Of a stretch of 64,000 nt of DNA, positions 1 to 64,000 are shown piece by piece. The notes below the pieces were generated by a model. The model did no database searches. It was not told where the DNA came from and saw only the letters and a program-made list of their open reading frames with translations. Each line of letters opens with the position of its first letter. Position 1 is the first letter of the stretch. A program made the position numbers and the translations under genes. The stretch comes from Marinobacterium lutimaris (GTDB taxonomy: Bacteria; Pseudomonadota; Gammaproteobacteria; Pseudomonadales; Balneatricaceae): assembly GCF_900108065.1 (NCBI RefSeq), contig NZ_FNVQ01000001.1, positions 2,046,001 through 2,110,000 of the forward strand, written 5' to 3'.

Positions 1-239
1 ACGCCATTGAACACTTCGGTTTCAATGCCATCGATCTGCGCCAGCGGCGGCAGTTCGGCGCGCAACCGCTGCTGAAAACTGGACAGCGCGTCACTGCTGC
101 CCCGAAGGTCAATCCTCACTCCCTGGCCGGTATTACAGACCTCTCCATCCAGGCTGAGCGAGCTGGCCAATCGGTGCACAAAGGGGCGAAATCCCACGCC
201 CTGCACCTGACCACTGACACTGAGCCGCAGCGCCGGCAT
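1..239 (-). CDS. hypF: HypF, carbamoyltransferase for [NiFe]-hydrogenase maturation (N-terminal part only)
   Basis: The first 79 codons of HypF are visible; the gene runs off the window edge. HypF makes the thiocarbamate on HypE from carbamoyl phosphate, the source of the cyanide ligands of the hydrogenase iron. The visible part is its N-terminal acylphosphatase domain, with the signature [17 protein letters not shown] at residues 9-25. The ATG (237-239) overlaps the hupR stop codon as TAATG, so it is the last visible gene of the hup operon and is probably translationally coupled. The zinc-finger, YrdC and Kae1-like domains lie outside. Confidence 0.93.
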
Positions 240-1690
240 TACTGGGTATCCAGCTCATAGCGTTCGATCTTCGCACGCAGCCCCACGCGGGAAAGGCCAA
301 GCTCACGGGAGGCACGGCTTTTGTTCCAGCGGTGGCGGATCAGGGTCTCGCGCAGGATCTGTTTCTCCAGCTGCTCGACACGCTCTTTCAGGGTACCGCT
401 GAGGTCCGCCACATCCGCCAAACGCGGTGCTGGCTCGCCATCGACACAGCTGCGCAGCACCCGCGGATGGATCAGGTCGGCACCAAGCACCGGTTCTTTC
501 GCCATCACCAGCATGCGTCGTACCTCGTTCTGCAACTGACGCACGTTACCGGGCCAGGCGTAACCGCTCAAGCACTCCAGCGCCTCATCGCTGAAACCAT
601 CCACCGGTTTGTCGAACGCTTCCACCGCACGATCAAGAAAGGCGTTGGCCAGCAGCGGTATATCCTCGGCGCGCTGCTCCAGTGCCGGCAGCTCCAGTGT
701 CACTTCCGCCAGGCGGTAATAAAGGTCTTCACGGAAGCGGCCGGCAGCGACCTCCTCTTCAAGCCTGCGATTGGTAGAAGCGATCACACGCACATTGATC
801 GGGCGGCGCTGGCTATCACCCACACGGCGCACCTCGCGCTCCTGCAATACGCGCAGCAGCTTGACCTGAAATGCCGGCGAGATTTCGCCGATTTCGTCGA
901 GGAAGATGGTGCCACCGTCGGCCTGTTCAAACAGCCCCACATGGTCGCTGATTGCACCGGTAAAGGCGCCCTTGCGGTGTCCGAAAAGCTCCGACGCCAG
1001 CAGTTCGTCTGGCATGGCGCCGCAGTTTTCCACCACGAACGGCTTGTCGGCTCTCAGGCTGTTGTAGTGCAGCGCCCGGGCGAACAGCTCCTTGCCGCTG
1101 CCGGAGGGACCGGTTACCAGCACAGAGATATCGAACGGCGCTACCTGGGCGACCTGGTTACAGAGCTGATTCAGCGGGCTATCGCTGGAGCGCAGAATTT
1201 CGCTGAAATCGAAGCGCTGACGCAGGCGCTGTTTCTTGGCTTCAACCTGGTCCTCGACCTGAGGCGTGGTCAGACGCATCTCGGTAGCGAGCAGGTCATT
1301 TTCCGATTGCAGCTCCACCATACGACAGGCGTTCTGCAGCGTCAGCAGCAGGTGATCCGGATGCCAGGGTTTGGTCAGATACTGGAAAATTCCCGCCTCG
1401 TTAAGTCCGCGGATAATATCTTCAGAGTCGGTATAGCCTGAGAGGATCAATCGCGCGGTCTGCGGCCAGCGCTCGCGCACCTCGATCAGGAACTCGACGC
1501 CGGTCTGGCCCGGCATACGCTGATCGCACAGCACCGCCTGGATGCTGTTCTCCTCAAGCAGCCTGATCGCCGCTTCCGTACTGGTAGCGGTGAGCACATC
1601 AAACTCTTCGTCGAGGGTTCGCTCCAGCGTTTCCAGCGAGCGGATCTCGTCATCCACGCAAAGCACTCTGGGGCGCGACGGGTACTGCAT
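239..1690 (-). CDS. hupR: HupR/HoxA-type NtrC-family response regulator of hydrogenase expression
   Basis: A 483-residue transcriptional activator. The N-terminal receiver has the acidic pair at D13-D14, phosphoacceptor D56 (in LCDQRMPG) and K107. The central AAA+ domain has the P-loop GPSGSGKE near residue 195 and an intact GAFTGA loop, the sigma-54 contact motif. The C-terminus is a Fis-type helix-turn-helix ([18 protein letters not shown]). HupR of Rhodobacter and HoxA of Cupriavidus control uptake hydrogenase genes, and this gene sits between hypB and hypF. Intact GAFTGA plus a sigma-54-like site upstream of hupD suggests it works with RpoN. It could be active unphosphorylated, as reported for HupR. 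Confidence 0.9.
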
Positions 1691-1729
1691 AGGTTTCTCT
1701 CCGTTCTGTGCTCTCCGTTCAGAGCGACG

Positions 1730-2680
1730 TTAGAGCAGCGCTTCCAGCGCCTGGGCCTGCTGTTTGAGGGCGTTGATCCGATCCCGAATACGGGCCTCGC
1801 GGCGCGCCTCGATCCAGTCGAGCCATTCGGCCATACCCTCGCCACTGCGGGCCGATACCTGAAGCACTTCGATATTCGGGTTCACGCGACGGGCATAATC
1901 GATACAGGCTTCCACATCGAAATCCAGATGCGGCAGCAGATCGGTCTTGTTCAGCAGCATCAGGTCCGCGGCATGGAACATATCCGGGTATTTCAGCGGC
2001 TTGTCTTCACCCTCGGTGACCGAAAGGATCGCCACCTTGTGCGCCTCGCCAAGATCGAATGCTGCAGGGCACACCAGGTTACCCACGTTCTCGATAAACA
2101 GCACACCGCCTTCGAGTTCACCGAGCCGTTCCAGCGCATGGCCAATCATATGCGCATCCAGATGACAGCCCTTGCCGGTGTTGATCTGAATGGCGCGAGC
2201 GCCGGTGGCGCGAATACGATCCGCATCGTTGGCGGTCTGCTGGTCGCCTTCGATCACCGCCAGCGGCAGCCGCTCACCGAACATCTCGATGGTGCGTGTC
2301 AGCAGCGTGGTTTTACCCGAGCCGGGACTGGACACCAGGTTCAGTGCAAACAGCGACGCCGCAGCGAAGCGAGCCCTGTTCTGCGCCGCATAACGGTCGT
2401 TCTTACCCAGGATATCCTGCTCTATCTGCACCATACGGCCCTGACTGAGCCCCGGTGCATGGGCATGAGCCGCACCCTGACCGTAATGCAGGTTCATCCC
2501 TTCCGCCACCAGCGGTGAAGTGTCGGCATCCGCATGTTGATGCGAGTGCTCATGCGAATGGTCATGGGGATGGCTGTGATCATGCCCAGCGGCATGGCTA
2601 TGTGCATGAGCGTGCTCATGATGGTGATGGTCACCTTCGATACGGGTTTCACCCTCGGCACAACCGCAAACGGTACACAT
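1730..2680 (-). CDS. hypB: HypB, GTPase for nickel insertion into hydrogenase
   Basis: 316 residues. HypB is a SIMIBI GTPase that works with HypA to deliver nickel to the hydrogenase large-subunit precursor. The N-terminus has the CxxCGC high-affinity nickel motif (residues 2-7), followed by a strongly His-rich stretch (about residues 18-50) that probably stores nickel. The G-domain P-loop SSPGSGKTT and the metal-site motif GKGCHLDAH are intact. The start lies one base after the hypA stop, so the pair is co-translated. The His tract has no repeats suggesting slippage. Confidence 0.96.
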
Positions 2681-2681
2681 T

Positions 2682-3023
2682 TTATTCTACCTCCAGCTCT
2701 TTTATTCTCAGCTCGTCGCCACGCGTCACCTGCAGTTGATAGCTGCCGCAGTTAACGCAGCTGTCGTACCTCTGGGTGATCGGCACCGTTGTTGCGCAGC
2801 CCAGGCACCAGGCCTCACCGGGCAAATCGATAATATCCAGCCGCGCCCCTTCGGCCAGGGTGTTGCGCGTTACCGCATCAAAACAGAACCGCAGGGCTTC
2901 GGATTCCACCGCAGCCAGTGGCCCTATCTCCAGCCAGACATGTTTCACGCGGGTGTAGTTTTGCGCCAGGGACTGCTCCTCAAGCAGCTGCACTACCCCC
3001 TCAGCGATCGACATCTCATGCAT
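2682..3023 (-). CDS. hypA: HypA, nickel metallochaperone
   Basis: 113 residues, the normal family length. It starts [12 protein letters not shown], giving the Met1-His2-Glu3 nickel site. The zinc site is two CxxC pairs (CLGC and CVNC) in the second half. HypA passes nickel to the hydrogenase large subunit with HypB, its immediate downstream neighbour. The start overlaps the end of hupK by 8 bases, so translation is probably coupled. Confidence 0.96.
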
Positions 3024-3999
3024 CGTTCATTCTCACTTCGAAAGCCACGCAGGGATCGATGGCCAGTGTCAGCTCCCGGGTCAGCGCTTCGGCTGAATCC
3101 CGGTCGATGACAACATTGTTGAGGCGCCGCACCAGCGCCCCCTCAGTATGAAAGTTACGGTCGGTGGGAGCCAGTATCTGCCAGCGCTCAACCCTGTCGC
3201 CGTCCAGCTCGATGCCGTGCATCAACCATCCCCGCGCGGTCAGTGCCCAACCGGTCGCCAAGCCATCGCCGCTGCACTGCGCGAGCCCAGCCAGAGCCTC
3301 AGCGGTCTCACCCTCCAGCAGTGCCAGCGCGTCATCCACCTGGCTAACCAGAGTCTGAAGCACTTCAGCGATCACCCGGGCCGCATCACGACAACCCAAT
3401 GCCGCGGCGACAGGTCCTGTCTCCAGTGAGGGCTGCCCAGCCCCCGGCATACCCGGCTCCAGCACCTTGCCCGAACCGCCAAGCTCTATGCCGCGCCAGC
3501 GCTCACAGTGGTTAGCGATCCAGATATCCTGCTCGGTGGGCTGGCAACGCAGCCCCCGCCACCAGTTACCAAGCTCAACAACGACAAGCGCCGCTTCGGC
3601 CGGATCGGTCTCCAGCGCCTGGCTCAGCGTTTTGCATAGCCTGATGCACTGTGCCGCCGCATCGTCATCAATACTGGGATAACGCCAGTCCAGCAGCAGG
3701 CGCATCAGGCTCTCGCGCAGCCTCTCAATCGCCACCTGAGAGTTTCGCACCTGCTCGATTTCGGCATTGGCGATGCACCCTCGCGCCGCTTCCAAAGCGC
3801 GGGTTGCGGCAACACGGTGTGCCACCGAGCAGATGGAGAACAGCATGCCGAGCAGTTCCACTGCCTGATCGGGATCACGCCCGCGCAGCAGCGCCCCCAC
3901 CTGACCGGACGGCCGCAATAGCGCCGGGTTAACAGCGCTAATTTTGTGACCGTCGTGATAGAGATCGACCTGTAGCTTTCCCGCACTTATCGCTGTCAT
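3016..3999 (-). CDS. hupK: HupK-like hydrogenase maturation scaffold
   Basis: 327 residues from ATG 3999; the reading frame stays open to 4080, but that extension overlaps hupJ and lacks the family start. HupK proteins are divergent relatives of the [NiFe]-hydrogenase large subunit, thought to act as a scaffold or chaperone for Fe(CN)2CO assembly in hydrogenases that work in air. The large-subunit relationship shows in the C-terminal DPCVAFEVR, which corresponds to DPCxxCxxH but lacks the second Cys and the His. The N-terminal CSVAH segment also lacks the usual CxxC. Sandwiched between hupJ and hypA with overlapping ends. Confidence 0.82.
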   Translation of the reverse strand: MTAISAGKLQVDLYHDGHKISAVNPALLRPSGQVGALLRGRDPDQAVELLGMLFSICSVAHRVAATRALEAARGCIANAEIEQVRNSQVAIERLRESLMRLLLDWRYPSIDDDAAAQCIRLCKTLSQALETDPAEAALVVVELGNWWRGLRCQPTEQDIWIANHCERWRGIELGGSGKVLEPGMPGAGQPSLETGPVAAALGCRDAARVIAEVLQTLVSQVDDALALLEGETAEALAGLAQCSGDGLATGWALTARGWLMHGIELDGDRVERWQILAPTDRNFHTEGALVRRLNNVVIDRDSAEALTRELTLAIDPCVAFEVRMNDA

Positions 4000-4003
4000 G
4001 AGA

Positions 4004-4501
4004 TTACTTTCCCTGGCTGGCTCCCAGCATGCGCCGAAACAGTTCCCGACGCCGCGGGTTTTCGGCCTGCGCAGCAGCATCCGGCGCTGCGCTGTCTTTA
4101 TCTGTCGATGGCTGCGGCGCCGTAAAGATCAACGCTGCGATCTCGGCGGCTAAGGATTGCGCATCGGCCTGGCTCTGCAGACCCCGCGTATCCGACAGCA
4201 ATGAAGCGCTGCCATAATGCCCCACCGACTCGTTATAGGCGACGATACCTTCGTACTCACCGGATGCCAGAGACAGCACGCAGCTCTCTCCCTTGGGCGG
4301 CATCAGGCCAGATTCGTCCGGTCGCCACACCAGATTGAGACACCAGGGAAGGATCAATATCCCCACCTGGGCCCCATCCAGCTGTTGCCAGCCGAACATG
4401 GCCGGTTCCAGCGCCGGGTTATACATCGGCAGACCCGCCATGCGGGCAGTAGCTTCGCGATACACCTGCAGTATCTCGGCGGCGCTGTCCTGCTCAGTCA
4501 T
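4004..4501 (-). CDS. hupJ: HupJ/HybE-family hydrogenase assembly chaperone
   Basis: 165 residues from ATG 4501 (MTEQDSAAEILQ); the frame is open further upstream but that would overrun hupI. The core (MAGLPMYNPALEPAMFGW, then the LILPWCLNLVW segment) matches the HybE/HupJ family, which assists maturation or export of the hydrogenase large subunit. The C-terminus is Ala/Gln-rich and ends in an Arg-rich helix. The start overlaps the hupI stop by 8 bases. Assignment rests on motif recall plus hup gene order. Confidence 0.85.
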   Translation of the reverse strand: MTEQDSAAEILQVYREATARMAGLPMYNPALEPAMFGWQQLDGAQVGILILPWCLNLVWRPDESGLMPPKGESCVLSLASGEYEGIVAYNESVGHYGSASLLSDTRGLQSQADAQSLAAEIAALIFTAPQPSTDKDSAAPDAAAQAENPRRRELFRRMLGASQGK

Positions 4502-4712
4502 CGACCACCATGAACTGGTCACGGTCGCCATCGCAGTTGGGGCAACGCCAGTGATCCGGCAGATCGGCAAACGCCGTTCCCGGCTCTATCTGCCACACCT
4601 CGTCGCCCTCGGCGGGATCATAAATGTGCCAGCAGATCTTGCACTCCAGCCGGCTGTCAGGCGCGATGCGCGAACCATCACCGAGGTAACTGCCTTCGAA
4701 ACGTGCGCTCAT
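4494..4712 (-). CDS. hupI: HupI, hydrogenase-associated rubredoxin
   Basis: 72 residues. A rubredoxin with two metal-binding pairs: CKIC near residue 24 and CPNC near residue 57. It has the typical WHIYDPAEGD and LPDHWRCP segments. HupI rubredoxins are specific to uptake hydrogenase clusters and are needed for activity under oxygen. The gene overlaps hupH by 4 bases upstream and hupJ by 8 bases downstream. Confidence 0.95.
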   Translation of the reverse strand: MSARFEGSYLGDGSRIAPDSRLECKICWHIYDPAEGDEVWQIEPGTAFADLPDHWRCPNCDGDRDQFMVVDD

Positions 4713-5572
4713 ACCAGCACCTCACGCATCTCCTTGAGTCGTTCAGCGGAGTCCTCCAGATCCTCTTTCGCCGCGCAGGCGACCTGCGGGATCTCGATCA
4801 CTTCCAGCGTATCCAGGATCAGCTGATCGGTACTGTTGAAGTACTGCACACGCCAGATGCCCGGCACGGCGCAGGCACCGATGCGGCAGTTGCCATAGCC
4901 TCGCGACAGGATCACAACCGCGCCCTGCCCCAACCGGGCGTTCAGGCAGTCATGATCTTCCGGCGAGAACGGCAGCAGCGACAGGTTAATCACGTGAGGC
5001 ATCTGCCGAGGCGACTGTTGATGGGCTCTGGCCACATCCAGAAGCTCGACCAGCACAGGTCCCGCATTGAGAATATCCTTGGGCAGGCTGGCTGAATCCA
5101 GCAGGGGAATCTGCGTTGCCGCGAAGGCTTTCAAGCGTGCCAGCTCCGGCACATCGGCCACCTCCAGCCACTGACTCTGCAACACGCCCGACGCATCCAC
5201 ACGCTGCAGCCACCAGACTCCAGCCAATACGGTTTCCTGGGCACGGATCGGCTGCTCCCCCATGATCTGCAGCGCCACCTCGCCCTCACCCAGCACCTGA
5301 TACAGCAGCGCTCTGCCACTCTCGCCTAGATCATCCAGCGGAATACGGCGGGTCGGCATGCCGGGACGATACTCATCCAGCGCTTCTTGCAGACGCCCCA
5401 GCAACAGCAGGGTTTCCGGCGATTCAGCCACCTGCTCGGCTTCCGGCAGACTGGGTAGCTCGAAGGTGTACATCTCCTTCGGCATCGGCATGTAGCTGAG
5501 CGTTTCCTCTTCAGACTTGGAGCCAGGACCTATGGCCGGCGTCAGGTCGAACAGCGGGATCTCCTTACTCAT
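4709..5572 (-). CDS. hupH: HupH/HyaF hydrogenase maturation protein
   Basis: 287 residues. It resembles HupH (HyaF in E. coli), an accessory protein for small-subunit maturation of group 1 hydrogenases. The recognisable C-terminal section is GQGAVVILSRGYGNCRIGACAVPGIWRVQYFN with YFNSTDQLILDTLEVIEIPQVA following; I split it here for length. An AAGGA ribosome site lies about 8 bases before ATG 5572. It follows hupG after a 25-base gap, the longest in the hupD-to-hypB section. Confidence 0.9.
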   Translation of the reverse strand: MSKEIPLFDLTPAIGPGSKSEEETLSYMPMPKEMYTFELPSLPEAEQVAESPETLLLLGRLQEALDEYRPGMPTRRIPLDDLGESGRALLYQVLGEGEVALQIMGEQPIRAQETVLAGVWWLQRVDASGVLQSQWLEVADVPELARLKAFAATQIPLLDSASLPKDILNAGPVLVELLDVARAHQQSPRQMPHVINLSLLPFSPEDHDCLNARLGQGAVVILSRGYGNCRIGACAVPGIWRVQYFNSTDQLILDTLEVIEIPQVACAAKEDLEDSAERLKEMREVLV

Positions 5573-5597
5573 AAAAAGTCCTTACTTATAAAAGTGC

Positions 5598-6029
5598 TCA
5601 ATGGCCGCAGGTAGATGATTCGCTGCCGGTTACCACCGGAATACCGATACCGGGGTTTCGACGCGGCTCCGCCACTAAAAGGCGTTCTATCTCGTCGATA
5701 TATTCATCCCAGTTACGCACCTTGGAGATCGCACCGAGGTAACGCCCCTGTTTCAGAAACACCAGGGTCGGCCAGGCGTTAAAGCCGTAACGCCCCTGCA
5801 GGCTGCGCTCATCTTTCGCGGCGATCACCGCAGGAGAGAGCTGCGGGAAGCGTTTAACCAGTTCCGGCAGGATCACCGCCACATCCAGGCTTTCAGAAAA
5901 GCGGTTCGGATCCTCGGCGAAAAACAGCACGCTGAACGCCTGCTCGCGGGTATGGGAATCGACGCTGTCTGCGTCCAGGCTCGGGTAGCCATAGCGGCTG
6001 TTCAGCTGTTCAAGCAGGGGATGAGTCAT
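5598..6029 (-). CDS. hupG: HupG/HyaE, thioredoxin-like hydrogenase chaperone
   Basis: 143 residues with a thioredoxin fold but no CxxC active site, as in HyaE. FFAEDP (about 36-41) and the cis-Pro loop NAWPTLVFLKQGRYLG (about 94-109) mark the fold. HyaE/HupG binds the Tat signal or precursor of the hydrogenase small subunit. The start lies 2 bases after the hupF stop. The extreme C-terminus (SSTCGH) contains a Cys-Gly-His that could bind metal, though nothing else supports this. Confidence 0.88.
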   Translation of the reverse strand: MTHPLLEQLNSRYGYPSLDADSVDSHTREQAFSVLFFAEDPNRFSESLDVAVILPELVKRFPQLSPAVIAAKDERSLQGRYGFNAWPTLVFLKQGRYLGAISKVRNWDEYIDEIERLLVAEPRRNPGIGIPVVTGSESSTCGH

Positions 6030-6031
6030 GG

Positions 6032-6355
6032 TTAGTTCTCTATCGGTTTATGTACAGCGCCACGAAGGTGTTCAGGCAATTGCGGCTCTCGATCTACAAG
6101 GTCGGCAAATAGCCGGTCTATTGCGGCAACATCGCCTCTAGCGCTGGCGTGCAACGCCTCGAGGGCACTGGAGACTTGAGTCGCGCGTTCTGCAGTCATG
6201 ACATCCCGAGCGGCGCCGGCGAAAACCATTAACCAGTCACCCTGATTAAACGGACCGACCAGACGGGTATCCACCCAGGTCTGCTCGCCACGACCGGAGC
6301 ACAGCGCCCGACCTGATTCGATTTCCAGCACCTGCATCGGCACTCCGATACACAT
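6032..6355 (-). CDS. hupF: HupF, HypC-family hydrogenase maturation chaperone
   Basis: 107 residues starting MCIGVPMQV. The N-terminal Cys2 is the invariant residue of HypC proteins that binds the iron intermediate and the large-subunit precursor. It is longer than HypC, with a C-terminal helical extension, which is typical of HupF, the paralogue that protects HupL under oxygen. The order hupD-hupF with a TGACATG junction fits the Rhizobium/Rhodobacter arrangement. Confidence 0.9.
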   Translation of the reverse strand: MCIGVPMQVLEIESGRALCSGRGEQTWVDTRLVGPFNQGDWLMVFAGAARDVMTAERATQVSSALEALHASARGDVAAIDRLFADLVDREPQLPEHLRGAVHKPIEN

Positions 6356-6356
6356 G

Positions 6357-6995
6357 TCAGGATTCCTCGTTCAGATCGATGGCAGGATTAAGAAAACGGG
6401 CATCGCCGGTGCGGCACGCCTGATCGGAAGCGGGACGGCCCTGCTCATAGGCCTGCAGCGCCAGTTGTCCCGGTGAGAGTTCCTCGGCCGCCAGGCCGGT
6501 TTCGCTGCGCGACTCAGCCACTACCCCGCGCTCGGCAAGAAAGTTAAGCGCAATCTCCAGCGCCTCATCGATACGGTCGCGTACGACCGGGGTCAGGCTG
6601 CCGCCGAAATCTTCCAGAAGCTCCGGCTGCACGCCGATCAGCAACAGCTCCGACGGATAGCTGCCGGTGAACTCAGCCATCGCCAGTACTTCCTGAAAAC
6701 CGGTCTGATGCAGGCTCATCTGTTTGGCACCCATAAACTTGGGCACCTCCTCATCACGCACAATCCTCAGCGTTCCCGGCTTCAGGCCGTAATCCACCGC
6801 ATCAAACACCAGCAGCCGGCTGGCATTCTGGACATGCTGTACGAGGTAAATGCCCTGGGTGCCACCGTCGAGCAGCTTCACCTGCTCAGGAAACCGGTAA
6901 CGCTGGTTCAGCGTTTCGACACATCGCACCCCGAAGCCCTCATCGGCCCAGAGCACATTGCCTATACCCAGTATCAGTGTTGTATCGCCTGTCAT
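6357..6995 (-). CDS. hupD: HupD, hydrogenase maturation endopeptidase
   Basis: 212 residues. It starts with the HyaD/HybD signature ILGIGNVLWADEGFGVRCVE (Glu of DEGFG is the nickel ligand), followed by LLDGGTQG and VFDAVDYG (Asp ligand) and MSLHQTGFQEVL (His ligand). The enzyme cuts the C-terminal tail of HupL after nickel insertion. The C-terminus extends about 40 residues past the core family. It is the first gene of the operon; its GGGATGA ribosome site sits just before ATG 6995. Confidence 0.95.
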   Translation of the reverse strand: MTGDTTLILGIGNVLWADEGFGVRCVETLNQRYRFPEQVKLLDGGTQGIYLVQHVQNASRLLVFDAVDYGLKPGTLRIVRDEEVPKFMGAKQMSLHQTGFQEVLAMAEFTGSYPSELLLIGVQPELLEDFGGSLTPVVRDRIDEALEIALNFLAERGVVAESRSETGLAAEELSPGQLALQAYEQGRPASDQACRTGDARFLNPAIDLNEES

Positions 6996-7073
6996 CGCTC
7001 ATCCCCGGCAGTCGCAGCGTCTTCGGCTTGTCAGTTTTCCAGTTCACAAGAAACCTATTACCAAGTCCCCCTA

Positions 7074-7089
7074 AACAAAGACCATGCCA
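7074..7089 (-). promoter_or_regulatory. Candidate sigma-54 promoter of the hup operon
   Basis: On the minus strand the sequence reads TGGCAT-N5-TTGTT, against the consensus TGGCAC-N5-TTGCA/T. The -24 GG is intact and the -12 GC is GT. It lies about 80 bases before the hupD start, and the operon encodes a GAFTGA-containing activator. Confidence 0.6.
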
Positions 7090-7164
7090 CAACGCCAAAA
7101 GCGCTCTACAGGGTGTTACACCAGGGGTTACAGGCCAGACGATAGACGAGGAAGTGAAAACATG

Positions 7165-7193
7165 AATTCCACTTAACAAACATTAGTGGAATT
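7165..7193. promoter_or_regulatory. Perfect inverted repeat, candidate activator site for the hup operon
   Basis: AATTCCACT and AGTGGAATT form 9-bp perfect arms separated by 11 bp. The centre is about 100 bp upstream of the sigma-54-like element, the usual place for an enhancer-binding protein. The site also lies upstream of the divergent kinase gene. Confidence 0.55.
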
Positions 7194-7269
7194 TTAGTTT
7201 CCACCCACAAACCTGAAGCTTTACATTAAATTGCAGTTTGAGACGGTCCCGGCCAGACCTCGAATCGGC

Positions 7270-7325
7270 TATAATCACCGGACGATCAGAAAGTTACCCT
7301 CTGTCAGAACCGGGTAACCTGTTTT
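7270..7325 (+). promoter_or_regulatory. -10 box and terminator-like leader hairpin before the kinase gene
   Basis: A TATAAT -10 element is at 7270-7275; no good -35 is visible. Downstream, GTTACCC (7293-7299) pairs with GGGTAAC (7312-7318) and is followed by CTGTTTTT. Together these look like a short leader with a possible attenuator 50 bases before ATG 7378. Confidence 0.4.
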
Positions 7326-7377
7326 TCCGTAAGCTACCTTTTCCTCAGTTATCGCTTTCAAGGGCCTACATCCTCAT

Positions 7378-8799
7378 ATGACCCGTCTTTTTATTGCTCT
7401 TTGCACATTGATCGCCAGCCCGCTTGCCTTCGCCGACATTTTCGCTCCCTTCAGAGAAACTGACGGCAGCACCAACTGGCAGTATGTCGCCAACTTCTCC
7501 AGCGGGGTGCTGATCATCCTGCTGACACTGGTGGTACTGATTCTCTTCGTCACCTGGCGTCGCGCCCGTCGTTATAACCTGGCACTGGAAGAGATCCGCG
7601 GCCATCTTGAGCAGCGCGTACGTGAGCGCACCGCAAAGCTGGAGCAGGAAGTCTCCGAGCATGTGGTCACCACCAAGATGCTCAAGTCATCCCAGTCATA
7701 TATTCAGAACATCCTGAGCTCCATGCCGCTGGTACTGGTGGGCCTTGACCGCCAGGGCGTCATCACCCAGTGGAACAAACGCGCAGAACAGATCTCCGGC
7801 ATCAGCAGCGACGACGCCATAGGTCAGAACCTCTGGGAGATCTACTCCGATATCACCGTCGCGCCACGCCATATAGAGCAGGCGCTGGAGAAAGGCGAGG
7901 CAATCACCCTGCGCCACAGCCAGCCGGGCAGCTACCACTTTGATATCACCGTTTACCCGCTGCATAACTACAGCGATCCGGGCGTGGTGATTCTGGTGGA
8001 CGACGTGACCAAGCGCGTCATCGCCGAAAACATGCTGATCCACCACGACAAGCTCTCCTCCATGGGCGAACTTGCCAGCACCATGGCCAGCGATATCAAC
8101 ACACCACTGCAGGGTATCCTGTTCGATCTGCGCAGTTTCCAGGGCGCACTGGAGTCCGGCAAGCTACTGCCGCCAGGCACCGAGAGCAGCCCGGAGAGCA
8201 AGCACCTGCACGAGCTGCTGGAAAGCGCCTCAGAAAGTGGGCGCAAGGTGGAATCGATCATCCGCAATCTGCTGCAGTTTGCCCGTGGTCGCAGCGACAA
8301 ACCACAGAACGCCAACGTGGTCGATGTGATCGAGCATGCGCTTGAACAGTCACGGGATGTGCTGGCCGAACCGGATACCTTCCCGTTCACCAGCGTCCAG
8401 ATCGAGCGGCACTACCAGGATAATGTGCCGATGGTGCCCTGCTACGTCACTGAGCTGCAGCAGGTGTTCCTGAGCCTGTTCCGCCACGCCTACCAGGCAC
8501 TGATTGAAAAGAGCGATGCCGGCTTCAAACCGCGCATCGACATCTACGTGGCAGAGAACTTCGACGCCCTGTCGATCCGCGTTGAGCACAACGGTGTCGG
8601 TCTCACCGCCGATGAGCAGATGCACCTGTTCGAGCCGTTCATGCACAGCGACGGCAGCATCGAACAGGCCAAGGTCGGCGCCGCCAAACGCCTGTCGCTG
8701 GCCTTCTTCGTCATCACCGAACAGCATCAGGGTCACATGGCGGTCACCTCCGATCCGGATACTGGCTCTGCGTTCCATATCCAGCTAGACCACGAATAA
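7378..8799 (+). CDS. PAS sensor histidine kinase homologue with degenerate catalytic motifs
   Basis: 473 residues. Order: signal or first helix (1-19), transmembrane helix (about 40-62), coiled coil, PAS domain (about 105-220), dimerisation region, HATPase-like domain. The H-box reads MASDINTPL where active kinases have AHExNxPL, so the phosphoacceptor His is Ser238. The N-box Asn is His370, the G1 Asp is His404, and the G2 glycine motif is replaced by VGAAKRLS. It probably cannot autophosphorylate, though it keeps the full domain layout. Divergent from hupD, so it could be a HupT-like partner of HupR; that link is inference from position. Confidence 0.8.
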   Translation: MTRLFIALCTLIASPLAFADIFAPFRETDGSTNWQYVANFSSGVLIILLTLVVLILFVTWRRARRYNLALEEIRGHLEQRVRERTAKLEQEVSEHVVTTKMLKSSQSYIQNILSSMPLVLVGLDRQGVITQWNKRAEQISGISSDDAIGQNLWEIYSDITVAPRHIEQALEKGEAITLRHSQPGSYHFDITVYPLHNYSDPGVVILVDDVTKRVIAENMLIHHDKLSSMGELASTMASDINTPLQGILFDLRSFQGALESGKLLPPGTESSPESKHLHELLESASESGRKVESIIRNLLQFARGRSDKPQNANVVDVIEHALEQSRDVLAEPDTFPFTSVQIERHYQDNVPMVPCYVTELQQVFLSLFRHAYQALIEKSDAGFKPRIDIYVAENFDALSIRVEHNGVGLTADEQMHLFEPFMHSDGSIEQAKVGAAKRLSLAFFVITEQHQGHMAVTSDPDTGSAFHIQLDHE

Positions 8800-9145
8800 G
8801 CACAAGCTGTAACGCGGGTTCGCGAGATTCAGATTGGGGCCATCAAGGCCCCGCAATAGCTGGCAAAACAGCGTTGCCAAACACGCTTACGGTATTAGAC
8901 TTAGGGCTAAAAACTGCAAAAAACGGCCCTTCGCGAGCATTTGGCCATATATCGAAGCCTCCTCTTTCGGTACAATGCGACGCCACAAAAATACTCATAA
9001 AGTAGGAACCTGCGAATAAATCCTGCAGCGTTTGCCTCCCCAGGAGTTGTTCGCAGATATCTGAACGACAAGTTGATCAGGGTGACCAAAAGTCCCCTTT
9101 TCGAACTGCTTTGGCCAAACCAGCCATCCAACACTGGGGAAAAGA
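8800..9145 (+). promoter_or_regulatory. Intergenic region with candidate icd promoter
   Basis: 346 bp without a gene. A GGGGCC/GGCCCC hairpin (8836-8852) follows the kinase gene without a U-tract. A TACAAT -10-like box is at 8970-8975 with no convincing -35. CTGCGAA (9010-9016) and TTCGCAG (9050-9056) could pair across a 33-base loop in the icd leader. Nothing else recognised. Confidence 0.35.
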
Positions 9146-11380
<2,235 letters not shown>

Positions 11381-11399
11381 GACTGCAGCTGAAAGCCAA

Positions 11400-11457
11400 G
11401 GCGCCCTTTCATTGAGATCGGGCGCCAATAAAAAACCGGCCCTTGAGCCGGTTTTTT
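11400..11457. terminator. Bidirectional terminator between icd and the GGDEF gene
   Basis: AAAAAACCGGC (11430-11440) pairs with GCCGGTTTTTT (11447-11457) over a 6-base loop and is U-rich in both directions. A preceding hairpin is formed by GGCGCCC (11400-11406) and GGGCGCC (11420-11426). It serves icd (+) and the convergent GGDEF gene (-). Confidence 0.9.
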
Positions 11458-11486
11458 GTTGCCTGCAGACTGTTCGCGCCTGACCG

Positions 11487-13121
11487 CTACTGCAACGATG
11501 AAGACTTCTGCTCCAGCGACGAATCTCCAAATACCCAGTAGCTGTTCTTGTCGCCCTTTTTGACCACGTACATCGCCTCATCCGCGGCTTCCACCAGCCG
11601 CTCAACACTGAAGCCAACCCGCTCCGACGAGGCGATACCGATACTGCCTCCCACCTGCACCCAGACCTCGGGACGGATCTCCACAGGCTGCGCAAACACG
11701 GAAAGCAGGTTACGCCCCACGGTATCGACCGCATCCTTGCCTGCAGCCAGCATGGAAACCACAAACTCATCACCACCCCAGCGCACGATCACATCATCAG
11801 CGCGCAGCGCCCCCTGAAGACGCAACGAGATCTCCTTCAACACAATATCGCCGGCGTCGTGGCCATAGACATCATTCACCGGTTTGAAGTCGTTCAGATC
11901 GATCAGACAGAGAATAAAATCACCGCCGCGGGCCTGCGCCTGCTCAATCTGCTTCGGGAAGCCAGCCACACCACCACGGCGGTTCAATAGCCCTGTCAGT
12001 TGGTCATGGGTGGCGCCGTATTCGAAGTGCTGCTCAATCAGCGCCCTGTCGGAGATATCGGAGAAGACGACTTCGATATAACCCTCCTCATCGCTATTCT
12101 GCGACTCGATCACCGAGAACACCGCGCGCACCCAGACCTCCAGATCACCCGCGAGCATCAGATCGTGGAAAACACTGCCATGATTCTGGCGCACCCTGGC
12201 CAGAATCTCTTCAACCAGATCGGGGTCCTTAAACAACCGCGCTAGCGGCTGAGCCTCCTCCTGATCGAGATTGGGACAAAGGTGCTCAACCAGAGACTGA
12301 AAAGCAGGATTCGCCAGCGACAGACGGTTGTGCTCATCCACCAGGACTATGCCTGCGTGGGACCCCTCGAATATCAGACGGAATTTTCGCTCCAGCAGGG
12401 CGATACGCCGGGCTTGTTCTGCCTGGCTGAGATAGGCGCTATGGATAGCGGAGAGCATCGAGTTGATGTTTTTGGCCAGGTAACCGATCTCATCCTCACT
12501 GCGGGTAGCGACCTCCTTGAGCTTGCTCTCATTGCTCAGATCGATCTGACGCAATTGGCCAACGACTGAGCCCAGCGGACGGGTAACAACCACGCGCACA
12601 GCCCAAAGTATGGCTATGGAGACCATCAACAGCAGAGCGAGCTGGCCACTCACCACAGACCGCCCTTTACTCGCCGCCAGCTTCTCGATCTGATTCAGAT
12701 TAGCGTAAACCCGGATACTGCCGACTGCTGTCGCCGGGTCGAAAGGTGATGCGAGCTCGAGGACAAAATCAGCGACCCGCCCCGCTTCAACCACCCCGGA
12801 GGACACCTGCTCGCCATCGACGATGTCGATAACCACCATCGAGATATAGCGACTGCTCTGCAAACCAGAAGAGATTTCCAAAGCCATTTGCAGATCCTGC
12901 AGGTAGGCGGCAATCGCCGCATTACCTTCGACCACCGAGACCATCTCTCTGACCATCGCGATAGCCGTGGTGCGCTCCTGCTCCTGCGCACGCAGAAAAT
13001 TAAGGTAACCACCGATGGTCAGAAAGGCCGCGGCCAGGCAGATAATCGCCACCGCGATCTGGAGATCAAGGCGCTCCCTGACCATCCTCTTTAATAACGA
13101 AAATGGTCTTAAGGTTTTCAT
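11487..13121 (-). CDS. Membrane HAMP-PAS diguanylate cyclase
   Basis: 544 residues. Transmembrane helix about 20-40, periplasmic sensor region, second transmembrane helix about 165-185, HAMP, coiled coil, PAS (about 245-365) and C-terminal GGDEF domain. The active-site loop is GGDEF and an inhibitory RxxD site (RADD) lies five residues before it, so it should make cyclic di-GMP with product feedback. The start (AGGAC ribosome site) lies inside the end of the upstream binding-protein gene, a 56-base overlap. The triad with the binding protein and the barrel suggests ligand-controlled cyclic di-GMP signalling. Confidence 0.92.
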   Translation of the reverse strand: MKTLRPFSLLKRMVRERLDLQIAVAIICLAAAFLTIGGYLNFLRAQEQERTTAIAMVREMVSVVEGNAAIAAYLQDLQMALEISSGLQSSRYISMVVIDIVDGEQVSSGVVEAGRVADFVLELASPFDPATAVGSIRVYANLNQIEKLAASKGRSVVSGQLALLLMVSIAILWAVRVVVTRPLGSVVGQLRQIDLSNESKLKEVATRSEDEIGYLAKNINSMLSAIHSAYLSQAEQARRIALLERKFRLIFEGSHAGIVLVDEHNRLSLANPAFQSLVEHLCPNLDQEEAQPLARLFKDPDLVEEILARVRQNHGSVFHDLMLAGDLEVWVRAVFSVIESQNSDEEGYIEVVFSDISDRALIEQHFEYGATHDQLTGLLNRRGGVAGFPKQIEQAQARGGDFILCLIDLNDFKPVNDVYGHDAGDIVLKEISLRLQGALRADDVIVRWGGDEFVVSMLAAGKDAVDTVGRNLLSVFAQPVEIRPEVWVQVGGSIGIASSERVGFSVERLVEAADEAMYVVKKGDKNSYWVFGDSSLEQKSSSLQ

Positions 13122-13509
13122 TTTCGCTGTCCTCTGGCAGGTAACCTAGCGCGTTCGGATTGTTCGCCAGCAGCGCTGCAATATCACCCGACTTTGTTAC
13201 GCTCATAGGTGGCGTCGCGCGTCCGGTAAACATCAGCCTAGCCCAGTAGGCATTGACTTCCGAAACTTTCATGCCGATCAACGCCTGGTAAAACGCAGCC
13301 CTCACTGGCGAGTCGACCGGTGCATCTATCTTCATCACGGGCGAGCCGTCCGGCAGACTGTGCACCCGTCCCATGTAGAGATCGACCAGCTCACGCTTGC
13401 TGATTGTATTGACCGTGGAGTCCTTGCTCACCACGACCAGGATGTCACCAGCAGAAACCGTACCACTATATGCCAGCAACACCAGTATGACTTTGCTCAT
13501 CCACTTCAT
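13066..13509 (-). CDS. Small periplasmic phosphate-binding-protein-like protein
   Basis: 147 residues with a signal peptide (1-20, cleavage after VSA). The rest resembles half of a PstS-type periplasmic binding domain: ILVVVSKDSTVNTISKRELVDLYMG, then the PVMKID and YWARLMFTG segments; this is the PBP-like family often annotated as phosphate ABC transporter substrate-binding-like. There is no transporter next to it. Starts 2 bases after the barrel stop and overlaps the diguanylate cyclase by 56 bases, so it probably feeds the periplasmic sensor of that protein. Confidence 0.8.
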   Translation of the reverse strand: MKWMSKVILVLLAYSGTVSAGDILVVVSKDSTVNTISKRELVDLYMGRVHSLPDGSPVMKIDAPVDSPVRAAFYQALIGMKVSEVNAYWARLMFTGRATPPMSVTKSGDIAALLANNPNALGYLPEDSENENLKTIFVIKEDGQGAP

Positions 13510-13511
13510 AG

Positions 13512-14774
13512 TCAGAATACAAAGTCCATGCTCAGGGTAAATGTATCCAGCTTCGCACTCGGCGTCTGCTCGGTCTCACGCCCCCAGAGAAACGCCTCAC
13601 CCTCTTCCACCCAGGTACGATCCCACTGCATCTTAAGTGCCATGTTACTGCGCAGGTCCCAGCGCGCACCCAGTGAGAATGTTTTCTGATCACTCTGCAC
13701 CGAGTTCAGCGCTCGCTGAATATAATGGCCCAGCGGCTGAGGCAGCAGCGGTGCATCGAGCTTCGCGGCGTCTTCGGTAGTGCGGGCATGGGATACCAGG
13801 CCAAACAGGGAGACATCGCCAAAGCGACGACTCAGGCCGGCATAACCGCCGAGAAAAGGCAGAAACAGCTCGCCTTCAGAATCCAGATAAGCGATCTCCG
13901 CAGTCGCTTTCCAAGGCCCGGTACGGTACTCGGCGGCCAGCGAGTAATACTCGGTCTGCACACCATCCAGCCTGAGCGTTTCGACAACATCCCGGCCACC
14001 GGTGATGGGCGGCAACGACAGCAGATAGCCTTTAAGCAGATCGACGTTTGGGTTGCTGAAATCCTGGATTTTCGAGCGCGCGTAGGAAGCCGTCAGCGCA
14101 AAATTGTTTAGCTCATAGCGCAGAGAGGCACCGTAAAAAGGCTGCAGCTCGAAAAAGTTATGCTGATAGAAAGACTCGAAGACGTTCTTGGTCTTACCAG
14201 CGTAGAGCTTCGCTGAAAGCGTGCCGGGGCCAGCCGGACGGCTGTACCTGAGATCCACCCCATCAAGGTAGGAAAACGGAATCAGGCCATAGTAGTCTAC
14301 CGGAGGCCTGACCCAATCGTAGGCAAAACCGATATTCTCATATTCGGACATCGGCAGCAGGTCCAGACCCAGACGTCCCGCTCTCAGGGTCCAGCGCGGA
14401 TCTATGTTGTACGAGAGGTAGGCTGCCTCCACCGATTCCTCAAGACCGTTTTCCGGGCGATCCTTGCCGACTAGCTGTAGCGTTCCTTTCAGACTGTCGC
14501 TGAAAGTCGCATCAACCTGGACGCCCAGCACAGAGTCAGGCCTGAAGGACCAGTTGCCGAACTCTCCCTCCTGAGAGACGTTGCTGCGAAAACCGAAGTC
14601 ATCGTCGCCTCCCTTGGTCAGGGCGATGGAGCCAAAGCCACTGATGCGGAGATTATCGGGAAAATGATCAGCCGAAGCCGCGGCAGAAACCACAGCAAGC
14701 AGAGCACCAATAGCCGCGGCAACTAATCGGCGCGGCGCAGGTAAACAGGCGGGACGGGGGGCAAAGAAAATCAA
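13512..14774 (-). CDS. Outer-membrane beta-barrel (porin-like) protein
   Basis: 420 residues. Signal peptide with an alanine-rich core and a cut after ASA near residue 35. The mature part alternates aromatic and polar residues in beta-strand fashion, with barrel-type strands such as LRISGFGSIALTKGG, and ends TFTLSMDFVF, with a terminal Phe as expected for BAM-assembled barrels. The only start that gives the signal peptide is TTG at 14774; an ATG a little upstream is in another frame, closed by stops. First gene of the barrel-binding protein-GGDEF operon. Confidence 0.8.
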   Translation of the reverse strand: MIFFAPRPACLPAPRRLVAAAIGALLAVVSAAASADHFPDNLRISGFGSIALTKGGDDDFGFRSNVSQEGEFGNWSFRPDSVLGVQVDATFSDSLKGTLQLVGKDRPENGLEESVEAAYLSYNIDPRWTLRAGRLGLDLLPMSEYENIGFAYDWVRPPVDYYGLIPFSYLDGVDLRYSRPAGPGTLSAKLYAGKTKNVFESFYQHNFFELQPFYGASLRYELNNFALTASYARSKIQDFSNPNVDLLKGYLLSLPPITGGRDVVETLRLDGVQTEYYSLAAEYRTGPWKATAEIAYLDSEGELFLPFLGGYAGLSRRFGDVSLFGLVSHARTTEDAAKLDAPLLPQPLGHYIQRALNSVQSDQKTFSLGARWDLRSNMALKMQWDRTWVEEGEAFLWGRETEQTPSAKLDTFTLSMDFVF

Positions 14775-15112
14775 ATGCTTTCAACTTCATACAAAACAGC
14801 ATTTATCGAGCGTCGTTACCTGACCAAAACCTCCCCTCCCTGAGACAGGAGCGCTATGTTACCAAAAAACAACATAATCGGAAGTGACTTTTTGGCTAAT
14901 TTCTAACCTACTTTAGCCCGAGCTCATATACCCTGCGAACCAGGGCGAAGCCGCCGCTGCAAGCACAAATAAAAACCCCGTGAGTCCTGAGACATCACGG
15001 GGTTAAATAGTAAATGAAATAACCTGCCTGATTCACTTTCATCAAGCTCTTGGGTCAACCCCGAAGGTCGGCAACCGACGCCGAGGTGATCCTAGCCTGC
15101 AAACTTCTACAC
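14775..15112. other. Intergenic region: barrel-operon upstream and ABC-operon terminator
   Basis: 338 bp without a gene. The left part precedes the barrel operon. I see no clear sigma-70 promoter. The right part holds the terminator listed separately. Confidence 0.5.
14971..15004 (-). terminator. Terminator of the first amino-acid ABC operon
   Basis: AACCCCGTGA (14974-14983) and TCACGGGGTT (14995-15004) form a perfect 10-bp stem. On the minus strand it is followed by TTTTATTTG, giving an intrinsic terminator about 110 bases after the last permease gene. Confidence 0.9.
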
Positions 15113-15844
15113 TCAGTTACCGATCGGCTGTTTTTTAGCTTCGACCGTGGGCGCCTTGTAATGCTGATAGCGGTTCAGGCGATGCTCGATCAGTCTGAAG
15201 CAACCGATCATGATGGCGGTGATCAGCAGATAAAGCATGCCGGCGGCGAAGAAGATCTCCAGCGGGGTATAGGTGCGAGCGATGATCGTCCGCGCCGCGC
15301 CGGTGATATCGAGCAACGTGATCGTTGAGGCCAGTGAACTGCTCTTCAGCATCAGGATCAGCTCATTACCGTACGCCGGCAGAACGATCCCAAAGGCCCG
15401 CGGTAGCACGATGCGGCGGATCTTCAACGAGCGGCTCATACCGAAGGCATCGGCCGCTTCCAGCTCCCCTTTTGGAATCGCCTGAATGGCACCGCGGATC
15501 AACTCCGCCGTATAGGCCGCAGTATTCAGCGTGAAGGCGATAATCGCACACCAGTAAGGTTCTTTGAGGATCGGCCAGAGCGCAGACTCCTTGATCGCGT
15601 CAAACTGGGAGGCGCCGTAATAGATCAGGAAGATCTGCACCAACAGCGGCGTACCGCGGAAAAAGAAGATATAGCCAAACGGCAGCATACGCAGCCAGCG
15701 GTTGTGCGAGGCGCGCATCAGCGCCAGAGGCACCGCCAGGATCAGGCCGAGCAGACCGGACAGGAAAACCAGCTCCAGCGTCACCCACACGCCATCGATC
15801 AGGCGCGGCATGTACTCGTAAATAACACTCCAGTTCCAATTCAT
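15113..15844 (-). CDS. Polar amino-acid ABC transporter permease (HisM/ArtM-like)
   Basis: 243 residues with about five membrane helices. The EAA loop reads ELEAADAFGMSRSLKIRRIVLPRAFGI, typical of the HisMQ family; it is given here in outline (conserved EAA, G, LP positions). It forms a heterodimeric channel with the upstream permease. Joined to it by an ATGA overlap. The family transports basic or other polar amino acids (Arg, Orn, Lys, His, octopine); the substrate cannot be read from sequence. Confidence 0.93.
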   Translation of the reverse strand: MNWNWSVIYEYMPRLIDGVWVTLELVFLSGLLGLILAVPLALMRASHNRWLRMLPFGYIFFFRGTPLLVQIFLIYYGASQFDAIKESALWPILKEPYWCAIIAFTLNTAAYTAELIRGAIQAIPKGELEAADAFGMSRSLKIRRIVLPRAFGIVLPAYGNELILMLKSSSLASTITLLDITGAARTIIARTYTPLEIFFAAGMLYLLITAIMIGCFRLIEHRLNRYQHYKAPTVEAKKQPIGN

Positions 15845-16533
15845 GCGCGCGCTCCCCGTGCCGCAGGGTCAGCCGCACGCTCCAGCCAGGTGGTGGTCAG
15901 GGTCGCCAGCACTGTCAGCCCCAGATAGATAATCGCCGCCGCCATATAGAAGGTAAATGGCTGCTTGGTTGAACCCGTAGCCACATAAGCCTGGCGCATC
16001 AGGTCGTTAAGCCCCACCACGGAAACCAGCGCCGTGTCCTTCAAAAGCACCTGGAACAGGTTGCCAAGCCCGGGCAGCGCCAGCCGCCAGACCTGCGGCA
16101 GGATAATGCGAAAAAAGGTCTTACCGCGCGTCATGCCCAGAGCCTGAGCCGACTCCCACTGCCCTTTGGGAATCGCCTGAATCGCGCCACGGAACACTTC
16201 GGTGGAATAGGCGCCAAAGGCGATGGAAAGCGCAGCGACACCGGCTGCGAAAGCGCTGATTTCGATGTATTCGGTGTAACCGAACTTCTCGGCCACCGCC
16301 ATCAACAGCATGGAGCCGCCGAAATAGATGGTCAGCACCAGCAGCAGTTCGGGGATGCCGCGCACCAGCGTGGTGTAGGCAGTTGCCAGCATGCGTGCCG
16401 GCCAGAAGGAAGATAGCTTGGCCGAAGCGCCGAGCAGACCAAACGCCAGTCCGAAGACAAGGCTGGTCAGCGCAAGCTTGATGGTAACCCAGGTGCCAGA
16501 TAGCAGCAGGTCACCGAATCCTAATAGATCCAT
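15841..16533 (-). CDS. Polar amino-acid ABC transporter permease (HisQ/ArtQ-like)
   Basis: 230 residues from ATG 16533; a GTG 12 bases upstream is possible but lacks a ribosome site. About five helices. The coupling loop reads GQWESAQALGMTRGKTFFRI and the segment TTLVRGIPELLLVL is the usual family motif. A GC-rich hairpin (about 16553-16583) lies between the binding-protein gene and this gene, which could lower permease output relative to the binding protein. Confidence 0.92.
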   Translation of the reverse strand: MDLLGFGDLLLSGTWVTIKLALTSLVFGLAFGLLGASAKLSSFWPARMLATAYTTLVRGIPELLLVLTIYFGGSMLLMAVAEKFGYTEYIEISAFAAGVAALSIAFGAYSTEVFRGAIQAIPKGQWESAQALGMTRGKTFFRIILPQVWRLALPGLGNLFQVLLKDTALVSVVGLNDLMRQAYVATGSTKQPFTFYMAAAIIYLGLTVLATLTTTWLERAADPAARGARA

Positions 16534-16627
16534 AAATAAGATCACCGCGGGAGCGGCCAGCCCCTTGATCAGCTGACGGCCGCCCCTTTGTCTTTAAAGG
16601 TGGAAAGTCTTTCTAAATGGATAAGTC

Positions 16628-17386
16628 TTAATATATGGAGAACGGGAAATATTTTTCGTTGATTTCAGCATAGGTGCCATCATCAACAATTGCCTTGATC
16701 GCGGCGCTGAATTTGTCCTTCAGGTCATCACCCTTACGCACGGCGATGGCGATCTTGTCATCGATATCGATATCTGCACCCTTGAACTCGAAGCCTTCAC
16801 CTTCTGCACTGCGCAACCAGTCAAAAGCGGGGAACTTGTCGGACAACAGCGCGTCGAGACGACCGGCGCCCAGATCCAGGTAGGCGTTATCCTGGGTATC
16901 ATAGAGCTTCACATTGACCACATCGCCAAGCTCATCTTCGAGGTACTGACCCGCCACGGTGGCGCGCTGAGCACCCACGGTGAGACCCTTCAGGCTTTCA
17001 GCACTGCCGTCGAAATCGCTGCTGGCCGGTGCAATGTAAGCCAGCACGTTGGAGTAGTATGGCGCGCTGAAATCCACCACGCGCTGACGCTCTTCGGTGA
17101 TCGACATGGAGGCGACAATGGCGTCGTACTTGCGACCCATCAGACCCGGAATGATGCCATCCCAATCCTGGGCGACGATTTCGCAGTCCGCTTCCATCTG
17201 CGCGCAGAGCGCTTTTGCGATGTCCACATCAAAGCCTACCAGCTCACCATTCTCATCGGTCATGTTGAACGGCGCGTAGGCACCTTCTGTCGCAATACGG
17301 ATTTTGTCGGCGGCACTCGCCAGGGTCGAACCCAGAGAAGTCGCCAGAATCAGGGAGGCAGCCGTAATCAGTTTGCTTGCTTTCAT
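16628..17386 (-). CDS. Periplasmic polar amino-acid binding protein of the first ABC importer
   Basis: 252 residues. Signal peptide 1-25 (cut after ASA). The mature protein has the type-2 binding fold with IRIATEGAYAPFNMTDENG, GFDVDIAKALC and the GRKYDAIVASMSITEER section, matching the lysine/arginine/ornithine/histidine cluster (ArgT/HisJ/ArtJ type). Second gene of the operon ATPase-binding protein-permease-permease. ATG 17386 follows a 56-base spacer after the ATPase gene. Confidence 0.93.
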   Translation of the reverse strand: MKASKLITAASLILATSLGSTLASAADKIRIATEGAYAPFNMTDENGELVGFDVDIAKALCAQMEADCEIVAQDWDGIIPGLMGRKYDAIVASMSITEERQRVVDFSAPYYSNVLAYIAPASSDFDGSAESLKGLTVGAQRATVAGQYLEDELGDVVNVKLYDTQDNAYLDLGAGRLDALLSDKFPAFDWLRSAEGEGFEFKGADIDIDDKIAIAVRKGDDLKDKFSAAIKAIVDDGTYAEINEKYFPFSIY

Positions 17387-17442
17387 AAACTAGTCACCGT
17401 TTGTCACTAAGTTGAGTTTGCGGGGCTGTGCCAAGCCATAGC

Positions 17443-18216
17443 TCAGTGATGGCTGGCCATAAAGTCACGCACTCGAGGGGATGTCGGTCGGTCAAACACC
17501 TCTTCCGGTGTTCCCGACTCTTCTATATTGCCCTGGTGAAGGAACACCACCTTGTTCGAGACCTCACGCGCAAAGCGCATTTCGTGTGTCACGATCAACA
17601 TGGTGCGGCCCTCTTCGGCCAGCGAACGCATAACCGCCAGGACTTCATTGACCAATTCCGGGTCCAGCGCAGACGTGGGCTCGTCAAACAGCAGCACACG
17701 TGGTTCCATCGCCAAGGCCCGAGCGATAGCGATACGCTGCTGCTGGCCACCCGAAAGGTTGGCCGGATAGACGTTCCGCTTGTCATACAGACCCACCCGC
17801 TCGAGCAGTTTCTCGGCGCGGGCGATCGCTTCATCCCTGGATAGCTTCAGCACCTGGGTCGGTGCCTCGATGATATTGTCGATAATGGATTTGTGCGGCC
17901 AGAGGTTGAAGTTCTGGAACACGAAGCCGATCTCGGAGCGCATACGCTCCAGCTGACGGCTGTTGCTCGCCTTCAGATCACCATCTTTACCGGACTCGAG
18001 CGCCAGCTCCTCACCGGAAATAATGATCCGCCCCTTGCTCGGGCGTTCCAGCAGATTGATGCAGCGCAGCAGGGTACTCTTACCGGAGCCACTGGACCCC
18101 AGAATCGAGATAACTTCCCCATCTCCGGCACTGAGCGATACCCCTTTCAGTACTTCAAGCGTACCGTAAGACTTGTGAATATCGACCAGCTCCAGCGCTG
18201 TCTTTTTCTGCTCCAT
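17443..18216 (-). CDS. Polar amino-acid ABC transporter ATP-binding protein (HisP-like)
   Basis: 257 residues from ATG 18216 (AGGG ribosome site); an in-frame ATG 21 bases upstream has none. Walker [11 protein letters not shown]-loop [11 protein letters not shown], signature LSGGQQQR, Walker [15 protein letters not shown] and the H-loop His in VTHEM are all intact. First gene of its operon, with an upstream operator shared with the second amino-acid importer of this window. Confidence 0.95.
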
Positions 18217-18317
18217 ACCCGCCCTATTCAAACCCATATCAGAAAACAGCCAACTTTAGCTGAACTACGCGCCTGAGCCAGTGAAGGATCAGGTCGCTAA
18301 GCCCTTATGTAACGAAA

Positions 18318-18350
18318 TTGACCGATTGGTTAGACAATTTTGTAATATTG
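18318..18350. promoter_or_regulatory. RutR-like operator upstream of the first amino-acid ABC operon
   Basis: TTGACCGATTGGTTAG (18318-18333) is close to the RutR consensus TTGACCANNTGGTCAA. It is followed by TAATATTG (18343-18350). The same two blocks occur at 28613-28644 before the other amino-acid ABC operon. It lies about 100 bp before ATG 18216. Confidence 0.55.
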
Positions 18351-18440
18351 CCATTCTCCACTGCAAAGTTCATCCGCCGAGGTCAACGAATACCCGTCAG
18401 ATAGGCAAAATCATCACGAATTAAATTCATAGTAGCCAAA

Positions 18441-18471
18441 AAAGAAAAAGCCCGACCAGAACGGCCGGGCT
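18441..18471 (-). terminator. Terminator of the chemoreceptor gene
   Basis: AGCCCGACC (18449-18457) pairs with GGCCGGGCT (18463-18471) with one G-U pair. On the minus strand the stem is followed by TTTTTCTTTTTT. It lies about 90 bases after the chemoreceptor stop. Confidence 0.88.
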
Positions 18472-18560
18472 GAAGATCAAGAGGGGAGATCTTAAAAGGA
18501 GGCAGGCGAACCTGCCCGTAACGGCATGAGGTCAGCGCACGAGCCGCGCTGCTTTTACAA

Positions 18561-20513
18561 TCAGACTTTAAATTCCTTCACCAGCCCCTGCAGATTCCTG
18601 CTGACATCAACCAGCATGCGGGTTGCAGCCACGGTTTCGCTGGAGCTGGTCGCCGAGGTTTCGGTGATATCACGCACTCGCACCACGCTCTGGTTGATCT
18701 CTTCAGCCACGGAGCCCTGCTCTTCGGCCGCGGTGGCGATCTGCTGGTTCATCTGCTGAATCAGCGATACCGCGTTGGCGATATTGTCCAGCAGGCTGCC
18801 TGTGGTGTGAGTTGAAGAGACACTTTCGTCGGTCATCTGCTGACCGGATTCCATCATCGCCAGCGATCGTTCTGCGTTTTGCTGCAAACTGCCGATCAGC
18901 TCTTCGATCTCGGTAGTCGACTCCTGGGTTCGCTGGGCCAGCCCGCGCACCTCATCGGCCACTACCGCGAAACCACGCCCGGCATCTCCGGCGCGAGCCG
19001 CTTCGATCGCTGCGTTCAGCGCGAGCAGGTTAGTCTGCTCGGCGATCCCTTTAATCACATCGATCACACGACCGATATCGTCGCTCTGCGCCTTGAGCTC
19101 GCCCATAGCGTTCGCGGTTGCAGATATTTCAGAGGCCATGCGGTTGATGGTTTCGACGGTTCCGCTGATCCCCTTCACGCCCTCTTTCGCCTGGTTATCG
19201 GCATCATCGGCGGCGCCTGAGGCATCCTCGGCACTGCGCGCCACCTCCTGCACCGCCATGGTCATCTCGTTGATCGCTGCGGCCACCTGGTCGGTTTCAG
19301 CTCGCTGAAGCTCCATCCCCTGCTGGTTTTTCTCGGCGGAGGAGTTGATCTGAGACGATGCAGAGGTCAGCTCGCTGACTCCCTGGTTGATCCGGCTGAG
19401 CAGTTCACGCAGACGGCTGTTCATCTGCGCCATGGCGCCCATAAGTGCACCGATTTCATCTTTGCGATTGCTATCGATGGTCTGCGTCAAATCACCCTCA
19501 GCAATGCGATGCGCCGCATTCGCGGCATCGGCCAGCGGCCGACCGATAACCCGAGCGATCAACATCGCCAGCAACAGACCCAGCACGATTGCCAGCGCAG
19601 TCACCACGGTCAAAATCAGGTTGGACTGGCGAGCGTCTACCCTCTGCGCTTCGGCCTGGTCGTCCAGCATCTGCGCAACTTCCTTAGACAGCGCTATAGC
19701 AGAGCCCACCAGAGCCAGTTGCGCATCGCCAAGGCGGTTATCGATCTGATGCACCCGCATCAGATACTCACCGTACTGATTCAGGTTACTGGCCGCCTCG
19801 TTCAATGTATTACGTGAGATACCGATCTGGCTCTGGCGCAAGGTATCGGCCAGGTCATTGAACTCGGCGACAATTTTTTCGATGGTGCCATCCAGAGCCC
19901 GGGATCCGTTCTCGGTGCGGTTATCTGCCGCAGCCAGCGTAATCAGATAGCCACGCACCTGATATCGGGCCATGGTGTAGCGGTGATAGGCCTTCTCAGC
20001 CAGCGCTGCAGCCCTCCAATCATCGCGCTGCAGCGCAATCCGGTTCGCTTCATCACTGATCTCACCCAGCAGCCCCAGTAGAGCGGAACCATAGCTTGCC
20101 CACTCTTTGCGGGTATCGACACGCTCACTTTTCAGGCTGAGAATCTTGTTCAACTGCCCCTGGTAGGAACTCAGGGTTCTGCCAAGCTCATCCAGCGCAC
20201 GCGTTTCGCCGGCGTCCAGATCTCTCGCTTTCAGCTGATTAAGCTTCGCCACCATGCGTTCGATGTTCTCGCTCAGCACCTCGTAATCCGCTTCCGCGCC
20301 AGTACGCAGGTAACGCTGGCGAGAGCTCTTCGCATCCATCAGCGCGACATTGATATCTTCGGCCAGGCTGACCTTCTCACTACTGTCTTTTGCCATTGAG
20401 AGCCCCCGGCCGCCGGCCAGGGCTACAATCAGTGTCAGCAGCAGGATGGTTCCAAAACCGATCAGAAGTTTTTTACCGATGGAGATGTTTTCGAGGAGCT
20501 TGGTAATTCCCAT
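18561..20513 (-). CDS. Methyl-accepting chemotaxis protein with helical bimodular-type sensor
   Basis: 650 residues. Transmembrane helix about 12-32, long helical periplasmic region of about 260 residues (all-alpha, consistent with the HBM fold seen in McpS and McpN), second helix about 300-320, HAMP, then the cytoplasmic signalling domain with the conserved hairpin tip [20 protein letters not shown]. No NWETF-type receptor tail; it ends LVKEFKV. Single-gene unit with a FliA-type promoter upstream and its own terminator. Ligand unknown; HBM receptors often sense TCA acids. Confidence 0.92.
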
Positions 20514-20551
20514 AGGATTCCGTTTCCGTGAGCCAGAGGTGTGAACTGACC

Positions 20552-20578
20552 TTAGCGGCAGCCCTATGGATTTATTTA
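20552..20578 (-). promoter_or_regulatory. FliA (sigma-28) promoter of the chemoreceptor gene
   Basis: Minus strand TAAA-N15-GCCGCTAA against the consensus TAAA-N15-GCCGATAA: exact spacing and one mismatch. It ends 39 bases before ATG 20513. Confidence 0.82.
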
Positions 20579-20750
20579 ATCATTTATATGACTCTAAATA
20601 AATAATGTATCCACAATGCAACAATATATTAGCGATTGCTCAAATTACGCCCAGAAAGGTTATTCAGTGATCAGCGTAAGCCCTCTCTGCGGACAGCCAT
20701 TAGGCGCGACAGTTACTGAGACAGGATTGAAAGAGAAATCAGGAAAAGAA

Positions 20751-20771
20751 AACCGGCCAGAACGGCCGGTT
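20751..20771 (-). terminator. Hairpin terminator of the LysE-family gene
   Basis: AACCGGCC (20751-20758) and GGCCGGTT (20764-20771), a perfect 8-bp stem with a 5-base loop directly after the stop codon. Downstream minus-strand sequence is TTCTTTTCC, so the U-tract is fair. Confidence 0.75.
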
Positions 20772-20777
20772 TATATA

Positions 20778-21395
20778 TCAGGCAAGAATCATAATGACGC
20801 AGGCAGCGGTCAGTGTACCCATCACTGCGTTAAACCAGCGCCAGTGCAGCGGCGTATGCAGCAGGCGCCCGATGGCCACTCCAAACCCCGCCCAGAGTGC
20901 AATGGATGGCAGGTTGGTCACGCCCATCAATAGCACCACAACGATGGCAGAAGTGACAAAGGCGTCGCCGGTCAAGGTGAACGATGCGATACCGGAGATC
21001 GCCATCACCCAGGCCTTGGGGTTGGCAAACTGGAACGCTGCGGCCTGCATGAAAGTCATTGGCCGTTTCGCTTCAGCATCACTGGTTTTGCTTGGCGGAG
21101 GTGCACTGGCGATTTTCCACGCAAGCCAGAGCAGATAAATACTGCCCACCACCTTGAGCCCCAGCTGCAGCACAGGCCACTGCTGGAACATTGCGCCCAA
21201 GCCCAGGGCAACTGCACTCATCAGCACCATACAGCCAACGGTGATACCCGCCATGTGCGGCAGAGTACGCAGAAAGCCGTGGTTGGCGCCGGAGGCGGTC
21301 AGCATCATGTTGTTGGGGCCTGGCGTCGCGGACATGCTGAATGCAAAGGCAACAACCGGCCCGGCCAGAGCAAGCAGTTCGGCGGTAGAGATCAT
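20778..21395 (-). CDS. LysE/RhtB-family amino-acid exporter
   Basis: 205 residues from ATG 21395 (GGGGGAAGG site). About six helices. The N-terminal ATPGPNNMMLTASGANHG segment is the family hallmark, and the FQFANPKAW motif is also present. LysE/RhtB proteins export amino acids or related metabolites. Divergent from a MocR regulator with a perfect palindrome between them, which makes the exporter its likely target. Confidence 0.9.
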   Translation of the reverse strand: MISTAELLALAGPVVAFAFSMSATPGPNNMMLTASGANHGFLRTLPHMAGITVGCMVLMSAVALGLGAMFQQWPVLQLGLKVVGSIYLLWLAWKIASAPPPSKTSDAEAKRPMTFMQAAAFQFANPKAWVMAISGIASFTLTGDAFVTSAIVVVLLMGVTNLPSIALWAGFGVAIGRLLHTPLHWRWFNAVMGTLTAACVIMILA

Positions 21396-21539
21396 GACCT
21401 TCCCCCCTGCAAGCAACAACGGCGACGACGGCTCTGACGCATCATGATGGCCATCACCTCAACGACCGCGCATACAGACTGAACCACCGGCAGATTAAGG
21501 AGTTGGGAACCATGAATAGACATATAGAGCCTCCGATGC

Positions 21540-21561
21540 ATAATTGTATGCATACAATTAT
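21540..21561. promoter_or_regulatory. Perfect 22-bp palindrome between lysE-like and mocR genes
   Basis: ATAATTGTATG followed directly by its reverse complement CATACAATTAT. The TTGTAT-ATACAA pattern is typical of GntR-superfamily operators. It lies about 145 bp before the exporter start and 135 bp before the MocR start. Confidence 0.65.
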
Positions 21562-21695
21562 CAGTAAATAGGATATAAACACCTCATACGAGAGGTACAA
21601 TCAAGGTTAGTGCGGGACTTAAAACCGAGCAATCAGAGTTTTGTACCCCATACACTCAAATGTCACCCTGACAATCAGCCCGGGATAAAAGCCGC

Positions 21696-23117
21696 ATGAG
21701 CATCAAGGAAAAAGCCCAGCAACGGGCGAGCTGGCTGCCCTCCGGCCAGACACCGGCCGGGGCGCGCTACAAAACCCTCGCCGACCAGATCGCTGCCGCC
21801 ATCGCATCCGGCGAGCTCAAGCCGGGAGACCGACTACCACCGCAGCGCCTGCTCGCCGATGCGCTGGAGGTGACCGTCGGCACAATCACCCGCGCCTATA
21901 AGGAAGCGGAAAGGCGGGGCCTGCTTGAAGCCAAGGTAGGCAGTGGTACACGGGTCAGGGGTAAACACAGTGATGAGCCAAACTTCCACCATCTCTCGAA
22001 AGCCACCGGAGACAGCATCGATCTGTCCCTGAGCATCCCTATCCCCTGCGCTCTGCGCGAGCGGCAGCTGTCGGCGATCATGGCCAGGCTGAGCGAGCAG
22101 CCCAGTGCACTGCACAACGCGCTCGAGTATCAGTCGGAAAAAGGTAACCCTGAGCAGAGAAAACAGCTGGCAGCCTGGCTCAGCGGCCAGAATCTTCATA
22201 TCGACGCCGATGAGCTGTTGCTATCGATTGGCGGGCAGCACGCGGACTTTCTGGTGCTGCAATCGTTAATCCGGCCCGGGGAAGCGGTAGCATCCGACGC
22301 CCTGACCTACCCCGGCATGATCGCCTGCGCCCGTCAGCTCGGACTCAAGCACCTGCCGGTGTCCATGGATCGTGAGGGGATGCGCCCGGATGCACTTGAG
22401 CGACTGTGCGAGCGCCAGCGGGTACGCCTGCTCTACCTGATGCCGGAGCATAACAACCCCACAGCGGCGCATATGAGTGAGCAGCGGCGGCGGGAAATCG
22501 TCCGCATCGCACGTAAATACGACCTGCTGATTCTGGAGGATGGTGTGCAGTTCGTCAGCGCAGAGCTGCGCGGCACGCCGTTTTTTGAACTGGCGCCGGA
22601 GCGGGCTTTTTATATTTTCAGCGTGTCGAAGATTCTATCAGGCGGTCTCAGGTTCGGCTGCCTGCGAGCGCCCTCAGCTCTGATCCCTCAACTCGCGGCA
22701 GGACTAAGAGCCCAGTTCTGGTCCAGCCCGGGGATTGTCGGAGCCGTTGCCTGCGAGTGGCTTGCAAGCGGCGATGCCGACATCCTGATCAACTGGCAGA
22801 ACCAGGAACTGGCAGCACGCCATGCGCTTCTGGAGCAGGTGTTTCGCGGGTACGACTTTCACGCCCACCCCTGCGGGTTTCACGCCTGGCTGCATCTGCC
22901 CGAGCCCTGGCGCGCCAGCGACTTTGTCGAACAGGCACGGCACCGAGGCGTGACCCTGGTCAGCCCCGAACCCTTCTGCGTGGGCACCCAGCCGGCGCCT
23001 CAGGCGGTGCGGATCTGCATCACCCCGCCCACCTCTATTGAATCGCTGGAAACCGGGCTGAACCGGTTACGGGACCTGCTGGCAGAAGGCCCCAGCCCAA
23101 CGGCGCCGCTGGTATAA
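21696..23117 (+). CDS. MocR-family transcriptional regulator (GntR helix-turn-helix plus aminotransferase domain)
   Basis: 473 residues. N-terminal winged helix (about 20-95; GELKPGDRLPPQRLLADAL, then VGTITRAYKEAE), linker, and a fold-type I aminotransferase-like domain. The PLP lysine is present in FSVSKILSGGLRFG. These regulators sense PLP adducts of amino acids or amines. Divergent from the LysE exporter, so it likely controls export of its ligand. ATG 21696; the nearby CGGGATAAAA is a weak ribosome site. Confidence 0.92.
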   Translation: MSIKEKAQQRASWLPSGQTPAGARYKTLADQIAAAIASGELKPGDRLPPQRLLADALEVTVGTITRAYKEAERRGLLEAKVGSGTRVRGKHSDEPNFHHLSKATGDSIDLSLSIPIPCALRERQLSAIMARLSEQPSALHNALEYQSEKGNPEQRKQLAAWLSGQNLHIDADELLLSIGGQHADFLVLQSLIRPGEAVASDALTYPGMIACARQLGLKHLPVSMDREGMRPDALERLCERQRVRLLYLMPEHNNPTAAHMSEQRRREIVRIARKYDLLILEDGVQFVSAELRGTPFFELAPERAFYIFSVSKILSGGLRFGCLRAPSALIPQLAAGLRAQFWSSPGIVGAVACEWLASGDADILINWQNQELAARHALLEQVFRGYDFHAHPCGFHAWLHLPEPWRASDFVEQARHRGVTLVSPEPFCVGTQPAPQAVRICITPPTSIESLETGLNRLRDLLAEGPSPTAPLV

Positions 23118-23177
23118 GCCGGGGCCTGGCGGTTGCCAGAAAGCAGATCTATTTAGAAGCTTCGTTTAGAAAATGGC

Positions 23178-23714
23178 TTAGAAGCCTGAGCCGGGCTGCT
23201 TGAGAAACTCCAGTTCCTCTTCGCTGGACTCACGGCCGAGGATGGCGTTGCGGTGGGGGTAGCGACCGAAATGGTCGATGATCGCCTTATGCCTCAGCTC
23301 GAAGCGGTATTCGCTTTCCAACCCGTTATCCCGGAACAGTTGCTCTGCCTGCTCGTGGATCAACACCGACTCCGAGTGCATGTAAGGCATATAGAGAAAG
23401 TGACACTGGATGGCGCTGAGATGCTTGTCGACGCCGGCGCGCACGGCCTCCTGGGACAACACCAACGCCAGCGTATCCTGGGCGAAGGCCGCCGCCGTAT
23501 CGCGATAGATATTACGCGAGAACTGGTCCAGCACGATGATCTCGGCGAGGCGCCCCTCGGGCTGTTCGCGCCAGGCAAAGAGCTCGCCTCTTTTGGCTCG
23601 CTCCAGCGTCTGCAGAAAGCGGCGCTCGATCAGCAGATCCAGCGCGCCATCTTTCTTCCACCAGTCTTGCGGTGAAAGTTCCGAGAACCAGAACTCCAGC
23701 ACCTCGGCATACAT
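23178..23714 (-). CDS. DUF924 family protein
   Basis: 178 residues from ATG 23714, placed by an AGGAGG site five bases upstream. Family blocks: VLEFWFSEL at the N-terminus, LDQFSRNIYR near the middle, CHFLYMPYMHSE and DHFGRYPHRN towards the end. DUF924 is an all-helical, TPR-like family of unknown biochemical function, common in proteobacteria. Alone between two convergently or tandemly placed genes; no operon partner is evident. Confidence 0.92.
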   Translation of the reverse strand: MYAEVLEFWFSELSPQDWWKKDGALDLLIERRFLQTLERAKRGELFAWREQPEGRLAEIIVLDQFSRNIYRDTAAAFAQDTLALVLSQEAVRAGVDKHLSAIQCHFLYMPYMHSESVLIHEQAEQLFRDNGLESEYRFELRHKAIIDHFGRYPHRNAILGRESSEEELEFLKQPGSGF

Positions 23715-23732
23715 CAAAACCTCCTGATCAGC

Positions 23733-24563
23733 CTATACCTGGGCGTCAGTATAGGTCAGCGAGTCGAGCTCGGCCTGCCAGTAGGGAGCGGGCTCTTCCC
23801 CTTCCAGCCAGATCGCCTCGGCCCGCTGTGGCACCAGCACACCGGCCACCCTTGCGTAGGCATACCAGCGCCCCTCCCAAGGAGTTGGCATAAACTTTCC
23901 TGTCTTGAATCGCGCCCTCTCCTGCGCATAAACACGGTCAATCAGCCCCTCGTCATTGAAGACGAAGGTCAGCGAGGCGGATAACTCACCGTCGCGGATA
24001 CTGATCTCCACCGAGTTATCGCCGACCTGCTTAAAGCTAAGTCCCGGATGGGTAAGCAGCAGCATCGGATACCAGGGCAGCTCCGCCAGAAACCGTTGCA
24101 GCTCCGCCTCTGCGAGAGCTTCCCTGTCTCTCTGGTCAGCGAGGGGCAACAGCCCCATAAATGCCGCTCGCAGACTACCTTCCTGCTGCGCATAGGCATC
24201 GCAGACCCAGATCGTTGGGCGGATTCGCGCAATCCAGGCAAACCCGGGAGCACGAGTAAATACCAGCTGCCGGGCCTTGAATGCCTTCCACTGAGGCTCG
24301 TTTTCGCCCAGATCGATGAGGCCGTGCTGCTTGAGTTCAACGCGGGAAACCAGCGGCATGGGGTCGCCGGCGGGTAAAACATTATCCAGGTAGTTCTGAA
24401 GCACGGCTGGCAGGTCGGCCTGGCCGCGCGCCAGGCCCGTATCATCGCCCGAGGCTGTCTTTAAGCGGTGGGTCAAACGCCGTTCCCAGCCCAGGGTGCG
24501 CCACAGGCCAATGCAGAACAGCGTTGTTAAAACCAGCAGGAGAATCCAGCTCCAGGCGTCCAT
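23733..24563 (-). CDS. DUF6544-like membrane-anchored protein
   Basis: 276 residues with one N-terminal membrane helix (about 5-23). The rest is soluble and beta-rich, with KAFKARQLVFTRAPGFAW and LAELPWYPMLLL segments that fit the DUF6544 (formerly DUF6920) family; the PTPWEGRWYAY motif near the end is also typical. Function unknown. It ends 18 bases before the DUF924 start, so the two are probably cotranscribed. The family call is from memory. Confidence 0.65.
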   Translation of the reverse strand: MDAWSWILLLVLTTLFCIGLWRTLGWERRLTHRLKTASGDDTGLARGQADLPAVLQNYLDNVLPAGDPMPLVSRVELKQHGLIDLGENEPQWKAFKARQLVFTRAPGFAWIARIRPTIWVCDAYAQQEGSLRAAFMGLLPLADQRDREALAEAELQRFLAELPWYPMLLLTHPGLSFKQVGDNSVEISIRDGELSASLTFVFNDEGLIDRVYAQERARFKTGKFMPTPWEGRWYAYARVAGVLVPQRAEAIWLEGEEPAPYWQAELDSLTYTDAQV

Positions 24564-24640
24564 TCATACCTCTACATCTACACTTCTAGAACTGCGGGCA
24601 CGACGGCGCCCGCATTTTAAGGACGCACAGTATTCCAGAT

Positions 24641-25840
24641 TCAACGCACCGAGCGATAGACCTCCTGACTTTCCAGCGGCGCCAGCACCACCTGCCAGAG
24701 TTGGCCGCGCTTGGAGCGGAAGAAACCGGCGCAGCTCATCAGGTAGTAACGCCACATACGGGCAAAGCGTTCATCGTAGTTGCCGGCAAGGCTGTGCCAG
24801 CTGGATTTGAAGTTATCCCACCAGGCCATCAGCGTCTTGTCGTAGTCGGTACCGAAGTTGTGCAGGTCTTCCACGTTGAAATAGCTTTTGCAGGAGCCCA
24901 CCAGCTTCGGCAGCGTGGGCAGCTCGCCGTTGGGAAAGATATAGCGGTCGATCCAGGGGTCGACGCCGCCGCCATCCTGTTCGGTACCGATGGTATGCAG
25001 CAGGAACAGGCCGTCCGGTTTCACGCAGCGCGACAGAGTAGAAAAGTAGGTGTCGTAGTTTTTGTGGCCCACATGTTCGAACATGCCGACAGACACCACG
25101 CGATCGTACTGTCCCTGGATCTCGCGATAGTCGATCAACTCGATATCCACCGGCAGGCCGGCACAGCGCTCCTTGGCCATCTTCACCTGCTCTTTCGAGA
25201 TGGTGATGCCATGAACCTTTACGCCATAATGTTTGGCCATGTAGGCCGCCAGGCTACCCCAGCCACAGCCCACCTCGAGTACGGTCATACCGGGTTTGAG
25301 CTTGAGCTTACGGCAGATCAGGTCGAGCTTGGCGATCTGGGCATCCTCGAGATTATCGGCCTCGGCCCAATAGCCGCAGCTGTAGCACCAGTGGCGATCG
25401 AGCATCTTTTCGTAAAGATCGTTGCCGATGTCATAGTGCTGTTCGCCAACCTGGAAGGCACGGCTGGAGGACTGCAGATTGAGCAGGCGCGCCTTGAGGT
25501 AATGCATGGCGATGTAGAGACGTGCGCTGCCCAAAGGCCTTTCATCAAGCCGGGCATGCATCAGCCGCGTCATCAAACCGGACAGATCATGGCACTCCCA
25601 GTAACCATCCATGTACGCTTCGCCAAAACCGAGCGAGCCCCGGGTCAGCACGGCGGCATAGACGCTTGGATCAGACACCTGGATATCCCAGGGCCTGTCG
25701 CCGTTAACACGCACATCAGCGTGGGCCAGCAGGTTGCTAAGCACCTTCGGCGGGGCCGTATCCAGATAGTGTGAGTGAGTGATGCCTGCGTGAGATGGCG
25801 ACTGAACTGACGCCTGAACTGAAGAGCGTTTATCCGTCAT
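24641..25840 (-). CDS. cfa: Cyclopropane-fatty-acyl-phospholipid synthase
   Basis: 399 residues. It transfers a methylene group from S-adenosylmethionine to double bonds of membrane phospholipids. The SAM site VLEVGCGWGSLAAYMAKHYG is near residues 190-210; the family also shows YDIGNDLYEKMLD, SCGYW, and VSVGMFEHVGHKNYDTYF blocks, all present. Full length compared with E. coli Cfa. ATG 25840 follows GGGGGAAT. An 18-bp palindrome lies 12 bp upstream. Confidence 0.95.
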   Translation of the reverse strand: MTDKRSSVQASVQSPSHAGITHSHYLDTAPPKVLSNLLAHADVRVNGDRPWDIQVSDPSVYAAVLTRGSLGFGEAYMDGYWECHDLSGLMTRLMHARLDERPLGSARLYIAMHYLKARLLNLQSSSRAFQVGEQHYDIGNDLYEKMLDRHWCYSCGYWAEADNLEDAQIAKLDLICRKLKLKPGMTVLEVGCGWGSLAAYMAKHYGVKVHGITISKEQVKMAKERCAGLPVDIELIDYREIQGQYDRVVSVGMFEHVGHKNYDTYFSTLSRCVKPDGLFLLHTIGTEQDGGGVDPWIDRYIFPNGELPTLPKLVGSCKSYFNVEDLHNFGTDYDKTLMAWWDNFKSSWHSLAGNYDERFARMWRYYLMSCAGFFRSKRGQLWQVVLAPLESQEVYRSVR

Positions 25841-25852
25841 GAATTCCCCCTT

Positions 25853-25870
25853 GATGATCAGATGATCATC
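25853..25870. promoter_or_regulatory. 18-bp palindrome in front of cfa
   Basis: GATGATCA and TGATCATC arms around a central GA. It sits 12-30 bp upstream of the cfa start, so as DNA it could be an operator and as RNA a leader hairpin. The rest of the 260-bp gap to the next gene holds no recognised site. Confidence 0.45.
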
Positions 25871-26101
25871 TTTTCAGAGTAGACACGAACCGGGGGCACG
25901 GCTAAATGGCGATTTATTAAGTAGCGTTTTCATACTACTAATAGCTCAATTAAATGATTAATGCACACAACAGTGTGGTGCGATGCGTAGTGAAATATAA
26001 AAGTAGCGCGCTATGAAAGTCGCGCGATATAAAGCTGACAGCCACCTCTCTGCCGGGCTAAGGTGAGCCGCATCCGTTAAATTCCAAACTGAGGAACAGC
26101 C

Positions 26102-26404
26102 ATGTATATCGCCATGAACCGCTTCCGCATCGCCCTGGGCAAAGAGGAAGCCTTCATCGACATCTGGAAAAACCGCGACACCTTTCTAAGTGAGGTGCCG
26201 GGCTTCAAGAGCTTCAACCTGCTGCAGGGCCCCACCAGTGACGAGTGCACCCTTTTCGCTTCGCACAGCATCTGGGAGTCGGAAGAAGCGTTTATCAACT
26301 GGACCAAGTCCGAAGCCTTCCGCAAGGCGCACGCCAACGCCAAACCGGCTAAGGATATCTACCTGGGCCCGCCGCAGTTTGAAGGCTTCAACCAGGTAAT
26401 CTAA
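26102..26404 (+). CDS. Small ABM-domain monooxygenase (IsdG/HmoB-like)
   Basis: 100 residues in the antibiotic biosynthesis monooxygenase fold. The heme-degrading subgroup keeps an N-terminal Asn (here N6 in MNRFRI), a Trp and a His; SIWESEEAFINWT and a following FRKAHANA are present, so heme degradation is plausible, but no iron-uptake genes or Fur box are near. ATG 26102 follows GAGGAAC. Its last bases overlap the end of the convergent MocR gene by 4 bases. Confidence 0.8.
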   Translation: MYIAMNRFRIALGKEEAFIDIWKNRDTFLSEVPGFKSFNLLQGPTSDECTLFASHSIWESEEAFINWTKSEAFRKAHANAKPAKDIYLGPPQFEGFNQVI

Positions 26405-27834
26405 GACTGGCCAGTTGCGAGCAACGGCCCGAGTACCCGCTCCAGGATCGCGACACCGTGACTCATGGCATCGCGATCCTGAGCGGTAAATCCCACCACC
26501 AGCCCTCGACTCTGCTGTGGATCATAGCCACTCAGCGCCCGCACGCTGACACCCTCCAGCGCGAGCAGTTTTTCCAGCGCTTGATCATTCAGAGACGCCG
26601 GCAGCTGCAGGCAGAGGTTCATGCCACCGCCGGCATCGACCAGGGCAAGACCGTCCAGTGCACTCGCGGCGATCAACCGCTCCAGAACCTGTCTGCGCTG
26701 CTGGTAAAGGCGCTTCATCCGTCGCAGATGCCGGCCGTAATCCCCGCAGGCCATAAACTCCGCCAGCGCTATCTGAGCAGGCAGCGACAGACCGCCATCG
26801 ATCACCCTGCGCGTTTGTAGAAACCCCTGCACCAGCGCCAGCGGCAACACCAGGTACCCCAACCTCAGGCCAGGAAACAGGGTACGGCTGAAGGTGCCGG
26901 CATAAATCACCCGCTCATGAGCGTCCAGCGAATACATCGCAGACAGCGCCGGTCCCGCCGCAAATTCTGAATCGTAATCATCCTCTAGCAGCCATAGATC
27001 GTTTTGCTGTGCCCAGTTAAGCAGTGCTAGGCGACGATCGGCGGAGAGCGTATGCCCCAGAGGAAAGTTACGCGAAGGCGTCAGCAGCATGAGCCTGGCT
27101 TTTCCCAGCCTATCGACCCCATCAAGATCCTGCTGATGGAAATAGTCGATCTGCGCCCCTACCGCTTTAAAGACCCGTTCACTGCCGGGGAATCCCGGCC
27201 GCTCCAGCAGCACCCGATCTCCTGCCCGCACCAGCTGATTCGCCGCCAGGTAAATCCCCTGCTGGGAACCGGAGGTGATCAGTACCTGGTTGGCATCCAC
27301 CGGCATGCCGCGCTGAGCGCCTAGCCAGCGCACGATCTCCTGGCGCAGTCGCAGATCCCCCTGCGGATCGCCCGCCAGCAGCCCTGCTGAAGACACCGAC
27401 TTCTGCATCGCCCGTTGCCAGCGGCGGTAAGGGAAGTGGTCCAGGGCGGGTATCCCAGGCTGCAGCAGGCCCGGACCTGGGCTGACCCATCCACCTTGCT
27501 GCGTTCGCTCAGGCTGGGGCATTCCTACGCTGGGCTCCCCACCCTGAACCGCTTTGGGCAGCTCCGCCACAAAGCAGCCAGCGCCGGTGCGCGTGTAGAT
27601 ATAACCCTCCGCCTGCAGTAGCTCGTAGGCACTTTTTACCGTGTTTCGCGAGATCTTCAGCGCGCTCGCCAGTGAGCGGGTAGCCGGCAAGCGCGTACCG
27701 CCGTCTATTCGGTGATTCAGAATCAGCTGCCGCAACGCCAGGAACAGCCGCCGGTAGGCCGGCAGCGACGGATCCTGTTTATTGAGCTCAAGGAATAGAC
27801 CCAGGTCGGTTCTGGTCAATCCTGACTCATCCAT
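26401..27834 (-). CDS. MocR/PdxR-like regulator with the PLP lysine replaced by arginine
   Basis: 477 residues. N-terminal GntR winged helix (about 20-90; GGTRLPATRSLASAL, SRNTVKSAYELL) and an aminotransferase-like domain. At the position of the PLP Schiff-base lysine the sequence reads GTFSRTLFPGLRLGYL, so Lys is Arg317; the codon is CGT. The regulator may bind PLP weakly or sense another ligand. Divergent from an FMN-binding protein gene with repeated TTGGRTC half-sites between them. Confidence 0.9.
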   Translation of the reverse strand: MDESGLTRTDLGLFLELNKQDPSLPAYRRLFLALRQLILNHRIDGGTRLPATRSLASALKISRNTVKSAYELLQAEGYIYTRTGAGCFVAELPKAVQGGEPSVGMPQPERTQQGGWVSPGPGLLQPGIPALDHFPYRRWQRAMQKSVSSAGLLAGDPQGDLRLRQEIVRWLGAQRGMPVDANQVLITSGSQQGIYLAANQLVRAGDRVLLERPGFPGSERVFKAVGAQIDYFHQQDLDGVDRLGKARLMLLTPSRNFPLGHTLSADRRLALLNWAQQNDLWLLEDDYDSEFAAGPALSAMYSLDAHERVIYAGTFSRTLFPGLRLGYLVLPLALVQGFLQTRRVIDGGLSLPAQIALAEFMACGDYGRHLRRMKRLYQQRRQVLERLIAASALDGLALVDAGGGMNLCLQLPASLNDQALEKLLALEGVSVRALSGYDPQQSRGLVVGFTAQDRDAMSHGVAILERVLGPLLATGQS

Positions 27835-27883
27835 AATTGGGTCCTTAATTTCATTATTTATTGGATCTTATCCAGACCCAATT
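27835..27883. promoter_or_regulatory. Half-site array between the MocR gene and the FMN-binding gene
   Basis: AATTGGGTC (27835-27843) and its inverted copy GACCCAATT (27875-27883) flank a third half-site TTGGATC (27861-27867). The two direct copies are 24 bp apart. Direct plus inverted half-sites over about 50 bp are typical of MocR operators. Confidence 0.6.
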
Positions 27884-27925
27884 TAAGACCTACTCTAATC
27901 GCTCAATCAGATGGAGTGAACAGAG

Positions 27926-28528
27926 ATGAGCGAGTACAGCCAAACCGAACGGACCCGGGTTAGAAGAGGCAGCAAAAGAGCCAACTACGACAAAGAAACG
28001 ATCAACGCGATTCTGGACGAGGCGATGATCTGCCATGTCAGCACCCAGCTTGGGGGCCAACCGCTGCTACAACCAACCATCCATTGGCGTGACGGCGATC
28101 AGCTCTATGTGCACGGCTCCAGCAAAAACGGCCTGTTCAGGGCGCTGCTTGAGGGTTCGGAAGCCTGCATCGCCGTTACCCTGCTGGACGGCATCGTCTT
28201 CGCCCGCTCCGCGTTCCATCACTCGGTGAACTACCGCAGCGTGGTGATCTACAGTCAGGCGCGTCTGGTCGATGACGCCGACGAAAAGAGCCGCGCGCTG
28301 GATCAGCTGATGGAGAAGTTCCACAAGGGGCGTTCGGACGAGGCTCGCCGCGCCAATGAAACCGAGATGAAAGCGACCAGCGTTATCGCCTTCACGCTGA
28401 GCGAAGTGTCGGCAAAGATCCGCACCGGCGGCCCGGTGGATGATCCGGAAGATATGGATCTGCCGGTTTGGGCGGGCGTACAGCCGATCAGCACAGTACT
28501 GGGCGAAATCGAATATGAAAACCGTTAA
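27926..28528 (+). CDS. FMN-binding split-barrel protein (PNPOx/NimA-like)
   Basis: 200 residues. Pyridoxamine 5'-phosphate oxidase-like split barrel, with the family blocks CHVSTQLGGQPLLQPTIHW, LYVHGSSKNGLFRAL and FHHSVNYRSVVIYSQA. This COG3467-type branch binds FMN; true pyridoxamine phosphate oxidase activity is not implied. It is the natural target of the divergent MocR regulator, a PLP-sensing family, which hints at a vitamin B6 or amino-compound role (inference). Confidence 0.88.
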   Translation: MSEYSQTERTRVRRGSKRANYDKETINAILDEAMICHVSTQLGGQPLLQPTIHWRDGDQLYVHGSSKNGLFRALLEGSEACIAVTLLDGIVFARSAFHHSVNYRSVVIYSQARLVDDADEKSRALDQLMEKFHKGRSDEARRANETEMKATSVIAFTLSEVSAKIRTGGPVDDPEDMDLPVWAGVQPISTVLGEIEYENR

Positions 28529-28612
28529 CCCGGGCTGAGCCTTTAAAGATCATGAAACAAAAGTTTCACTTCGATTTATACAAGATCAATCTAAGTTATT
28601 GATTTTCAATTC

Positions 28613-28644
28613 TTAACCGATTGGTCAGCTATGACCTAATATTG
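28613..28644. promoter_or_regulatory. RutR-like operator overlapping a promoter of the second amino-acid ABC operon
   Basis: TTAACCGATTGGTCAG (28613-28628) then TAATATTG (28637-28644). TTAACC and TAATAT could be -35 and -10 with an 18-bp spacer, so a bound repressor would block RNA polymerase. It matches the site at 18318-18350. Confidence 0.55.
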
Positions 28645-28796
28645 ATCATCCGCACTATGATGGAGCATTAACGGCTACCAGTGAACCATATGTTTCAGTA
28701 TGAATTGTCTAACAATCAAGGCGTTACGTTTTGGCCTTGAAGTTGCAAAGCGACAGCTACTGAATCATTCGTTTCCTAAACAGAGGGTAGCCAATA

Positions 28797-29597
28797 ATGA
28801 AAATTTTAAAAAAAATGAGCCTGGCTGTTGCCGGCTCTCTGCTGCTGACTTTCGGCGCCATATCCACCGCTTCAGCCGATAAACTGGACGACATTACAGA
28901 AGCGGGAGTCCTGAAAGTTGCTGTACCTCAGGACTTCCCTCCCTTCGGTTCTGTAGGACCCGACCTTCAGCCCCAGGGCTACGACATCGATATGGCCGGC
29001 TACCTGGCCCAGGAACTCGGCGTAAAACTGGAGCTGGTTCCGGTCACCAGTGCCAACCGCATCCCTTACCTGCAAACCCAGAAAGTTGATCTGGTGATCT
29101 CCAGCCTGGGTAAAAACCCGGAGCGTGAAAAGGCGATCGATTTCACCAAGCCGTATGCGCCCTTCTTCCTTGGCGTGTTTGGTCTTAACGAGGTAGAGGT
29201 AACCTCACCGGAAGAACTGGCGGACAAAACCGTTGGCGTCACCCGCGGCGCGGTTGAAGATATAGAGTTGAGCAAGCTGGTCTCTGACGACGTAACCATC
29301 AAGCGCTTTGAAGATAACAACACCACCCTGTCCGCCTTCCTGTCAGGCCAGGTCGACCTGATCGCCACCGGCAACCTGGTGGTGACCGAAATTGCCAACC
29401 GCAGCCCCTCCCGCGTGCCTGAAACCAAGTTCCTGCTGAAAAACTCCCCCTGCTACGTGGGCGTCATGAAAGGCGAAACCCGCCTGGCCGATAAGGTTAA
29501 CGAACTGATCGGCAAAGCCTACGCCGACGGCGTCCTGGAATCCCTCTCGCAGAAATGGCTGAAAGCGCCGTACCCCGCTGACCTGGCGTCCATGTAA
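28797..29597 (+). CDS. Periplasmic amino-acid binding protein of the second ABC importer
   Basis: 266 residues. Signal peptide 1-27 (cut after ASA). Type-2 binding fold with LKVAVPQDFPPFGSVGPDL, GYDIDMAGYLAQELG and TQKVDLVISSLGKNPER, the glutamate/cystine/polar amino-acid branch (COG0834). ATG 28797 follows AGAGGGTAG. A stable hairpin separates it from the permease genes, which should give more binding protein than permease. Confidence 0.93.
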   Translation: MKILKKMSLAVAGSLLLTFGAISTASADKLDDITEAGVLKVAVPQDFPPFGSVGPDLQPQGYDIDMAGYLAQELGVKLELVPVTSANRIPYLQTQKVDLVISSLGKNPEREKAIDFTKPYAPFFLGVFGLNEVEVTSPEELADKTVGVTRGAVEDIELSKLVSDDVTIKRFEDNNTTLSAFLSGQVDLIATGNLVVTEIANRSPSRVPETKFLLKNSPCYVGVMKGETRLADKVNELIGKAYADGVLESLSQKWLKAPYPADLASM

Positions 29598-29605
29598 CTG
29601 CGCTC

Positions 29606-29630
29606 GCCGGAGCAGCCCTTCTGCTCCGGC
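29606..29630 (+). promoter_or_regulatory. Intercistronic hairpin after the binding-protein gene
   Basis: GCCGGAGCAG (29606-29615) and CTGCTCCGGC (29621-29630) form a perfect 10-bp stem with a 5-base loop. No U-tract follows, so it more likely protects the upstream mRNA end or partly attenuates transcription than terminates it. Confidence 0.7.
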
Positions 29631-29659
29631 TTCAAGACCAACCCTAACTGGAACCAAGA

Positions 29660-30334
29660 ATGGGTTATGAACTGAATTTCGGTGCTCTGCTTGAGTACCA
29701 GGACGTCCTGCTGTCCGGACTTTGGATGACGGTAAAACTCACCGTTGTATCCACGCTCCTGGGCATTATGCTGGGCATCCTCGGTGCGGCTGCACGGCGC
29801 CACCGCAATCCCTTTCTGCGCCATGGCTCCAAAGCCTACGTAGAACTGATCCGCAACACGCCCTTTATTGTGCAGTTGTTCTTTATCTTTTTCGGATTGC
29901 CCGCCATCGGCATCAAGATGACGGAAGTGGAGGCCGGTATTCTGGCCCTTGTGATCAACCTTGGCGCCTATCTCACCGAGATTATCCGCGCCGGCATCGA
30001 CAACACCCCCAAGGGACAGATCGAAGCGGCCCGCACTCTGGGGCTGAGCAGCCGACAGATATTTATCCGTATCATCCTGCCACCGGCTTTCCAGCGCGTT
30101 TACAGTTCCGTTGTCAGCCAGTGCATCATCGTCATGCTGGGTTCCGCCGTGGTGTCACAGATCTCGGTGCAGGAACTCACCTTCGCCGCCAACTTTATCC
30201 AGTCGCGCAACTTCCTGAGCTTCGAGTCTTACCTGGTCGCCGCGCTGCTTTACCTGCTGCTGGCCTTCCTGATGCGTCTTATCTTTAACCTGATCGGCTC
30301 GCGAGCCTTTTCCAGAGAGGAGAAGCAGTCATGA
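29660..30334 (+). CDS. Polar amino-acid ABC transporter permease (first of the second importer)
   Basis: 224 residues, about five helices. VELIRNTPFIVQLFFIFFGL and the EAA loop GQIEAARTLGLSSRQIFIRI are classic HisMQ-family features. The stop codon overlaps the ATG of a 16-codon mini-frame as ATGA, which in turn overlaps the start of the second permease. Confidence 0.92.
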   Translation: MGYELNFGALLEYQDVLLSGLWMTVKLTVVSTLLGIMLGILGAAARRHRNPFLRHGSKAYVELIRNTPFIVQLFFIFFGLPAIGIKMTEVEAGILALVINLGAYLTEIIRAGIDNTPKGQIEAARTLGLSSRQIFIRIILPPAFQRVYSSVVSQCIIVMLGSAVVSQISVQELTFAANFIQSRNFLSFESYLVAALLYLLLAFLMRLIFNLIGSRAFSREEKQS

Positions 30335-30381
30335 ACTGGGAAGAAGAAACAGTCATGAACGGGGAGAAAAAACTGTCATGA
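30331..30381 (+). CDS. 16-codon mini-frame linking the two permease genes
   Basis: A short frame (ATG 30331, TGA 30379-30381) shares ATGA overlaps with the permease gene on each side and contains an imperfect 24-bp tandem duplication (CAGTCATGAAC repeated at 30327 and 30351). It may encode nothing useful and serve as a translation relay. There is no independent evidence for a product. Confidence 0.35.
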   Translation: MNWEEETVMNGEKKLS

Positions 30382-31037
30382 GTCAATTTACCGACTGGGA
30401 TATCCTGCGTAACCTGCTGCTGGCAGCCCGCTGGACCATCCTGCTCTCGCTGCTCGCCTTTGCCGGTGGTTCTATCGTCGGCCTGCTGCTGACCTTTATG
30501 CGAATCAGCCGTCGCAAGCCGCTGATCTGGATCACCCGAATCTACATCGAGATTTTTCAGGGCACACCGCTGCTGATGCAGCTGTTTATCGCCTTCTTCG
30601 GCCTCGGCCTGCTTGGCATCGATGTGTCGGCCTGGACCGCGGCGGCACTGGCTTTGACGCTGTTCTCCAGCGCCTTCCTGAGCGATATCTGGCGCGGCTG
30701 TGTCGAGTCCCTGCCCAAGGGCCAGTGGGAAGCCTCTCGCTGCCTGGGCCTGAACTATCTGCAGACGATGCGCTACGTGATTCTGCCCCAGGCGCTGCGC
30801 ATCGCCATTCCGCCGACCGTTGGCTTCTCAGTCCAGATCGTCAAGGGCACCGCCCTGGCGTCGATCATCGGCTTCGTGGAACTGACCAAGGCAGGCACCA
30901 TGCTCAACAACGCCACCTTTGAACCGTTCAAGGTATTCGCCATGGTTGCCCTGATCTACTTTCTGCTGTGCTACCCGCTGTCGCGAGCCAGCCAATATCT
31001 TGAGGAGAAGCTAAATGTCGCTGGTAAGCGTGCGTGA
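30378..31037 (+). CDS. Polar amino-acid ABC transporter permease (second of the second importer)
   Basis: 219 residues, about five helices. IEIFQGTPLLMQLFIAFFGL and the EAA loop GQWEASRCLGLNYLQTMRYV mark the HisMQ family. The start overlaps the mini-frame stop (ATGA), with GGGGAGAAAA as ribosome site. The 3' end overlaps the ATPase gene by 23 bases, so the proteins are translationally coupled. Confidence 0.92.
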   Translation: MSQFTDWDILRNLLLAARWTILLSLLAFAGGSIVGLLLTFMRISRRKPLIWITRIYIEIFQGTPLLMQLFIAFFGLGLLGIDVSAWTAAALALTLFSSAFLSDIWRGCVESLPKGQWEASRCLGLNYLQTMRYVILPQALRIAIPPTVGFSVQIVKGTALASIIGFVELTKAGTMLNNATFEPFKVFAMVALIYFLLCYPLSRASQYLEEKLNVAGKRA

Positions 31038-31743
31038 CGTACACAAATATTTCGGAGACCTGCATGTCCTCAAAGGCATCGACCTGGATGTCAAAGCGGG
31101 CGAAGTGGTCTCGATCATCGGCCGCAGCGGCTCGGGCAAAAGCACCCTGCTACGCTGCATGAACGGCCTGGAAAGCTATGATCAAGGCGCCATCATCCTG
31201 GATGGCATGGAGGTCAGCACCGACGAGTTTCAGGTGCGCAAGCTGAGCCAGAGCGTTGGTATGGTGTTCCAGAGCTTCAACCTTTTCCCTCACCTGACCG
31301 TGGGCGAGAACATCATGCTGGCTCCGACGCTGATCAAGAAGACCAACAAAGCCGAAGCCAAGAAACTGGCCCAGGAGGTGCTGGAGAAGGTCGGTCTGGG
31401 CGACAAGTTCGGCCAGTATCCGGAAAAGCTCTCCGGTGGTCAGCAGCAGCGCGTTGCCATCGCCCGCTCCCTGGCGATGAAGCCCAAGGTACTGCTGTGC
31501 GACGAGATCACCTCGGCGCTGGACCCGGAGCTGGTGGGTGACGTGCTGAAGGTTCTCGAGCAGCTGGCTGCCGAGGGCATGACCCTGATTCTGGTAACCC
31601 ACGAGATGAACTTCGCCCGCGATGTTGGCGACCGGGTCGTCTTCATGCACCAGGGCAAGGTCCACGAAACCGGCGATGCCAAGACCGTCCTGGCCGATCC
31701 GCAGACACCGGAACTACGTCAGTTCATCGGCGCGGTGCTCTAA
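31015..31743 (+). CDS. Polar amino-acid ABC transporter ATP-binding protein (GlnQ-like)
   Basis: 242 residues. Walker A GRSGSGKST, Q-loop FQSFNLFPHLT, signature LSGGQQQR, Walker B VLLCDEITSALDPE and H-loop VTHEM. The D-loop normally reads DEPTSALD; here Pro is Ile (DEITSALD), a tolerated change. AGGAG precedes ATG 31015. The last 30 bases overlap the convergent LysR gene. Confidence 0.95.
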   Translation: MSLVSVRDVHKYFGDLHVLKGIDLDVKAGEVVSIIGRSGSGKSTLLRCMNGLESYDQGAIILDGMEVSTDEFQVRKLSQSVGMVFQSFNLFPHLTVGENIMLAPTLIKKTNKAEAKKLAQEVLEKVGLGDKFGQYPEKLSGGQQQRVAIARSLAMKPKVLLCDEITSALDPELVGDVLKVLEQLAAEGMTLILVTHEMNFARDVGDRVVFMHQGKVHETGDAKTVLADPQTPELRQFIGAVL

Positions 31744-32640
31744 CTCAAGCGCCAGCCTGGCCCCGATAGCACCCACCTGCTCAACCAGGAAATTGAGCAG
31801 CAGCTGGGTGCGGGGCATCAACAGGTTGCGGCTGTTCCACACCATATAAAGTCGACGATTCTCCCCTTCCCACTCCGGCATGATCCGAATCAGCCGACCA
31901 CTGGCCAGATGCTCGCGCACCAGCAGATAGGGGCAGTGCATAAAGCCGCCGTTACTCTCCAGCGTCGCTATCGCCACATCCAGATCGTTACAGTGGAAGT
32001 GCGGCTCGATCGCCAGGTTGCTGCGCGCCCCGGTCTGGCGGTTTTGCAGTACCAGATAACGCTCCTCTAGCGAGGCGATGCACGGATAGGCCAACAATGC
32101 CTGCATATCCGCAGCACCGTTAAGTGCGCGAGCTACCTCCGGTGTCGCGACCAGCACCGACGGAAACTCGCCAACAAACTTCTGTCTGAGGCCCGAATCG
32201 ATCTGGTTACCGAACCTCAGCGCCAGGTCCGCCTGTCGCTCGGCCAGGTTTTCAACATCGTTGCTCAGCAATATGCTCAGCTGAATGCCTGGGTTTTCTG
32301 ACAGAAAGGTCTGCAGCAGCGGCTGCACGATATGGTGTGTCAGGTTGATCGGTGCAATCAGCCGGATACGACCGCGATGATCCGCCGTATCGGTATGCAG
32401 CCGCCCCACTTCTGTCTGCAAAGACTCAACCTGAGCCACGGTGGATTCGTAAAGACGCTGGCCGATGGGGGTCAGCGAGACACCACGGGCGGAACGGTTG
32501 AGCAGTTGGCAGTTAAAGCGGGTCTCCAGGTTCTGGATACGCCGGGTCAGCGTCGCGGTGGAGAGTTCAGCGGCACGCGCAGCAGCGAGAAAGCTGCCTT
32601 CCTGCACGACACGGACAAAGAGTGAAAGATCATCGAGCAT
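31714..32640 (-). CDS. LysR-family transcriptional regulator
   Basis: 308 residues. N-terminal winged helix (LSLFVRVVQEGSFLAAARAAE, TATLTRRIQNLE) and a periplasmic-binding-like effector domain, closest in pattern to the CrgA/YafC branch. Divergent from a DUF2798 membrane protein, its likely target. The 3' end overlaps the convergent ABC ATPase gene by 30 bases, so there is no space for a terminator. Confidence 0.9.
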   Translation of the reverse strand: MLDDLSLFVRVVQEGSFLAAARAAELSTATLTRRIQNLETRFNCQLLNRSARGVSLTPIGQRLYESTVAQVESLQTEVGRLHTDTADHRGRIRLIAPINLTHHIVQPLLQTFLSENPGIQLSILLSNDVENLAERQADLALRFGNQIDSGLRQKFVGEFPSVLVATPEVARALNGAADMQALLAYPCIASLEERYLVLQNRQTGARSNLAIEPHFHCNDLDVAIATLESNGGFMHCPYLLVREHLASGRLIRIMPEWEGENRRLYMVWNSRNLLMPRTQLLLNFLVEQVGAIGARLALELEHRADELT

Positions 32641-32748
32641 GATTTCATTTTTGAAATTTTAGATAACGAATATCAGTCTACTCGACAGAACTGAAACCCA
32701 CTACACTCTGTTGTTCAAATTGTGAACTAAAGAAAGGACCTCTAGCCG

Positions 32749-32982
32749 ATGTACCTCCTCAAGGCCCGTTTACTGCAAAGCGGTATCATGTCATTTATCC
32801 TCTGCACGCTGATGACCTGCTGGGTGACGTTTATCAACCTGGGCCTGACTGATGCATTTATCGGCCGCTGGATGAACGCCTTCCTGCTCGCCTGGCCGAT
32901 CGCCTACGCCATCGCTTTTGCGGCAGGCCCCTTTGTGGCTCGCCTGACCGAGCGACTCCTGGCCGGATCCCGTCAGGTCTGA
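32749..32982 (+). CDS. DUF2798 small membrane protein
   Basis: 77 residues with two hydrophobic helices (about 10-32 and 43-65). The pattern SFILCTLMTCWVTFINLG followed by WMNAFLLAWPIAY matches DUF2798. Function unknown. AAAGGACC lies before ATG 32749. Divergent from the LysR gene with a 108-bp gap, so probably regulated by it. Confidence 0.85.
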   Translation: MYLLKARLLQSGIMSFILCTLMTCWVTFINLGLTDAFIGRWMNAFLLAWPIAYAIAFAAGPFVARLTERLLAGSRQV

Positions 32983-33017
32983 CCAGGCAAGCCGCCCTCC
33001 TGCTTGAGAAAGCGGGT

Positions 33018-34439
33018 TCAGGGTGTTGGGCTTGCAGCCATCAACCCTTCGAAACGATCAGCCAGGGCGCTGGCCATACGCCGTCTCCAGCGCGGACTGT
33101 TCTCGTTGGCGAGCACCGCATCTTCATGCCCAAGGGCCGCCAACACAGCGCTGTAACCCAACCAGCGGAAGGGTTCCGGTTCCCAGGAGCGCAGCGAACT
33201 AGATAGACCCTCACCACGCAGCACCCAGGGCGCCCGGGTAGCGTCATTTTCAACACCAAGAATCAGCTCAGCCAGGGTGCGTCCGCAGAGGAAGCTGGCG
33301 CCTACTCCCTCGCCGCCATAGCCGCCGGCCAACGCCAACCCTTGGTGAAGATCCCAGTAAACATGGGGTAAAAATCGGCGTGAGAGGCCCAAGTTACCAC
33401 CCCAACCGTGGGTAATTTTCACCGACTCCAGCTGCGGGAAAAGCGACAACATCAGCCCACGATGACGATTAAACTCGGTATTAGACAGGCTGAAATCCTC
33501 GCGCAGACGCCCGCCGAAACGGTATCCACCGCGGGCACCAAACACCAGGCGATCATCCCGGCTGCGGTGGAAATAGGTGACCATACGGCTCGCTTCGCTA
33601 ATCGCCTGACCATCGGCCATACCCAGTTCATCCCAGAGTGTTTCTGACAGTGGTTCGGTCGCAATCTGCAAACTCTGCACCGGGATCTGGTAACGACTCA
33701 GGGGCGGCAAACTGGCGGCATAACCCTCGATACAGGGCGCTACGACGCGTGCCTTAACCTTGTGGCCCCGCACTTTGAGCCTGTGCGGCTGCCACTCATC
33801 CACCGGACTGGATTCATAGATAGTCACACCCAGACGTTCAACTGCCTGGGCCAGCCCCAGCGCCAGCTTTGCCGGATGAATGGTGGCGCAGTGCGGCGAG
33901 TAAAGCGCACCTTTGCTACCGGCGATATTGACCTGCTGTGCCAGTTCATCGGCATCCAGCCAGCGATAATCCTCGGCGCTGTAACCGCGGGCATAAAATC
34001 CCCTGAGCTCTTCGCGGACCCAGTTTTCCTGCTCAGGAAAACGAGCCGCGCACATCAGCATGCCGCCCTTGCGATAACCGCAGTCTATCCCCTCTCTCTT
34101 AAACACTTCGGCCGCATCATCAGGGATGGCATGAATCAGCTCCCGGTAGCGTCGTTGTTCCTCCTGCGGCAACCCAGCCAACAGTTGATCCTGGCCGGCC
34201 AGCTCACCGATCAGCCAGCCACCGTTGCGACCGGAGGCGCCAAAACCCACGTGCCGGGCCTCGAAGATCGCTATGTTCAGATCCGGCTGCTGACGTTTCA
34301 GATGGTAGGCGGTCCAGAGACCGGTATAGCCGGCGCCGATAATCGCCACATCCAGATCCAGCTCCGACTCCAGCGCCGGGCGGGAAACAACCTGATCGCC
34401 AACCTGCTCCATCCACAGGCTGATTTGGTCCAAAGACAT
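33018..34439 (-). CDS. FAD-dependent amine/amino-acid oxidoreductase (PuuB/OrdL-like)
   Basis: 473 residues of the DAO (glycine/D-amino acid oxidase) family. Rossmann FAD site DVAIIGAGYTGLWTAYHLK near residues 28-46, then the family motif GFGASGRNGGWL near 66-77. The C-terminal GGYGGEGVGASFLCGRTLAELILG region closes the FAD site. Such enzymes oxidise polyamines, gamma-glutamylputrescine or N-methyl amino acids. No polyamine genes adjoin, so the substrate is open. ATG 34437-34439. Confidence 0.9.
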   Translation of the reverse strand: MSLDQISLWMEQVGDQVVSRPALESELDLDVAIIGAGYTGLWTAYHLKRQQPDLNIAIFEARHVGFGASGRNGGWLIGELAGQDQLLAGLPQEEQRRYRELIHAIPDDAAEVFKREGIDCGYRKGGMLMCAARFPEQENWVREELRGFYARGYSAEDYRWLDADELAQQVNIAGSKGALYSPHCATIHPAKLALGLAQAVERLGVTIYESSPVDEWQPHRLKVRGHKVKARVVAPCIEGYAASLPPLSRYQIPVQSLQIATEPLSETLWDELGMADGQAISEASRMVTYFHRSRDDRLVFGARGGYRFGGRLREDFSLSNTEFNRHRGLMLSLFPQLESVKITHGWGGNLGLSRRFLPHVYWDLHQGLALAGGYGGEGVGASFLCGRTLAELILGVENDATRAPWVLRGEGLSSSLRSWEPEPFRWLGYSAVLAALGHEDAVLANENSPRWRRRMASALADRFEGLMAASPTP

Positions 34440-34468
34440 TGGGTATCCTTACATCCAGAAGATTCGAT

Positions 34469-34807
34469 TCATCGCCTTGATCTCAGCGCCGCGCCAAAGG
34501 CTTCGTTACCCCAGAGCCGCATCAGCTCAAGCGACTCAAGCGACTCTCCCAGGAGCTCATCCGGTGCCTGGTAGTAGGAGAGTGCACAGCGTTTGCCCTG
34601 ACGCATATAAGTGAAGGGCTCAAACCCCTGATCCAAGAATGCCTGACAGTTATGATCATCCGCTTTCAGGTAGAGCTGGTCGTCAAAAATAATCGCGAAC
34701 ATCAGGCCATCGATAAACAGCCCCTGCCCACCAAACATGCGCCGCGCCGTTACCGGCCCGATCACCTGCATCTGTTCAACCAGCCAGTGAGTAAACTCAG
34801 TACTCAT
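34469..34807 (-). CDS. TfoX N-terminal domain protein
   Basis: 112 residues. The TfoX-N fold shows in MFGGQGLFIDGLMFAIIF and DQLYLKADD. Full-length TfoX also has a C-terminal domain, which is absent here; single-domain versions are common and are not known to regulate competence. It lies 21 bases after dgt, in the same direction, and may be its operon partner. Confidence 0.88.
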   Translation of the reverse strand: MSTEFTHWLVEQMQVIGPVTARRMFGGQGLFIDGLMFAIIFDDQLYLKADDHNCQAFLDQGFEPFTYMRQGKRCALSYYQAPDELLGESLESLELMRLWGNEAFGAALRSRR

Positions 34808-34828
34808 CGGAACACAACCGCCATCGAC

Positions 34829-36358
34829 TTAACTCAGGCTCACCGAAAGGGTGCGAAACTCATCCAGGGCAAACTGATCGGTCATACCACTGACCATATC
34901 CTGCATCAATCGGCAGCGGCAGTAGCGCTCCCAGATTTGCGTCGCCTGATCGCCCTGTTTGAGCGCGTCAGGCGGTTCAGCCAGCAGCGACAGATAGGCT
35001 TTAACATGCTTTTTCGGCAACCGGTGAAACAGCCGGCTTTCGACCAGCAGGCCGCGGCTTCCGCCCTCACACAAGCGCTGAAAATCAGCCATCGGCAGCA
35101 TCAACAACGGCCGGTAGTGCTCCAGCAGCCCGGAGATAATCTGAAAGCCCTGCAGCTCCAGGGTTTCGACTTCCGGCACGCAGAATACGTGATTGATCGC
35201 TACCCGCTTCAGGCTTTCAACGATGGCATGACAGGGGGAGTTATCCTCCAGCAGGGCCCGGTCCAGACTGCCCTCGCTGACCGCCTCGGCATGATCGAGA
35301 AATACGCGGGCGGCGTGCTCAACCAGCGGATGGATCAGACCGACACGCAGGTAGACGAAGAACTCGTGCTCCTTGTTGATCTCCTCCTGCTGCCAGCGCT
35401 TCAGCGCGTAGTCCACCAAATCGGCGAAACACTTGCCGTTAAAGCTGGGGTCATCGGCATCATCAAAGGGCTCACGCAGTTGCTCATACTGCGCCTTCAA
35501 CAGCTCGGCGAGCCGTGCGCAATCCAGTATGCCCTTATCAACGCCATCCTCCAGGTCGGCCAGACAGTAGGCGATATCGTCGGCGGCTTCCATCAGGTAG
35601 GTCAACGGGAAACGCTGCCCCGGCTTCATATCCAGCGCCTGCTGCATGCGGGCGACAAAGCCCCGCTCCGAAAAGTAATAACCGGGCTTTTTCTTCAGGT
35701 AAGCCAGAGGTGCATCTTTCGGCGGCCGCTCTTCGGTGGCGCAGCGGGTGTATTTGAAGATACAGGCGGTCTGGGAATAGGTGAGGTTGAGCTTCTGCAA
35801 CTGGCTGATCAGCCGGATCGCCTGGGCGTTGCCCTCGAAACTGGCCAGCTCGCGCAGCAGCTCCTGCCGCAGACTGGCGGCTGGACCTTCCAGCTCGTGC
35901 ACGAAGGGCGGCAGCAGCGGCAGGGTCTGTTCAAACCAGCGGGAGATCGCCGCCTCGCCGAAATGACCAAAGGGTGGGTTGCCGATATCGTGCATCAGGC
36001 AGGCCATCTCCACCAGGGTTTCGGTGGCCCGCTCCAGTCCGTCGAGCCCCAGTATTCCGGCGCCCTCACCGAGCTGATCGAAGATCGTTCGCACGATGTA
36101 ACGCCCGGTCTGCTGCACCTCCAGTGAGTGGGTCAGACGACTGCGCACGGCGGCGTTGTGTTCCAGCGGAAACACCTGGGTTTTCTGCTGCAGGCGCCGC
36201 ACCGCGGCGGAATTGATAATGCGGCCGCGATCGCTCTCCAGCTGTTTTTCCAGCGCTCTGACGCCGCAGCGCTCCACCCGATACTCTTCTGGCGCTTTCT
36301 CGCGCTGCTGATAGGGTCGCTGAATCGAAAAGCGGGAGGCGAAGTCGGGCATATCCAT
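34829..36358 (-). CDS. dgt: Deoxyguanosinetriphosphate triphosphohydrolase (dGTPase)
   Basis: 509 residues. HD-domain phosphohydrolase that cuts dGTP to deoxyguanosine and triphosphate. N-terminal RSRLTHSLEVQQTGRYI provides the first His; MACLMHDIGNPPFGHFGE gives the HD pair and the dGTPase-specific GNPPFGH. The length matches the E. coli Dgt type. Note the two possible starts (ATG 36358 or 36352). Confidence 0.95.
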   Translation of the reverse strand: MDMPDFASRFSIQRPYQQREKAPEEYRVERCGVRALEKQLESDRGRIINSAAVRRLQQKTQVFPLEHNAAVRSRLTHSLEVQQTGRYIVRTIFDQLGEGAGILGLDGLERATETLVEMACLMHDIGNPPFGHFGEAAISRWFEQTLPLLPPFVHELEGPAASLRQELLRELASFEGNAQAIRLISQLQKLNLTYSQTACIFKYTRCATEERPPKDAPLAYLKKKPGYYFSERGFVARMQQALDMKPGQRFPLTYLMEAADDIAYCLADLEDGVDKGILDCARLAELLKAQYEQLREPFDDADDPSFNGKCFADLVDYALKRWQQEEINKEHEFFVYLRVGLIHPLVEHAARVFLDHAEAVSEGSLDRALLEDNSPCHAIVESLKRVAINHVFCVPEVETLELQGFQIISGLLEHYRPLLMLPMADFQRLCEGGSRGLLVESRLFHRLPKKHVKAYLSLLAEPPDALKQGDQATQIWERYCRCRLMQDMVSGMTDQFALDEFRTLSVSLS

Positions 36359-36428
36359 TACCAGAGAGTAAAAGTGAGGAGCCCTGACTATAAACGCCCG
36401 CCCTTACCCTTCCAACCTTGCCGTTAAG

Positions 36429-36917
36429 CTAAGCGGTCAGAGGCTTTTGCATTTGCCAGTTACGCAGGCTTACTCCCTGGCGCTCGACCTGGTTCGCGCT
36501 CAGCACCCGAAAACCGCGGCGCTCGAAGAACGGCCGCGCCACATCGGATGCACTGACGCTCAGCAACGCAAGACCGCGCTCACGGGCCAGATTTTCCAGA
36601 TGGCCATAGAGCGCCGAGGCAACCCCCTGCCCCTGATGGTAATTCTGGGTATAAAGCCAGTCGATATAGCCTTCCGGCTCAAGGCCAATAAAGCCGACCA
36701 CACGCCGGTCGATACAGGCGACAAAGGTTTCATGTAAGGGGATGGCACGGCGCCAGTAATCGTAGTCCACCGGAGCCGGAGCCCAGGCCAACTGTTCGGC
36801 CCTGCTGTAGATATCAGGGTCTATGCCATGCACGCTATCGAAAAAAATATCTGCGATCCGATCCGCATCGGCGAAATGCGCCGGTCTTACACGGATATCG
36901 CCCTTGCCCTGAGCCAT
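36429..36917 (-). CDS. GNAT-family N-acetyltransferase
   Basis: 162 residues from ATG 36917, chosen because AAGGAG stands eight bases upstream; the frame is open for 29 more codons. The GNAT fold shows in IRVRPAHFADADRIADIFF and the acetyl-CoA loop YHQGQGVASALYGHLENLAR. Substrate unknown. Between dgt and the divergent yejK. Confidence 0.88.
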   Translation of the reverse strand: MAQGKGDIRVRPAHFADADRIADIFFDSVHGIDPDIYSRAEQLAWAPAPVDYDYWRRAIPLHETFVACIDRRVVGFIGLEPEGYIDWLYTQNYHQGQGVASALYGHLENLARERGLALLSVSASDVARPFFERRGFRVLSANQVERQGVSLRNWQMQKPLTA

Positions 36918-37175
36918 CCGCTGCTCCTTGCTTCCAGCTAAACTGATTCCCCACCAAGGCTGATGGAGACTGGGGAAGAGACACGCCCAGTGACTCTTTC
37001 CCATTATGCCCTTCTACAGTCTAACCAAAGCGCGTCATTCAGCCATCTCTAATATCAACATTGGGCTGCCTCTGAGCGTCAGTTCCACCCATCGTCTGCG
37101 TGCATTCAGCTATCGGAACCACCCCGCTCCGTGCGGTATACTCCTGCGCCTGTTTTTCATTCAGCCGGAGCTCCC

Positions 37176-38156
37176 ATGTCTGTTTCTCAAGCGATCATCC
37201 ACCGCCTGACCCGCGACAGCGGCGACAAATCCTACAGTCTCAGCGACAAGCCTCTGGAACTGACAGAAACCGAAAGCCGGCTGCTCAGCGAGATCAAACC
37301 ACTGTTTGTGCGTCGCGCCAGCAAGCGCTACGGCTGTTTCTCCAACGAGGCCGACGTGTTCAAGGGGCTGGTGGTGAACTGGCTGGGCGATACGCTGAAC
37401 CTGGTCTCCTTCAGCCAGAAAACTATCGAATACCTGGCGATCGCACTGGAAGAACAGGATGTGGAGTCCGACGGCTATTGGCTCTTTGCCGTGGATGAGC
37501 AGGAAGCGGGCCGGATCCTCTGGCTGGCCCAGTTGCGCCAGCGTGAAGGGATCGTTGTGAACGGCGACAACAAACCGGACTATTGCGAGTATATCGATTT
37601 TGGCAAGCTCGGTTTCTGCGCCAGCCTGAACCTGGACCAGGTAAACCAGCCGGGCGAGCAGAAATTCCTTACCATCAGTTTCGGCTTTGGCGAACGCCCG
37701 ATGCAGAAGCTGATGATGGATTTCCTCAGCTTCACCGACACCGTGGACACCACCGCCGATACCGAGCGCTTTATGTCTCTGGTGGAGGATTACAGCCGTG
37801 ATATGCCGGAGGACACCGGCAAGCGCTACCAGAAAGAGGTGGCTGAATACTGTATCGAACAGGTAAAGAACGGCGAGGCGGTGAACTACCGCGAGCTGTC
37901 CGGCGAGATCGAAAGCCAGGCGCCCACCGGCCTGGATCGCTACATCGAAGAGCGCGATCCGGAGCTGAAGGAAGCCTTCATCCCGGATCAATCCAGCCTG
38001 AAGAAATATATTCGCTACAGCGGTCGCAGCCGCGATGTATCGATCAGCTTCAGCAACGAATCGCTCGGCAAGAACATCACCTTCGACCCGAACGCCGGCA
38101 CCCTGACCCTGAGCGAGCTGCCTGCCGCGTTGATCAAGCAGCTCAAGGGCGAGTAA
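37176..38156 (+). CDS. yejK: YejK/NdpA nucleoid-associated protein
   Basis: 326 residues from ATG 37176 (GGAG site). Family blocks: IIHRLTRDSGDKSYSLSDK near the N-terminus, the central FLTISFGFGERPMQKLMMDF and the C-terminal ISFSNESLGKNITFDP segment. It binds nucleoid DNA; no enzymatic role is known. Its stop abuts the stop of the convergent nhaC gene without any spacer. Confidence 0.95.
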   Translation: MSVSQAIIHRLTRDSGDKSYSLSDKPLELTETESRLLSEIKPLFVRRASKRYGCFSNEADVFKGLVVNWLGDTLNLVSFSQKTIEYLAIALEEQDVESDGYWLFAVDEQEAGRILWLAQLRQREGIVVNGDNKPDYCEYIDFGKLGFCASLNLDQVNQPGEQKFLTISFGFGERPMQKLMMDFLSFTDTVDTTADTERFMSLVEDYSRDMPEDTGKRYQKEVAEYCIEQVKNGEAVNYRELSGEIESQAPTGLDRYIEERDPELKEAFIPDQSSLKKYIRYSGRSRDVSISFSNESLGKNITFDPNAGTLTLSELPAALIKQLKGE

Positions 38157-39488
38157 TCAGACGGTCTGCGCGGGCTGGGGTGACTTGATACGCGGGAAAC
38201 CGATGATGATCGAGAGCAGCGCCACCAGCCCCAGTAACCAGCAGTAATAGATATTGCCGATCAGCGCCAGCGGCGAGAGCTTGGCAGTAGAAGCCGCCAG
38301 CAGTACCTGGGCACCGTAGGGAATCAGCCCCTGCACCACGCAGGAGAAAATATCGATCAGGCTGGCGCTGCGGCGCGGATCCACCTCATGACGCTCGGCG
38401 ATATCCTTGGCCAGAGAGCCCGCCAGCAGAATCGCCACTGTGTTGTTGGCGGTGCAGAGGTTGGTCAGGGCTACCGAAGCACTGATGCTAAGCTCACCGC
38501 TGCGCTTGCCGGGCTCGCGGTTACCCAGGCGGCTGATACGGTCAATTGCGCCGGAGATCCAGGCCAGACCGCCCTGGGATTTCATCATTGCTCCGAGACC
38601 ACCGATCAGCAGCGACAGGATCATAATCTCCTGCATGCTGGTATAGCCCGCATAAATGTCGGAGGACCATTTCGCCAGGTTATAGTCCGGCATCATCCAC
38701 AGACCTATCCCGCCGGCCAGCAGAATACCGATAAACAGCACCAGCATCACATTCACGCCAAGCACCGCCAGTATCAATACCGCCAGGTAGGGCAACACCA
38801 GGATCAGGTTGTAATCGCCGGGCGCCTCCACCTGGGCTGAACTGCTCTGCAGCCATAGCCAGACCAGCGTCAGCAGCGCCGCTGGCAAGGCGATCATGAA
38901 GTTCAGCTTGAACTTGTCACGCATGGCGCAGCCCTGGGTTCGGGTCGCTGCGATGGTGGTATCCGAGATGATCGACAGGTTATCACCGAACATGGCACCA
39001 CCGACTACGGTCGCGACCGTCAGCGGCAGCGACAGATCGGTCGCCTCAGCCACGCCCACGGCAATCGGCGCGATCGCCGCGATGGTGCCCATGGATGTAC
39101 CCATGGAGGTTGCAACAAAGGCCGCGATCACAAACAGACCCGGCAGCACCAACTCGGGCGGAACCACACTCAGCCCCAGGTTCACCGTGGCATCCACGCC
39201 ACCCACCGCTTCGGCCACACTGCCAAAGGCACCGGCGAGCAGATAGATCAGCACCATGGTGATGATGGTGTTATCACCTACGCCTTCGATAAAGGTGTTG
39301 ATGCGCTCGTTCAGTGAGCCCCTGGCGAGCAGCACCGCCAGCACGATAGCCGGCAAAATCGCCACCGGTGCCGATATCTTGTAAAAGGCGAAGTCCTCGC
39401 CCTGGGACTGATACCAGAGGCCACTACCAACGAAGAAAAGCAGGAACAGCGCCAGCGGCAGCAGCGCCAGCGGAGACGGTTTATTCAT
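38157..39488 (-). CDS. NhaC-family Na+/H+ antiporter
   Basis: 443 residues with about 11-12 helices. Conserved polar motifs in helices, such as TSMGTSMGTIAAIAPIAVG and GAMFGDNLSIISDTTIAA, match NhaC. It exchanges sodium and protons, or malate and lactate in some members (MleN type). The stop codon touches the yejK stop, so transcripts from both sides collide here. Confidence 0.9.
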   Translation of the reverse strand: MNKPSPLALLPLALFLLFFVGSGLWYQSQGEDFAFYKISAPVAILPAIVLAVLLARGSLNERINTFIEGVGDNTIITMVLIYLLAGAFGSVAEAVGGVDATVNLGLSVVPPELVLPGLFVIAAFVATSMGTSMGTIAAIAPIAVGVAEATDLSLPLTVATVVGGAMFGDNLSIISDTTIAATRTQGCAMRDKFKLNFMIALPAALLTLVWLWLQSSSAQVEAPGDYNLILVLPYLAVLILAVLGVNVMLVLFIGILLAGGIGLWMMPDYNLAKWSSDIYAGYTSMQEIMILSLLIGGLGAMMKSQGGLAWISGAIDRISRLGNREPGKRSGELSISASVALTNLCTANNTVAILLAGSLAKDIAERHEVDPRRSASLIDIFSCVVQGLIPYGAQVLLAASTAKLSPLALIGNIYYCWLLGLVALLSIIIGFPRIKSPQPAQTV

Positions 39489-39678
39489 GATGAGTCGATC
39501 ACCCTGATGGTTCTGCCCGACCGGGTAAGGTCAGGTGAAAAAATGGGTTGTCCCGGGATCCACCGGAATTAGTAGCGGGGAATTATACAGCGATCAACAT
39601 ATATCACTAATACCTTATTGTAATACTCAGGTATATCACGGACATATACGCCCACAAGACTCACCGGGCTGGATTGTC

Positions 39679-39684
39679 TATAAT
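39679..39684 (+). promoter_or_regulatory. -10 box of pyrC
   Basis: TATAAT about 78 bp before ATG 39762, followed by CCCC at the likely start site. Such a C-run is where E. coli pyrC selects its start by nucleotide level, but the hairpin of that mechanism is not evident here. No good -35. Confidence 0.45.
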
Positions 39685-39761
39685 CCCCAGCCACTATCTA
39701 CAGACAATATCTCCAGCCACTTCCGAGCTGTGCAATCCACCCTGCCATCGAGAGATTGACC

Positions 39762-40799
39762 ATGACCGAACGCCTTACCCTGACCCGCCCCGATGACTGG
39801 CACCTTCACCTGCGTGATGGTGACGTACTGCAACATGTAGTGCCGGCTACGGCCCGTCAGATGGGTCGCGCGATCGTCATGCCAAACCTCAAGCCGCCGG
39901 TCACCAATGCGGAAGAGGCGCTGGCCTACTACGACCGCATCATGGCGCAGGTGCCGGCAGGCGTCAGCTTCGAGCCGCTGATGACACTCTACCTGACCGA
40001 CAACACCACTCCGGAGATGATCGCCGCCGCTGCCGCCACCGGCAAAGTCGCCGCGGTAAAGCTCTACCCGGCCGGCGCCACCACGAACTCAGCGTCCGGC
40101 GTCACCGACCTGGGAAAACTGGGTGCCGTCTGCGATGCCCTGGCGGAGCACAACATGCCACTGCTGGTGCACGGTGAAGTGACCCATCAGGATGTCGATA
40201 TCTATGATCGTGAGAAGCGCTTCCTCGACGAGATCCTGAGCCCGCTGGCCGCCAAGCACAACAACATGAAACTGGTGGTCGAACACATCACCACCAAGGA
40301 CGCCGCAGACTTCGTCAACAGCCAGGGCGATAACGTAGCAGCTACCATCACCGTTCAGCACCTGGCCTACAACCGTAACCATATGCTGGTGGGCGGTATC
40401 CGTCCGCACCTGTTCTGCCTGCCGATTCTCAAGCGCAACATCCATCAGGAAGCGCTGCAGGCAGCGGCCATCAGCGGCAGCCCGAAATTCTTCCTCGGCA
40501 CCGACTCCGCTCCCCACGCCAAGGGCGCCAAGGAATCTGCCTGTGGTTGCGCCGGTTGCTACAGCGCCTACGCGGCGATCGAGCTCTACGCGGAGATCTT
40601 CGAAGACCTGGGTGCGCTGGATAAACTGGAAGGTTTCGCCAGCCACTTCGGCGCCGACTTCTACGGCCGTGAACGTAACAGCGACCAGGTCACCCTGGTG
40701 AAATCGCCCTGGGAAGTGCCGGCAGAGATGCCGTTCGGCAACGATATCATCGTGCCGCTGCGCGCCGGTGAAACCCTGCGCTGGAAGCTGGAAGGCTGA
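39762..40799 (+). CDS. pyrC: Dihydroorotase (class II)
   Basis: 345 residues from ATG 39762; a TTG two codons earlier is less likely. Zinc amidohydrolase of pyrimidine synthesis that makes dihydroorotate from carbamoyl aspartate. The metal-binding [10 protein letters not shown] is at residues 11-20; the lysine in [15 protein letters not shown], the VHGEVTH and [10 protein letters not shown] blocks, and the final metal Asp in [14 protein letters not shown] are all intact. Confidence 0.97.
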
Positions 40800-40820
40800 T
40801 AATCGGCGGCATTTAATCGC

Positions 40821-40852
40821 AAAGAGGGCGTCGCTTCTACGACGCCCTCTTT
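40821..40852. terminator. Hairpin between pyrC and the DUF5062 gene
   Basis: AAAGAGGGCGTCG (40821-40833) and CGACGCCCTCTTT (40840-40852) form a perfect 13-bp stem with a 6-base loop. It sits between convergent genes and is symmetric, so it can act in both directions, although the U-runs are short. Confidence 0.85.
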
Positions 40853-40871
40853 GCGCATGCGGCACTATTAC

Positions 40872-41105
40872 TCAGAGATGTGATGCCCACAACGCCAGCC
40901 GGTGGCGCATGGTTTTCTGTGATACCTGCTCTTCCGGCATTGGCTGAATCACTTTATCGTGAACCAACAACCGGTAGATATATTCAATCTTCAGATCGGC
41001 TGAGTCGCCCGGCTCAAACTCCACGGCACCGCGCTCCTCTCCGTATTTCACGCCCTCTTCAATCGCCTTGCGGACCAGTTCCTTCTCGTTCTTAAGCTTC
41101 TTCAT
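40872..41105 (-). CDS. DUF5062 family protein
   Basis: 77 residues, charged and probably all-helical. KKLKNEKELVRKAIEEGVKYG and KIEYIYRLLVHDKVIQPMP are typical of DUF5062, a gammaproteobacterial family without known function. ATG 41105. It is convergent with pyrC and shares the hairpin between them. Confidence 0.85.
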   Translation of the reverse strand: MKKLKNEKELVRKAIEEGVKYGEERGAVEFEPGDSADLKIEYIYRLLVHDKVIQPMPEEQVSQKTMRHRLALWASHL

Positions 41106-41175
41106 CGCGTCACTCCAAGACTCATAAAGACTGTTACCTACACTCTTAAGGTCAGGATAGACGCTAACAGCTTCT

Positions 41176-42390
41176 TCAGCGCTGCGCCTCTACTTCCGCC
41201 ATCGCGGGAACCAGTTTGTGATGACGGTAGGCGATCACAAAGACAGCGAACCCTGTAAGCGCTGTGGCGGCGCCGACCAGGCCGGTGCTGCTCCAGCCAA
41301 GACCCGCCGAGATCGCCATGCCACCCAGCCAGGGACCCAGTGCGTTGGCCAGATTGAAAGCGGAGTGGTTGGTGGCTGCGGCCAAGGTCTGCGCTTCAGC
41401 GGCCACATCCATCAGGTGCGTCTGCAGCGCGGGAGACAGCGATATCATGGTGCCTACAGCGAAGGCCGCCAGCAGCATGGTGTAGATATTCTGGGTCGCC
41501 AGCGGAAACAGCAGCAGAATGCCGCTGCTCCAGAGCAGCAGCCAGCCCACCGCCTTGAACTGCAGCCGGTCAAACAGCCAGCCACCGGCGATATTACCTA
41601 CGATGCCGCCGGCACCAAAGGCCGCCAGCGCCACCGGGATCCATACCTTGGATACCTCGGTCACTTCCAGCAGTGTTGGCGCCAGGTAGCTGAATACGCA
41701 GAACATACCGGCAAAGCCCACCGAGCTGATCGCCAGCGACAGCCAGACCTTCGGCTGGTTGAAGGCGCGCAGTTCCCGCACCGGGTTGCTGCGCGGCTCG
41801 TTACGATTCAGCGGCAGGAATAGGGTCACCAGTACGACGGTCAACAGTGCAATCACGCCAACGAAGCCAAAGGCGTAGCGCCAGTCCATCGACTGTCCCA
41901 GCCAGGTGGCCAGAGGGTTACCCAGCAGCATGGCGATGGTCAGGCCCATCAGCACCCGGCTCACCGCCTTGGCGCGCTGATTTGGCGGTACCAGCGAAGC
42001 CGCTACCAGGCAGGCAACGCCAAAGTAAGCCCCGTGCGGCAGCCCCGCCAGAAAGCGGTATAGCAGCATGCTGTGGTAGTCCGGTGCCATAGCGCTGGCA
42101 AAGTTACCCAGCGCGAAGACGAACATCAGCAGAATCAGCAGATGGCGCCGGAACAAAAGCGCGCCGACAATCGCCAGCAGCGGTGCGCCTACGACGACAC
42201 CCAGGGCATAGGCGCTGATCACATGGCCTACCTGCTGTTCGGTGATCGAGAGTCCTTCCGCCACATTGGGCATCAGCCCCATGATCGCGAACTCCCCGGT
42301 GCCGATACCGAAACCTCCCATAGCCAGTGCAATTTGAATCAGCAGCACCGCGCGGCTAGAGTAAGCGGTCTGGTTATCGCTGGGGGTCAT
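41176..42390 (-). CDS. MFS efflux transporter (DHA1, AraJ/YdhP-like)
   Basis: 404 residues with 12 predicted helices. GFGIGTGEFAIMGLMPNVAEGL and the loop between helices 2 and 3 fit the DHA1 sugar- or drug-efflux branch, as do GLPHGAYFGVACLVA and the TNHSAFNLANALGPWLGG section near helix 11. Substrate unknown. Stands alone; upstream is a 187-bp gap shared with a divergent membrane protein gene, where I see no operator. Confidence 0.9.
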   Translation of the reverse strand: MTPSDNQTAYSSRAVLLIQIALAMGGFGIGTGEFAIMGLMPNVAEGLSITEQQVGHVISAYALGVVVGAPLLAIVGALLFRRHLLILLMFVFALGNFASAMAPDYHSMLLYRFLAGLPHGAYFGVACLVAASLVPPNQRAKAVSRVLMGLTIAMLLGNPLATWLGQSMDWRYAFGFVGVIALLTVVLVTLFLPLNRNEPRSNPVRELRAFNQPKVWLSLAISSVGFAGMFCVFSYLAPTLLEVTEVSKVWIPVALAAFGAGGIVGNIAGGWLFDRLQFKAVGWLLLWSSGILLLFPLATQNIYTMLLAAFAVGTMISLSPALQTHLMDVAAEAQTLAAATNHSAFNLANALGPWLGGMAISAGLGWSSTGLVGAATALTGFAVFVIAYRHHKLVPAMAEVEAQR

Positions 42391-42577
42391 CGTCGTCTCC
42401 CTGATGGCGGAAAAAAGCCGACCATTATGGTAAAGAATTAACCGCTATTAAAGTCACGCCCTGCCAGACGAACTGCTGGCCTCGCACCAGATTTTGGGCC
42501 AAATAGCGGACAAACACTGGATTCGCCGGTAATATCCGACCCCATAATCACACTGCCGCATAACAGAGTTGCTATTT

Positions 42578-43075
42578 ATGAAACTGAATGATCCCTTCGG
42601 CCGCATGGCCCGACGCCGCGAACGAGAATACGAGTCGCTGAAACAGGCTCTGCTCAAGGCCAACATGACCGATGCCCAGAAAGCCGCCGATCTGCGTGAC
42701 AACCTGGCCAAGCGCAGCAAAACCGGTCTGATGGTGGTCATTCCTATCATCGTGATTATGGCGCTGGTGTTCCGCGAATATGCCATCTTTGCACTCGCAT
42801 TCGGAGTGCTCGCCATTCTCTGGCTCACTAACACCAGCCGCCGTGGCCAGGAATATATCAACCGTTACATCGCCGAAGAGTGCGGTCAGCCAACCGATAC
42901 CGAAGCTGAAGCCGAGCCGGCAGCGCTGGAGTCGCAGGTAGACGACGAGCCGCAAGCCAACGAGGAAGCGCAGGACAAGGCTCAACCGCAGGCCGAAGCG
43001 GTACAGGAAGCTACCCAGGAGAGCAGCGAATCCAGCGAGCCGAAAAAAGATTCCGAGCACCCAAGCAAAGGCTAA
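42578..43075 (+). CDS. Hypothetical small membrane protein with acidic Gln-rich tail
   Basis: 165 residues from ATG 42578; a TTG nine bases upstream is unlikely. Charged N-terminal helix (1-45), two adjacent hydrophobic segments (about 48-65 and 68-83), then a long acidic tail rich in Glu, Gln and Ala (about 105-165). I do not recognise the family. The tail looks disordered. A 10-bp hairpin (43092-43124) follows the gene. Confidence 0.75.
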   Translation: MKLNDPFGRMARRREREYESLKQALLKANMTDAQKAADLRDNLAKRSKTGLMVVIPIIVIMALVFREYAIFALAFGVLAILWLTNTSRRGQEYINRYIAEECGQPTDTEAEAEPAALESQVDDEPQANEEAQDKAQPQAEAVQEATQESSESSEPKKDSEHPSKG

Positions 43076-43091
43076 ACAGCCCCTCCCCTTG

Positions 43092-43124
43092 CGACTGTGG
43101 CAGGCGCCTTGCCCGCCACAGTCG
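43092..43124 (+). terminator. Hairpin after the small membrane protein gene
   Basis: CGACTGTGGC (43092-43101) and GCCACAGTCG (43115-43124), a perfect 10-bp stem with extra GG-CC pairing inside. There is no U-tract, so termination is uncertain. Confidence 0.55.
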
Positions 43125-43133
43125 ATCCCGATA

Positions 43134-43147
43134 TTGACCCATGTCAA
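43134..43147. promoter_or_regulatory. FNR/Dnr-like box, distal
   Basis: TTGACCCATGTCAA, an inverted repeat TTGAC-N4-GTCAA of the CRP/FNR superfamily type. It lies 117 bp upstream of a consensus FNR box. Confidence 0.5.
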
Positions 43148-43250
43148 TAAAACAACATTTGTTGCTTCCAGCCTGAAGCTTTCACGACATCAGGCTCGGG
43201 ACTCTCTGTGCCTCAAAGCTTGAATGCACCTGGCCACTTGCTCCAATTTA

Positions 43251-43264
43251 TTGATTTTGATCAA
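43251..43264. promoter_or_regulatory. Consensus FNR/Anr box
   Basis: TTGATTTTGATCAA, an exact match to TTGAT-N4-ATCAA. If used as a -41.5 site, transcription would begin near 43299, about 215 bases before the small Cys protein gene. Confidence 0.7.
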
Positions 43265-43344
43265 CAAACACTGACTTGAGTCAAATGCGCTGTATTGACA
43301 GCCAGGTTGGTACAGGACTTGCGATAAGAGAATCAACATGACAG

Positions 43345-43415
43345 CGCCGCCTGAGACGCCTGGTCCCCCTTGCGGACTCAGACGGGACGGGTACGGAGTG
43401 GCGGGCTCCGTACCC
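43345..43415 (+). ncRNA. Structured leader (or small RNA) after the FNR box
   Basis: Two hairpins: CCGCCTGAG (from about 43348) with CTCAGACGG (one mismatch), and GGGTACGGAG (43389-43398) with CTCCGTACCC (43406-43415), 10-bp arms around a 7-base loop. No known riboswitch class is recognised and no U-run follows. It lies between the FNR box and the small gene. Confidence 0.4.
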
Positions 43416-43514
43416 CTGTCATGCCCTCGACTGCTTTCATGCTTTTGATCGAAGTCGGGACAGGAATTCAGCACAAAACAATCAGTGATTAGCGAACAGT
43501 CAGGAGTAAAGGTT

Positions 43515-43709
43515 ATGGCCAAGTACTATCTGCACCTTGAAGCCCAGAAAGAAGTCGGCAACCAGATCCATGAATCCCAGTGTTCACATATGCCGGAGAA
43601 GGCGGAGCTGCGTTACATCGGCTCCTACTCCAACCCCAAGGCAGCGCACTATGACGTGAAGATGTTCTATCCCCAGGTCAGCTACTGCCCTGACTGCATT
43701 ACGCAGTAA
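43515..43709 (+). CDS. Small Cys-containing protein preceded by an FNR box
   Basis: 64 residues from ATG 43515, with an AGGAG site ten bases upstream; ten more codons are open before it. The pattern YYLHLEAQKEVGNQIHE, CSHMP, YIGSYSNPKAAHYDVKMFYP and a final CPDC resembles a widespread family of roughly 60-residue proteins with a His, a Cys and a CxxC that may bind zinc. Function is unknown. The upstream FNR boxes suggest induction at low oxygen. Confidence 0.75.
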   Translation: MAKYYLHLEAQKEVGNQIHESQCSHMPEKAELRYIGSYSNPKAAHYDVKMFYPQVSYCPDCITQ

Positions 43710-43760
43710 CGCCGCTTTTGTCTTGCCCGGCACCCTCTCTCCCGCCGGGTGAGGCATCCC

Positions 43761-44204
43761 TTACTGGGCGCTGACGACGTATTCAAGCACTTCGATCACC
43801 TGCTGCGGCGTCTGTGCCCAGGCCAATGCGGCCGCATCCACCTCTTTCAGCGGATGAATAATGTCTGCACTGTGCAGCGTGATATAGGGCTTGCCCAGCG
43901 CAGCACAGAAACCGGCATCAAACGCCGCATTCCACTGCTTGTACTTGTCACCGAAGCGTACAATCGCCAGGTCACACTTTTCGATCTGCGTCTTGGTGCG
44001 GATGGCATTAACCTTGGCCGACTTGTGATCGCGCCAGAAATTGCTGCTCTCCTCACCCAGCCCATCGCCCGCAGCGTCGCTGGCATCGTGATTGGTGACC
44101 GCCGATGTGAAGCTGATCGGCAGGTTCTTCGCCTTACAGCCTTCGATAATCTGTTCACGCCAGTCGGTATGAATCTCGCCTGACAGGTACACGGTCCAGC
44201 TCAT
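43761..44204 (-). CDS. YtoQ family protein
   Basis: 147 residues from ATG 44204, which has AAGGAG at the right distance; the open frame upstream lacks one. YLSGEIHTDWREQIIEGC and the NHDASDAAGD, KCDLAIVRFGDKYKQWN blocks are typical of YtoQ, related to nucleoside 2-deoxyribosyltransferase-like folds. Biochemical function unknown. Convergent with the small Cys protein gene. Confidence 0.88.
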   Translation of the reverse strand: MSWTVYLSGEIHTDWREQIIEGCKAKNLPISFTSAVTNHDASDAAGDGLGEESSNFWRDHKSAKVNAIRTKTQIEKCDLAIVRFGDKYKQWNAAFDAGFCAALGKPYITLHSADIIHPLKEVDAAALAWAQTPQQVIEVLEYVVSAQ

Positions 44205-44314
44205 GATTAACTCCTTATTATTGGATGACTCTTTATTGCATGGTCCGAGCAGGCAAGGCCGAATGCCCCACGCCAACCCGGCCAGTACTCGGGTGTTACT
44301 AAGAACGTCTTACG

Positions 44315-45202
44315 TTAGATCTGAGGCGGCTGCTCCGCCTCCTCCAGCACCCAGTCCATAAACCGCTGCACGGCCGGGCGCGGGTTCGGGTGAGTAAACA
44401 GCCAGTACGCCCGCGAAGTGTTAGAGGGCGTATCAAACAGCATCTCCAGGGTGCCATTCGCCAGCTCGGTCTCGATCAGCCGCGGCGGGCAAAGTGCTAT
44501 CCCCTGCCCTGCAATAGCAGCAGAGCTTAGCAGGTTAAAGTCCTGATAAAACATTCCTCGCTCCAGATGCCCAGGATTCAATCCCACACTCTGAAACCAG
44601 CTGCGCCAGGAATCGGAAGTTTCATCGTGCAGCAGATCCAGCCGCAGCAGATCGCGAGGCTGCTCGATCGGCGCCACCGTCTGCAGATAAAGCGGGCTGG
44701 CCACCGGCAGGGTGACGCCTTCACAGATCAGCTTTCGGTCAAAGCGCGATCGGGGTGGGCCATCAAACCAGGTGATCTGGATATCAATATCCGGAGGCAC
44801 CTCATCGCGGGAAACATCGATATATTCGATGCTGATCGCATAGTCGGGATAGCGGCTGCGGAAACGGTTCAGCCGCGGAATCAGCCAGCGCACCGCAATA
44901 GAGGGCAGGCAGACGATCCTCAGCTGTTCCATATCCTTGCGCAGGGTAATGCTGTCCACCGCTTCATCTATCAACGCAAAGCCCTCAGAGAGGCGGTACG
45001 CCAGCTGCTCGCCACTGGAGGTCAGCCGGATGCCCCGACCATTCTTCTCCATCAGCTTTACCTGCAGGCTGCTTTCAAGCCGCCGGATCTGGTGGCTGAC
45101 CGCCGACTGGGTAATGTGCAGCACCTCGCCGGCCGCACGCAGGCTGCCCAGCCGGGCCACTACCTCAAATGTCTTCAGTGATGAAAAGCTAGGACGCGCC
45201 AT
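44315..45202 (-). CDS. LysR-family regulator (GcvA-like)
   Basis: 295 residues. FSSLKTFEVVARLGSLRAAGE and TQSAVSHQIRRLESSL form the winged helix; the effector domain has the GcvA-type pattern IAGQGIALCPPRLIETELANG. Divergent from the symporter-DUF1989 operon across 177 bp, so it probably controls it. No autoregulatory site could be fixed by eye. Confidence 0.9.
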   Translation of the reverse strand: MARPSFSSLKTFEVVARLGSLRAAGEVLHITQSAVSHQIRRLESSLQVKLMEKNGRGIRLTSSGEQLAYRLSEGFALIDEAVDSITLRKDMEQLRIVCLPSIAVRWLIPRLNRFRSRYPDYAISIEYIDVSRDEVPPDIDIQITWFDGPPRSRFDRKLICEGVTLPVASPLYLQTVAPIEQPRDLLRLDLLHDETSDSWRSWFQSVGLNPGHLERGMFYQDFNLLSSAAIAGQGIALCPPRLIETELANGTLEMLFDTPSNTSRAYWLFTHPNPRPAVQRFMDWVLEEAEQPPQI

Positions 45203-45379
45203 ATATGACTCAAAGTAAAGTGTCGTATCAACATTAATCAGTATTCATTACTTTTTGTTAAGGATAGTTTACCAGCCCCTAAAAAATAAAACGTATGAAG
45301 ACGCTATCAATAAGTTGATAAGCGCCTCACTCCAGTTGCCCCTGGTGTTAAGTACAAAAACCAATCTGGAAACTCAGCC

Positions 45380-46858
45380 ATGAGTACATCTGTCATCATC
45401 TCTTTCGCGATCTACCTGCTAATGATGCTGGGGATCGGCTTTTACTTTTACCGTAAGACCAACGACCTCTCCGATTATGTTCTTGGTGGTCGCAGCCTTC
45501 CCCCTGCCGTTGCTGCGCTGAGTGCGGGCGCTTCCGACCTGAGCGGCTGGGCCCTGATGGGTCTGCCGGGCGCCATTTTCGCCGAGGGTTACGCCCAGGC
45601 ATGGATCGCCGTCTGGACCCTGGTCGGTGTCTACCTCAACTGGACCCTGATCGCCGAGCGCCTGCGCGTGTTTACCGAAAAGGCCGGCAACGCCCTGACG
45701 GTGCCGGATTATCTGGAAGCGCGCTTCGACGACAAGCAGCGCCTGCTGCGCACCGTCTCCTCCATCGTGATGCTGGTGTTCTTCACCTTCTACGTCTCCG
45801 CCGGTCTGGTCGGCGGCGCCACCCTGTTCGAGAGCCTGTTTGAGCTGGACTACTCGGTAGCCCTTTGGGTCGGCGGCGCCATTATCGTTGCCTATACCTT
45901 TCTCGGTGGCTTCTCGGCCGCGTCCTGGACCGACCTGATTCAGGGTTTGATGATGGCCGCCTCACTGCTGATCGTCGCCGTCATGACGCTGGTTGCACTG
46001 ATGAATGGCGAAACCGGCGCCGCTGCTGATGTGGCAGTCCCCGATCTGCCGGGCTGGACCGAAGGCATGACCTTCCTGGGTATGGTTTCTCTGGCAGGCT
46101 GGGCGATCGGCTACTGCGGTCAGCCCCACGTTATCGTGCGCTTTATGGCGGTCCGCCGTCGCGAAGATGTGAAGATCTCCCGCCGCATCGCCATGACCTG
46201 GTCCGCCATCACCATGGCCTCAGCGGTCGCAGTCGGCGCCGTGGGCTACTACTGGTACGGCGGCGCCATGGCCGATGGCGAGCGCGTCTTTATCCTGCTC
46301 GCCAACACCATGCTCAACCCCTGGGTTGCGGGCTTTGTTCTGGCCGGTGTGCTCGCCGCCATCATGAGCACCATCGACTCCCAGTTGCTGGTCTGCTCCT
46401 CAGCGATCTCTGAAGATATCTACCGCGGTCTGATCCGTCCCGATGCCAGCCAGAAAGAGCTGGTCTGGCTGAGCCGTATCAGTGTGGCTGCCGTTGCCCT
46501 GCTGGCCGCCGTGATGGGCATGGATCGAGACAGCAGCATTCTGGACCTGGTTTCCTACGCCTGGGGTGGATTCGGCGCCGCGTTCGGCCCGGTGATTCTG
46601 CTCTCCCTGTTCTGGCGTGGCATGAGCCGTAACGGTGCCTTCGCCGGCCTGATCGTCGGTGCAGCCACCGTAGCGATCTGGAAACCGCTGACCGGCGGCC
46701 CCGCCGGCATCTTCGATATCTTCGAAGTGGTACCCGGCTTCGTTCTCTCTTTCCTTGCTGTCGTCATCGTCAGCAAGCTAACCGATAGCTCACGCGCAGC
46801 CCGCAAGTTCGACGGTCTGATGACCGACTACAACCAACCGGCCAACGTCAAAAGCTGA
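45380..46858 (+). CDS. putP: Sodium/solute symporter (PutP-like)
   Basis: 492 residues with 13 predicted helices. N-terminal LGGRSLPPAVAALSAGASDLSGW is the SSS/PutP motif; ALMGLPGAIFAEG, and the helix-8 region ending in the sodium-site STIDSQLLVCSSAISED, are intact. Nearest to Na+/proline symporters. It is followed by a DUF1989 gene in the same unit and preceded by a divergent LysR gene, so the real substrate may be the DUF1989 substrate instead of proline. Confidence 0.88.
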   Translation: MSTSVIISFAIYLLMMLGIGFYFYRKTNDLSDYVLGGRSLPPAVAALSAGASDLSGWALMGLPGAIFAEGYAQAWIAVWTLVGVYLNWTLIAERLRVFTEKAGNALTVPDYLEARFDDKQRLLRTVSSIVMLVFFTFYVSAGLVGGATLFESLFELDYSVALWVGGAIIVAYTFLGGFSAASWTDLIQGLMMAASLLIVAVMTLVALMNGETGAAADVAVPDLPGWTEGMTFLGMVSLAGWAIGYCGQPHVIVRFMAVRRREDVKISRRIAMTWSAITMASAVAVGAVGYYWYGGAMADGERVFILLANTMLNPWVAGFVLAGVLAAIMSTIDSQLLVCSSAISEDIYRGLIRPDASQKELVWLSRISVAAVALLAAVMGMDRDSSILDLVSYAWGGFGAAFGPVILLSLFWRGMSRNGAFAGLIVGAATVAIWKPLTGGPAGIFDIFEVVPGFVLSFLAVVIVSKLTDSSRAARKFDGLMTDYNQPANVKS

Positions 46859-46882
46859 TCTTTTTTACTGGAGATAATTCAA

Positions 46883-47752
46883 ATGTCTAAAGTCCCTGCG
46901 GCCTACCAGGCCACAAAAGGCTCAGTGCTGGATGTCGACAAAGCGTTCTACGACAGCCTGACCGCCGCCAATACCGACCGCGAGCTGGTTGAAACCCACA
47001 TTGCGCCGATGCGCGATGGCTACGCCTGGACCGTACCGGCCGGCCACGTGTTCCGCGTCAAGATCACCGACGGCCCCCAGGTAGGCGACTTCAATATGTG
47101 GAGCCTGCACAACCCGCGCGAGCGGATGTGGGCATCCCGTACCCGCCAGCTGCAGCGCGCTCATGTGAGCACCTACGACCGTCTCTGGTCGACCCTGCCG
47201 TTCCTGCGTCCGATGGCGACCATCATCGACGATACCCTGGCGGATTACGGCGTCGATGCCGAAGGTGGCCGCGTGCACGATCTGCTCGGCACCCGCTGCG
47301 ACCCTTACGTTAACCGCCTGCTGACCGGTGAAGACTTCGACTTCCACTGCCATTCAAACCTGGTACGTGCCGTCGAGCCTTACGGTCTGACCGAGTATGA
47401 CGTGCATGATGTGCTGAACATCTTCCAGTGCACCGGCCTTAACGAGGATGACCAGTACTTCATGAAGGCCTGCCCGGCGGACAAGGGTGACTACCTGGAG
47501 TTCTTTGCCGAGATCGACCTGCTCTGCGCCATCTCCTGCTGTCCGGGCGGCGATCTGTCGGTGGACCTCTGGGGCGAAAACGCCCAGGATCCGCTGCAGA
47601 CCTGCAACCCGCTGGGCATTGAGATCTACCGTCTCAAACCTGAGCTGCTGAGCAACTGGAAATCGCCGGAGTTCTCTCCGTACAAGGGCCGTCACGGACG
47701 CAAGAACCCGGACGTAGACTGGGCCGCGATCAAAAAGCAGGGCTGCTGCTAA
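46883..47752 (+). CDS. DUF1989 (urea carboxylase-associated) family protein
   Basis: 289 residues. AGHVFRVKITDGPQVGDFNMW, SRTRQLQRAH, DLLGTRCDPY and the Cys-rich ISCCPGGDLS blocks are typical of DUF1989. In other bacteria DUF1989 pairs form carboxyguanidine deiminase or sit with urea carboxylase. Here it stands alone after a Na+ symporter, 24 bases downstream, with GGAGATAA as ribosome site. The C-terminus ends QGCC, an exposed Cys pair. Substrate not known. Confidence 0.88.
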   Translation: MSKVPAAYQATKGSVLDVDKAFYDSLTAANTDRELVETHIAPMRDGYAWTVPAGHVFRVKITDGPQVGDFNMWSLHNPRERMWASRTRQLQRAHVSTYDRLWSTLPFLRPMATIIDDTLADYGVDAEGGRVHDLLGTRCDPYVNRLLTGEDFDFHCHSNLVRAVEPYGLTEYDVHDVLNIFQCTGLNEDDQYFMKACPADKGDYLEFFAEIDLLCAISCCPGGDLSVDLWGENAQDPLQTCNPLGIEIYRLKPELLSNWKSPEFSPYKGRHGRKNPDVDWAAIKKQGCC

Positions 47753-47907
47753 TCCAGCCCCGTCATTTTCGGCGGTTTGACGAGCACAGTTTGAACTGAG
47801 CACCTTCACGGGCAGTATCGAAGATACCTCTATAGTGATTAAAAAGAGGTATTCAGATATTGCCCGTTTTTCGCTTTGAATCTCAGGCTAGCAGCTCATC
47901 GCAAAAC

Positions 47908-48516
47908 TCAAAGCGCACCTTCCTGCTGCAGATGATCGTGAATCGCCTGCGCCAGGCGTCGATAGCCCTCAGCGTTGAAGTGCACTTGGTCCGACTTGTA
48001 AGCCGGTTCCCTCAGCAGTTCTGCAACCGTGCCCTCCAGGTAGGCAAGATCGTACTCCTCGGCCAGCTCGGCGTAGAACGGTGCTGCACTGGAAAACAGG
48101 CTTTTCTGCGGTACGCCGACCAGCATCACCTGAATATCCGCCCCCTTGGCCTGTTCAATCATCTGCGCCAGATTCGCTTTAGTCTGCGCCGGATTGCGAT
48201 TACGCAGGATGTCGTTACCGCCCTCGAACAGGATCAGCAGTTCCGGGCTTTCCCGCTCGAGCAGCGTCGCCAAACGGCTGACACCCTCGGAGGTTTCCTC
48301 CCCCGAGATCCCGGCATTGATCACCTCACGACCGCTTAACTCGGCCAATACGCTGGGATAACTCTGTTCACTGGACACGCCATAACCTGCCGTGAGGCTG
48401 TCACCAAAGGCAAGGATACGGGCGTAATCGCCCAGGGGACTGAGCTTTTGATCACTGCATCCAGCCAGCACGAAAACCGCCAGACCCAACATCAGACTTC
48501 GCAGCATCGATATCAC
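47908..48516 (-). CDS. SGNH-family esterase/lysophospholipase, lipoprotein (TesA-like)
   Basis: 202 residues. Start GTG 48516, because AAGGAG lies five bases before it; an ATG three codons later is spaced too far. Lipobox LAGC near residue 19. Catalytic motifs: GDSLTAGYG (Ser), GGNDILR and DQVHFNAEGYRRLA (Asp-x-x-His). TesA-like enzymes hydrolyse thioesters and lysophospholipids in the periplasm; here it is predicted to be membrane-anchored. Confidence 0.93.
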   Translation of the reverse strand: MISMLRSLMLGLAVFVLAGCSDQKLSPLGDYARILAFGDSLTAGYGVSSEQSYPSVLAELSGREVINAGISGEETSEGVSRLATLLERESPELLILFEGGNDILRNRNPAQTKANLAQMIEQAKGADIQVMLVGVPQKSLFSSAAPFYAELAEEYDLAYLEGTVAELLREPAYKSDQVHFNAEGYRRLAQAIHDHLQQEGAL

Positions 48517-48540
48517 GGAAACTCCTTATTCCTTGGTAAA

Positions 48541-48594
48541 ATTGGTTTGATTCGCATTGGTTTGATTCGCATTGGTTTGATTCGAGTTGGTTTA
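48541..48594. repeat. 15-bp tandem repeat, about 3.6 copies
   Basis: ATTGGTTTGATTCGC twice, then ATTGGTTTGATTCGA and a partial GTTGGTTTA. It fills the gap between the glutamine amidotransferase stop (48592) and the esterase start. The unit is a multiple of three, so a change in copy number keeps frames. Confidence 0.95.
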
Positions 48595-49257
48595 ACGCAT
48601 ACGGGAAACCAGCCAGCGAAACAGCGCAAACTGGGATGGCAGATAAAACAGATATTCCGGGTGCCACTGCACACCGATAATCGGCTGACCGTTGATATGT
48701 TCCACCGCCTGGGTGATCTGGTCCAGATCCCTGCCGACCACCTCCAGCCCCTCGCCGGTGTCCCGAATCGCCTGATGATGCAAGCTGTTAACCCGCAGCT
48801 GCAGCTTGCCGCAGAGCTGGGCAAGCACCGAATCCTGTGCCACTTTCACCTGTTTGGTGGGTAACAGCCCGGGGCGATTGTAAGTGTGTTTGCGCAGCGG
48901 GCGGATATCCTGATGCAGATTACCGCCCAGCACCACATTGATCAGTTGGGCGCCGCGACAGATACCCAACAGCGGTATGCGGGCATCGATGGCGTGGTTG
49001 ATCCACTGAATCTCCAGCTCATCGCGTGCAGGATCCAGCTTCACCTTGGCGTCGATATCACCCTGGTAATGCTCCGGGGCGATATCGTTGCCGCCGCCAA
49101 TCACCAGACCATCCAGCGCTTTACCACTGGGCGGGTGGCGCACACTGATTCGCTCAGGCGTCGCGCCGGCAAGCCTCAACGCCAGCGCAGAACACCACCA
49201 GCTGGGCGCCCAGCGGCGCCCGTTACCGGTTACGCCAACTCTCGGTCTTGCAGCCAT
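48592..49257 (-). CDS. Class-I glutamine amidotransferase (peptidase C26) paired with the amidoligase
   Basis: 221 residues from ATG 49257; an upstream TTG is possible. Nucleophile C100 in LLGICRGAQL; His in IGVQWHPEYL. The oxyanion Gly motif GGGNDIAPEHY is near residues 54-64. Gamma-Glu-GABA hydrolase-type fold (PuuD). The start overlaps the amidoligase end by 28 bases. In this family pairing the hydrolase is proposed to remove or supply gamma-glutamyl groups. Confidence 0.92.
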   Translation of the reverse strand: MAARPRVGVTGNGRRWAPSWWCSALALRLAGATPERISVRHPPSGKALDGLVIGGGNDIAPEHYQGDIDAKVKLDPARDELEIQWINHAIDARIPLLGICRGAQLINVVLGGNLHQDIRPLRKHTYNRPGLLPTKQVKVAQDSVLAQLCGKLQLRVNSLHHQAIRDTGEGLEVVGRDLDQITQAVEHINGQPIIGVQWHPEYLFYLPSQFALFRWLVSRMR

Positions 49258-50216
49258 CTGGTTATAAACTCCACCCAACTCCTACGATTGACGCCGATGA
49301 CCGGCAGCCGCGCATCCAGAAATGCCTGACCCAGCTCTTCCAGCGCCTGGGGATCGTTGGCCAGCGCTTCGACGACACACCAGACATTCCAGGAATCCGC
49401 CGGCGACCAGCCCGGCCGCTCTATCTGGCAGTTGGGCAGGCGGTAGTGAAACGTAGGACGAGCATTAACCTTGGCGTCGCCCACCGCGTCCTGCACCCGG
49501 GATTCATCAATCTCGGCCAGCAGCGGCAGCATATCCAGGGCACGGTTGCGGGTGGGGTTATGTTCCAGGTAGGTGGCAAAAAGCTGGTCCATATCCGGCT
49601 CCGACATCTCCAGCAGCTCAACCACGTAAGCTTCTGGATAGAGCCCGATATAGGGGCTGATCTTGCGTGCGGTATTGACCTCGTGCGCCTCTACCAGCCA
49701 CCACTGCAGCAGGCTGAATGCTTTCAGATAGGCGTGCATGCAGGGCGCGTTCAACTGTGGGATTTCGGCGTTGATATGCACCCCGTAGGCGGCGATCAAG
49801 GACTCTTCGGTGCCCTGGGCGCCCAGATCACGCAGGATGTCCACCAGCTCGTCCAGACGCTCCAGCTTATCGATCGCCACCGGTGGGCAAACCACCTCAA
49901 CCGGCACCAGCAGCCCCGCCGCCTGGCTTAGCGGCTTAAGCCACTCTTCCGGCTCACCCTTTTCGGCACTTTCTGCCGCCTTGCGCTTGAGGAAGGCCCA
50001 GTCCAGCTCCACCGTCAGCTTGCCGATGGAGGGTAGCTCCAGCACCAGCTCCGCCTCGGTCTGGTAAACGATGTTACCGTCAAGCTTTTGCTTCAGCGCA
50101 TTAGCGGTGTCATCCAGGGTAACGCCGGAAAACTCCAACTCGAAGCCGACCTTTCTGACTTCACCATCACTGCCGGTCAGGCGAGCCGGTTGTCGGTAAG
50201 GTGCGTGGCTTGTCAT
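49230..50216 (-). CDS. Amidoligase-family (glutamine synthetase-like fold) protein
   Basis: 328 residues. Amidoligase enzymes belong to the COOH-NH2 ligase fold and join carboxylates to amines with ATP. Metal-binding acids E26 and E28 in VGFELEFSGV and the HINAE block near residue 148 match the family, which Iyer and colleagues described in operons with class-I glutamine amidotransferases, as here. The start follows three tandem copies of a ribosome-site repeat. Substrates are unknown. Confidence 0.85.
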   Translation of the reverse strand: MTSHAPYRQPARLTGSDGEVRKVGFELEFSGVTLDDTANALKQKLDGNIVYQTEAELVLELPSIGKLTVELDWAFLKRKAAESAEKGEPEEWLKPLSQAAGLLVPVEVVCPPVAIDKLERLDELVDILRDLGAQGTEESLIAAYGVHINAEIPQLNAPCMHAYLKAFSLLQWWLVEAHEVNTARKISPYIGLYPEAYVVELLEMSEPDMDQLFATYLEHNPTRNRALDMLPLLAEIDESRVQDAVGDAKVNARPTFHYRLPNCQIERPGWSPADSWNVWCVVEALANDPQALEELGQAFLDARLPVIGVNRRSWVEFITRWLQDRELA

Positions 50217-50217
50217 G

Positions 50218-50253
50218 ATAAAACTCCCTATAAAACTCCCTATAAAATTCCCT
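50218..50253. repeat. 12-bp tandem repeat carrying three ribosome sites
   Basis: ATAAAACTCCCT twice and ATAAAATTCCCT once on the plus strand. On the minus strand each unit reads AGGGAGTTTTAT, so three Shine-Dalgarno copies lead into ATG 50216. Copy number could tune translation of the amidoligase. Confidence 0.9.
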
Positions 50254-50287
50254 GATCTTTACACTTTAGAAAAGACTCAGCACCGAC

Positions 50288-50623
50288 TCAGGAAAAATCT
50301 TCCGGCTCGTCGGTGTAAACGCAAACATTCCACTCTTCCGCCAGCCCATCTTCCGCCAGGCAATAACGGCTGAAGAACTCCTTAATTCTTGGCCCCTCGT
50401 TATGCTTGGCAAAGCTCTCGGCATCGCGCCATATCTCGTTAAAAGCGATCGGGAAACTGCTGCCATCGGCATAGGGGTTGGGAATGTGGCGCGTCACGCG
50501 ATACTGGATACAGCCCTCTTCGCGCAGGGTGTTGGGCTCCAACGACTGCAGCACGGCAAACAGCTCTTTCTCCTTGCCCGGGCGCGGTTTGAACTGGGCA
50601 ATACAGTAAACCAGTGATGACAT
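50288..50623 (-). CDS. ABM-domain quinol monooxygenase-like protein
   Basis: 111 residues. AQFKPRPGKEKELFAVLQSLEP, EEGCIQYRV and NEIWRDAESFAKHNEGPRIK fit the YgiN/LsrG-type ABM family, given here in sections. ATG 50623 follows GGAGAGAAGG. It stands 71 bases before the amidoligase and could share its transcript. Activity on quinols or AI-2 breakdown products is only suggested by the family. Confidence 0.85.
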   Translation of the reverse strand: MSSLVYCIAQFKPRPGKEKELFAVLQSLEPNTLREEGCIQYRVTRHIPNPYADGSSFPIAFNEIWRDAESFAKHNEGPRIKEFFSRYCLAEDGLAEEWNVCVYTDEPEDFS

Positions 50624-50777
50624 CCTTCTCTCCTTTTTTGCGGCTAAGCCTGAATGGCGTAAATGTTTGATACGTAATATCTAAGGGCACAGATCCATAG
50701 TTAAAGGCCAATGCCAAAATCTGGCTTGATTATGCGCCAACTATTCAACCAAGTGATGGACCCAGTAGATAACTGAG

Positions 50778-51371
50778 TTATGGAATAAGTTGCTTGATTC
50801 TGACTGCCAGCGCCGGCAGCAGTTCGGTTTCAAACCAGGGATTACATCTTAACCAAAGATTGTTACGGGGGCTGGGATGCGGCAGTGACACCAGGTCTGG
50901 CCAGGTGGTTTGCCAGTCACGCACCCGTTCCGTCAGCGTTCGTTTATCCGTTCGTTTATGAGCGCCAAAGTGATACTGCTGGGCATACTGGCCTAGCAAA
51001 AGCGTCAGTTGGATATTGGGCAGCTCAGCCATCAGCTTATCCCGCCAGGCGGGCGCGCACTCGGGCCGGGGCGGCAGATCCCCCGATTTGCCGGTACCCG
51101 GATAACAGAACCCCATCGGCAGTATCGCCACCAGGGCCGGGTCGTAAAACTGCTCGCGGCTCAGTCCCAGCCACTGCCGCAGGCGGTCGCCGCTGGCATC
51201 ATCAAAAGGCAGGCCAGACTCATGCGCCTTGCGTCCCGGCGCCTGACCGACGATCAGGATCCGCGCTTCGGGCGAAGCCTGGATTATCGGCCTGGGCTCC
51301 AGTGGCAGCTGCGCTTCACAGAGTCGACAGGCTCGCACCTGGCACATCAGCTCTTCAAAGTTCACATCCAC
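50778..51371 (-). CDS. Uracil-DNA glycosylase family protein
   Basis: 197 residues from GTG 51371, as the family N-terminus (FEELMCQVRACRLC) needs this start; ATG 51347 is the alternative. Cys pair CRLC, active-site block VGQAPGRKAHESGLPFDD and C-terminal LPHPSPRNN mark the UDG superfamily. This branch has a CxxC but only a partial iron-sulphur site. A role in base excision repair is inferred from the fold. Confidence 0.85.
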   Translation of the reverse strand: MDVNFEELMCQVRACRLCEAQLPLEPRPIIQASPEARILIVGQAPGRKAHESGLPFDDASGDRLRQWLGLSREQFYDPALVAILPMGFCYPGTGKSGDLPPRPECAPAWRDKLMAELPNIQLTLLLGQYAQQYHFGAHKRTDKRTLTERVRDWQTTWPDLVSLPHPSPRNNLWLRCNPWFETELLPALAVRIKQLIP

Positions 51372-51474
51372 AAAAGCTCATATCAACAGAAGTTCATCCC
51401 CCGAGAACAGGAACACGAGCAACAGGTAGCTCATCACATCCATCAGGTGCCATTCGATTATCGAACCAAGCCTT

Positions 51475-52329
51475 TTAGCCGATCTCGAACGAGGTCACAC
51501 CGTAGATTCTGCTCAGCGGGAGGTCCGGCTGAGTACCGGTGTACATGCGAGCCGTTTCAAACACCGGCGTCATCTGAGCTGAACGGGCCAGCGCTACCGC
51601 TGCAGCGTTATTGTCAGGCAGATCCAGATAGATCGGAGCCCCTTCGGGTACCGCCCGTTGCAGATCATCAAACAGCGTCGCCGCAAGCTCCGGGCTATCC
51701 GCGTAGAGTGGCCCGATCTTAAACCCTTCACGGCAGGGCCTGACCACGCCATAACCGGCCAGCGCACCGCCCTCGCGTATTGCCAATGCACTGCCACCGC
51801 GCTGTTCGATCCAGGCAGCCAGAAAGGCCGGACGCGCATCGGGAAAGAATGCTTTATCGTACTCAAGCAGTTCAGGCAGGTCCGCTGGCCCAAGCTTAGT
51901 GGCAGAGGACGGCGTCAGCTGCTCGGAGTGCCGGACATTTCCGGCATAACGCACATTATTCCAGGCCAGGCGGAATCCGGACCTGGCGTAGTTATCCTGC
52001 TGCGCAACGACTCCATCCAGCGCCACATTGCAGCCAGCCAGGTAAGCCATACCGGCGTTCCAGATCTGCATGCCGTAGCCTCGGCCGCGATACTCGGGCT
52101 TTACGATATAAAACCCGAGAAAGCCCAGATTATCGCTGTAGCGCACCACTGAGATGGTCGCCACCGGCTCGCCACCAACCAGCCCCAGCAGGAAGCCCTT
52201 AGGATCCGCCTGGTAATAGCAGCGGGCATCGTTAAGGCCAGGGTTCCACCCCTCGTTGGCCGCCCAATCCAGCATCAGGTTGAGCTCCTCGGGCTGCATC
52301 GGTCGGATCAGCAGTTCATTCTCAGTCAT
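51475..52329 (-). CDS. GNAT acetyltransferase with C-terminal YitH/HslE-type domain
   Basis: 284 residues in two domains. Residues 1-130 are a GNAT fold with the acetyl-CoA loop KPEYRGRGYGMQIWNAG; residues 150-284 are a second GNAT-like domain (REGGALAGYGVVRPCREGF, IYLDLPDNNAAAVALA). The tandem layout is common in COG0454 proteins such as YitH. Substrate unknown. Eleven bases separate its start from the DUF808 stop. Confidence 0.87.
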   Translation of the reverse strand: MTENELLIRPMQPEELNLMLDWAANEGWNPGLNDARCYYQADPKGFLLGLVGGEPVATISVVRYSDNLGFLGFYIVKPEYRGRGYGMQIWNAGMAYLAGCNVALDGVVAQQDNYARSGFRLAWNNVRYAGNVRHSEQLTPSSATKLGPADLPELLEYDKAFFPDARPAFLAAWIEQRGGSALAIREGGALAGYGVVRPCREGFKIGPLYADSPELAATLFDDLQRAVPEGAPIYLDLPDNNAAAVALARSAQMTPVFETARMYTGTQPDLPLSRIYGVTSFEIG

Positions 52330-52339
52330 GGTTTGTGTC

Positions 52340-53269
52340 TCAGTGCGATTTACGCCCGAACAGCGGATACAGCAGGTATTCGACTACAAGAAAGACGATA
52401 CCACCGGCCAGCACACCGAGCCCCGCGTTAATCAGTGAGGGAAGCACACCGTTTACTATATTGCCGATGGCAGGCAGGCCATCCGCACTTTGCTCGATAT
52501 GATGCAGGAACTCATGGGACCCGGGCGTCCCGTGTACCAGGATGCCACCACCCACCAGGAACATGGCGATGGTGCCGATCACCGACAGCGATTTCATCAG
52601 CCGGGGCGCCAGTGAAAGCAATCCCCGTCCCAGCGCCGCACCGATGCCGGTTTTGGCGCTCTCGGCCAGATAAAGCCCGGCGTCATCCAGTTTTACGATA
52701 CCGGCCACCAGAATATAGACGCCCGCCGTCAACACAAGCGCGATGGTTGAAACCACCGCCACCTGAGTACCAAAAGCCGCCGTTTGCACCGACCCCAGCG
52801 CGATAACAACGATTTCTGCGGAAAGAATAAAATCAGTACGGATCGCGCCCCTGATCTTTTTCTTTTCGAATTCGCGCAGATCGACGTTGGTATCGGCGAT
52901 CGCTTTCAGCTCTTTGGCATGGGCCGCTTTGTCGGGCTTGATGCTGTGCAGCACCTTTTCAAAGCCTTCAAAGCAGAGATAGGCGCCGCCCACCATCAGC
53001 AGCGGCGTAATCAGCCAGGGCGCGATTACCGAGATCAGCAGCGCCACCGGCACAAGGATCAGCTTGTTGATGATCGAACCCTTGAACACCGCCCAGACCA
53101 CCGGCAGCTCCCGGTCGGCCTTAACGCCGGAGACCTGCTCGGCATTCAGTGCCAGATCATCCCCCAGCAGACCGACGGTTTTTTTGGCCGCCACCTTGGA
53201 CATCAGTGCCACATCATCCAGCAGAGTGGCGATATCATCGATCAGTGCGAGCAGACTGGTTCCAGCCAA
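52340..53269 (-). CDS. DUF808 (YedI) family membrane protein
   Basis: 309 residues. The N-terminus [21 protein letters not shown] and the block [19 protein letters not shown] are the DUF808 signature. About six membrane helices. The start codon is TTG at 53269, with GGAG seven bases upstream; no ATG fits the conserved N-terminus. Function unknown. Confidence 0.93.
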
Positions 53270-53294
53270 CGGGAGTCTCCTTTTCCATCATTCC

Positions 53295-54302
53295 TTAACG
53301 TTTGCTGCACTGTACCGTTTCACCACTCAGGTTGGTATAGCGGGCCTGAGCGCCGCTTTCCCAGAACTCGACATTGCGCCCCTGATAACGCGCGCCACTG
53401 GCGGCCACCTCCTGAAAGAGCAGGCTCTGGTTTTCACCATCGCCCAACATCAGCGCGGGCATCAGCGTGCGGTTATAGAAATAAGCGGTCAGCAAACGCC
53501 CATCGTCGCAGCTGTAAAGTGTCGGCGCCGGCACCTCGGTACTGCCGGTCTGGATCTCCAGTTCGGTAATACGGCGGGTATACTCATCGCGGGCACAGCT
53601 ATCCATATCTTCCGCCTTCCAGCATTCGTCGCGCCCCTTGATCCAGCCGCGCTGGGTCGCCTTCAGGGTCGCTATCTCCTCTTCCGGAAAGGTTTCCAGC
53701 CCCTTGCGATACAGCTCATCGAGTCGTCGGTCGAGCATCGACAGCTCGGTATCGCTGCAGATCAGCTCCTGCACGCTGCCCTCGGCACGGCTGCAGTCAA
53801 AGCTTGGCTGGTTTGCATCGACAAACTTCAGAATGGAACCATCGGCCATCGTCGCCAGATAGAGGTCGCCCTCCCGCATCACGAAAGAGCGCACATAGGT
53901 CAGCTCCTTGAGAAAACGATCCGCCTCGGTATCCTCACCGCAAGCACGGCGGGTCATCGCTGCAGGCCCGAGAGTGATACCCGAGGGCGGCGTGTGCTGC
54001 CAGGCACCAAAACCGCGATTACAGTCCGCCTGAACCAGTACCTGGCCATCGGCGTTAAAACTCAGGGTATAACTGTGTCCGGCCCTTGGTTTGAAGAGGC
54101 TGTCATCCATGGACTGAATCTGTTCCAGCACCCAGGTTTTGCCGGTCACAGCCTCAATAGCCGCGCCCTGTTGGGCTGCAGACTCAACGCCGGTCGGCGC
54201 ACCGGGTTCTGAGGTCTGGAGCTGGGTCTGGGTATTAGTTGCGGAGCAAGCGGCCAGCAACACGCTTATTGTCAGCACAGATAACGGCAGAATCCTTTTC
54301 AT
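53295..54302 (-). CDS. Three-domain lipoprotein: META, LprI-like and MliC-like
   Basis: 335 residues from ATG 54302 (GGGGAG site); an adjacent ATG at 54305 is possible. Lipobox LAAC. Domain 1 (about 50-150) is a META/HslJ domain (GKTWVLEQIQS, QADCNRGFGAW). Domain 2 (about 165-250) is LprI-like (FDCSRAEGSVQELICSD and a DECWKAEDMDSC block). Domain 3 is MliC-like (LYSCDDGRLLTAYFYN), a C-type lysozyme inhibitor. LprI and MliC both inhibit lysozyme, so this looks like an envelope defence protein. Confidence 0.9.
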   Translation of the reverse strand: MKRILPLSVLTISVLLAACSATNTQTQLQTSEPGAPTGVESAAQQGAAIEAVTGKTWVLEQIQSMDDSLFKPRAGHSYTLSFNADGQVLVQADCNRGFGAWQHTPPSGITLGPAAMTRRACGEDTEADRFLKELTYVRSFVMREGDLYLATMADGSILKFVDANQPSFDCSRAEGSVQELICSDTELSMLDRRLDELYRKGLETFPEEEIATLKATQRGWIKGRDECWKAEDMDSCARDEYTRRITELEIQTGSTEVPAPTLYSCDDGRLLTAYFYNRTLMPALMLGDGENQSLLFQEVAASGARYQGRNVEFWESGAQARYTNLSGETVQCSKR

Positions 54303-54507
54303 CATCACTCCCCGATCAAACAGCTGAATAGGTTGAAACCGGGCTGAATTATGGCTCATTTAGCTTCACCCCGCCGCCCTCTTCAGCTGGTACAGCCTTT
54401 GCTATCTCCCCTGACAAGCCAGCAAAACTCCACCAACCCGCCACAAATGCGCTCGTTTATTCACCACAGGGGGCGACTTTGTCGGTTTTACGACAGGGCA
54501 GATTACG

Positions 54508-55065
54508 ATGAAAAAAATAGGGATCTTTTTCGGCACCGAGACCGGCACCACTCGCCTGATCGCCAAGAAAATCTACAAACTGCTCGGCAGCGACATCGCC
54601 GACAAGCCGATCAACGTCAACCGCATCACGCCGGAAGATATGCTCAAGTACGATGCGCTGATTCTCGGTACGCCAAGCTATGGCGAGGGCGATATTCCCG
54701 GCAAGGGCGTCTCCGGCTGCTTCGAGCCTAACTGGGGTGAGTTTCTGGCGCAGTTCGGCTCACCCGATCTTAGCGGTAAGCGCATCGCCATGTTTGGCTT
54801 GGGTGCCCAGGAGCGCTACTCCGAGCGCTTCGCCAGCTCGCTGATGGCGCTTTATCAGACCTTCGCCATGAAGGGCGCGACGATGGTTGGAGATTGGAGC
54901 ACCGAGGGTTATACCTTTGAGTATTCGGCAGCCGCCATCGTCGACAGGTTCGTGGGCCTGGTGATCGATCAACGCACCCAGGGGATGCTGACCGACGCGC
55001 GACTCGAACAATGGGTTGAGCAGATCAAACCGCAGCTGCTGGAGTCGCTGAAGTCTGCTGCCTGA
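54508..55065 (+). CDS. Long-chain flavodoxin
   Basis: 185 residues. FMN phosphate loop GTETGTTRL near residues 9-17, the ILGTPSYGEGDIPG loop near 51-64 and MFGLGAQERYSERFASSL near 98-115 match long-chain flavodoxins. It transfers electrons in the cytoplasm. Start ATG 54508. No partner oxidoreductase lies nearby. Confidence 0.93.
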   Translation: MKKIGIFFGTETGTTRLIAKKIYKLLGSDIADKPINVNRITPEDMLKYDALILGTPSYGEGDIPGKGVSGCFEPNWGEFLAQFGSPDLSGKRIAMFGLGAQERYSERFASSLMALYQTFAMKGATMVGDWSTEGYTFEYSAAAIVDRFVGLVIDQRTQGMLTDARLEQWVEQIKPQLLESLKSAA

Positions 55066-55169
55066 TCTGCGCCAAACCTCAGCACAGACCAAGCAGAAGC
55101 CCCTTAACTAAAGGGCGGTAATAAAGCGCCTGGGATGAAGAGCGATCCGCCGTGGATCTACTCGACCTG

Positions 55170-57224
55170 TTACAGGTCCACCGCGGCCACGCAAAGGCGT
55201 CGGAACTGCTCTTCGTCGATGGGCCAGATGCACCATTCGGCATAGCCCCGCCAGCGCAGGTAATCTTCCACCTCTGTATTGTGAGCGGAAAGCACCATGA
55301 TCACGGGCAACCCGCACCAGGACATATGGGTGCGCAGCTGTTTGAGGTAGTTCACCGGGTCCCGGGCCACATCCACATAGACGATCAAGCCGAACACCAA
55401 TGCGTCCCGACGCAGAATCTCTGCCCCCTCTTCACCCGAATAGACGCGAATCAGCGGCCGGTCTATCAGCGAGCCGATCCGGCTGGAGACCTCATCATCG
55501 GCGCCAAACAGCATCAACCCCGGCTGTTTGCGCTGGAACACATTGTCACTGACAGAGCCCAGGGCATCACTGGTCACGGTAGGGTCGATCACTTTCCAGA
55601 AGCTGGCACCAAGTACCCGCGTCACCTCATCCACGGTAGTTAATCCAGAGGTGATTTCGTGCCAGGCCACGGTGGCCAGGCTGCGCTCAAGTTCCACGTC
55701 AGCAGAACGCAGATAGTTTTCGGTCCGCAGCAGACGTCGATCCTCATCACTAGGCGTGTAGACTTCGACCAGCGGTATGCGGCCTTTATAGCCGGTGTGA
55801 TTGCAGGCGTTGCAACCCACTGCTCTGAACGTTGGCTTCTCCTGAACCGCGTTGGCGAACAGAGTTTCTATCGGTGTCAGATCATCCTCAACCCGCACCG
55901 CACAAACCGGACAGACCCGTCGCACCATTCTCTGCGCCACAACAGCCGTGAGGCTGTCTGCTATCTGTCCCTGAGTCACGCCCAGGTCTACGAGTCGCTG
56001 CACGGTCCCAAGGGCATCGATCGTGTGCAGGGTCGAGAAAACCAGATGGCCGGTCATCACGGCACGCATCACCATGCTGGCAGTGGGTTCATCACGCACC
56101 TCACCGACCAGAATGACGTCAGGGTCCTGCCGCAGCATTGACCGCAGTACGGTGTCGAAGCTGCGACCATGAGCCGTATCGACCTCAATCTGGCTGATAC
56201 CTGGCAGGCTGTACTCGACCGGATCCTCCGCGGTCATTATGTTACGTTCCGGCGTGTTGATACCGGCAAGCAGGCTGTAAAGACTGGTGGTTTTACCCGC
56301 CCCGGTCGGGCCGGTAAACAGAATCAGGCCCTGGTTCTGGCGGCTTAAAAGTTCCAGCTGACGCTGCTCGCGCAACGGAAAGCCGAGACTGTCGGAGGAA
56401 AACTTGCGGTTTTTATCCAACAGGCGCAGCACCAACCGGCTATCGTCACGGCTGGGCAGTACAGAAACCCTGAGGTCGTAAAGCTGGTCGTCGACACTTG
56501 CGCTGAGGCGTCCATCCTGAGGTGTCGTATGGTTGGACGTATCCAGGCCCGACTGCGTCATCACATAACGCAGTACTGCGTCCTTTACCTTTTTAGGCAG
56601 GCTTGAGCCACGCACCATCAGACCGTCCACCCGATAGCGGATGAGTCCACCGCCAAGAAAATTCTGGATATGAACATCACTGGCGCGCATCTTGACGGCC
56701 TCGTTCAGTATCATCTTGGCAATCTGGCTGATCAGTTGATCAGTGTCCGCACTGACCTCCAGATCCTCATTGTCGATCCACAGATGGCGGGTTCCCAGAC
56801 TATCAAAAGCGGAATAGTGCAGGTTGAGTACATTGGCTATCTGCTCCGGCGGCGCAAACGCAAGCTCCGTCTTACGGCCGATGCTGAAAGCGATCTCCTG
56901 CTTTATGGTCTGATCAAAAGGGTTGCTGACCGCCGCAACCACCTGGTGCTCACCGATCTCCGCCAGCACCGCATGCAGCCGCCGCGCCGTCGATTCCGGT
57001 AACGGTATATCCTTGGTGGAGATCACCTGCTCGTTCAGATCCACCACCGGCACACCGCTGCTTTCCAGCAATTCGACCAGTTCGCTGCCCGGACGCGCCA
57101 GGGTTCGGCAGATGACGCTCCAAGCCTGTACCTGATCATCCGGCAGCTCCAGTGACTTGAGAGCCTCCGCTTTTTCCGGAACCGCCTTACCCAGGGTTAC
57201 CAACATCCAGTCCAGTGCAGACAT
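55170..57224 (-). CDS. GspE/PilB-type ATPase with a C-terminal receiver-like domain
   Basis: 684 residues. An N-terminal GspE-N-like region, then the secretion ATPase: Walker A TGPTGAGKTTSLYSL, Asp box EDPVEY, Walker B PDVILVGEVRDEPTA, His box GHLVFSTLHT. The zinc tetracysteine is CPVC and CNAC. The last 120 residues (GLMLFGADDEVSSRIGSL, then LIVYVDVARDPVN and VIMVLSAHNTE) form a receiver-like fold with degenerate acidic residues, an unusual fusion. It follows a pilin and a membrane protein gene. Confidence 0.92.
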   Translation of the reverse strand: MSALDWMLVTLGKAVPEKAEALKSLELPDDQVQAWSVICRTLARPGSELVELLESSGVPVVDLNEQVISTKDIPLPESTARRLHAVLAEIGEHQVVAAVSNPFDQTIKQEIAFSIGRKTELAFAPPEQIANVLNLHYSAFDSLGTRHLWIDNEDLEVSADTDQLISQIAKMILNEAVKMRASDVHIQNFLGGGLIRYRVDGLMVRGSSLPKKVKDAVLRYVMTQSGLDTSNHTTPQDGRLSASVDDQLYDLRVSVLPSRDDSRLVLRLLDKNRKFSSDSLGFPLREQRQLELLSRQNQGLILFTGPTGAGKTTSLYSLLAGINTPERNIMTAEDPVEYSLPGISQIEVDTAHGRSFDTVLRSMLRQDPDVILVGEVRDEPTASMVMRAVMTGHLVFSTLHTIDALGTVQRLVDLGVTQGQIADSLTAVVAQRMVRRVCPVCAVRVEDDLTPIETLFANAVQEKPTFRAVGCNACNHTGYKGRIPLVEVYTPSDEDRRLLRTENYLRSADVELERSLATVAWHEITSGLTTVDEVTRVLGASFWKVIDPTVTSDALGSVSDNVFQRKQPGLMLFGADDEVSSRIGSLIDRPLIRVYSGEEGAEILRRDALVFGLIVYVDVARDPVNYLKQLRTHMSWCGLPVIMVLSAHNTEVEDYLRWRGYAEWCIWPIDEEQFRRLCVAAVDL

Positions 57225-57226
57225 CT

Positions 57227-57637
57227 TTACTCTCTCGTCAGGAATACTTCACGGGCGACCATCGACCTGCTGCGATCGAGGTAATAAAGGAGATACCGAC
57301 CATAGGATTCTTCCACCACACCGATGGTCGCAACCAGCACCGGGGAGCTAAAGGGAGCAGTCATCGGAAGCCCCTCTATAAATCTCCGTTCCAATTCCTG
57401 CTGGGCCTCGTCATAAAGCGAGTCGATCTCCATGGCAGTCACAGGACCACCATGAATCCCCAGGGTTTTCATCCAATATCCCGCTTCATAGAAAACCAAG
57501 GCCACCACCACGCCCCAGAGCAACAGGGTGCTCAGTTTCTTGCCGGTGCTCGCACCTGTTGGCTTGATCGGCTTGGCACCGGGGCGAGCCGCCTCAGAGA
57601 GCGCGGCCTTGGAAATGTACTCATTTATATCTGCCAT
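57227..57637 (-). CDS. Hypothetical single-helix membrane protein of the pilin locus
   Basis: 136 residues. A Lys-rich cytoplasmic N-terminus, one transmembrane helix (about 36-56) and a periplasmic C-terminal part of about 80 residues. I do not recognise the family. It lies two bases before the ATPase gene and 45 bases after the pilin gene, so it is probably an inner-membrane assembly or coupling component (inference). Confidence 0.75.
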   Translation of the reverse strand: MADINEYISKAALSEAARPGAKPIKPTGASTGKKLSTLLLWGVVVALVFYEAGYWMKTLGIHGGPVTAMEIDSLYDEAQQELERRFIEGLPMTAPFSSPVLVATIGVVEESYGRYLLYYLDRSRSMVAREVFLTRE

Positions 57638-57682
57638 CCAACTGACCTCTGGCGATACCTGAAAACTAGGGTTGATGGGTGA

Positions 57683-58591
57683 TCAGCGCGGATACCAAAC
57701 ACCGTTAATAATTTCGTCGGGATGTGGACACATGGAGTAGTGACCCGAGTTGTAATAGTGCAGGTTGCCCTTATTGGTGTAGCAGGCCGCCGGTATCTGA
57801 GCAGGCGGTCTTGGCGTAGTGACAACAGACGTCGACTGCCCCGCAGGATTAGGGTTCTGCGAGTTACTGTTACTTCCCTGCTGCTGTTGCTGCTGAATGA
57901 CGGCAGCAGTCTGCGTTTGAGAGCCAGCATTACCTGCGGACGCAGTTTGAGTTGAAGTAGGTAACGGCTGAGGCTGAGGCTGGGGAGTCGCCTGAGGAGT
58001 CGCCTGCGGCTGCAGCTGCGGCTTTTGCTGCGGCGCCAGCTGAGGTTGCGCCTGGGGCTTGAGCGTGGGTTGAGGGTTCGGTTGCGGATGGGCCGCGACC
58101 TGCTGAGGTCCGGTACTTGTCTGATGCACGTGCAGAAGCGCCGTTGGATCAATCAGATAAACCGCCAGATACGCGCCCGGCCGAAAGGTATAAACCAGGT
58201 TATCAGGTAACTTGTAATGCGCTTCATCGACAATATGAGTGCCACGCTCATCGATGGGATAAAAAACCGCCACCGGATAGCCATTGGCATCCGACTTCAC
58301 CAATGACTGGAAATGCGGCACCAATAGATTGCCGGAATTCATTTTTAAAGGATCTGGCCACTTGTTGGATGGCGGTGGAGTCTGCAACTGATCGGGCCAG
58401 CCCGCAGTAGCGTTTTGCTCTGCACTCATCAGGCGTAGTGCATCGATATTGGTCAGCAGTTGAGATGCCTGTGCGGCGTAGATGTAATGCCGGTAGGCAG
58501 GGAGCGCGATAGCCGCCAGAATTCCGACTATGGCCAGGGAGATCATTACTTCAATCAGCGTAAAACCCGCCGATCCTATTCTTCTTTTCAT
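57683..58591 (-). CDS. Type IV pilin-like protein with Pro/Gln-rich middle
   Basis: 302 residues from ATG 58591; a GTG two codons earlier is less likely. Prepilin signal GFTLIEVMISLAIVGILAAIALPAY: cleavage between G and F, with Glu5 of the mature protein. The globular part (to about 165) is followed by a Pro/Gln/Ala-rich stretch (about 165-250) with a run of six Gln, and a C-terminal cysteine pair (AACYTNKG, YSMCPHPD), probably a disulphide loop. Much longer than a usual minor pilin. Confidence 0.85.
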   Translation of the reverse strand: MKRRIGSAGFTLIEVMISLAIVGILAAIALPAYRHYIYAAQASQLLTNIDALRLMSAEQNATAGWPDQLQTPPPSNKWPDPLKMNSGNLLVPHFQSLVKSDANGYPVAVFYPIDERGTHIVDEAHYKLPDNLVYTFRPGAYLAVYLIDPTALLHVHQTSTGPQQVAAHPQPNPQPTLKPQAQPQLAPQQKPQLQPQATPQATPQPQPQPLPTSTQTASAGNAGSQTQTAAVIQQQQQQGSNSNSQNPNPAGQSTSVVTTPRPPAQIPAACYTNKGNLHYYNSGHYSMCPHPDEIINGVWYPR

Positions 58592-58880
58592 CAGCACAGC
58601 GTCCAGAGGCAGATGTTATATATACGTCGAATGGGTCTGAAACAGATCTGGTTAAAACCTAATCACTAAACAGTATTGCAGCAAGTACTAAATCATTCAT
58701 TTCGCATATATTTTGCTTAAGCCTGATCTGGCTCCAGAATTGAATGCCCCTTCACCGGCGCCCGGTAAAAGCCTTTTAAATCAACTTTCCGAAAAAGCAT
58801 CCATTGGCCGTTTCATGCTGCAACATGCTGCCGCTATGTGCTTGCGCAGCCTCCCGGCTGACGGTACTCTGCCCCGCAAT

Positions 58881-59070
58881 TGCAGGTGCCCCGCTGCCAT
58901 TCCAGCGCGGTGGGGATAATCGGGAAGTCAGGTGAAACTCCTGCGCTGCCCCCGCAACGGTAACGAAAGCCAAGCGCCTCATCACCGCCACTGCAGCCTT
59001 TACGCTGTGGGAAGGCCTAACGCGCCGTCTATCCAAAGACACTTTCCAAGCCCGGAGACCGGCCTGCCAG
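58881..59070 (+). promoter_or_regulatory. Cobalamin (AdoCbl) riboswitch
   Basis: The B12-box elements occur in order: GCAGGTGCC (58882), GGGATAATCGGGAAGTCAGG, then CTCCTGCGCTGCCCCCGCAA and CGGTAAC, GCCACTG, GTGGGAAGGC, and finally CCCGGAGACCGGCCTGCC (59053-59070). This is a complete class I cobalamin riboswitch about 180 bases before the CobN-like start, so the operon should be repressed by B12. The remaining 58592-58880 holds no site I can name. Confidence 0.95.
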
Positions 59071-59249
59071 ATGACCGCCCATAGCGGTTATCTCCATGCG
59101 CATCAGGCGGGGTGTCCCTGAAACAGCATCAGTATCCGCGCCCCGGAAGACCCTTGCGTCTACCGCAGCGGAGAACCTGTATCTGTTCCAAGTTCCGACG
59201 GTTAATTCCAGTACTTGCCGGTGCGTGTAGATCTTATTCAGGAGTCTGC

Positions 59250-62200
59250 ATGCGCAATCGTTCATCTCTCTCAGCTGTTCCAGCCCTCACTATCTGGCTG
59301 ACAGCGCTGTTCTGCCTGCTCGCCAGTGCGATGTTCGGCCAGGTTCAGGCCGCCACGCACAGCGCCGTGGCGATCGTCTCAGACCGCTCAGCCCCGGTGA
59401 TGGCGGCCGGCGCCTACCGCTTTCTGGAGGATCATCCGGATGCGAGTATCCAGATCCGCAGCGTCGCCCAGGTAAACGAGATGGACGATGCCGCGCTGGA
59501 AGCGCTGATCTCACCGGCGGCAACGCTGATCTATGCCGGCGTTTTCGGCGCGCCGGTTGAGCGCCTGCTGGCTCTGCCTGTCCAAAGCGACCAGCAGCGG
59601 CTGGTGTTTCACAGCGACCGACGTCTCTATGACCTGCACAACGATGCCGAAGGTGGCCGCTTCACCGGGCTAGATGCAGAGACCAAAGAGAAGCTGTTCA
59701 GCCGCCCGCCGACGGATCAGCCCTTCCCTGCCTGGCTGGCGCAGCAGAAACAGGCACTGCCGCACTTTAACCACTGGCTCGACGCGCGCAGCTACTGGCA
59801 GAACCGCAACGCCGGCAATATCCACGCTCTCTGGCAACTGCTGCTGGACCCGACCGCTGAACCAGCCGCCGCCCAGGTGAATGCGCCAGTACGTGCCTAT
59901 CTCGATACCAGGCCGGTCAAACTGAATGAGCTGGCGGCGGCGATGGAAGATCGCGACACCCTGTTCGTGCTCGACCACCAGAGCGGCGATCTGCCCGGCA
60001 ACTGGAGCCTGCACCGCAAACTGTGCAGCCAGAGCGAGCTGCAGTGTGTGACGCTGCTGGCAGCCTGGGGCGCCGGCAGCGAAGAGGCCATCGAGCAGAT
60101 CCAGGCGCTTGCGCCCAAACAATCTGCCTGGACGATCCTGTCGGTGCAGGACTTCGTTATCGGTGGCGGCGAAGGTCGCGAAGCGGTCAGCGCCAGGCTC
60201 AATGAACTCAACGTGCCTGTGTTCAAGGGTATCCGAGTCGATGAATACAACGCCGACAGCTACGCGTTTTCCGCCAACGGCCTGCCCGCCGACTCCGTAT
60301 ATTATCGCGTCGCGATGCCGGAGCTGCAGGGAATCGGCCAGCCAGAAGTATTGGCACTCTCCACCCCAGCCAAAGTTGACGAGGTGACCGGCGCGCGCCT
60401 GATTCTTTCACAGCCCATCGACAAGGCGGTTGAACGTATTATTGGCCGCATCCAGCGCTGGCTGGCGCTGCAGCGCAAAGAGAATGCCGATAAGCGTGTC
60501 GCTATCGTCTATTACAACCATCCGCCGGGACGCCACAATATCGGCGCCGACAACCTCAATGTGCCCGAATCTCTGTGGCAGATTCTCAACGCCCTGAAAG
60601 ATCAGGGCTACGATACGGGTAACCTGCCGCAGTCGTCCGAAGCGCTGCTGGACCTACTGCAGGAGCGCGGCGTCAACCTGCCCGAGGACCGTCAGGCGCT
60701 GGAGCAGATGGCGCCGCTGGTCAAAGGCGTAAGCAGCGAGGATTACCGCCAGTGGTTTTCCACCCTGCCAGAGACGGTACAACAGGAGATGGTGCGCGGC
60801 CCCCTGGGTTACCTGCACACCCGGCTGAAGCCGCTGCTATCGAGCAACCGCGCCCAGCCTATCGACCCCGGTGTACACCAGGAGATGGCCACACTGATCC
60901 AGCGCAGCCTGGGCGATCTGCGCCACGCCCTCGACGGCGTGCGTGACCAGCGCCGCAGCCGCGCCCTGGATCTGCTCGATCAGCTCAAAGACAGCTACAC
61001 GGTTCTGCTTGGCGACGATCTTGCCGACGAGCAGCGCATTAACCAATGGCAAAACGCCGGCGAACTGGTCTCGGCGCTGGTTCATATGGGCATCGAGGGG
61101 ATGCGCGGCTGGGGCGAGGCACCGGGGCGCAGCATGATCTGGCAGGACCGCATGCTGCTGCCGGGTCTGCAGTTCGGCAACATCTTTGTCGGCCCGCAGC
61201 CGCCGCGCGGCTGGGAGCTCAACGAAGAGCTGCTGCACGCCAATATGACCTTCCCACCGCCGCACCAGTACCTGGGCTTTTACCACTATCTGCGCGACGA
61301 CTTTAAGGCCGATGCGCTGATCCACCTGGGCCGCCACTCCACCTACGAATTTCTGCCCAGGCGCAGTGTCGGCCTCGGCGAGGATGATTACCCATCCCTG
61401 GTGCTCGGCGACCTGCCCAGCATCTACCCCTATATCGTCGACGGCGTTGGCGAGGGTATTCAGGCCAAGCGTCGCGGCAAGGCGGTGATCATCGATCACC
61501 TGACGCCACCACTGGCGGTGACCGAGTTGTACGACGACCTGCTCAGCGTACGTCAGCTGATCGAAAGTGCCGAAGCCGCCAGCGATCCGGTTACCCGCCG
61601 CCGTGCGGTAGAGGACCTGCGCGAGCGGATCGATAGCCTCGGGCTGCGTGAAGAACTGATCGCCAGCATGGATGAAGAACTCAAGGTACGCGGTATCGGC
61701 TTCGATCAGGTCGACGACGAGTTCCTGCTGCATGAGGTCGGCCACTATCTGACCAAGCTGCAGGAGGCGTTCATGCCGCTGGGGCTGCACACCTTCGGTC
61801 GCCAGTGGGAGCCAGACGCCATCGACACCATGCTCTCCTCCATGGCGGACAGCGACAACATCAAACCCCAGTGGCGCGATAACCTGACCCGGTCGCCACA
61901 GCTGGAAATGGATGCGCTGATCAACGCCCTCAACGGTGGTTTTGTAGCGCCGGGCAAGGGTAACGATCCGATCAAGACCCCAGAAGCACTGCCCACCGGG
62001 CGTAACTTTCACGCTCTGGACGGCAGTCTGCTGCCGACGCCGCTGGGCTTCAAGCTCGGTGCCGAGCTTGCTGCCGATGCGCGCAGCAAGCCGATGACCG
62101 AGGCGGAACGGCTCAAGAAGGAAGCAGTCATCCTCTGGGCCTCCGACGCGGTGCGTGATGAAGGCGCGATGATCGGCTTCGGTTTCGATATGCTCGGCGT

Positions 62201-63662
62201 CACCCCGGTCTGGAACAGCCGCGGCATCATCAAGGGGCTGACACTGATCCCGCTGGATCAAAGCCGCCCGCGCCGTCACGATGTGCTGTTTACCACCTCG
62301 GGGCTTTTCCGCGATCTTTACGGGCGCCAGCTTAAGTGGCTCGATGAGGCAGTCCTGCTGAGTCTCGCGGCCAGCGAAGAGACCATTCGTCGCGACTACC
62401 CGGCACTGGACATCGCACTGACCGGCGCCCTGGCCCCTCTGGCTGAATACACAGCCGGCAATGAAACCCTGGAACAAAACCTGATCGCCGCCAACTGGGT
62501 TGAAGAAGCACGGCTGCTGCTGAGAAACCCAACGGCCAGCGCCTCCGAACTGGGCCGCCAGGCATCGCTGCGGGTATTCGGATCGGCACCCGGCGCATAC
62601 GGCGCGGGTGTGAACCGTCTGGTGGAGCGCTCCGGCAGCTGGCAGCAGCGTCAGGAACTGGGCCAGGCCTATATCGCCCGCCTCGGCCACGCCTATGGCA
62701 TGAGCCTGGACGGACTCAGCGCCCAGGATCACTTCAGCAACCAGCTCAGCCAGGTAGGCCGCAGCTATCTCGGTCGCGCCAGTCACCTGTACGGTCTGAT
62801 CGATAACAACGATGCCTTCGACTACCTCGGTGGCCTGAACCTTGCGGTGGAAACCGTCACCGGCGCCCCGCCCACCAGCTACGTGATTCAACATGCCGAC
62901 GCGGATAACGCCCGTCTCGACCCACTGGCCCAGGCGCTGGGTAGCGAGCTGCGCGGTCGCTTCCTCAACCCTCAGTGGATCAAACCGCTGATGGACGAGG
63001 GTTACTCAGGCGCCCGTACCATGGGGAGCGAATTTATCGAGTACCTCTGGGGCTGGCAGGTAACCAGCCCGGAGATCATCCAGTCCCGTGTCTGGGATGA
63101 GGTGAAGGCTGTCTACCTTGATGACCGGTTTGAACTGGGCCTTGACGAGTTTCTGCGCGAGGGGCACAACCAGCAGGTGCTGACCAATATCCAGGCAGTG
63201 ATGCTGGTGGCGGCAGAAAAAGGGTTCTGGCAGACCGATGAGGAAACTCTGAACCAGCTCTCCCGCGACTTTGCCCGCTCGATTATCGAGCAGGGTATTC
63301 CCGGCAGTGGCCACACCCACCCCGACCACCCGGTGTACCAGTTCGTCATGCCAAGGCTGGATACCAACAGCGCTCAAGCACTACAGCAGTTGCTGTCCAA
63401 CAACCGCATGCCCGACGTGGATTCTGAGTCACCCCTGGATAACCAGCCAAGCCATATTCAGGAGATCAGCCTTCAGGATCAGCAGGCTTCCGAGCCGGAC
63501 AGCGCTGACGCCGAGGCTGCGGCTGCGGCTGCGGATAGCAACGACACCACCCAGGCTCAGGCCCAGCCCAGCAACACCCTTGAGCTATCGGTGCTGATCG
63601 CCCTGGCGCTGTTGATCATGTTTGCCGGCCTGCTTCGTGGCCGCATGGGAGGAAAACGCTGA
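59250..63662 (+). CDS. cobN: Secreted, membrane-anchored CobN-like cobaltochelatase homologue
   Basis: 1470 residues from ATG 59250 (AGGAG site); the frame is open 46 codons further but that would run into the leader. Signal peptide 1-34 (cut near VQA), CobN/Mg-chelatase-H domain through most of the length (LSPNIYPYIVDG-like region reads LGDLPSIYPYIVDGVGEG, then QAKRRGKAVIIDHLTPPL), Ala/Asp-rich linker (about 1405-1440) and a C-terminal helix. The canonical HGTxEWLPGK site is HSTYEFLPRR. Location points to periplasmic corrinoid or metal handling, not cytosolic B12 synthesis. Confidence 0.9.
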   Translation: MRNRSSLSAVPALTIWLTALFCLLASAMFGQVQAATHSAVAIVSDRSAPVMAAGAYRFLEDHPDASIQIRSVAQVNEMDDAALEALISPAATLIYAGVFGAPVERLLALPVQSDQQRLVFHSDRRLYDLHNDAEGGRFTGLDAETKEKLFSRPPTDQPFPAWLAQQKQALPHFNHWLDARSYWQNRNAGNIHALWQLLLDPTAEPAAAQVNAPVRAYLDTRPVKLNELAAAMEDRDTLFVLDHQSGDLPGNWSLHRKLCSQSELQCVTLLAAWGAGSEEAIEQIQALAPKQSAWTILSVQDFVIGGGEGREAVSARLNELNVPVFKGIRVDEYNADSYAFSANGLPADSVYYRVAMPELQGIGQPEVLALSTPAKVDEVTGARLILSQPIDKAVERIIGRIQRWLALQRKENADKRVAIVYYNHPPGRHNIGADNLNVPESLWQILNALKDQGYDTGNLPQSSEALLDLLQERGVNLPEDRQALEQMAPLVKGVSSEDYRQWFSTLPETVQQEMVRGPLGYLHTRLKPLLSSNRAQPIDPGVHQEMATLIQRSLGDLRHALDGVRDQRRSRALDLLDQLKDSYTVLLGDDLADEQRINQWQNAGELVSALVHMGIEGMRGWGEAPGRSMIWQDRMLLPGLQFGNIFVGPQPPRGWELNEELLHANMTFPPPHQYLGFYHYLRDDFKADALIHLGRHSTYEFLPRRSVGLGEDDYPSLVLGDLPSIYPYIVDGVGEGIQAKRRGKAVIIDHLTPPLAVTELYDDLLSVRQLIESAEAASDPVTRRRAVEDLRERIDSLGLREELIASMDEELKVRGIGFDQVDDEFLLHEVGHYLTKLQEAFMPLGLHTFGRQWEPDAIDTMLSSMADSDNIKPQWRDNLTRSPQLEMDALINALNGGFVAPGKGNDPIKTPEALPTGRNFHALDGSLLPTPLGFKLGAELAADARSKPMTEAERLKKEAVILWASDAVRDEGAMIGFGFDMLGVTPVWNSRGIIKGLTLIPLDQSRPRRHDVLFTTSGLFRDLYGRQLKWLDEAVLLSLAASEETIRRDYPALDIALTGALAPLAEYTAGNETLEQNLIAANWVEEARLLLRNPTASASELGRQASLRVFGSAPGAYGAGVNRLVERSGSWQQRQELGQAYIARLGHAYGMSLDGLSAQDHFSNQLSQVGRSYLGRASHLYGLIDNNDAFDYLGGLNLAVETVTGAPPTSYVIQHADADNARLDPLAQALGSELRGRFLNPQWIKPLMDEGYSGARTMGSEFIEYLWGWQVTSPEIIQSRVWDEVKAVYLDDRFELGLDEFLREGHNQQVLTNIQAVMLVAAEKGFWQTDEETLNQLSRDFARSIIEQGIPGSGHTHPDHPVYQFVMPRLDTNSAQALQQLLSNNRMPDVDSESPLDNQPSHIQEISLQDQQASEPDSADAEAAAAAADSNDTTQAQAQPSNTLELSVLIALALLIMFAGLLRGRMGGKR

Positions 63663-64000
63663 TGCTTTCATCTTTCTCACTCAACCTGATGCACCAGATC
63701 ACCAGCCTGCTGCTGGAGCCGGTGGTCTGGGGCCTGGTTTTCCTGCTGCTGCTGAGCATCTGGGAGATCGGCCTCGCCTTTGGCGAGCGCTGGGGCGGTT
63801 TGCAACGCCTGCTGCACGGTGGCGATATGAGCACGGCCCTGGCGCAGGGCCGCCGCCGGATCGAACGGGCGGACTTCATCACCCGCCTGTCGCCGATGCT
63901 GGGCCTGATGGGAACGCTGATCCCGCTCGGCCCCGGCCTTGCGGCTCTCGGTGATGGCGAACTGTCGGTGCTGACCACGGCGATGACAGTGGCCTTCGAT
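63662..64000 (+). CDS. MotA/TolQ/ExbB-family proton channel protein (partial)
   Basis: The first 113 codons are visible; the gene continues past the edge. It starts at ATG 63662 overlapping the CobN-like stop as TGATG. One transmembrane helix about 20-38, a cytoplasmic loop, then TRLSPMLGLMGTLIPLGPGL, the second-helix pattern of ExbB/TolQ proteins. With the CobN-like protein it may form an energised envelope complex. CobN-like genes next to ExbB-like and DUF2149 genes are a known arrangement, and the next gene may be DUF2149. Confidence 0.85.
   Translation, partial: MLSSFSLNLMHQITSLLLEPVVWGLVFLLLLSIWEIGLAFGERWGGLQRLLHGGDMSTALAQGRRRIERADFITRLSPMLGLMGTLIPLGPGLAALGDGELSVLTTAMTVAFD

Follow-up and report, generated by a model that had tools for sequence, protein, structure and literature searches.

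The three-gene unit btuS-exbB-DUF2149, which begins near the end of the window (the whole stretch of 64,000 nucleotides of Marinobacterium lutimaris DNA that was analysed) and runs beyond it, has about an even chance of encoding a proton-driven periplasmic corrinoid processor. It would form an inner-membrane machine facing the periplasm, in which the CobN/HmuS-type body of exported BtuS holds the corrinoid and its C-terminal helix sits with a proton motor composed of the ExbB-like protein and of the DUF2149 protein, a minimal ExbD-like subunit. Protons passing through this motor would drive a movement or opening of BtuS, in the role that the ATP-driven CobS/T or ChlI/D play for the cytosolic chelatases. 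Produced at B12 shortage, the unit would serve salvage together with BtuB, BtuM or BtuCDF, CbiA and CobO. The parts of this proposal differ in strength: the substrate is very probably a corrinoid, coupling of the motor to BtuS through the C-terminal helix is probable, and metal insertion or exchange, though the likeliest reaction, is assigned only tentatively. The original prediction of an energised periplasmic machine acting on corrinoids agrees with the export-like start, the ExbB partner, DUF2149 and the B12 control, with the exception of metal removal, one of its options, which is the weaker one. The energised action is inferred, and so is the reaction, which might be insertion, exchange, ligand removal or hand-over.

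The btuS gene and its product have the following features.

59250..63662, + strand: btuS-type CobN-family gene, 1470 aa (PF02514, 807.6 bits; own clade)
59250..59351, + strand: putative N-terminal export signal, residues 1-34, a hydrophobic stretch ending VQA-A, recognised by eye
61329..61364, + strand: metal-site loop GRHSTYEFLPRR, residues 694-705, whose His696 aligns with HmuS His538
62811..62813, + strand: Asp1188, in place of HmuS His1209
63450..63473, + strand: tail motif, SHIQEISL at residues 1401-1408, fitting approximately [ST]-hydrophobic-x-E-[IVL]
63585..63638, + strand: predicted C-terminal membrane helix, residues ~1446-1463 (host protein, L180; a 19-residue stretch averages 2.58 in hydropathy)

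The likeliest start is the ATG at 59250, with AGGAG just 5' of it; a longer GTG frame from 59112 is the alternative. A signal-like amino terminus, a low-complexity tail and a hydrophobic C-terminal helix, as noted for the CobN-like protein, can all be recognised in the sequence, and the signal-like start and anchor helix point to the exported location that was expected. Most relatives have a hydrophobic amino terminus (3 of 21 BtuS frames start too early to show one). Stretches resembling SHIQEISL were found by eye in the 15 BtuS tails compared and were not seen at the ends of two tail-less BtuS proteins; the motif is a possible docking strand for DUF2149.

The protein carries the PF02514 CobN/Mg-chelatase domain yet has a signal-like start and a C-terminal helix. 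That it is an ordinary CobN, inserting cobalt in the cytosol with CobS/CobT, is virtually out of the question: the NCBIfam CobN models match, like PF02514, but all their cut-offs are missed (TIGR02257, for example, at 520.6 versus 822 bits), and both the signal-like start with its anchor and a host genome without CbiC speak against it. CobN of CobNST shares the family and the Asp at the second ligand position with BtuS and differs in its lack of a C-terminal helix, its AAA+ partners, its HGxxEWLPGK loop and its engagement in de novo synthesis. In a quick tree BtuS forms a separate clade (SH-aLRT 100), long branches being flagged there and the join of CobN with BchH being possibly false. A third type of CobN was proposed by Rodionov et al. 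in 2003 as BtuS, a name more than 20 years old (PMC6460266). As that source describes the type at second hand, its traits are found here: the protein is CobN-related, distinct from CobN and ChlH, B12-linked and, by prediction, exported. Export and membrane attachment are likewise predicted for the Bacteroides fragilis members, which were studied in heme-iron use, unlike the present clade with its cobalamin riboswitch and own active-site signature (PMC6460266).

In the metal-site loop, G694, R695, H696, S697, T698, E700, F701 and P703 are each invariant in the 89 rows of the BtuS alignment. Four of these rows are repeats, since loci L085, L099, L146 and L149 share their btuS with genomes already present in the set from the order. 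The noted change of the family site HGTxEWLPGK to HSTYEFLPRR is present; its EF-x-P-R part is not unique, as HmuS has HGSLEFTPRK, and R-H-S-T is what distinguishes the BtuS loop from the other aligned rows. The HmuS motif HFG(T/A)HG as written is absent from BtuS, which reads HLGRHS, and so is LSLDHxxEFMGG, which contains His1209, BtuS reading LIDNNDAFDYLGG. The His1209 position is Asp in all 89 BtuS rows and in CobN, and His in HmuS and BchH; several proteins without a known substrate have Asp there and others His, a point against the main reading. Of the HmuS heme site, His254 falls on BtuS E308 in one alignment and near a gap in another, and Met79 is left unaligned. When a model of the BtuS head (residues 36-420, pLDDT 91) was compared with the PDB by Foldseek, no hit reached E 0.001 or better, and HmuS, CobN and ChlH were absent among the best 50 of 1248 rows.

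HmuS (9d26) is the best solved relative, at 507 bits versus 463 for CobN. It shares with BtuS the family, membrane attachment, an ExbB-like partner (HmuU), a DUF2149 partner (HmuV) and, as His538, the catalytic residue corresponding to His696, and differs in the His1209/Asp1188 position, the LSLDHxxEFMGG motif and a predicted N-terminal rather than C-terminal anchor (PMC12583661). The host protein is not an HmuS because His1209 is replaced by Asp1188 in 89/89 rows and the BtuS clade is separate; the suggested tie to HmuS thus holds as relationship and fails as identity, the sequence identifying a BtuS-type CobN relative, neither CobN nor HmuS. That BtuS is a corrinoid equivalent of HmuS, a de-chelatase removing cobalt in order to harvest it or to degrade unusable corrinoids, has a poor chance of being right, even with HmuS as the top-scoring solved relative, the description of HmuS as a heme de-chelatase (PMC12583661) and the poor growth on heme iron reported for a B. 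fragilis mutant in both btuS1 and btuS2 (PMC6460266). That mutant still released porphyrin from heme, so that de-chelation by BtuS was doubted there too (PMC6460266). The second HmuS His is an Asp in BtuS, and in some related units the receptor is accompanied by an additional transporter-like gene (DUF2162, well above its cut-off, in L068; NicO-like, below its cut-off, in L069), against a BtuS arrangement in which ExbB starts <=158 nt from btuS in the 81 loci scored. The hmu operon also differs in its iron rather than B12 control (PMC12583661), and the host has no gene between btuS and exbB. Metal removal is the weaker option because the riboswitch implies expression at B12 shortage and because some btuS loci lie with salvage genes. 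Only 28/80 loci, however, have another salvage gene in the examined flanks, a point against the main reading.

Expression of the unit appears to be controlled by B12 through two leader elements.

58867..59081, + strand: cobalamin riboswitch aptamer RF00174 (cmscan 98.3 bits, E 2.6e-23; model 1-189 complete)
59221..59255, + strand: hairpin that would mask the btuS ribosome-binding site and start codon in the minimum-free-energy fold, a candidate expression platform

The score lies far above the RF00174 gathering cut-off of 31.5 bits and the match spans the full-length model, as expected of the complete riboswitch announced upstream of both genes. The hairpin comes from a fold of 59040-59262, for a single sequence only; the z of -2.54 belongs to that entire stretch, and the optimal fold is rare in its ensemble. 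No terminator-like site was found in 58500-59400. Of 10 other full-length BtuS orthologues from the host order, 8 also have a riboswitch next to them that reaches the gathering score. Among 84,980 species genomes scanned, 292 stretches encode relatives, the best 80 of which were examined. An 18-base riboswitch core lies <=800 nt upstream of btuS in 50 of these 80 loci (background: 25 of 1600 random windows from the same loci, real riboswitches left in) and farther upstream in 16. It is absent from the sequence examined in the other 14, seven of which have <2 kb upstream, and this counts against the main reading. The presence of a riboswitch before btuS in the host and in most orthologue loci supports the proposed B12 control.

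The host, a marine bacterium, seems unable to make vitamin B12 de novo. CbiC, the ring-synthesis marker, was not found in its genome, while the same model detects it in 34 of the 145 order genomes searched, consistent with the expectation that full corrin-ring synthesis is lacking. PF06213, the CobS/CobT marker, is negative in the host and likewise in two CobN-bearing control genomes, and a single CobN-family gene is present. The salvage set comprises BtuB, CobO, CbiA, BluB, CbiB, CobD, CobQ, CobP/U, DMB phosphoribosyltransferase and CobS, all above curated cut-offs, and btuB sits behind the second cobalamin riboswitch of the genome. A BtuM-like gene (L036:5874-6446) matches 8c7p ('Cobalamin ABC transporter') with 128 bits, E 2.8e-36, and passes no curated cut-off; the Cys reported as invariant in BtuM (PMC6072759) is aligned. 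The FecCD-type ABC transporter encoded ~12 kb downstream was rejected as a candidate BtuCDF, as it scores under every vitamin B12 cut-off listed. Elsewhere, CbiC and CbiD are both present in genomes G023 and G123, a point against the main reading.

Some of these neighbours suit another role, in which BtuS, as a large corrinoid-binding protein of the periplasm driven by ExbB/DUF2149, passes cobalamin from BtuB to BtuM or BtuCDF with no metal chemistry. B12 control of btuS fits such a hand-over, as do the BtuB and BtuM-like genes of the host, a BtuB-like gene <=23 nt before btuS in six loci (L044, L046, L135, L144, L148 and L149, the first and last being of the same genome) and, in seven loci of the Colwellia type, a BtuM-like gene lying two genes ahead of btuS. 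A BtuB-like gene of >200 bits occurs in only 13/80 loci, which counts against the main reading. The hand-over is nevertheless rather unlikely: BtuS is found both in loci with BtuM-like genes and in loci with BtuC/BtuD-like genes, hence is not a simple substitute for the binding protein, and the invariant chelatase loop and Asp seem more than binding alone needs. In the preferred reading, BtuS would act on scavenged corrinoids that lack a metal or carry the wrong one, inserting or exchanging it before their import and amidation by CbiA. Metal-free corrinoids are thought scarce in nature, which counts against this step.

The first motor gene crosses the end of the window.

63662..64000, on to about 64141 (L002:1663-2142), + strand: ExbB/TolQ-like gene (40 bits with PF01618 over its full length)

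The cut-off of PF01618 is 22.9 bits, which the part of the gene inside the window, scored alone, does not reach (19.4). The btuS stop and exbB-like start overlap as TGATG at 63660-63664, the junction originally described. DUF2149, one of the genes to be sought beyond 64000, follows directly with an ATGA overlap; a TonB-dependent receptor or BtuB-like gene, also to be sought there, is missing from the btuS unit. The DUF2149 protein has a single membrane helix (19-42 in a poor model of mean pLDDT 69 and pTM 0.32, with short strands only at 82-85 and 92-95). Residue 26, within this helix, is acidic in 101/101 aligned rows (Asp in 100, Glu in one; 96 distinct sequences), and ExbD-type stators likewise have an acidic residue in their membrane helix. 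The Pfam ExbD model PF02472 gave no match to DUF2149 at E 1 (the annotated ExbD of L068 scores 91 bits), and this and the poor model count against the main reading. ExbB/ExbD, TolQ/TolR and MotA/MotB likewise combine an ExbB-like subunit (or counterpart) with a single-helix partner bearing a conserved acidic residue; the present motor differs in that DUF2149 has no detectable ExbD domain and in that what it drives is apparently a chelatase.

Both exbB-like and DUF2149 genes lie downstream of btuS in 78 of the best 80 loci, and the contigs of the remaining two end there. The C-terminal helix falls below threshold in four of the 80, two with broken or short frames (L108, L120) and two weakly hydrophobic (L116, L131); the btuS of L133 is a split frame. 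A class search, which took best-scoring loci and left out fragments such as G247, added 11 BtuS loci with ExbB in 11/11, DUF2149 in 10/11 and a helix above the 1.4 threshold in 10/11 (L175, 1.37); one of its loci, L178, has helix and ExbB without a DUF2149 being found, a point against the main reading. The helix is present in 12/12 other DUF2149-linked CobN-like proteins, and in 0/2 CobN and 0/2 BchH. Two further downstream genes were rejected as unit members, a 459-residue lipoprotein-like gene (1/80 loci) and folE2 (3/80).

Alternatively, the motor genes power a TonB-dependent receptor instead of BtuS, as published for HmuU and HmuV of the hmu operon (PMC12583661). In the second DUF2149-linked type, most loci do have receptor-like genes as neighbours. 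This alternative is improbable, as motor genes occur in the host unit with no receptor among them and the Marinobacter branch keeps btuB yet lacks both the motor and the BtuS C-terminal helix. The BtuS proteins of L067 (a Marinobacter plasmid) and of L046 (genome G093, a close relative) have no C-terminal helix, and neither exbB nor DUF2149 is found near their genes. Both clusters retain btuB, directly before btuS in L046. In G093, searched genome-wide, the DUF2149 profile has no match and an ExbB query only two weak ones (26 and 22 bits; host gene, 164 bits). This co-loss, one event in one clade from which no statistics were drawn, hints that the motor serves the chelatase rather than the receptor. 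The plasmid gene order cbiA-btuS-cobO mirrors CobB-CobN-CobO of the aerobic pathway. CbiA is cytosolic; the parallel is therefore no proof of a common substrate.

A broader proposal, unlikely as a whole, is that BtuS, HmuS and a zinc-linked type form a class of periplasmic tetrapyrrole chelatases whose AAA+ ATPase is replaced by an ExbB-like + DUF2149 proton motor. In BtuS and its closest relatives the coupling would run through a C-terminal helix of the chelatase itself. Proteins of the BtuS branch would insert or swap the metal in corrinoids taken up by scavenging, which would let B12 auxotrophs exploit some that have so far been regarded as useless. If true, a periplasmic step would be added to B12 salvage in many bacteria and DUF2149 would gain a role as proton-motor subunit; whether a proton motor can stand in for the ATP motor of a chelatase becomes testable. 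No tested function of the riboswitch-controlled BtuS branch was found in the open-licence literature. HmuV is described as resembling no known family (PMC13227078), and HmuU and HmuV are said to power the receptor (PMC12583661). Note that Pseudomonas aeruginosa PA1922-PA1925 similarly groups CobN-like, ExbD/ExbB-annotated and DUF2149 genes and differs in induction by zinc shortage, a predicted Zur site and a TonB receptor, its role being called undetermined (PMC4542158, PMC9431628).

The CobN-family gene btuS is part of a triad (btuS, an exbB-like gene and a DUF2149 gene) that is headed by a cobalamin riboswitch and extends into L002, the stretch running past the window end. The unit and its surroundings are organized as follows:

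55170-57224 (-): pilus-type ATPase gene near the prepilin-like gene, named by eye
57683-58597 (-): gene for a prepilin-like protein (named by eye) that contains a long region rich in proline and glutamine; it lies immediately upstream of the riboswitch
58867-59081: cobalamin riboswitch at the window's 3' end, 98.3 bits
59250 (ATG) to 63662: CobN-family gene btuS, 1470 residues
L002:2142-2435, past the window edge: DUF2149 gene, ATGA overlap with exbB, PF09919 38 bits
L002:2537-5018 (window position about 64536-67017, outside): 459-residue lipoprotein-like gene and folE2, after the unit

The btuS stop and the exbB-like start overlap in TGATG, and the remainder of the exbB-like gene (PF01618, 40 bits) lies past the window edge. 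Neither a TonB receptor nor a cobS/cobT-like gene was recognised among the next genes after the unit. The lipoprotein-like gene has no family match above cut-off and, like folE2, is seldom beside btuS in other loci. In the folded leader, a hairpin (59221-59255) encloses the btuS ribosome-binding site and start codon, and a search of this leader for a terminator-like site came up empty. A start region hidden in this manner would fit translational control of btuS, as judged from one sequence.

The host genome (G000) has a single CobN-family match, whose closest named relative, at 96 per cent over its best segment, is found in Marinobacterium mangrovicola, and two cobalamin riboswitches. The second one heads a gene run on contig C14 (about 331900-343700; L036/L168) coding btuB (TIGR01779, 629 bits versus a cut-off of 599.7), a BtuM-like transporter (match to PDB 8c7p, 128 bits, one cysteine aligned), cobO, cbiA, bluB and cbiB, followed by threonine-phosphate decarboxylase, cobyric acid synthase, cobinamide kinase, DMB phosphoribosyltransferase, an alpha-ribazole-phosphatase-like gene and cobalamin synthase. 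All enzyme names are above a curated cut-off save the alpha-ribazole-phosphatase-like gene (150 of 163). CbiC, the marker of corrin-ring synthesis, was not found in the host genome; its absence, together with the presence of this late-half gene run, makes the host look like a salvager able to complete cobalamin from cobyrinic acid on. Full-length BtuS is encoded by 11 of the 145 genomes of the order, host counted. CbiC occurs in 34/145 genomes but in only two of the 11 with BtuS (G023 and G123, both also with CbiD), so that BtuS is found mostly, though not exclusively, in genomes without CbiC. The CobT model had zero matches in 13/13 genomes, two intended positive controls among them, so its result is uninformative.

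A third CobN type, BtuS, was put forward in 2003 with a suggested part in metalloporphyrin salvage; two B. fragilis BtuS proteins were tested in heme-iron use, where the double mutant grows poorly on heme iron while porphyrin is still released (PMC6460266). A profile of 11 BtuS proteins scores highest among solved structures with HmuS (507 bits), followed by CobN (463) and ChlH (452); HmuS is reported to be a heme de-chelatase (PMC12583661). In a quick tree of 38 proteins, whose long branches leave the deeper branching order unsure, 21 BtuS form one clade (SH-aLRT 100) separate from HmuS, CobN, BchH and a second DUF2149-linked CobN-like type. The loop GRHSTxEFxP and residues H696 and D1188 are invariant in 89/89 BtuS rows (4 rows are repeats). 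In the alignment BtuS and CobN have Asp where HmuS and BchH carry His; among the second type (12 proteins) both residues occur. HmuS and BchH take porphyrins and CobN a corrin (PMC12583661 and established knowledge), and hence Asp at this second ligand position fits a corrin substrate for BtuS, a correlation drawn from few families. PMC12583661 also states that reliable annotation is not possible for most of the remaining superfamily sequences from bacteria and archaea.

DUF2149 is a protein with one membrane helix, and this helix bears an acidic residue in 101/101 aligned rows (96 different; 100 Asp, 1 Glu). ExbD, TolR and MotB have a comparable acidic residue in their membrane helix. DUF2149 had no match to the ExbD model and its outer part gave a poor structure model. 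HmuV, the corresponding HmuS partner, is presented in PMC13227078 as lacking known relatives.

Across 84,980 scanned species genomes, 292 stretches were identified that encode BtuS relatives. The best 80 are, by titles, mostly from Gammaproteobacteria, with some from Campylobacterota, Nitrospirota and Nitrospinota, a betaproteobacterial bin and a Myxococcota bin. Both putative motor genes, exbB-like and DUF2149, lie 3' of btuS in 78 of these 80, the remaining two contigs ending too early, and 76/80 named BtuS pass the hydropathy threshold for a C-terminal helix. Among 11 extra loci, ExbB is found in 11, DUF2149 in 10 (exception L178) and a helix above threshold in 10 (L175 is below, 1.37). The helix is also present in 12/12 proteins of the second type and absent in the 2 CobN and 2 BchH compared. 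Two BtuS clearly have no helix, those of L067 (Marinobacter plasmid) and of its close relative L046 (genome G093), and neither ExbB nor DUF2149 was found in the stretches examined (for L067 the plasmid stretch of Marinobacter M3C). Across the whole G093 genome the DUF2149 profile, which detects the genes of G102 and the host, had zero matches, while a BtuS-type ExbB query gave two weak matches only (26 and 22 bits; host gene 164 bits). The BtuS C-terminal helix thus co-occurs with the motor genes. Since helix and motor are missing together while a btuB-like gene is retained in both loci, the pattern favours the chelatase as the part served by the motor; as a single loss it is a pointer, not proof.

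A riboswitch at gathering score adjoins btuS in 8 of the 10 other BtuS genomes of the order, and in the other two genomes the core of one is found ~2.1 kb upstream, ahead of a btuB-like gene. For the best 80 of 292 stretches the core is found <=800 nt upstream in 50, farther upstream in 16 and is missing in 14, 7 of which have <2 kb of upstream DNA examined (background 25/1600 windows). L014 (6006-6560) has a cobalamin riboswitch on each strand, one facing btuS and the other a btuB-like gene. Other salvage genes are present in the examined flanks of 28 of the best 80 loci. The Marinobacter plasmid has the order TonB receptor, binding protein, permease, ATPase, cbiA, btuS, cobO, cobyric acid synthase, bluB.

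We propose that BtuS would pick up a corrinoid in the periplasm and work on its metal or axial ligands, the motor delivering force via the C-terminal helix. The preferred reaction is metal insertion or exchange, given the CobN-like Asp, the B12-repressed control, the cbiA and cobO genes that adjoin btuS in some loci and the lack of a transporter-like gene inside the triad; cobalt removal is less likely. The main rival is plain corrinoid hand-over to BtuM or BtuCDF; seven Colwellia-type loci have a BtuM-like gene, then a cbiA-like gene, then directly btuS. A literature search covering mainly open-licence papers turned up no description of a riboswitch-controlled BtuS branch with ExbB and DUF2149 partners and no proposal of a proton-driven chelatase.

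The second CobN-like type (L151-L160, L070, L163) has a signal-like start, the C-terminal helix, ExbB-like and DUF2149 genes and, in most loci, an adjoining TonB receptor-like gene. In three loci the receptor frame is preceded by Zur-like palindromes (4-5 mismatches), at a distance of about 160 nt in L155, about 25 nt in L156 and some 600 nt in L157, with none in the remaining loci of this type examined; their rate in L071-L119 is 10 at <=5 mismatches in 893 kb. Zinc depletion is reported to induce PA1922-PA1925 of Pseudomonas aeruginosa (PMC4542158). L151 (G134) and L155 (G137), from the host's order, carry the HmuS motif SLDHVYEFMGG and an extra frame between the chelatase and ExbB genes that has no Pfam family above cut-off. 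On a Runella slithyformis plasmid (L069, 3104-11138) genes for a TonB receptor, a NicO-like protein (weak, below cut-off), ExbB-like, DUF2149 and CobN-like proteins sit amid hyp genes; the weakly NicO-like protein and the hyp genes hint that such a module may serve nickel as well. A Trichlorobacter lovleyi plasmid with corrinoid genes (L068, 7393-18802) codes CobN-like, ExbB-like, DUF2149 and DUF2162 proteins; two receptors and a further, separate exbB-exbD-tonB set lie alongside.
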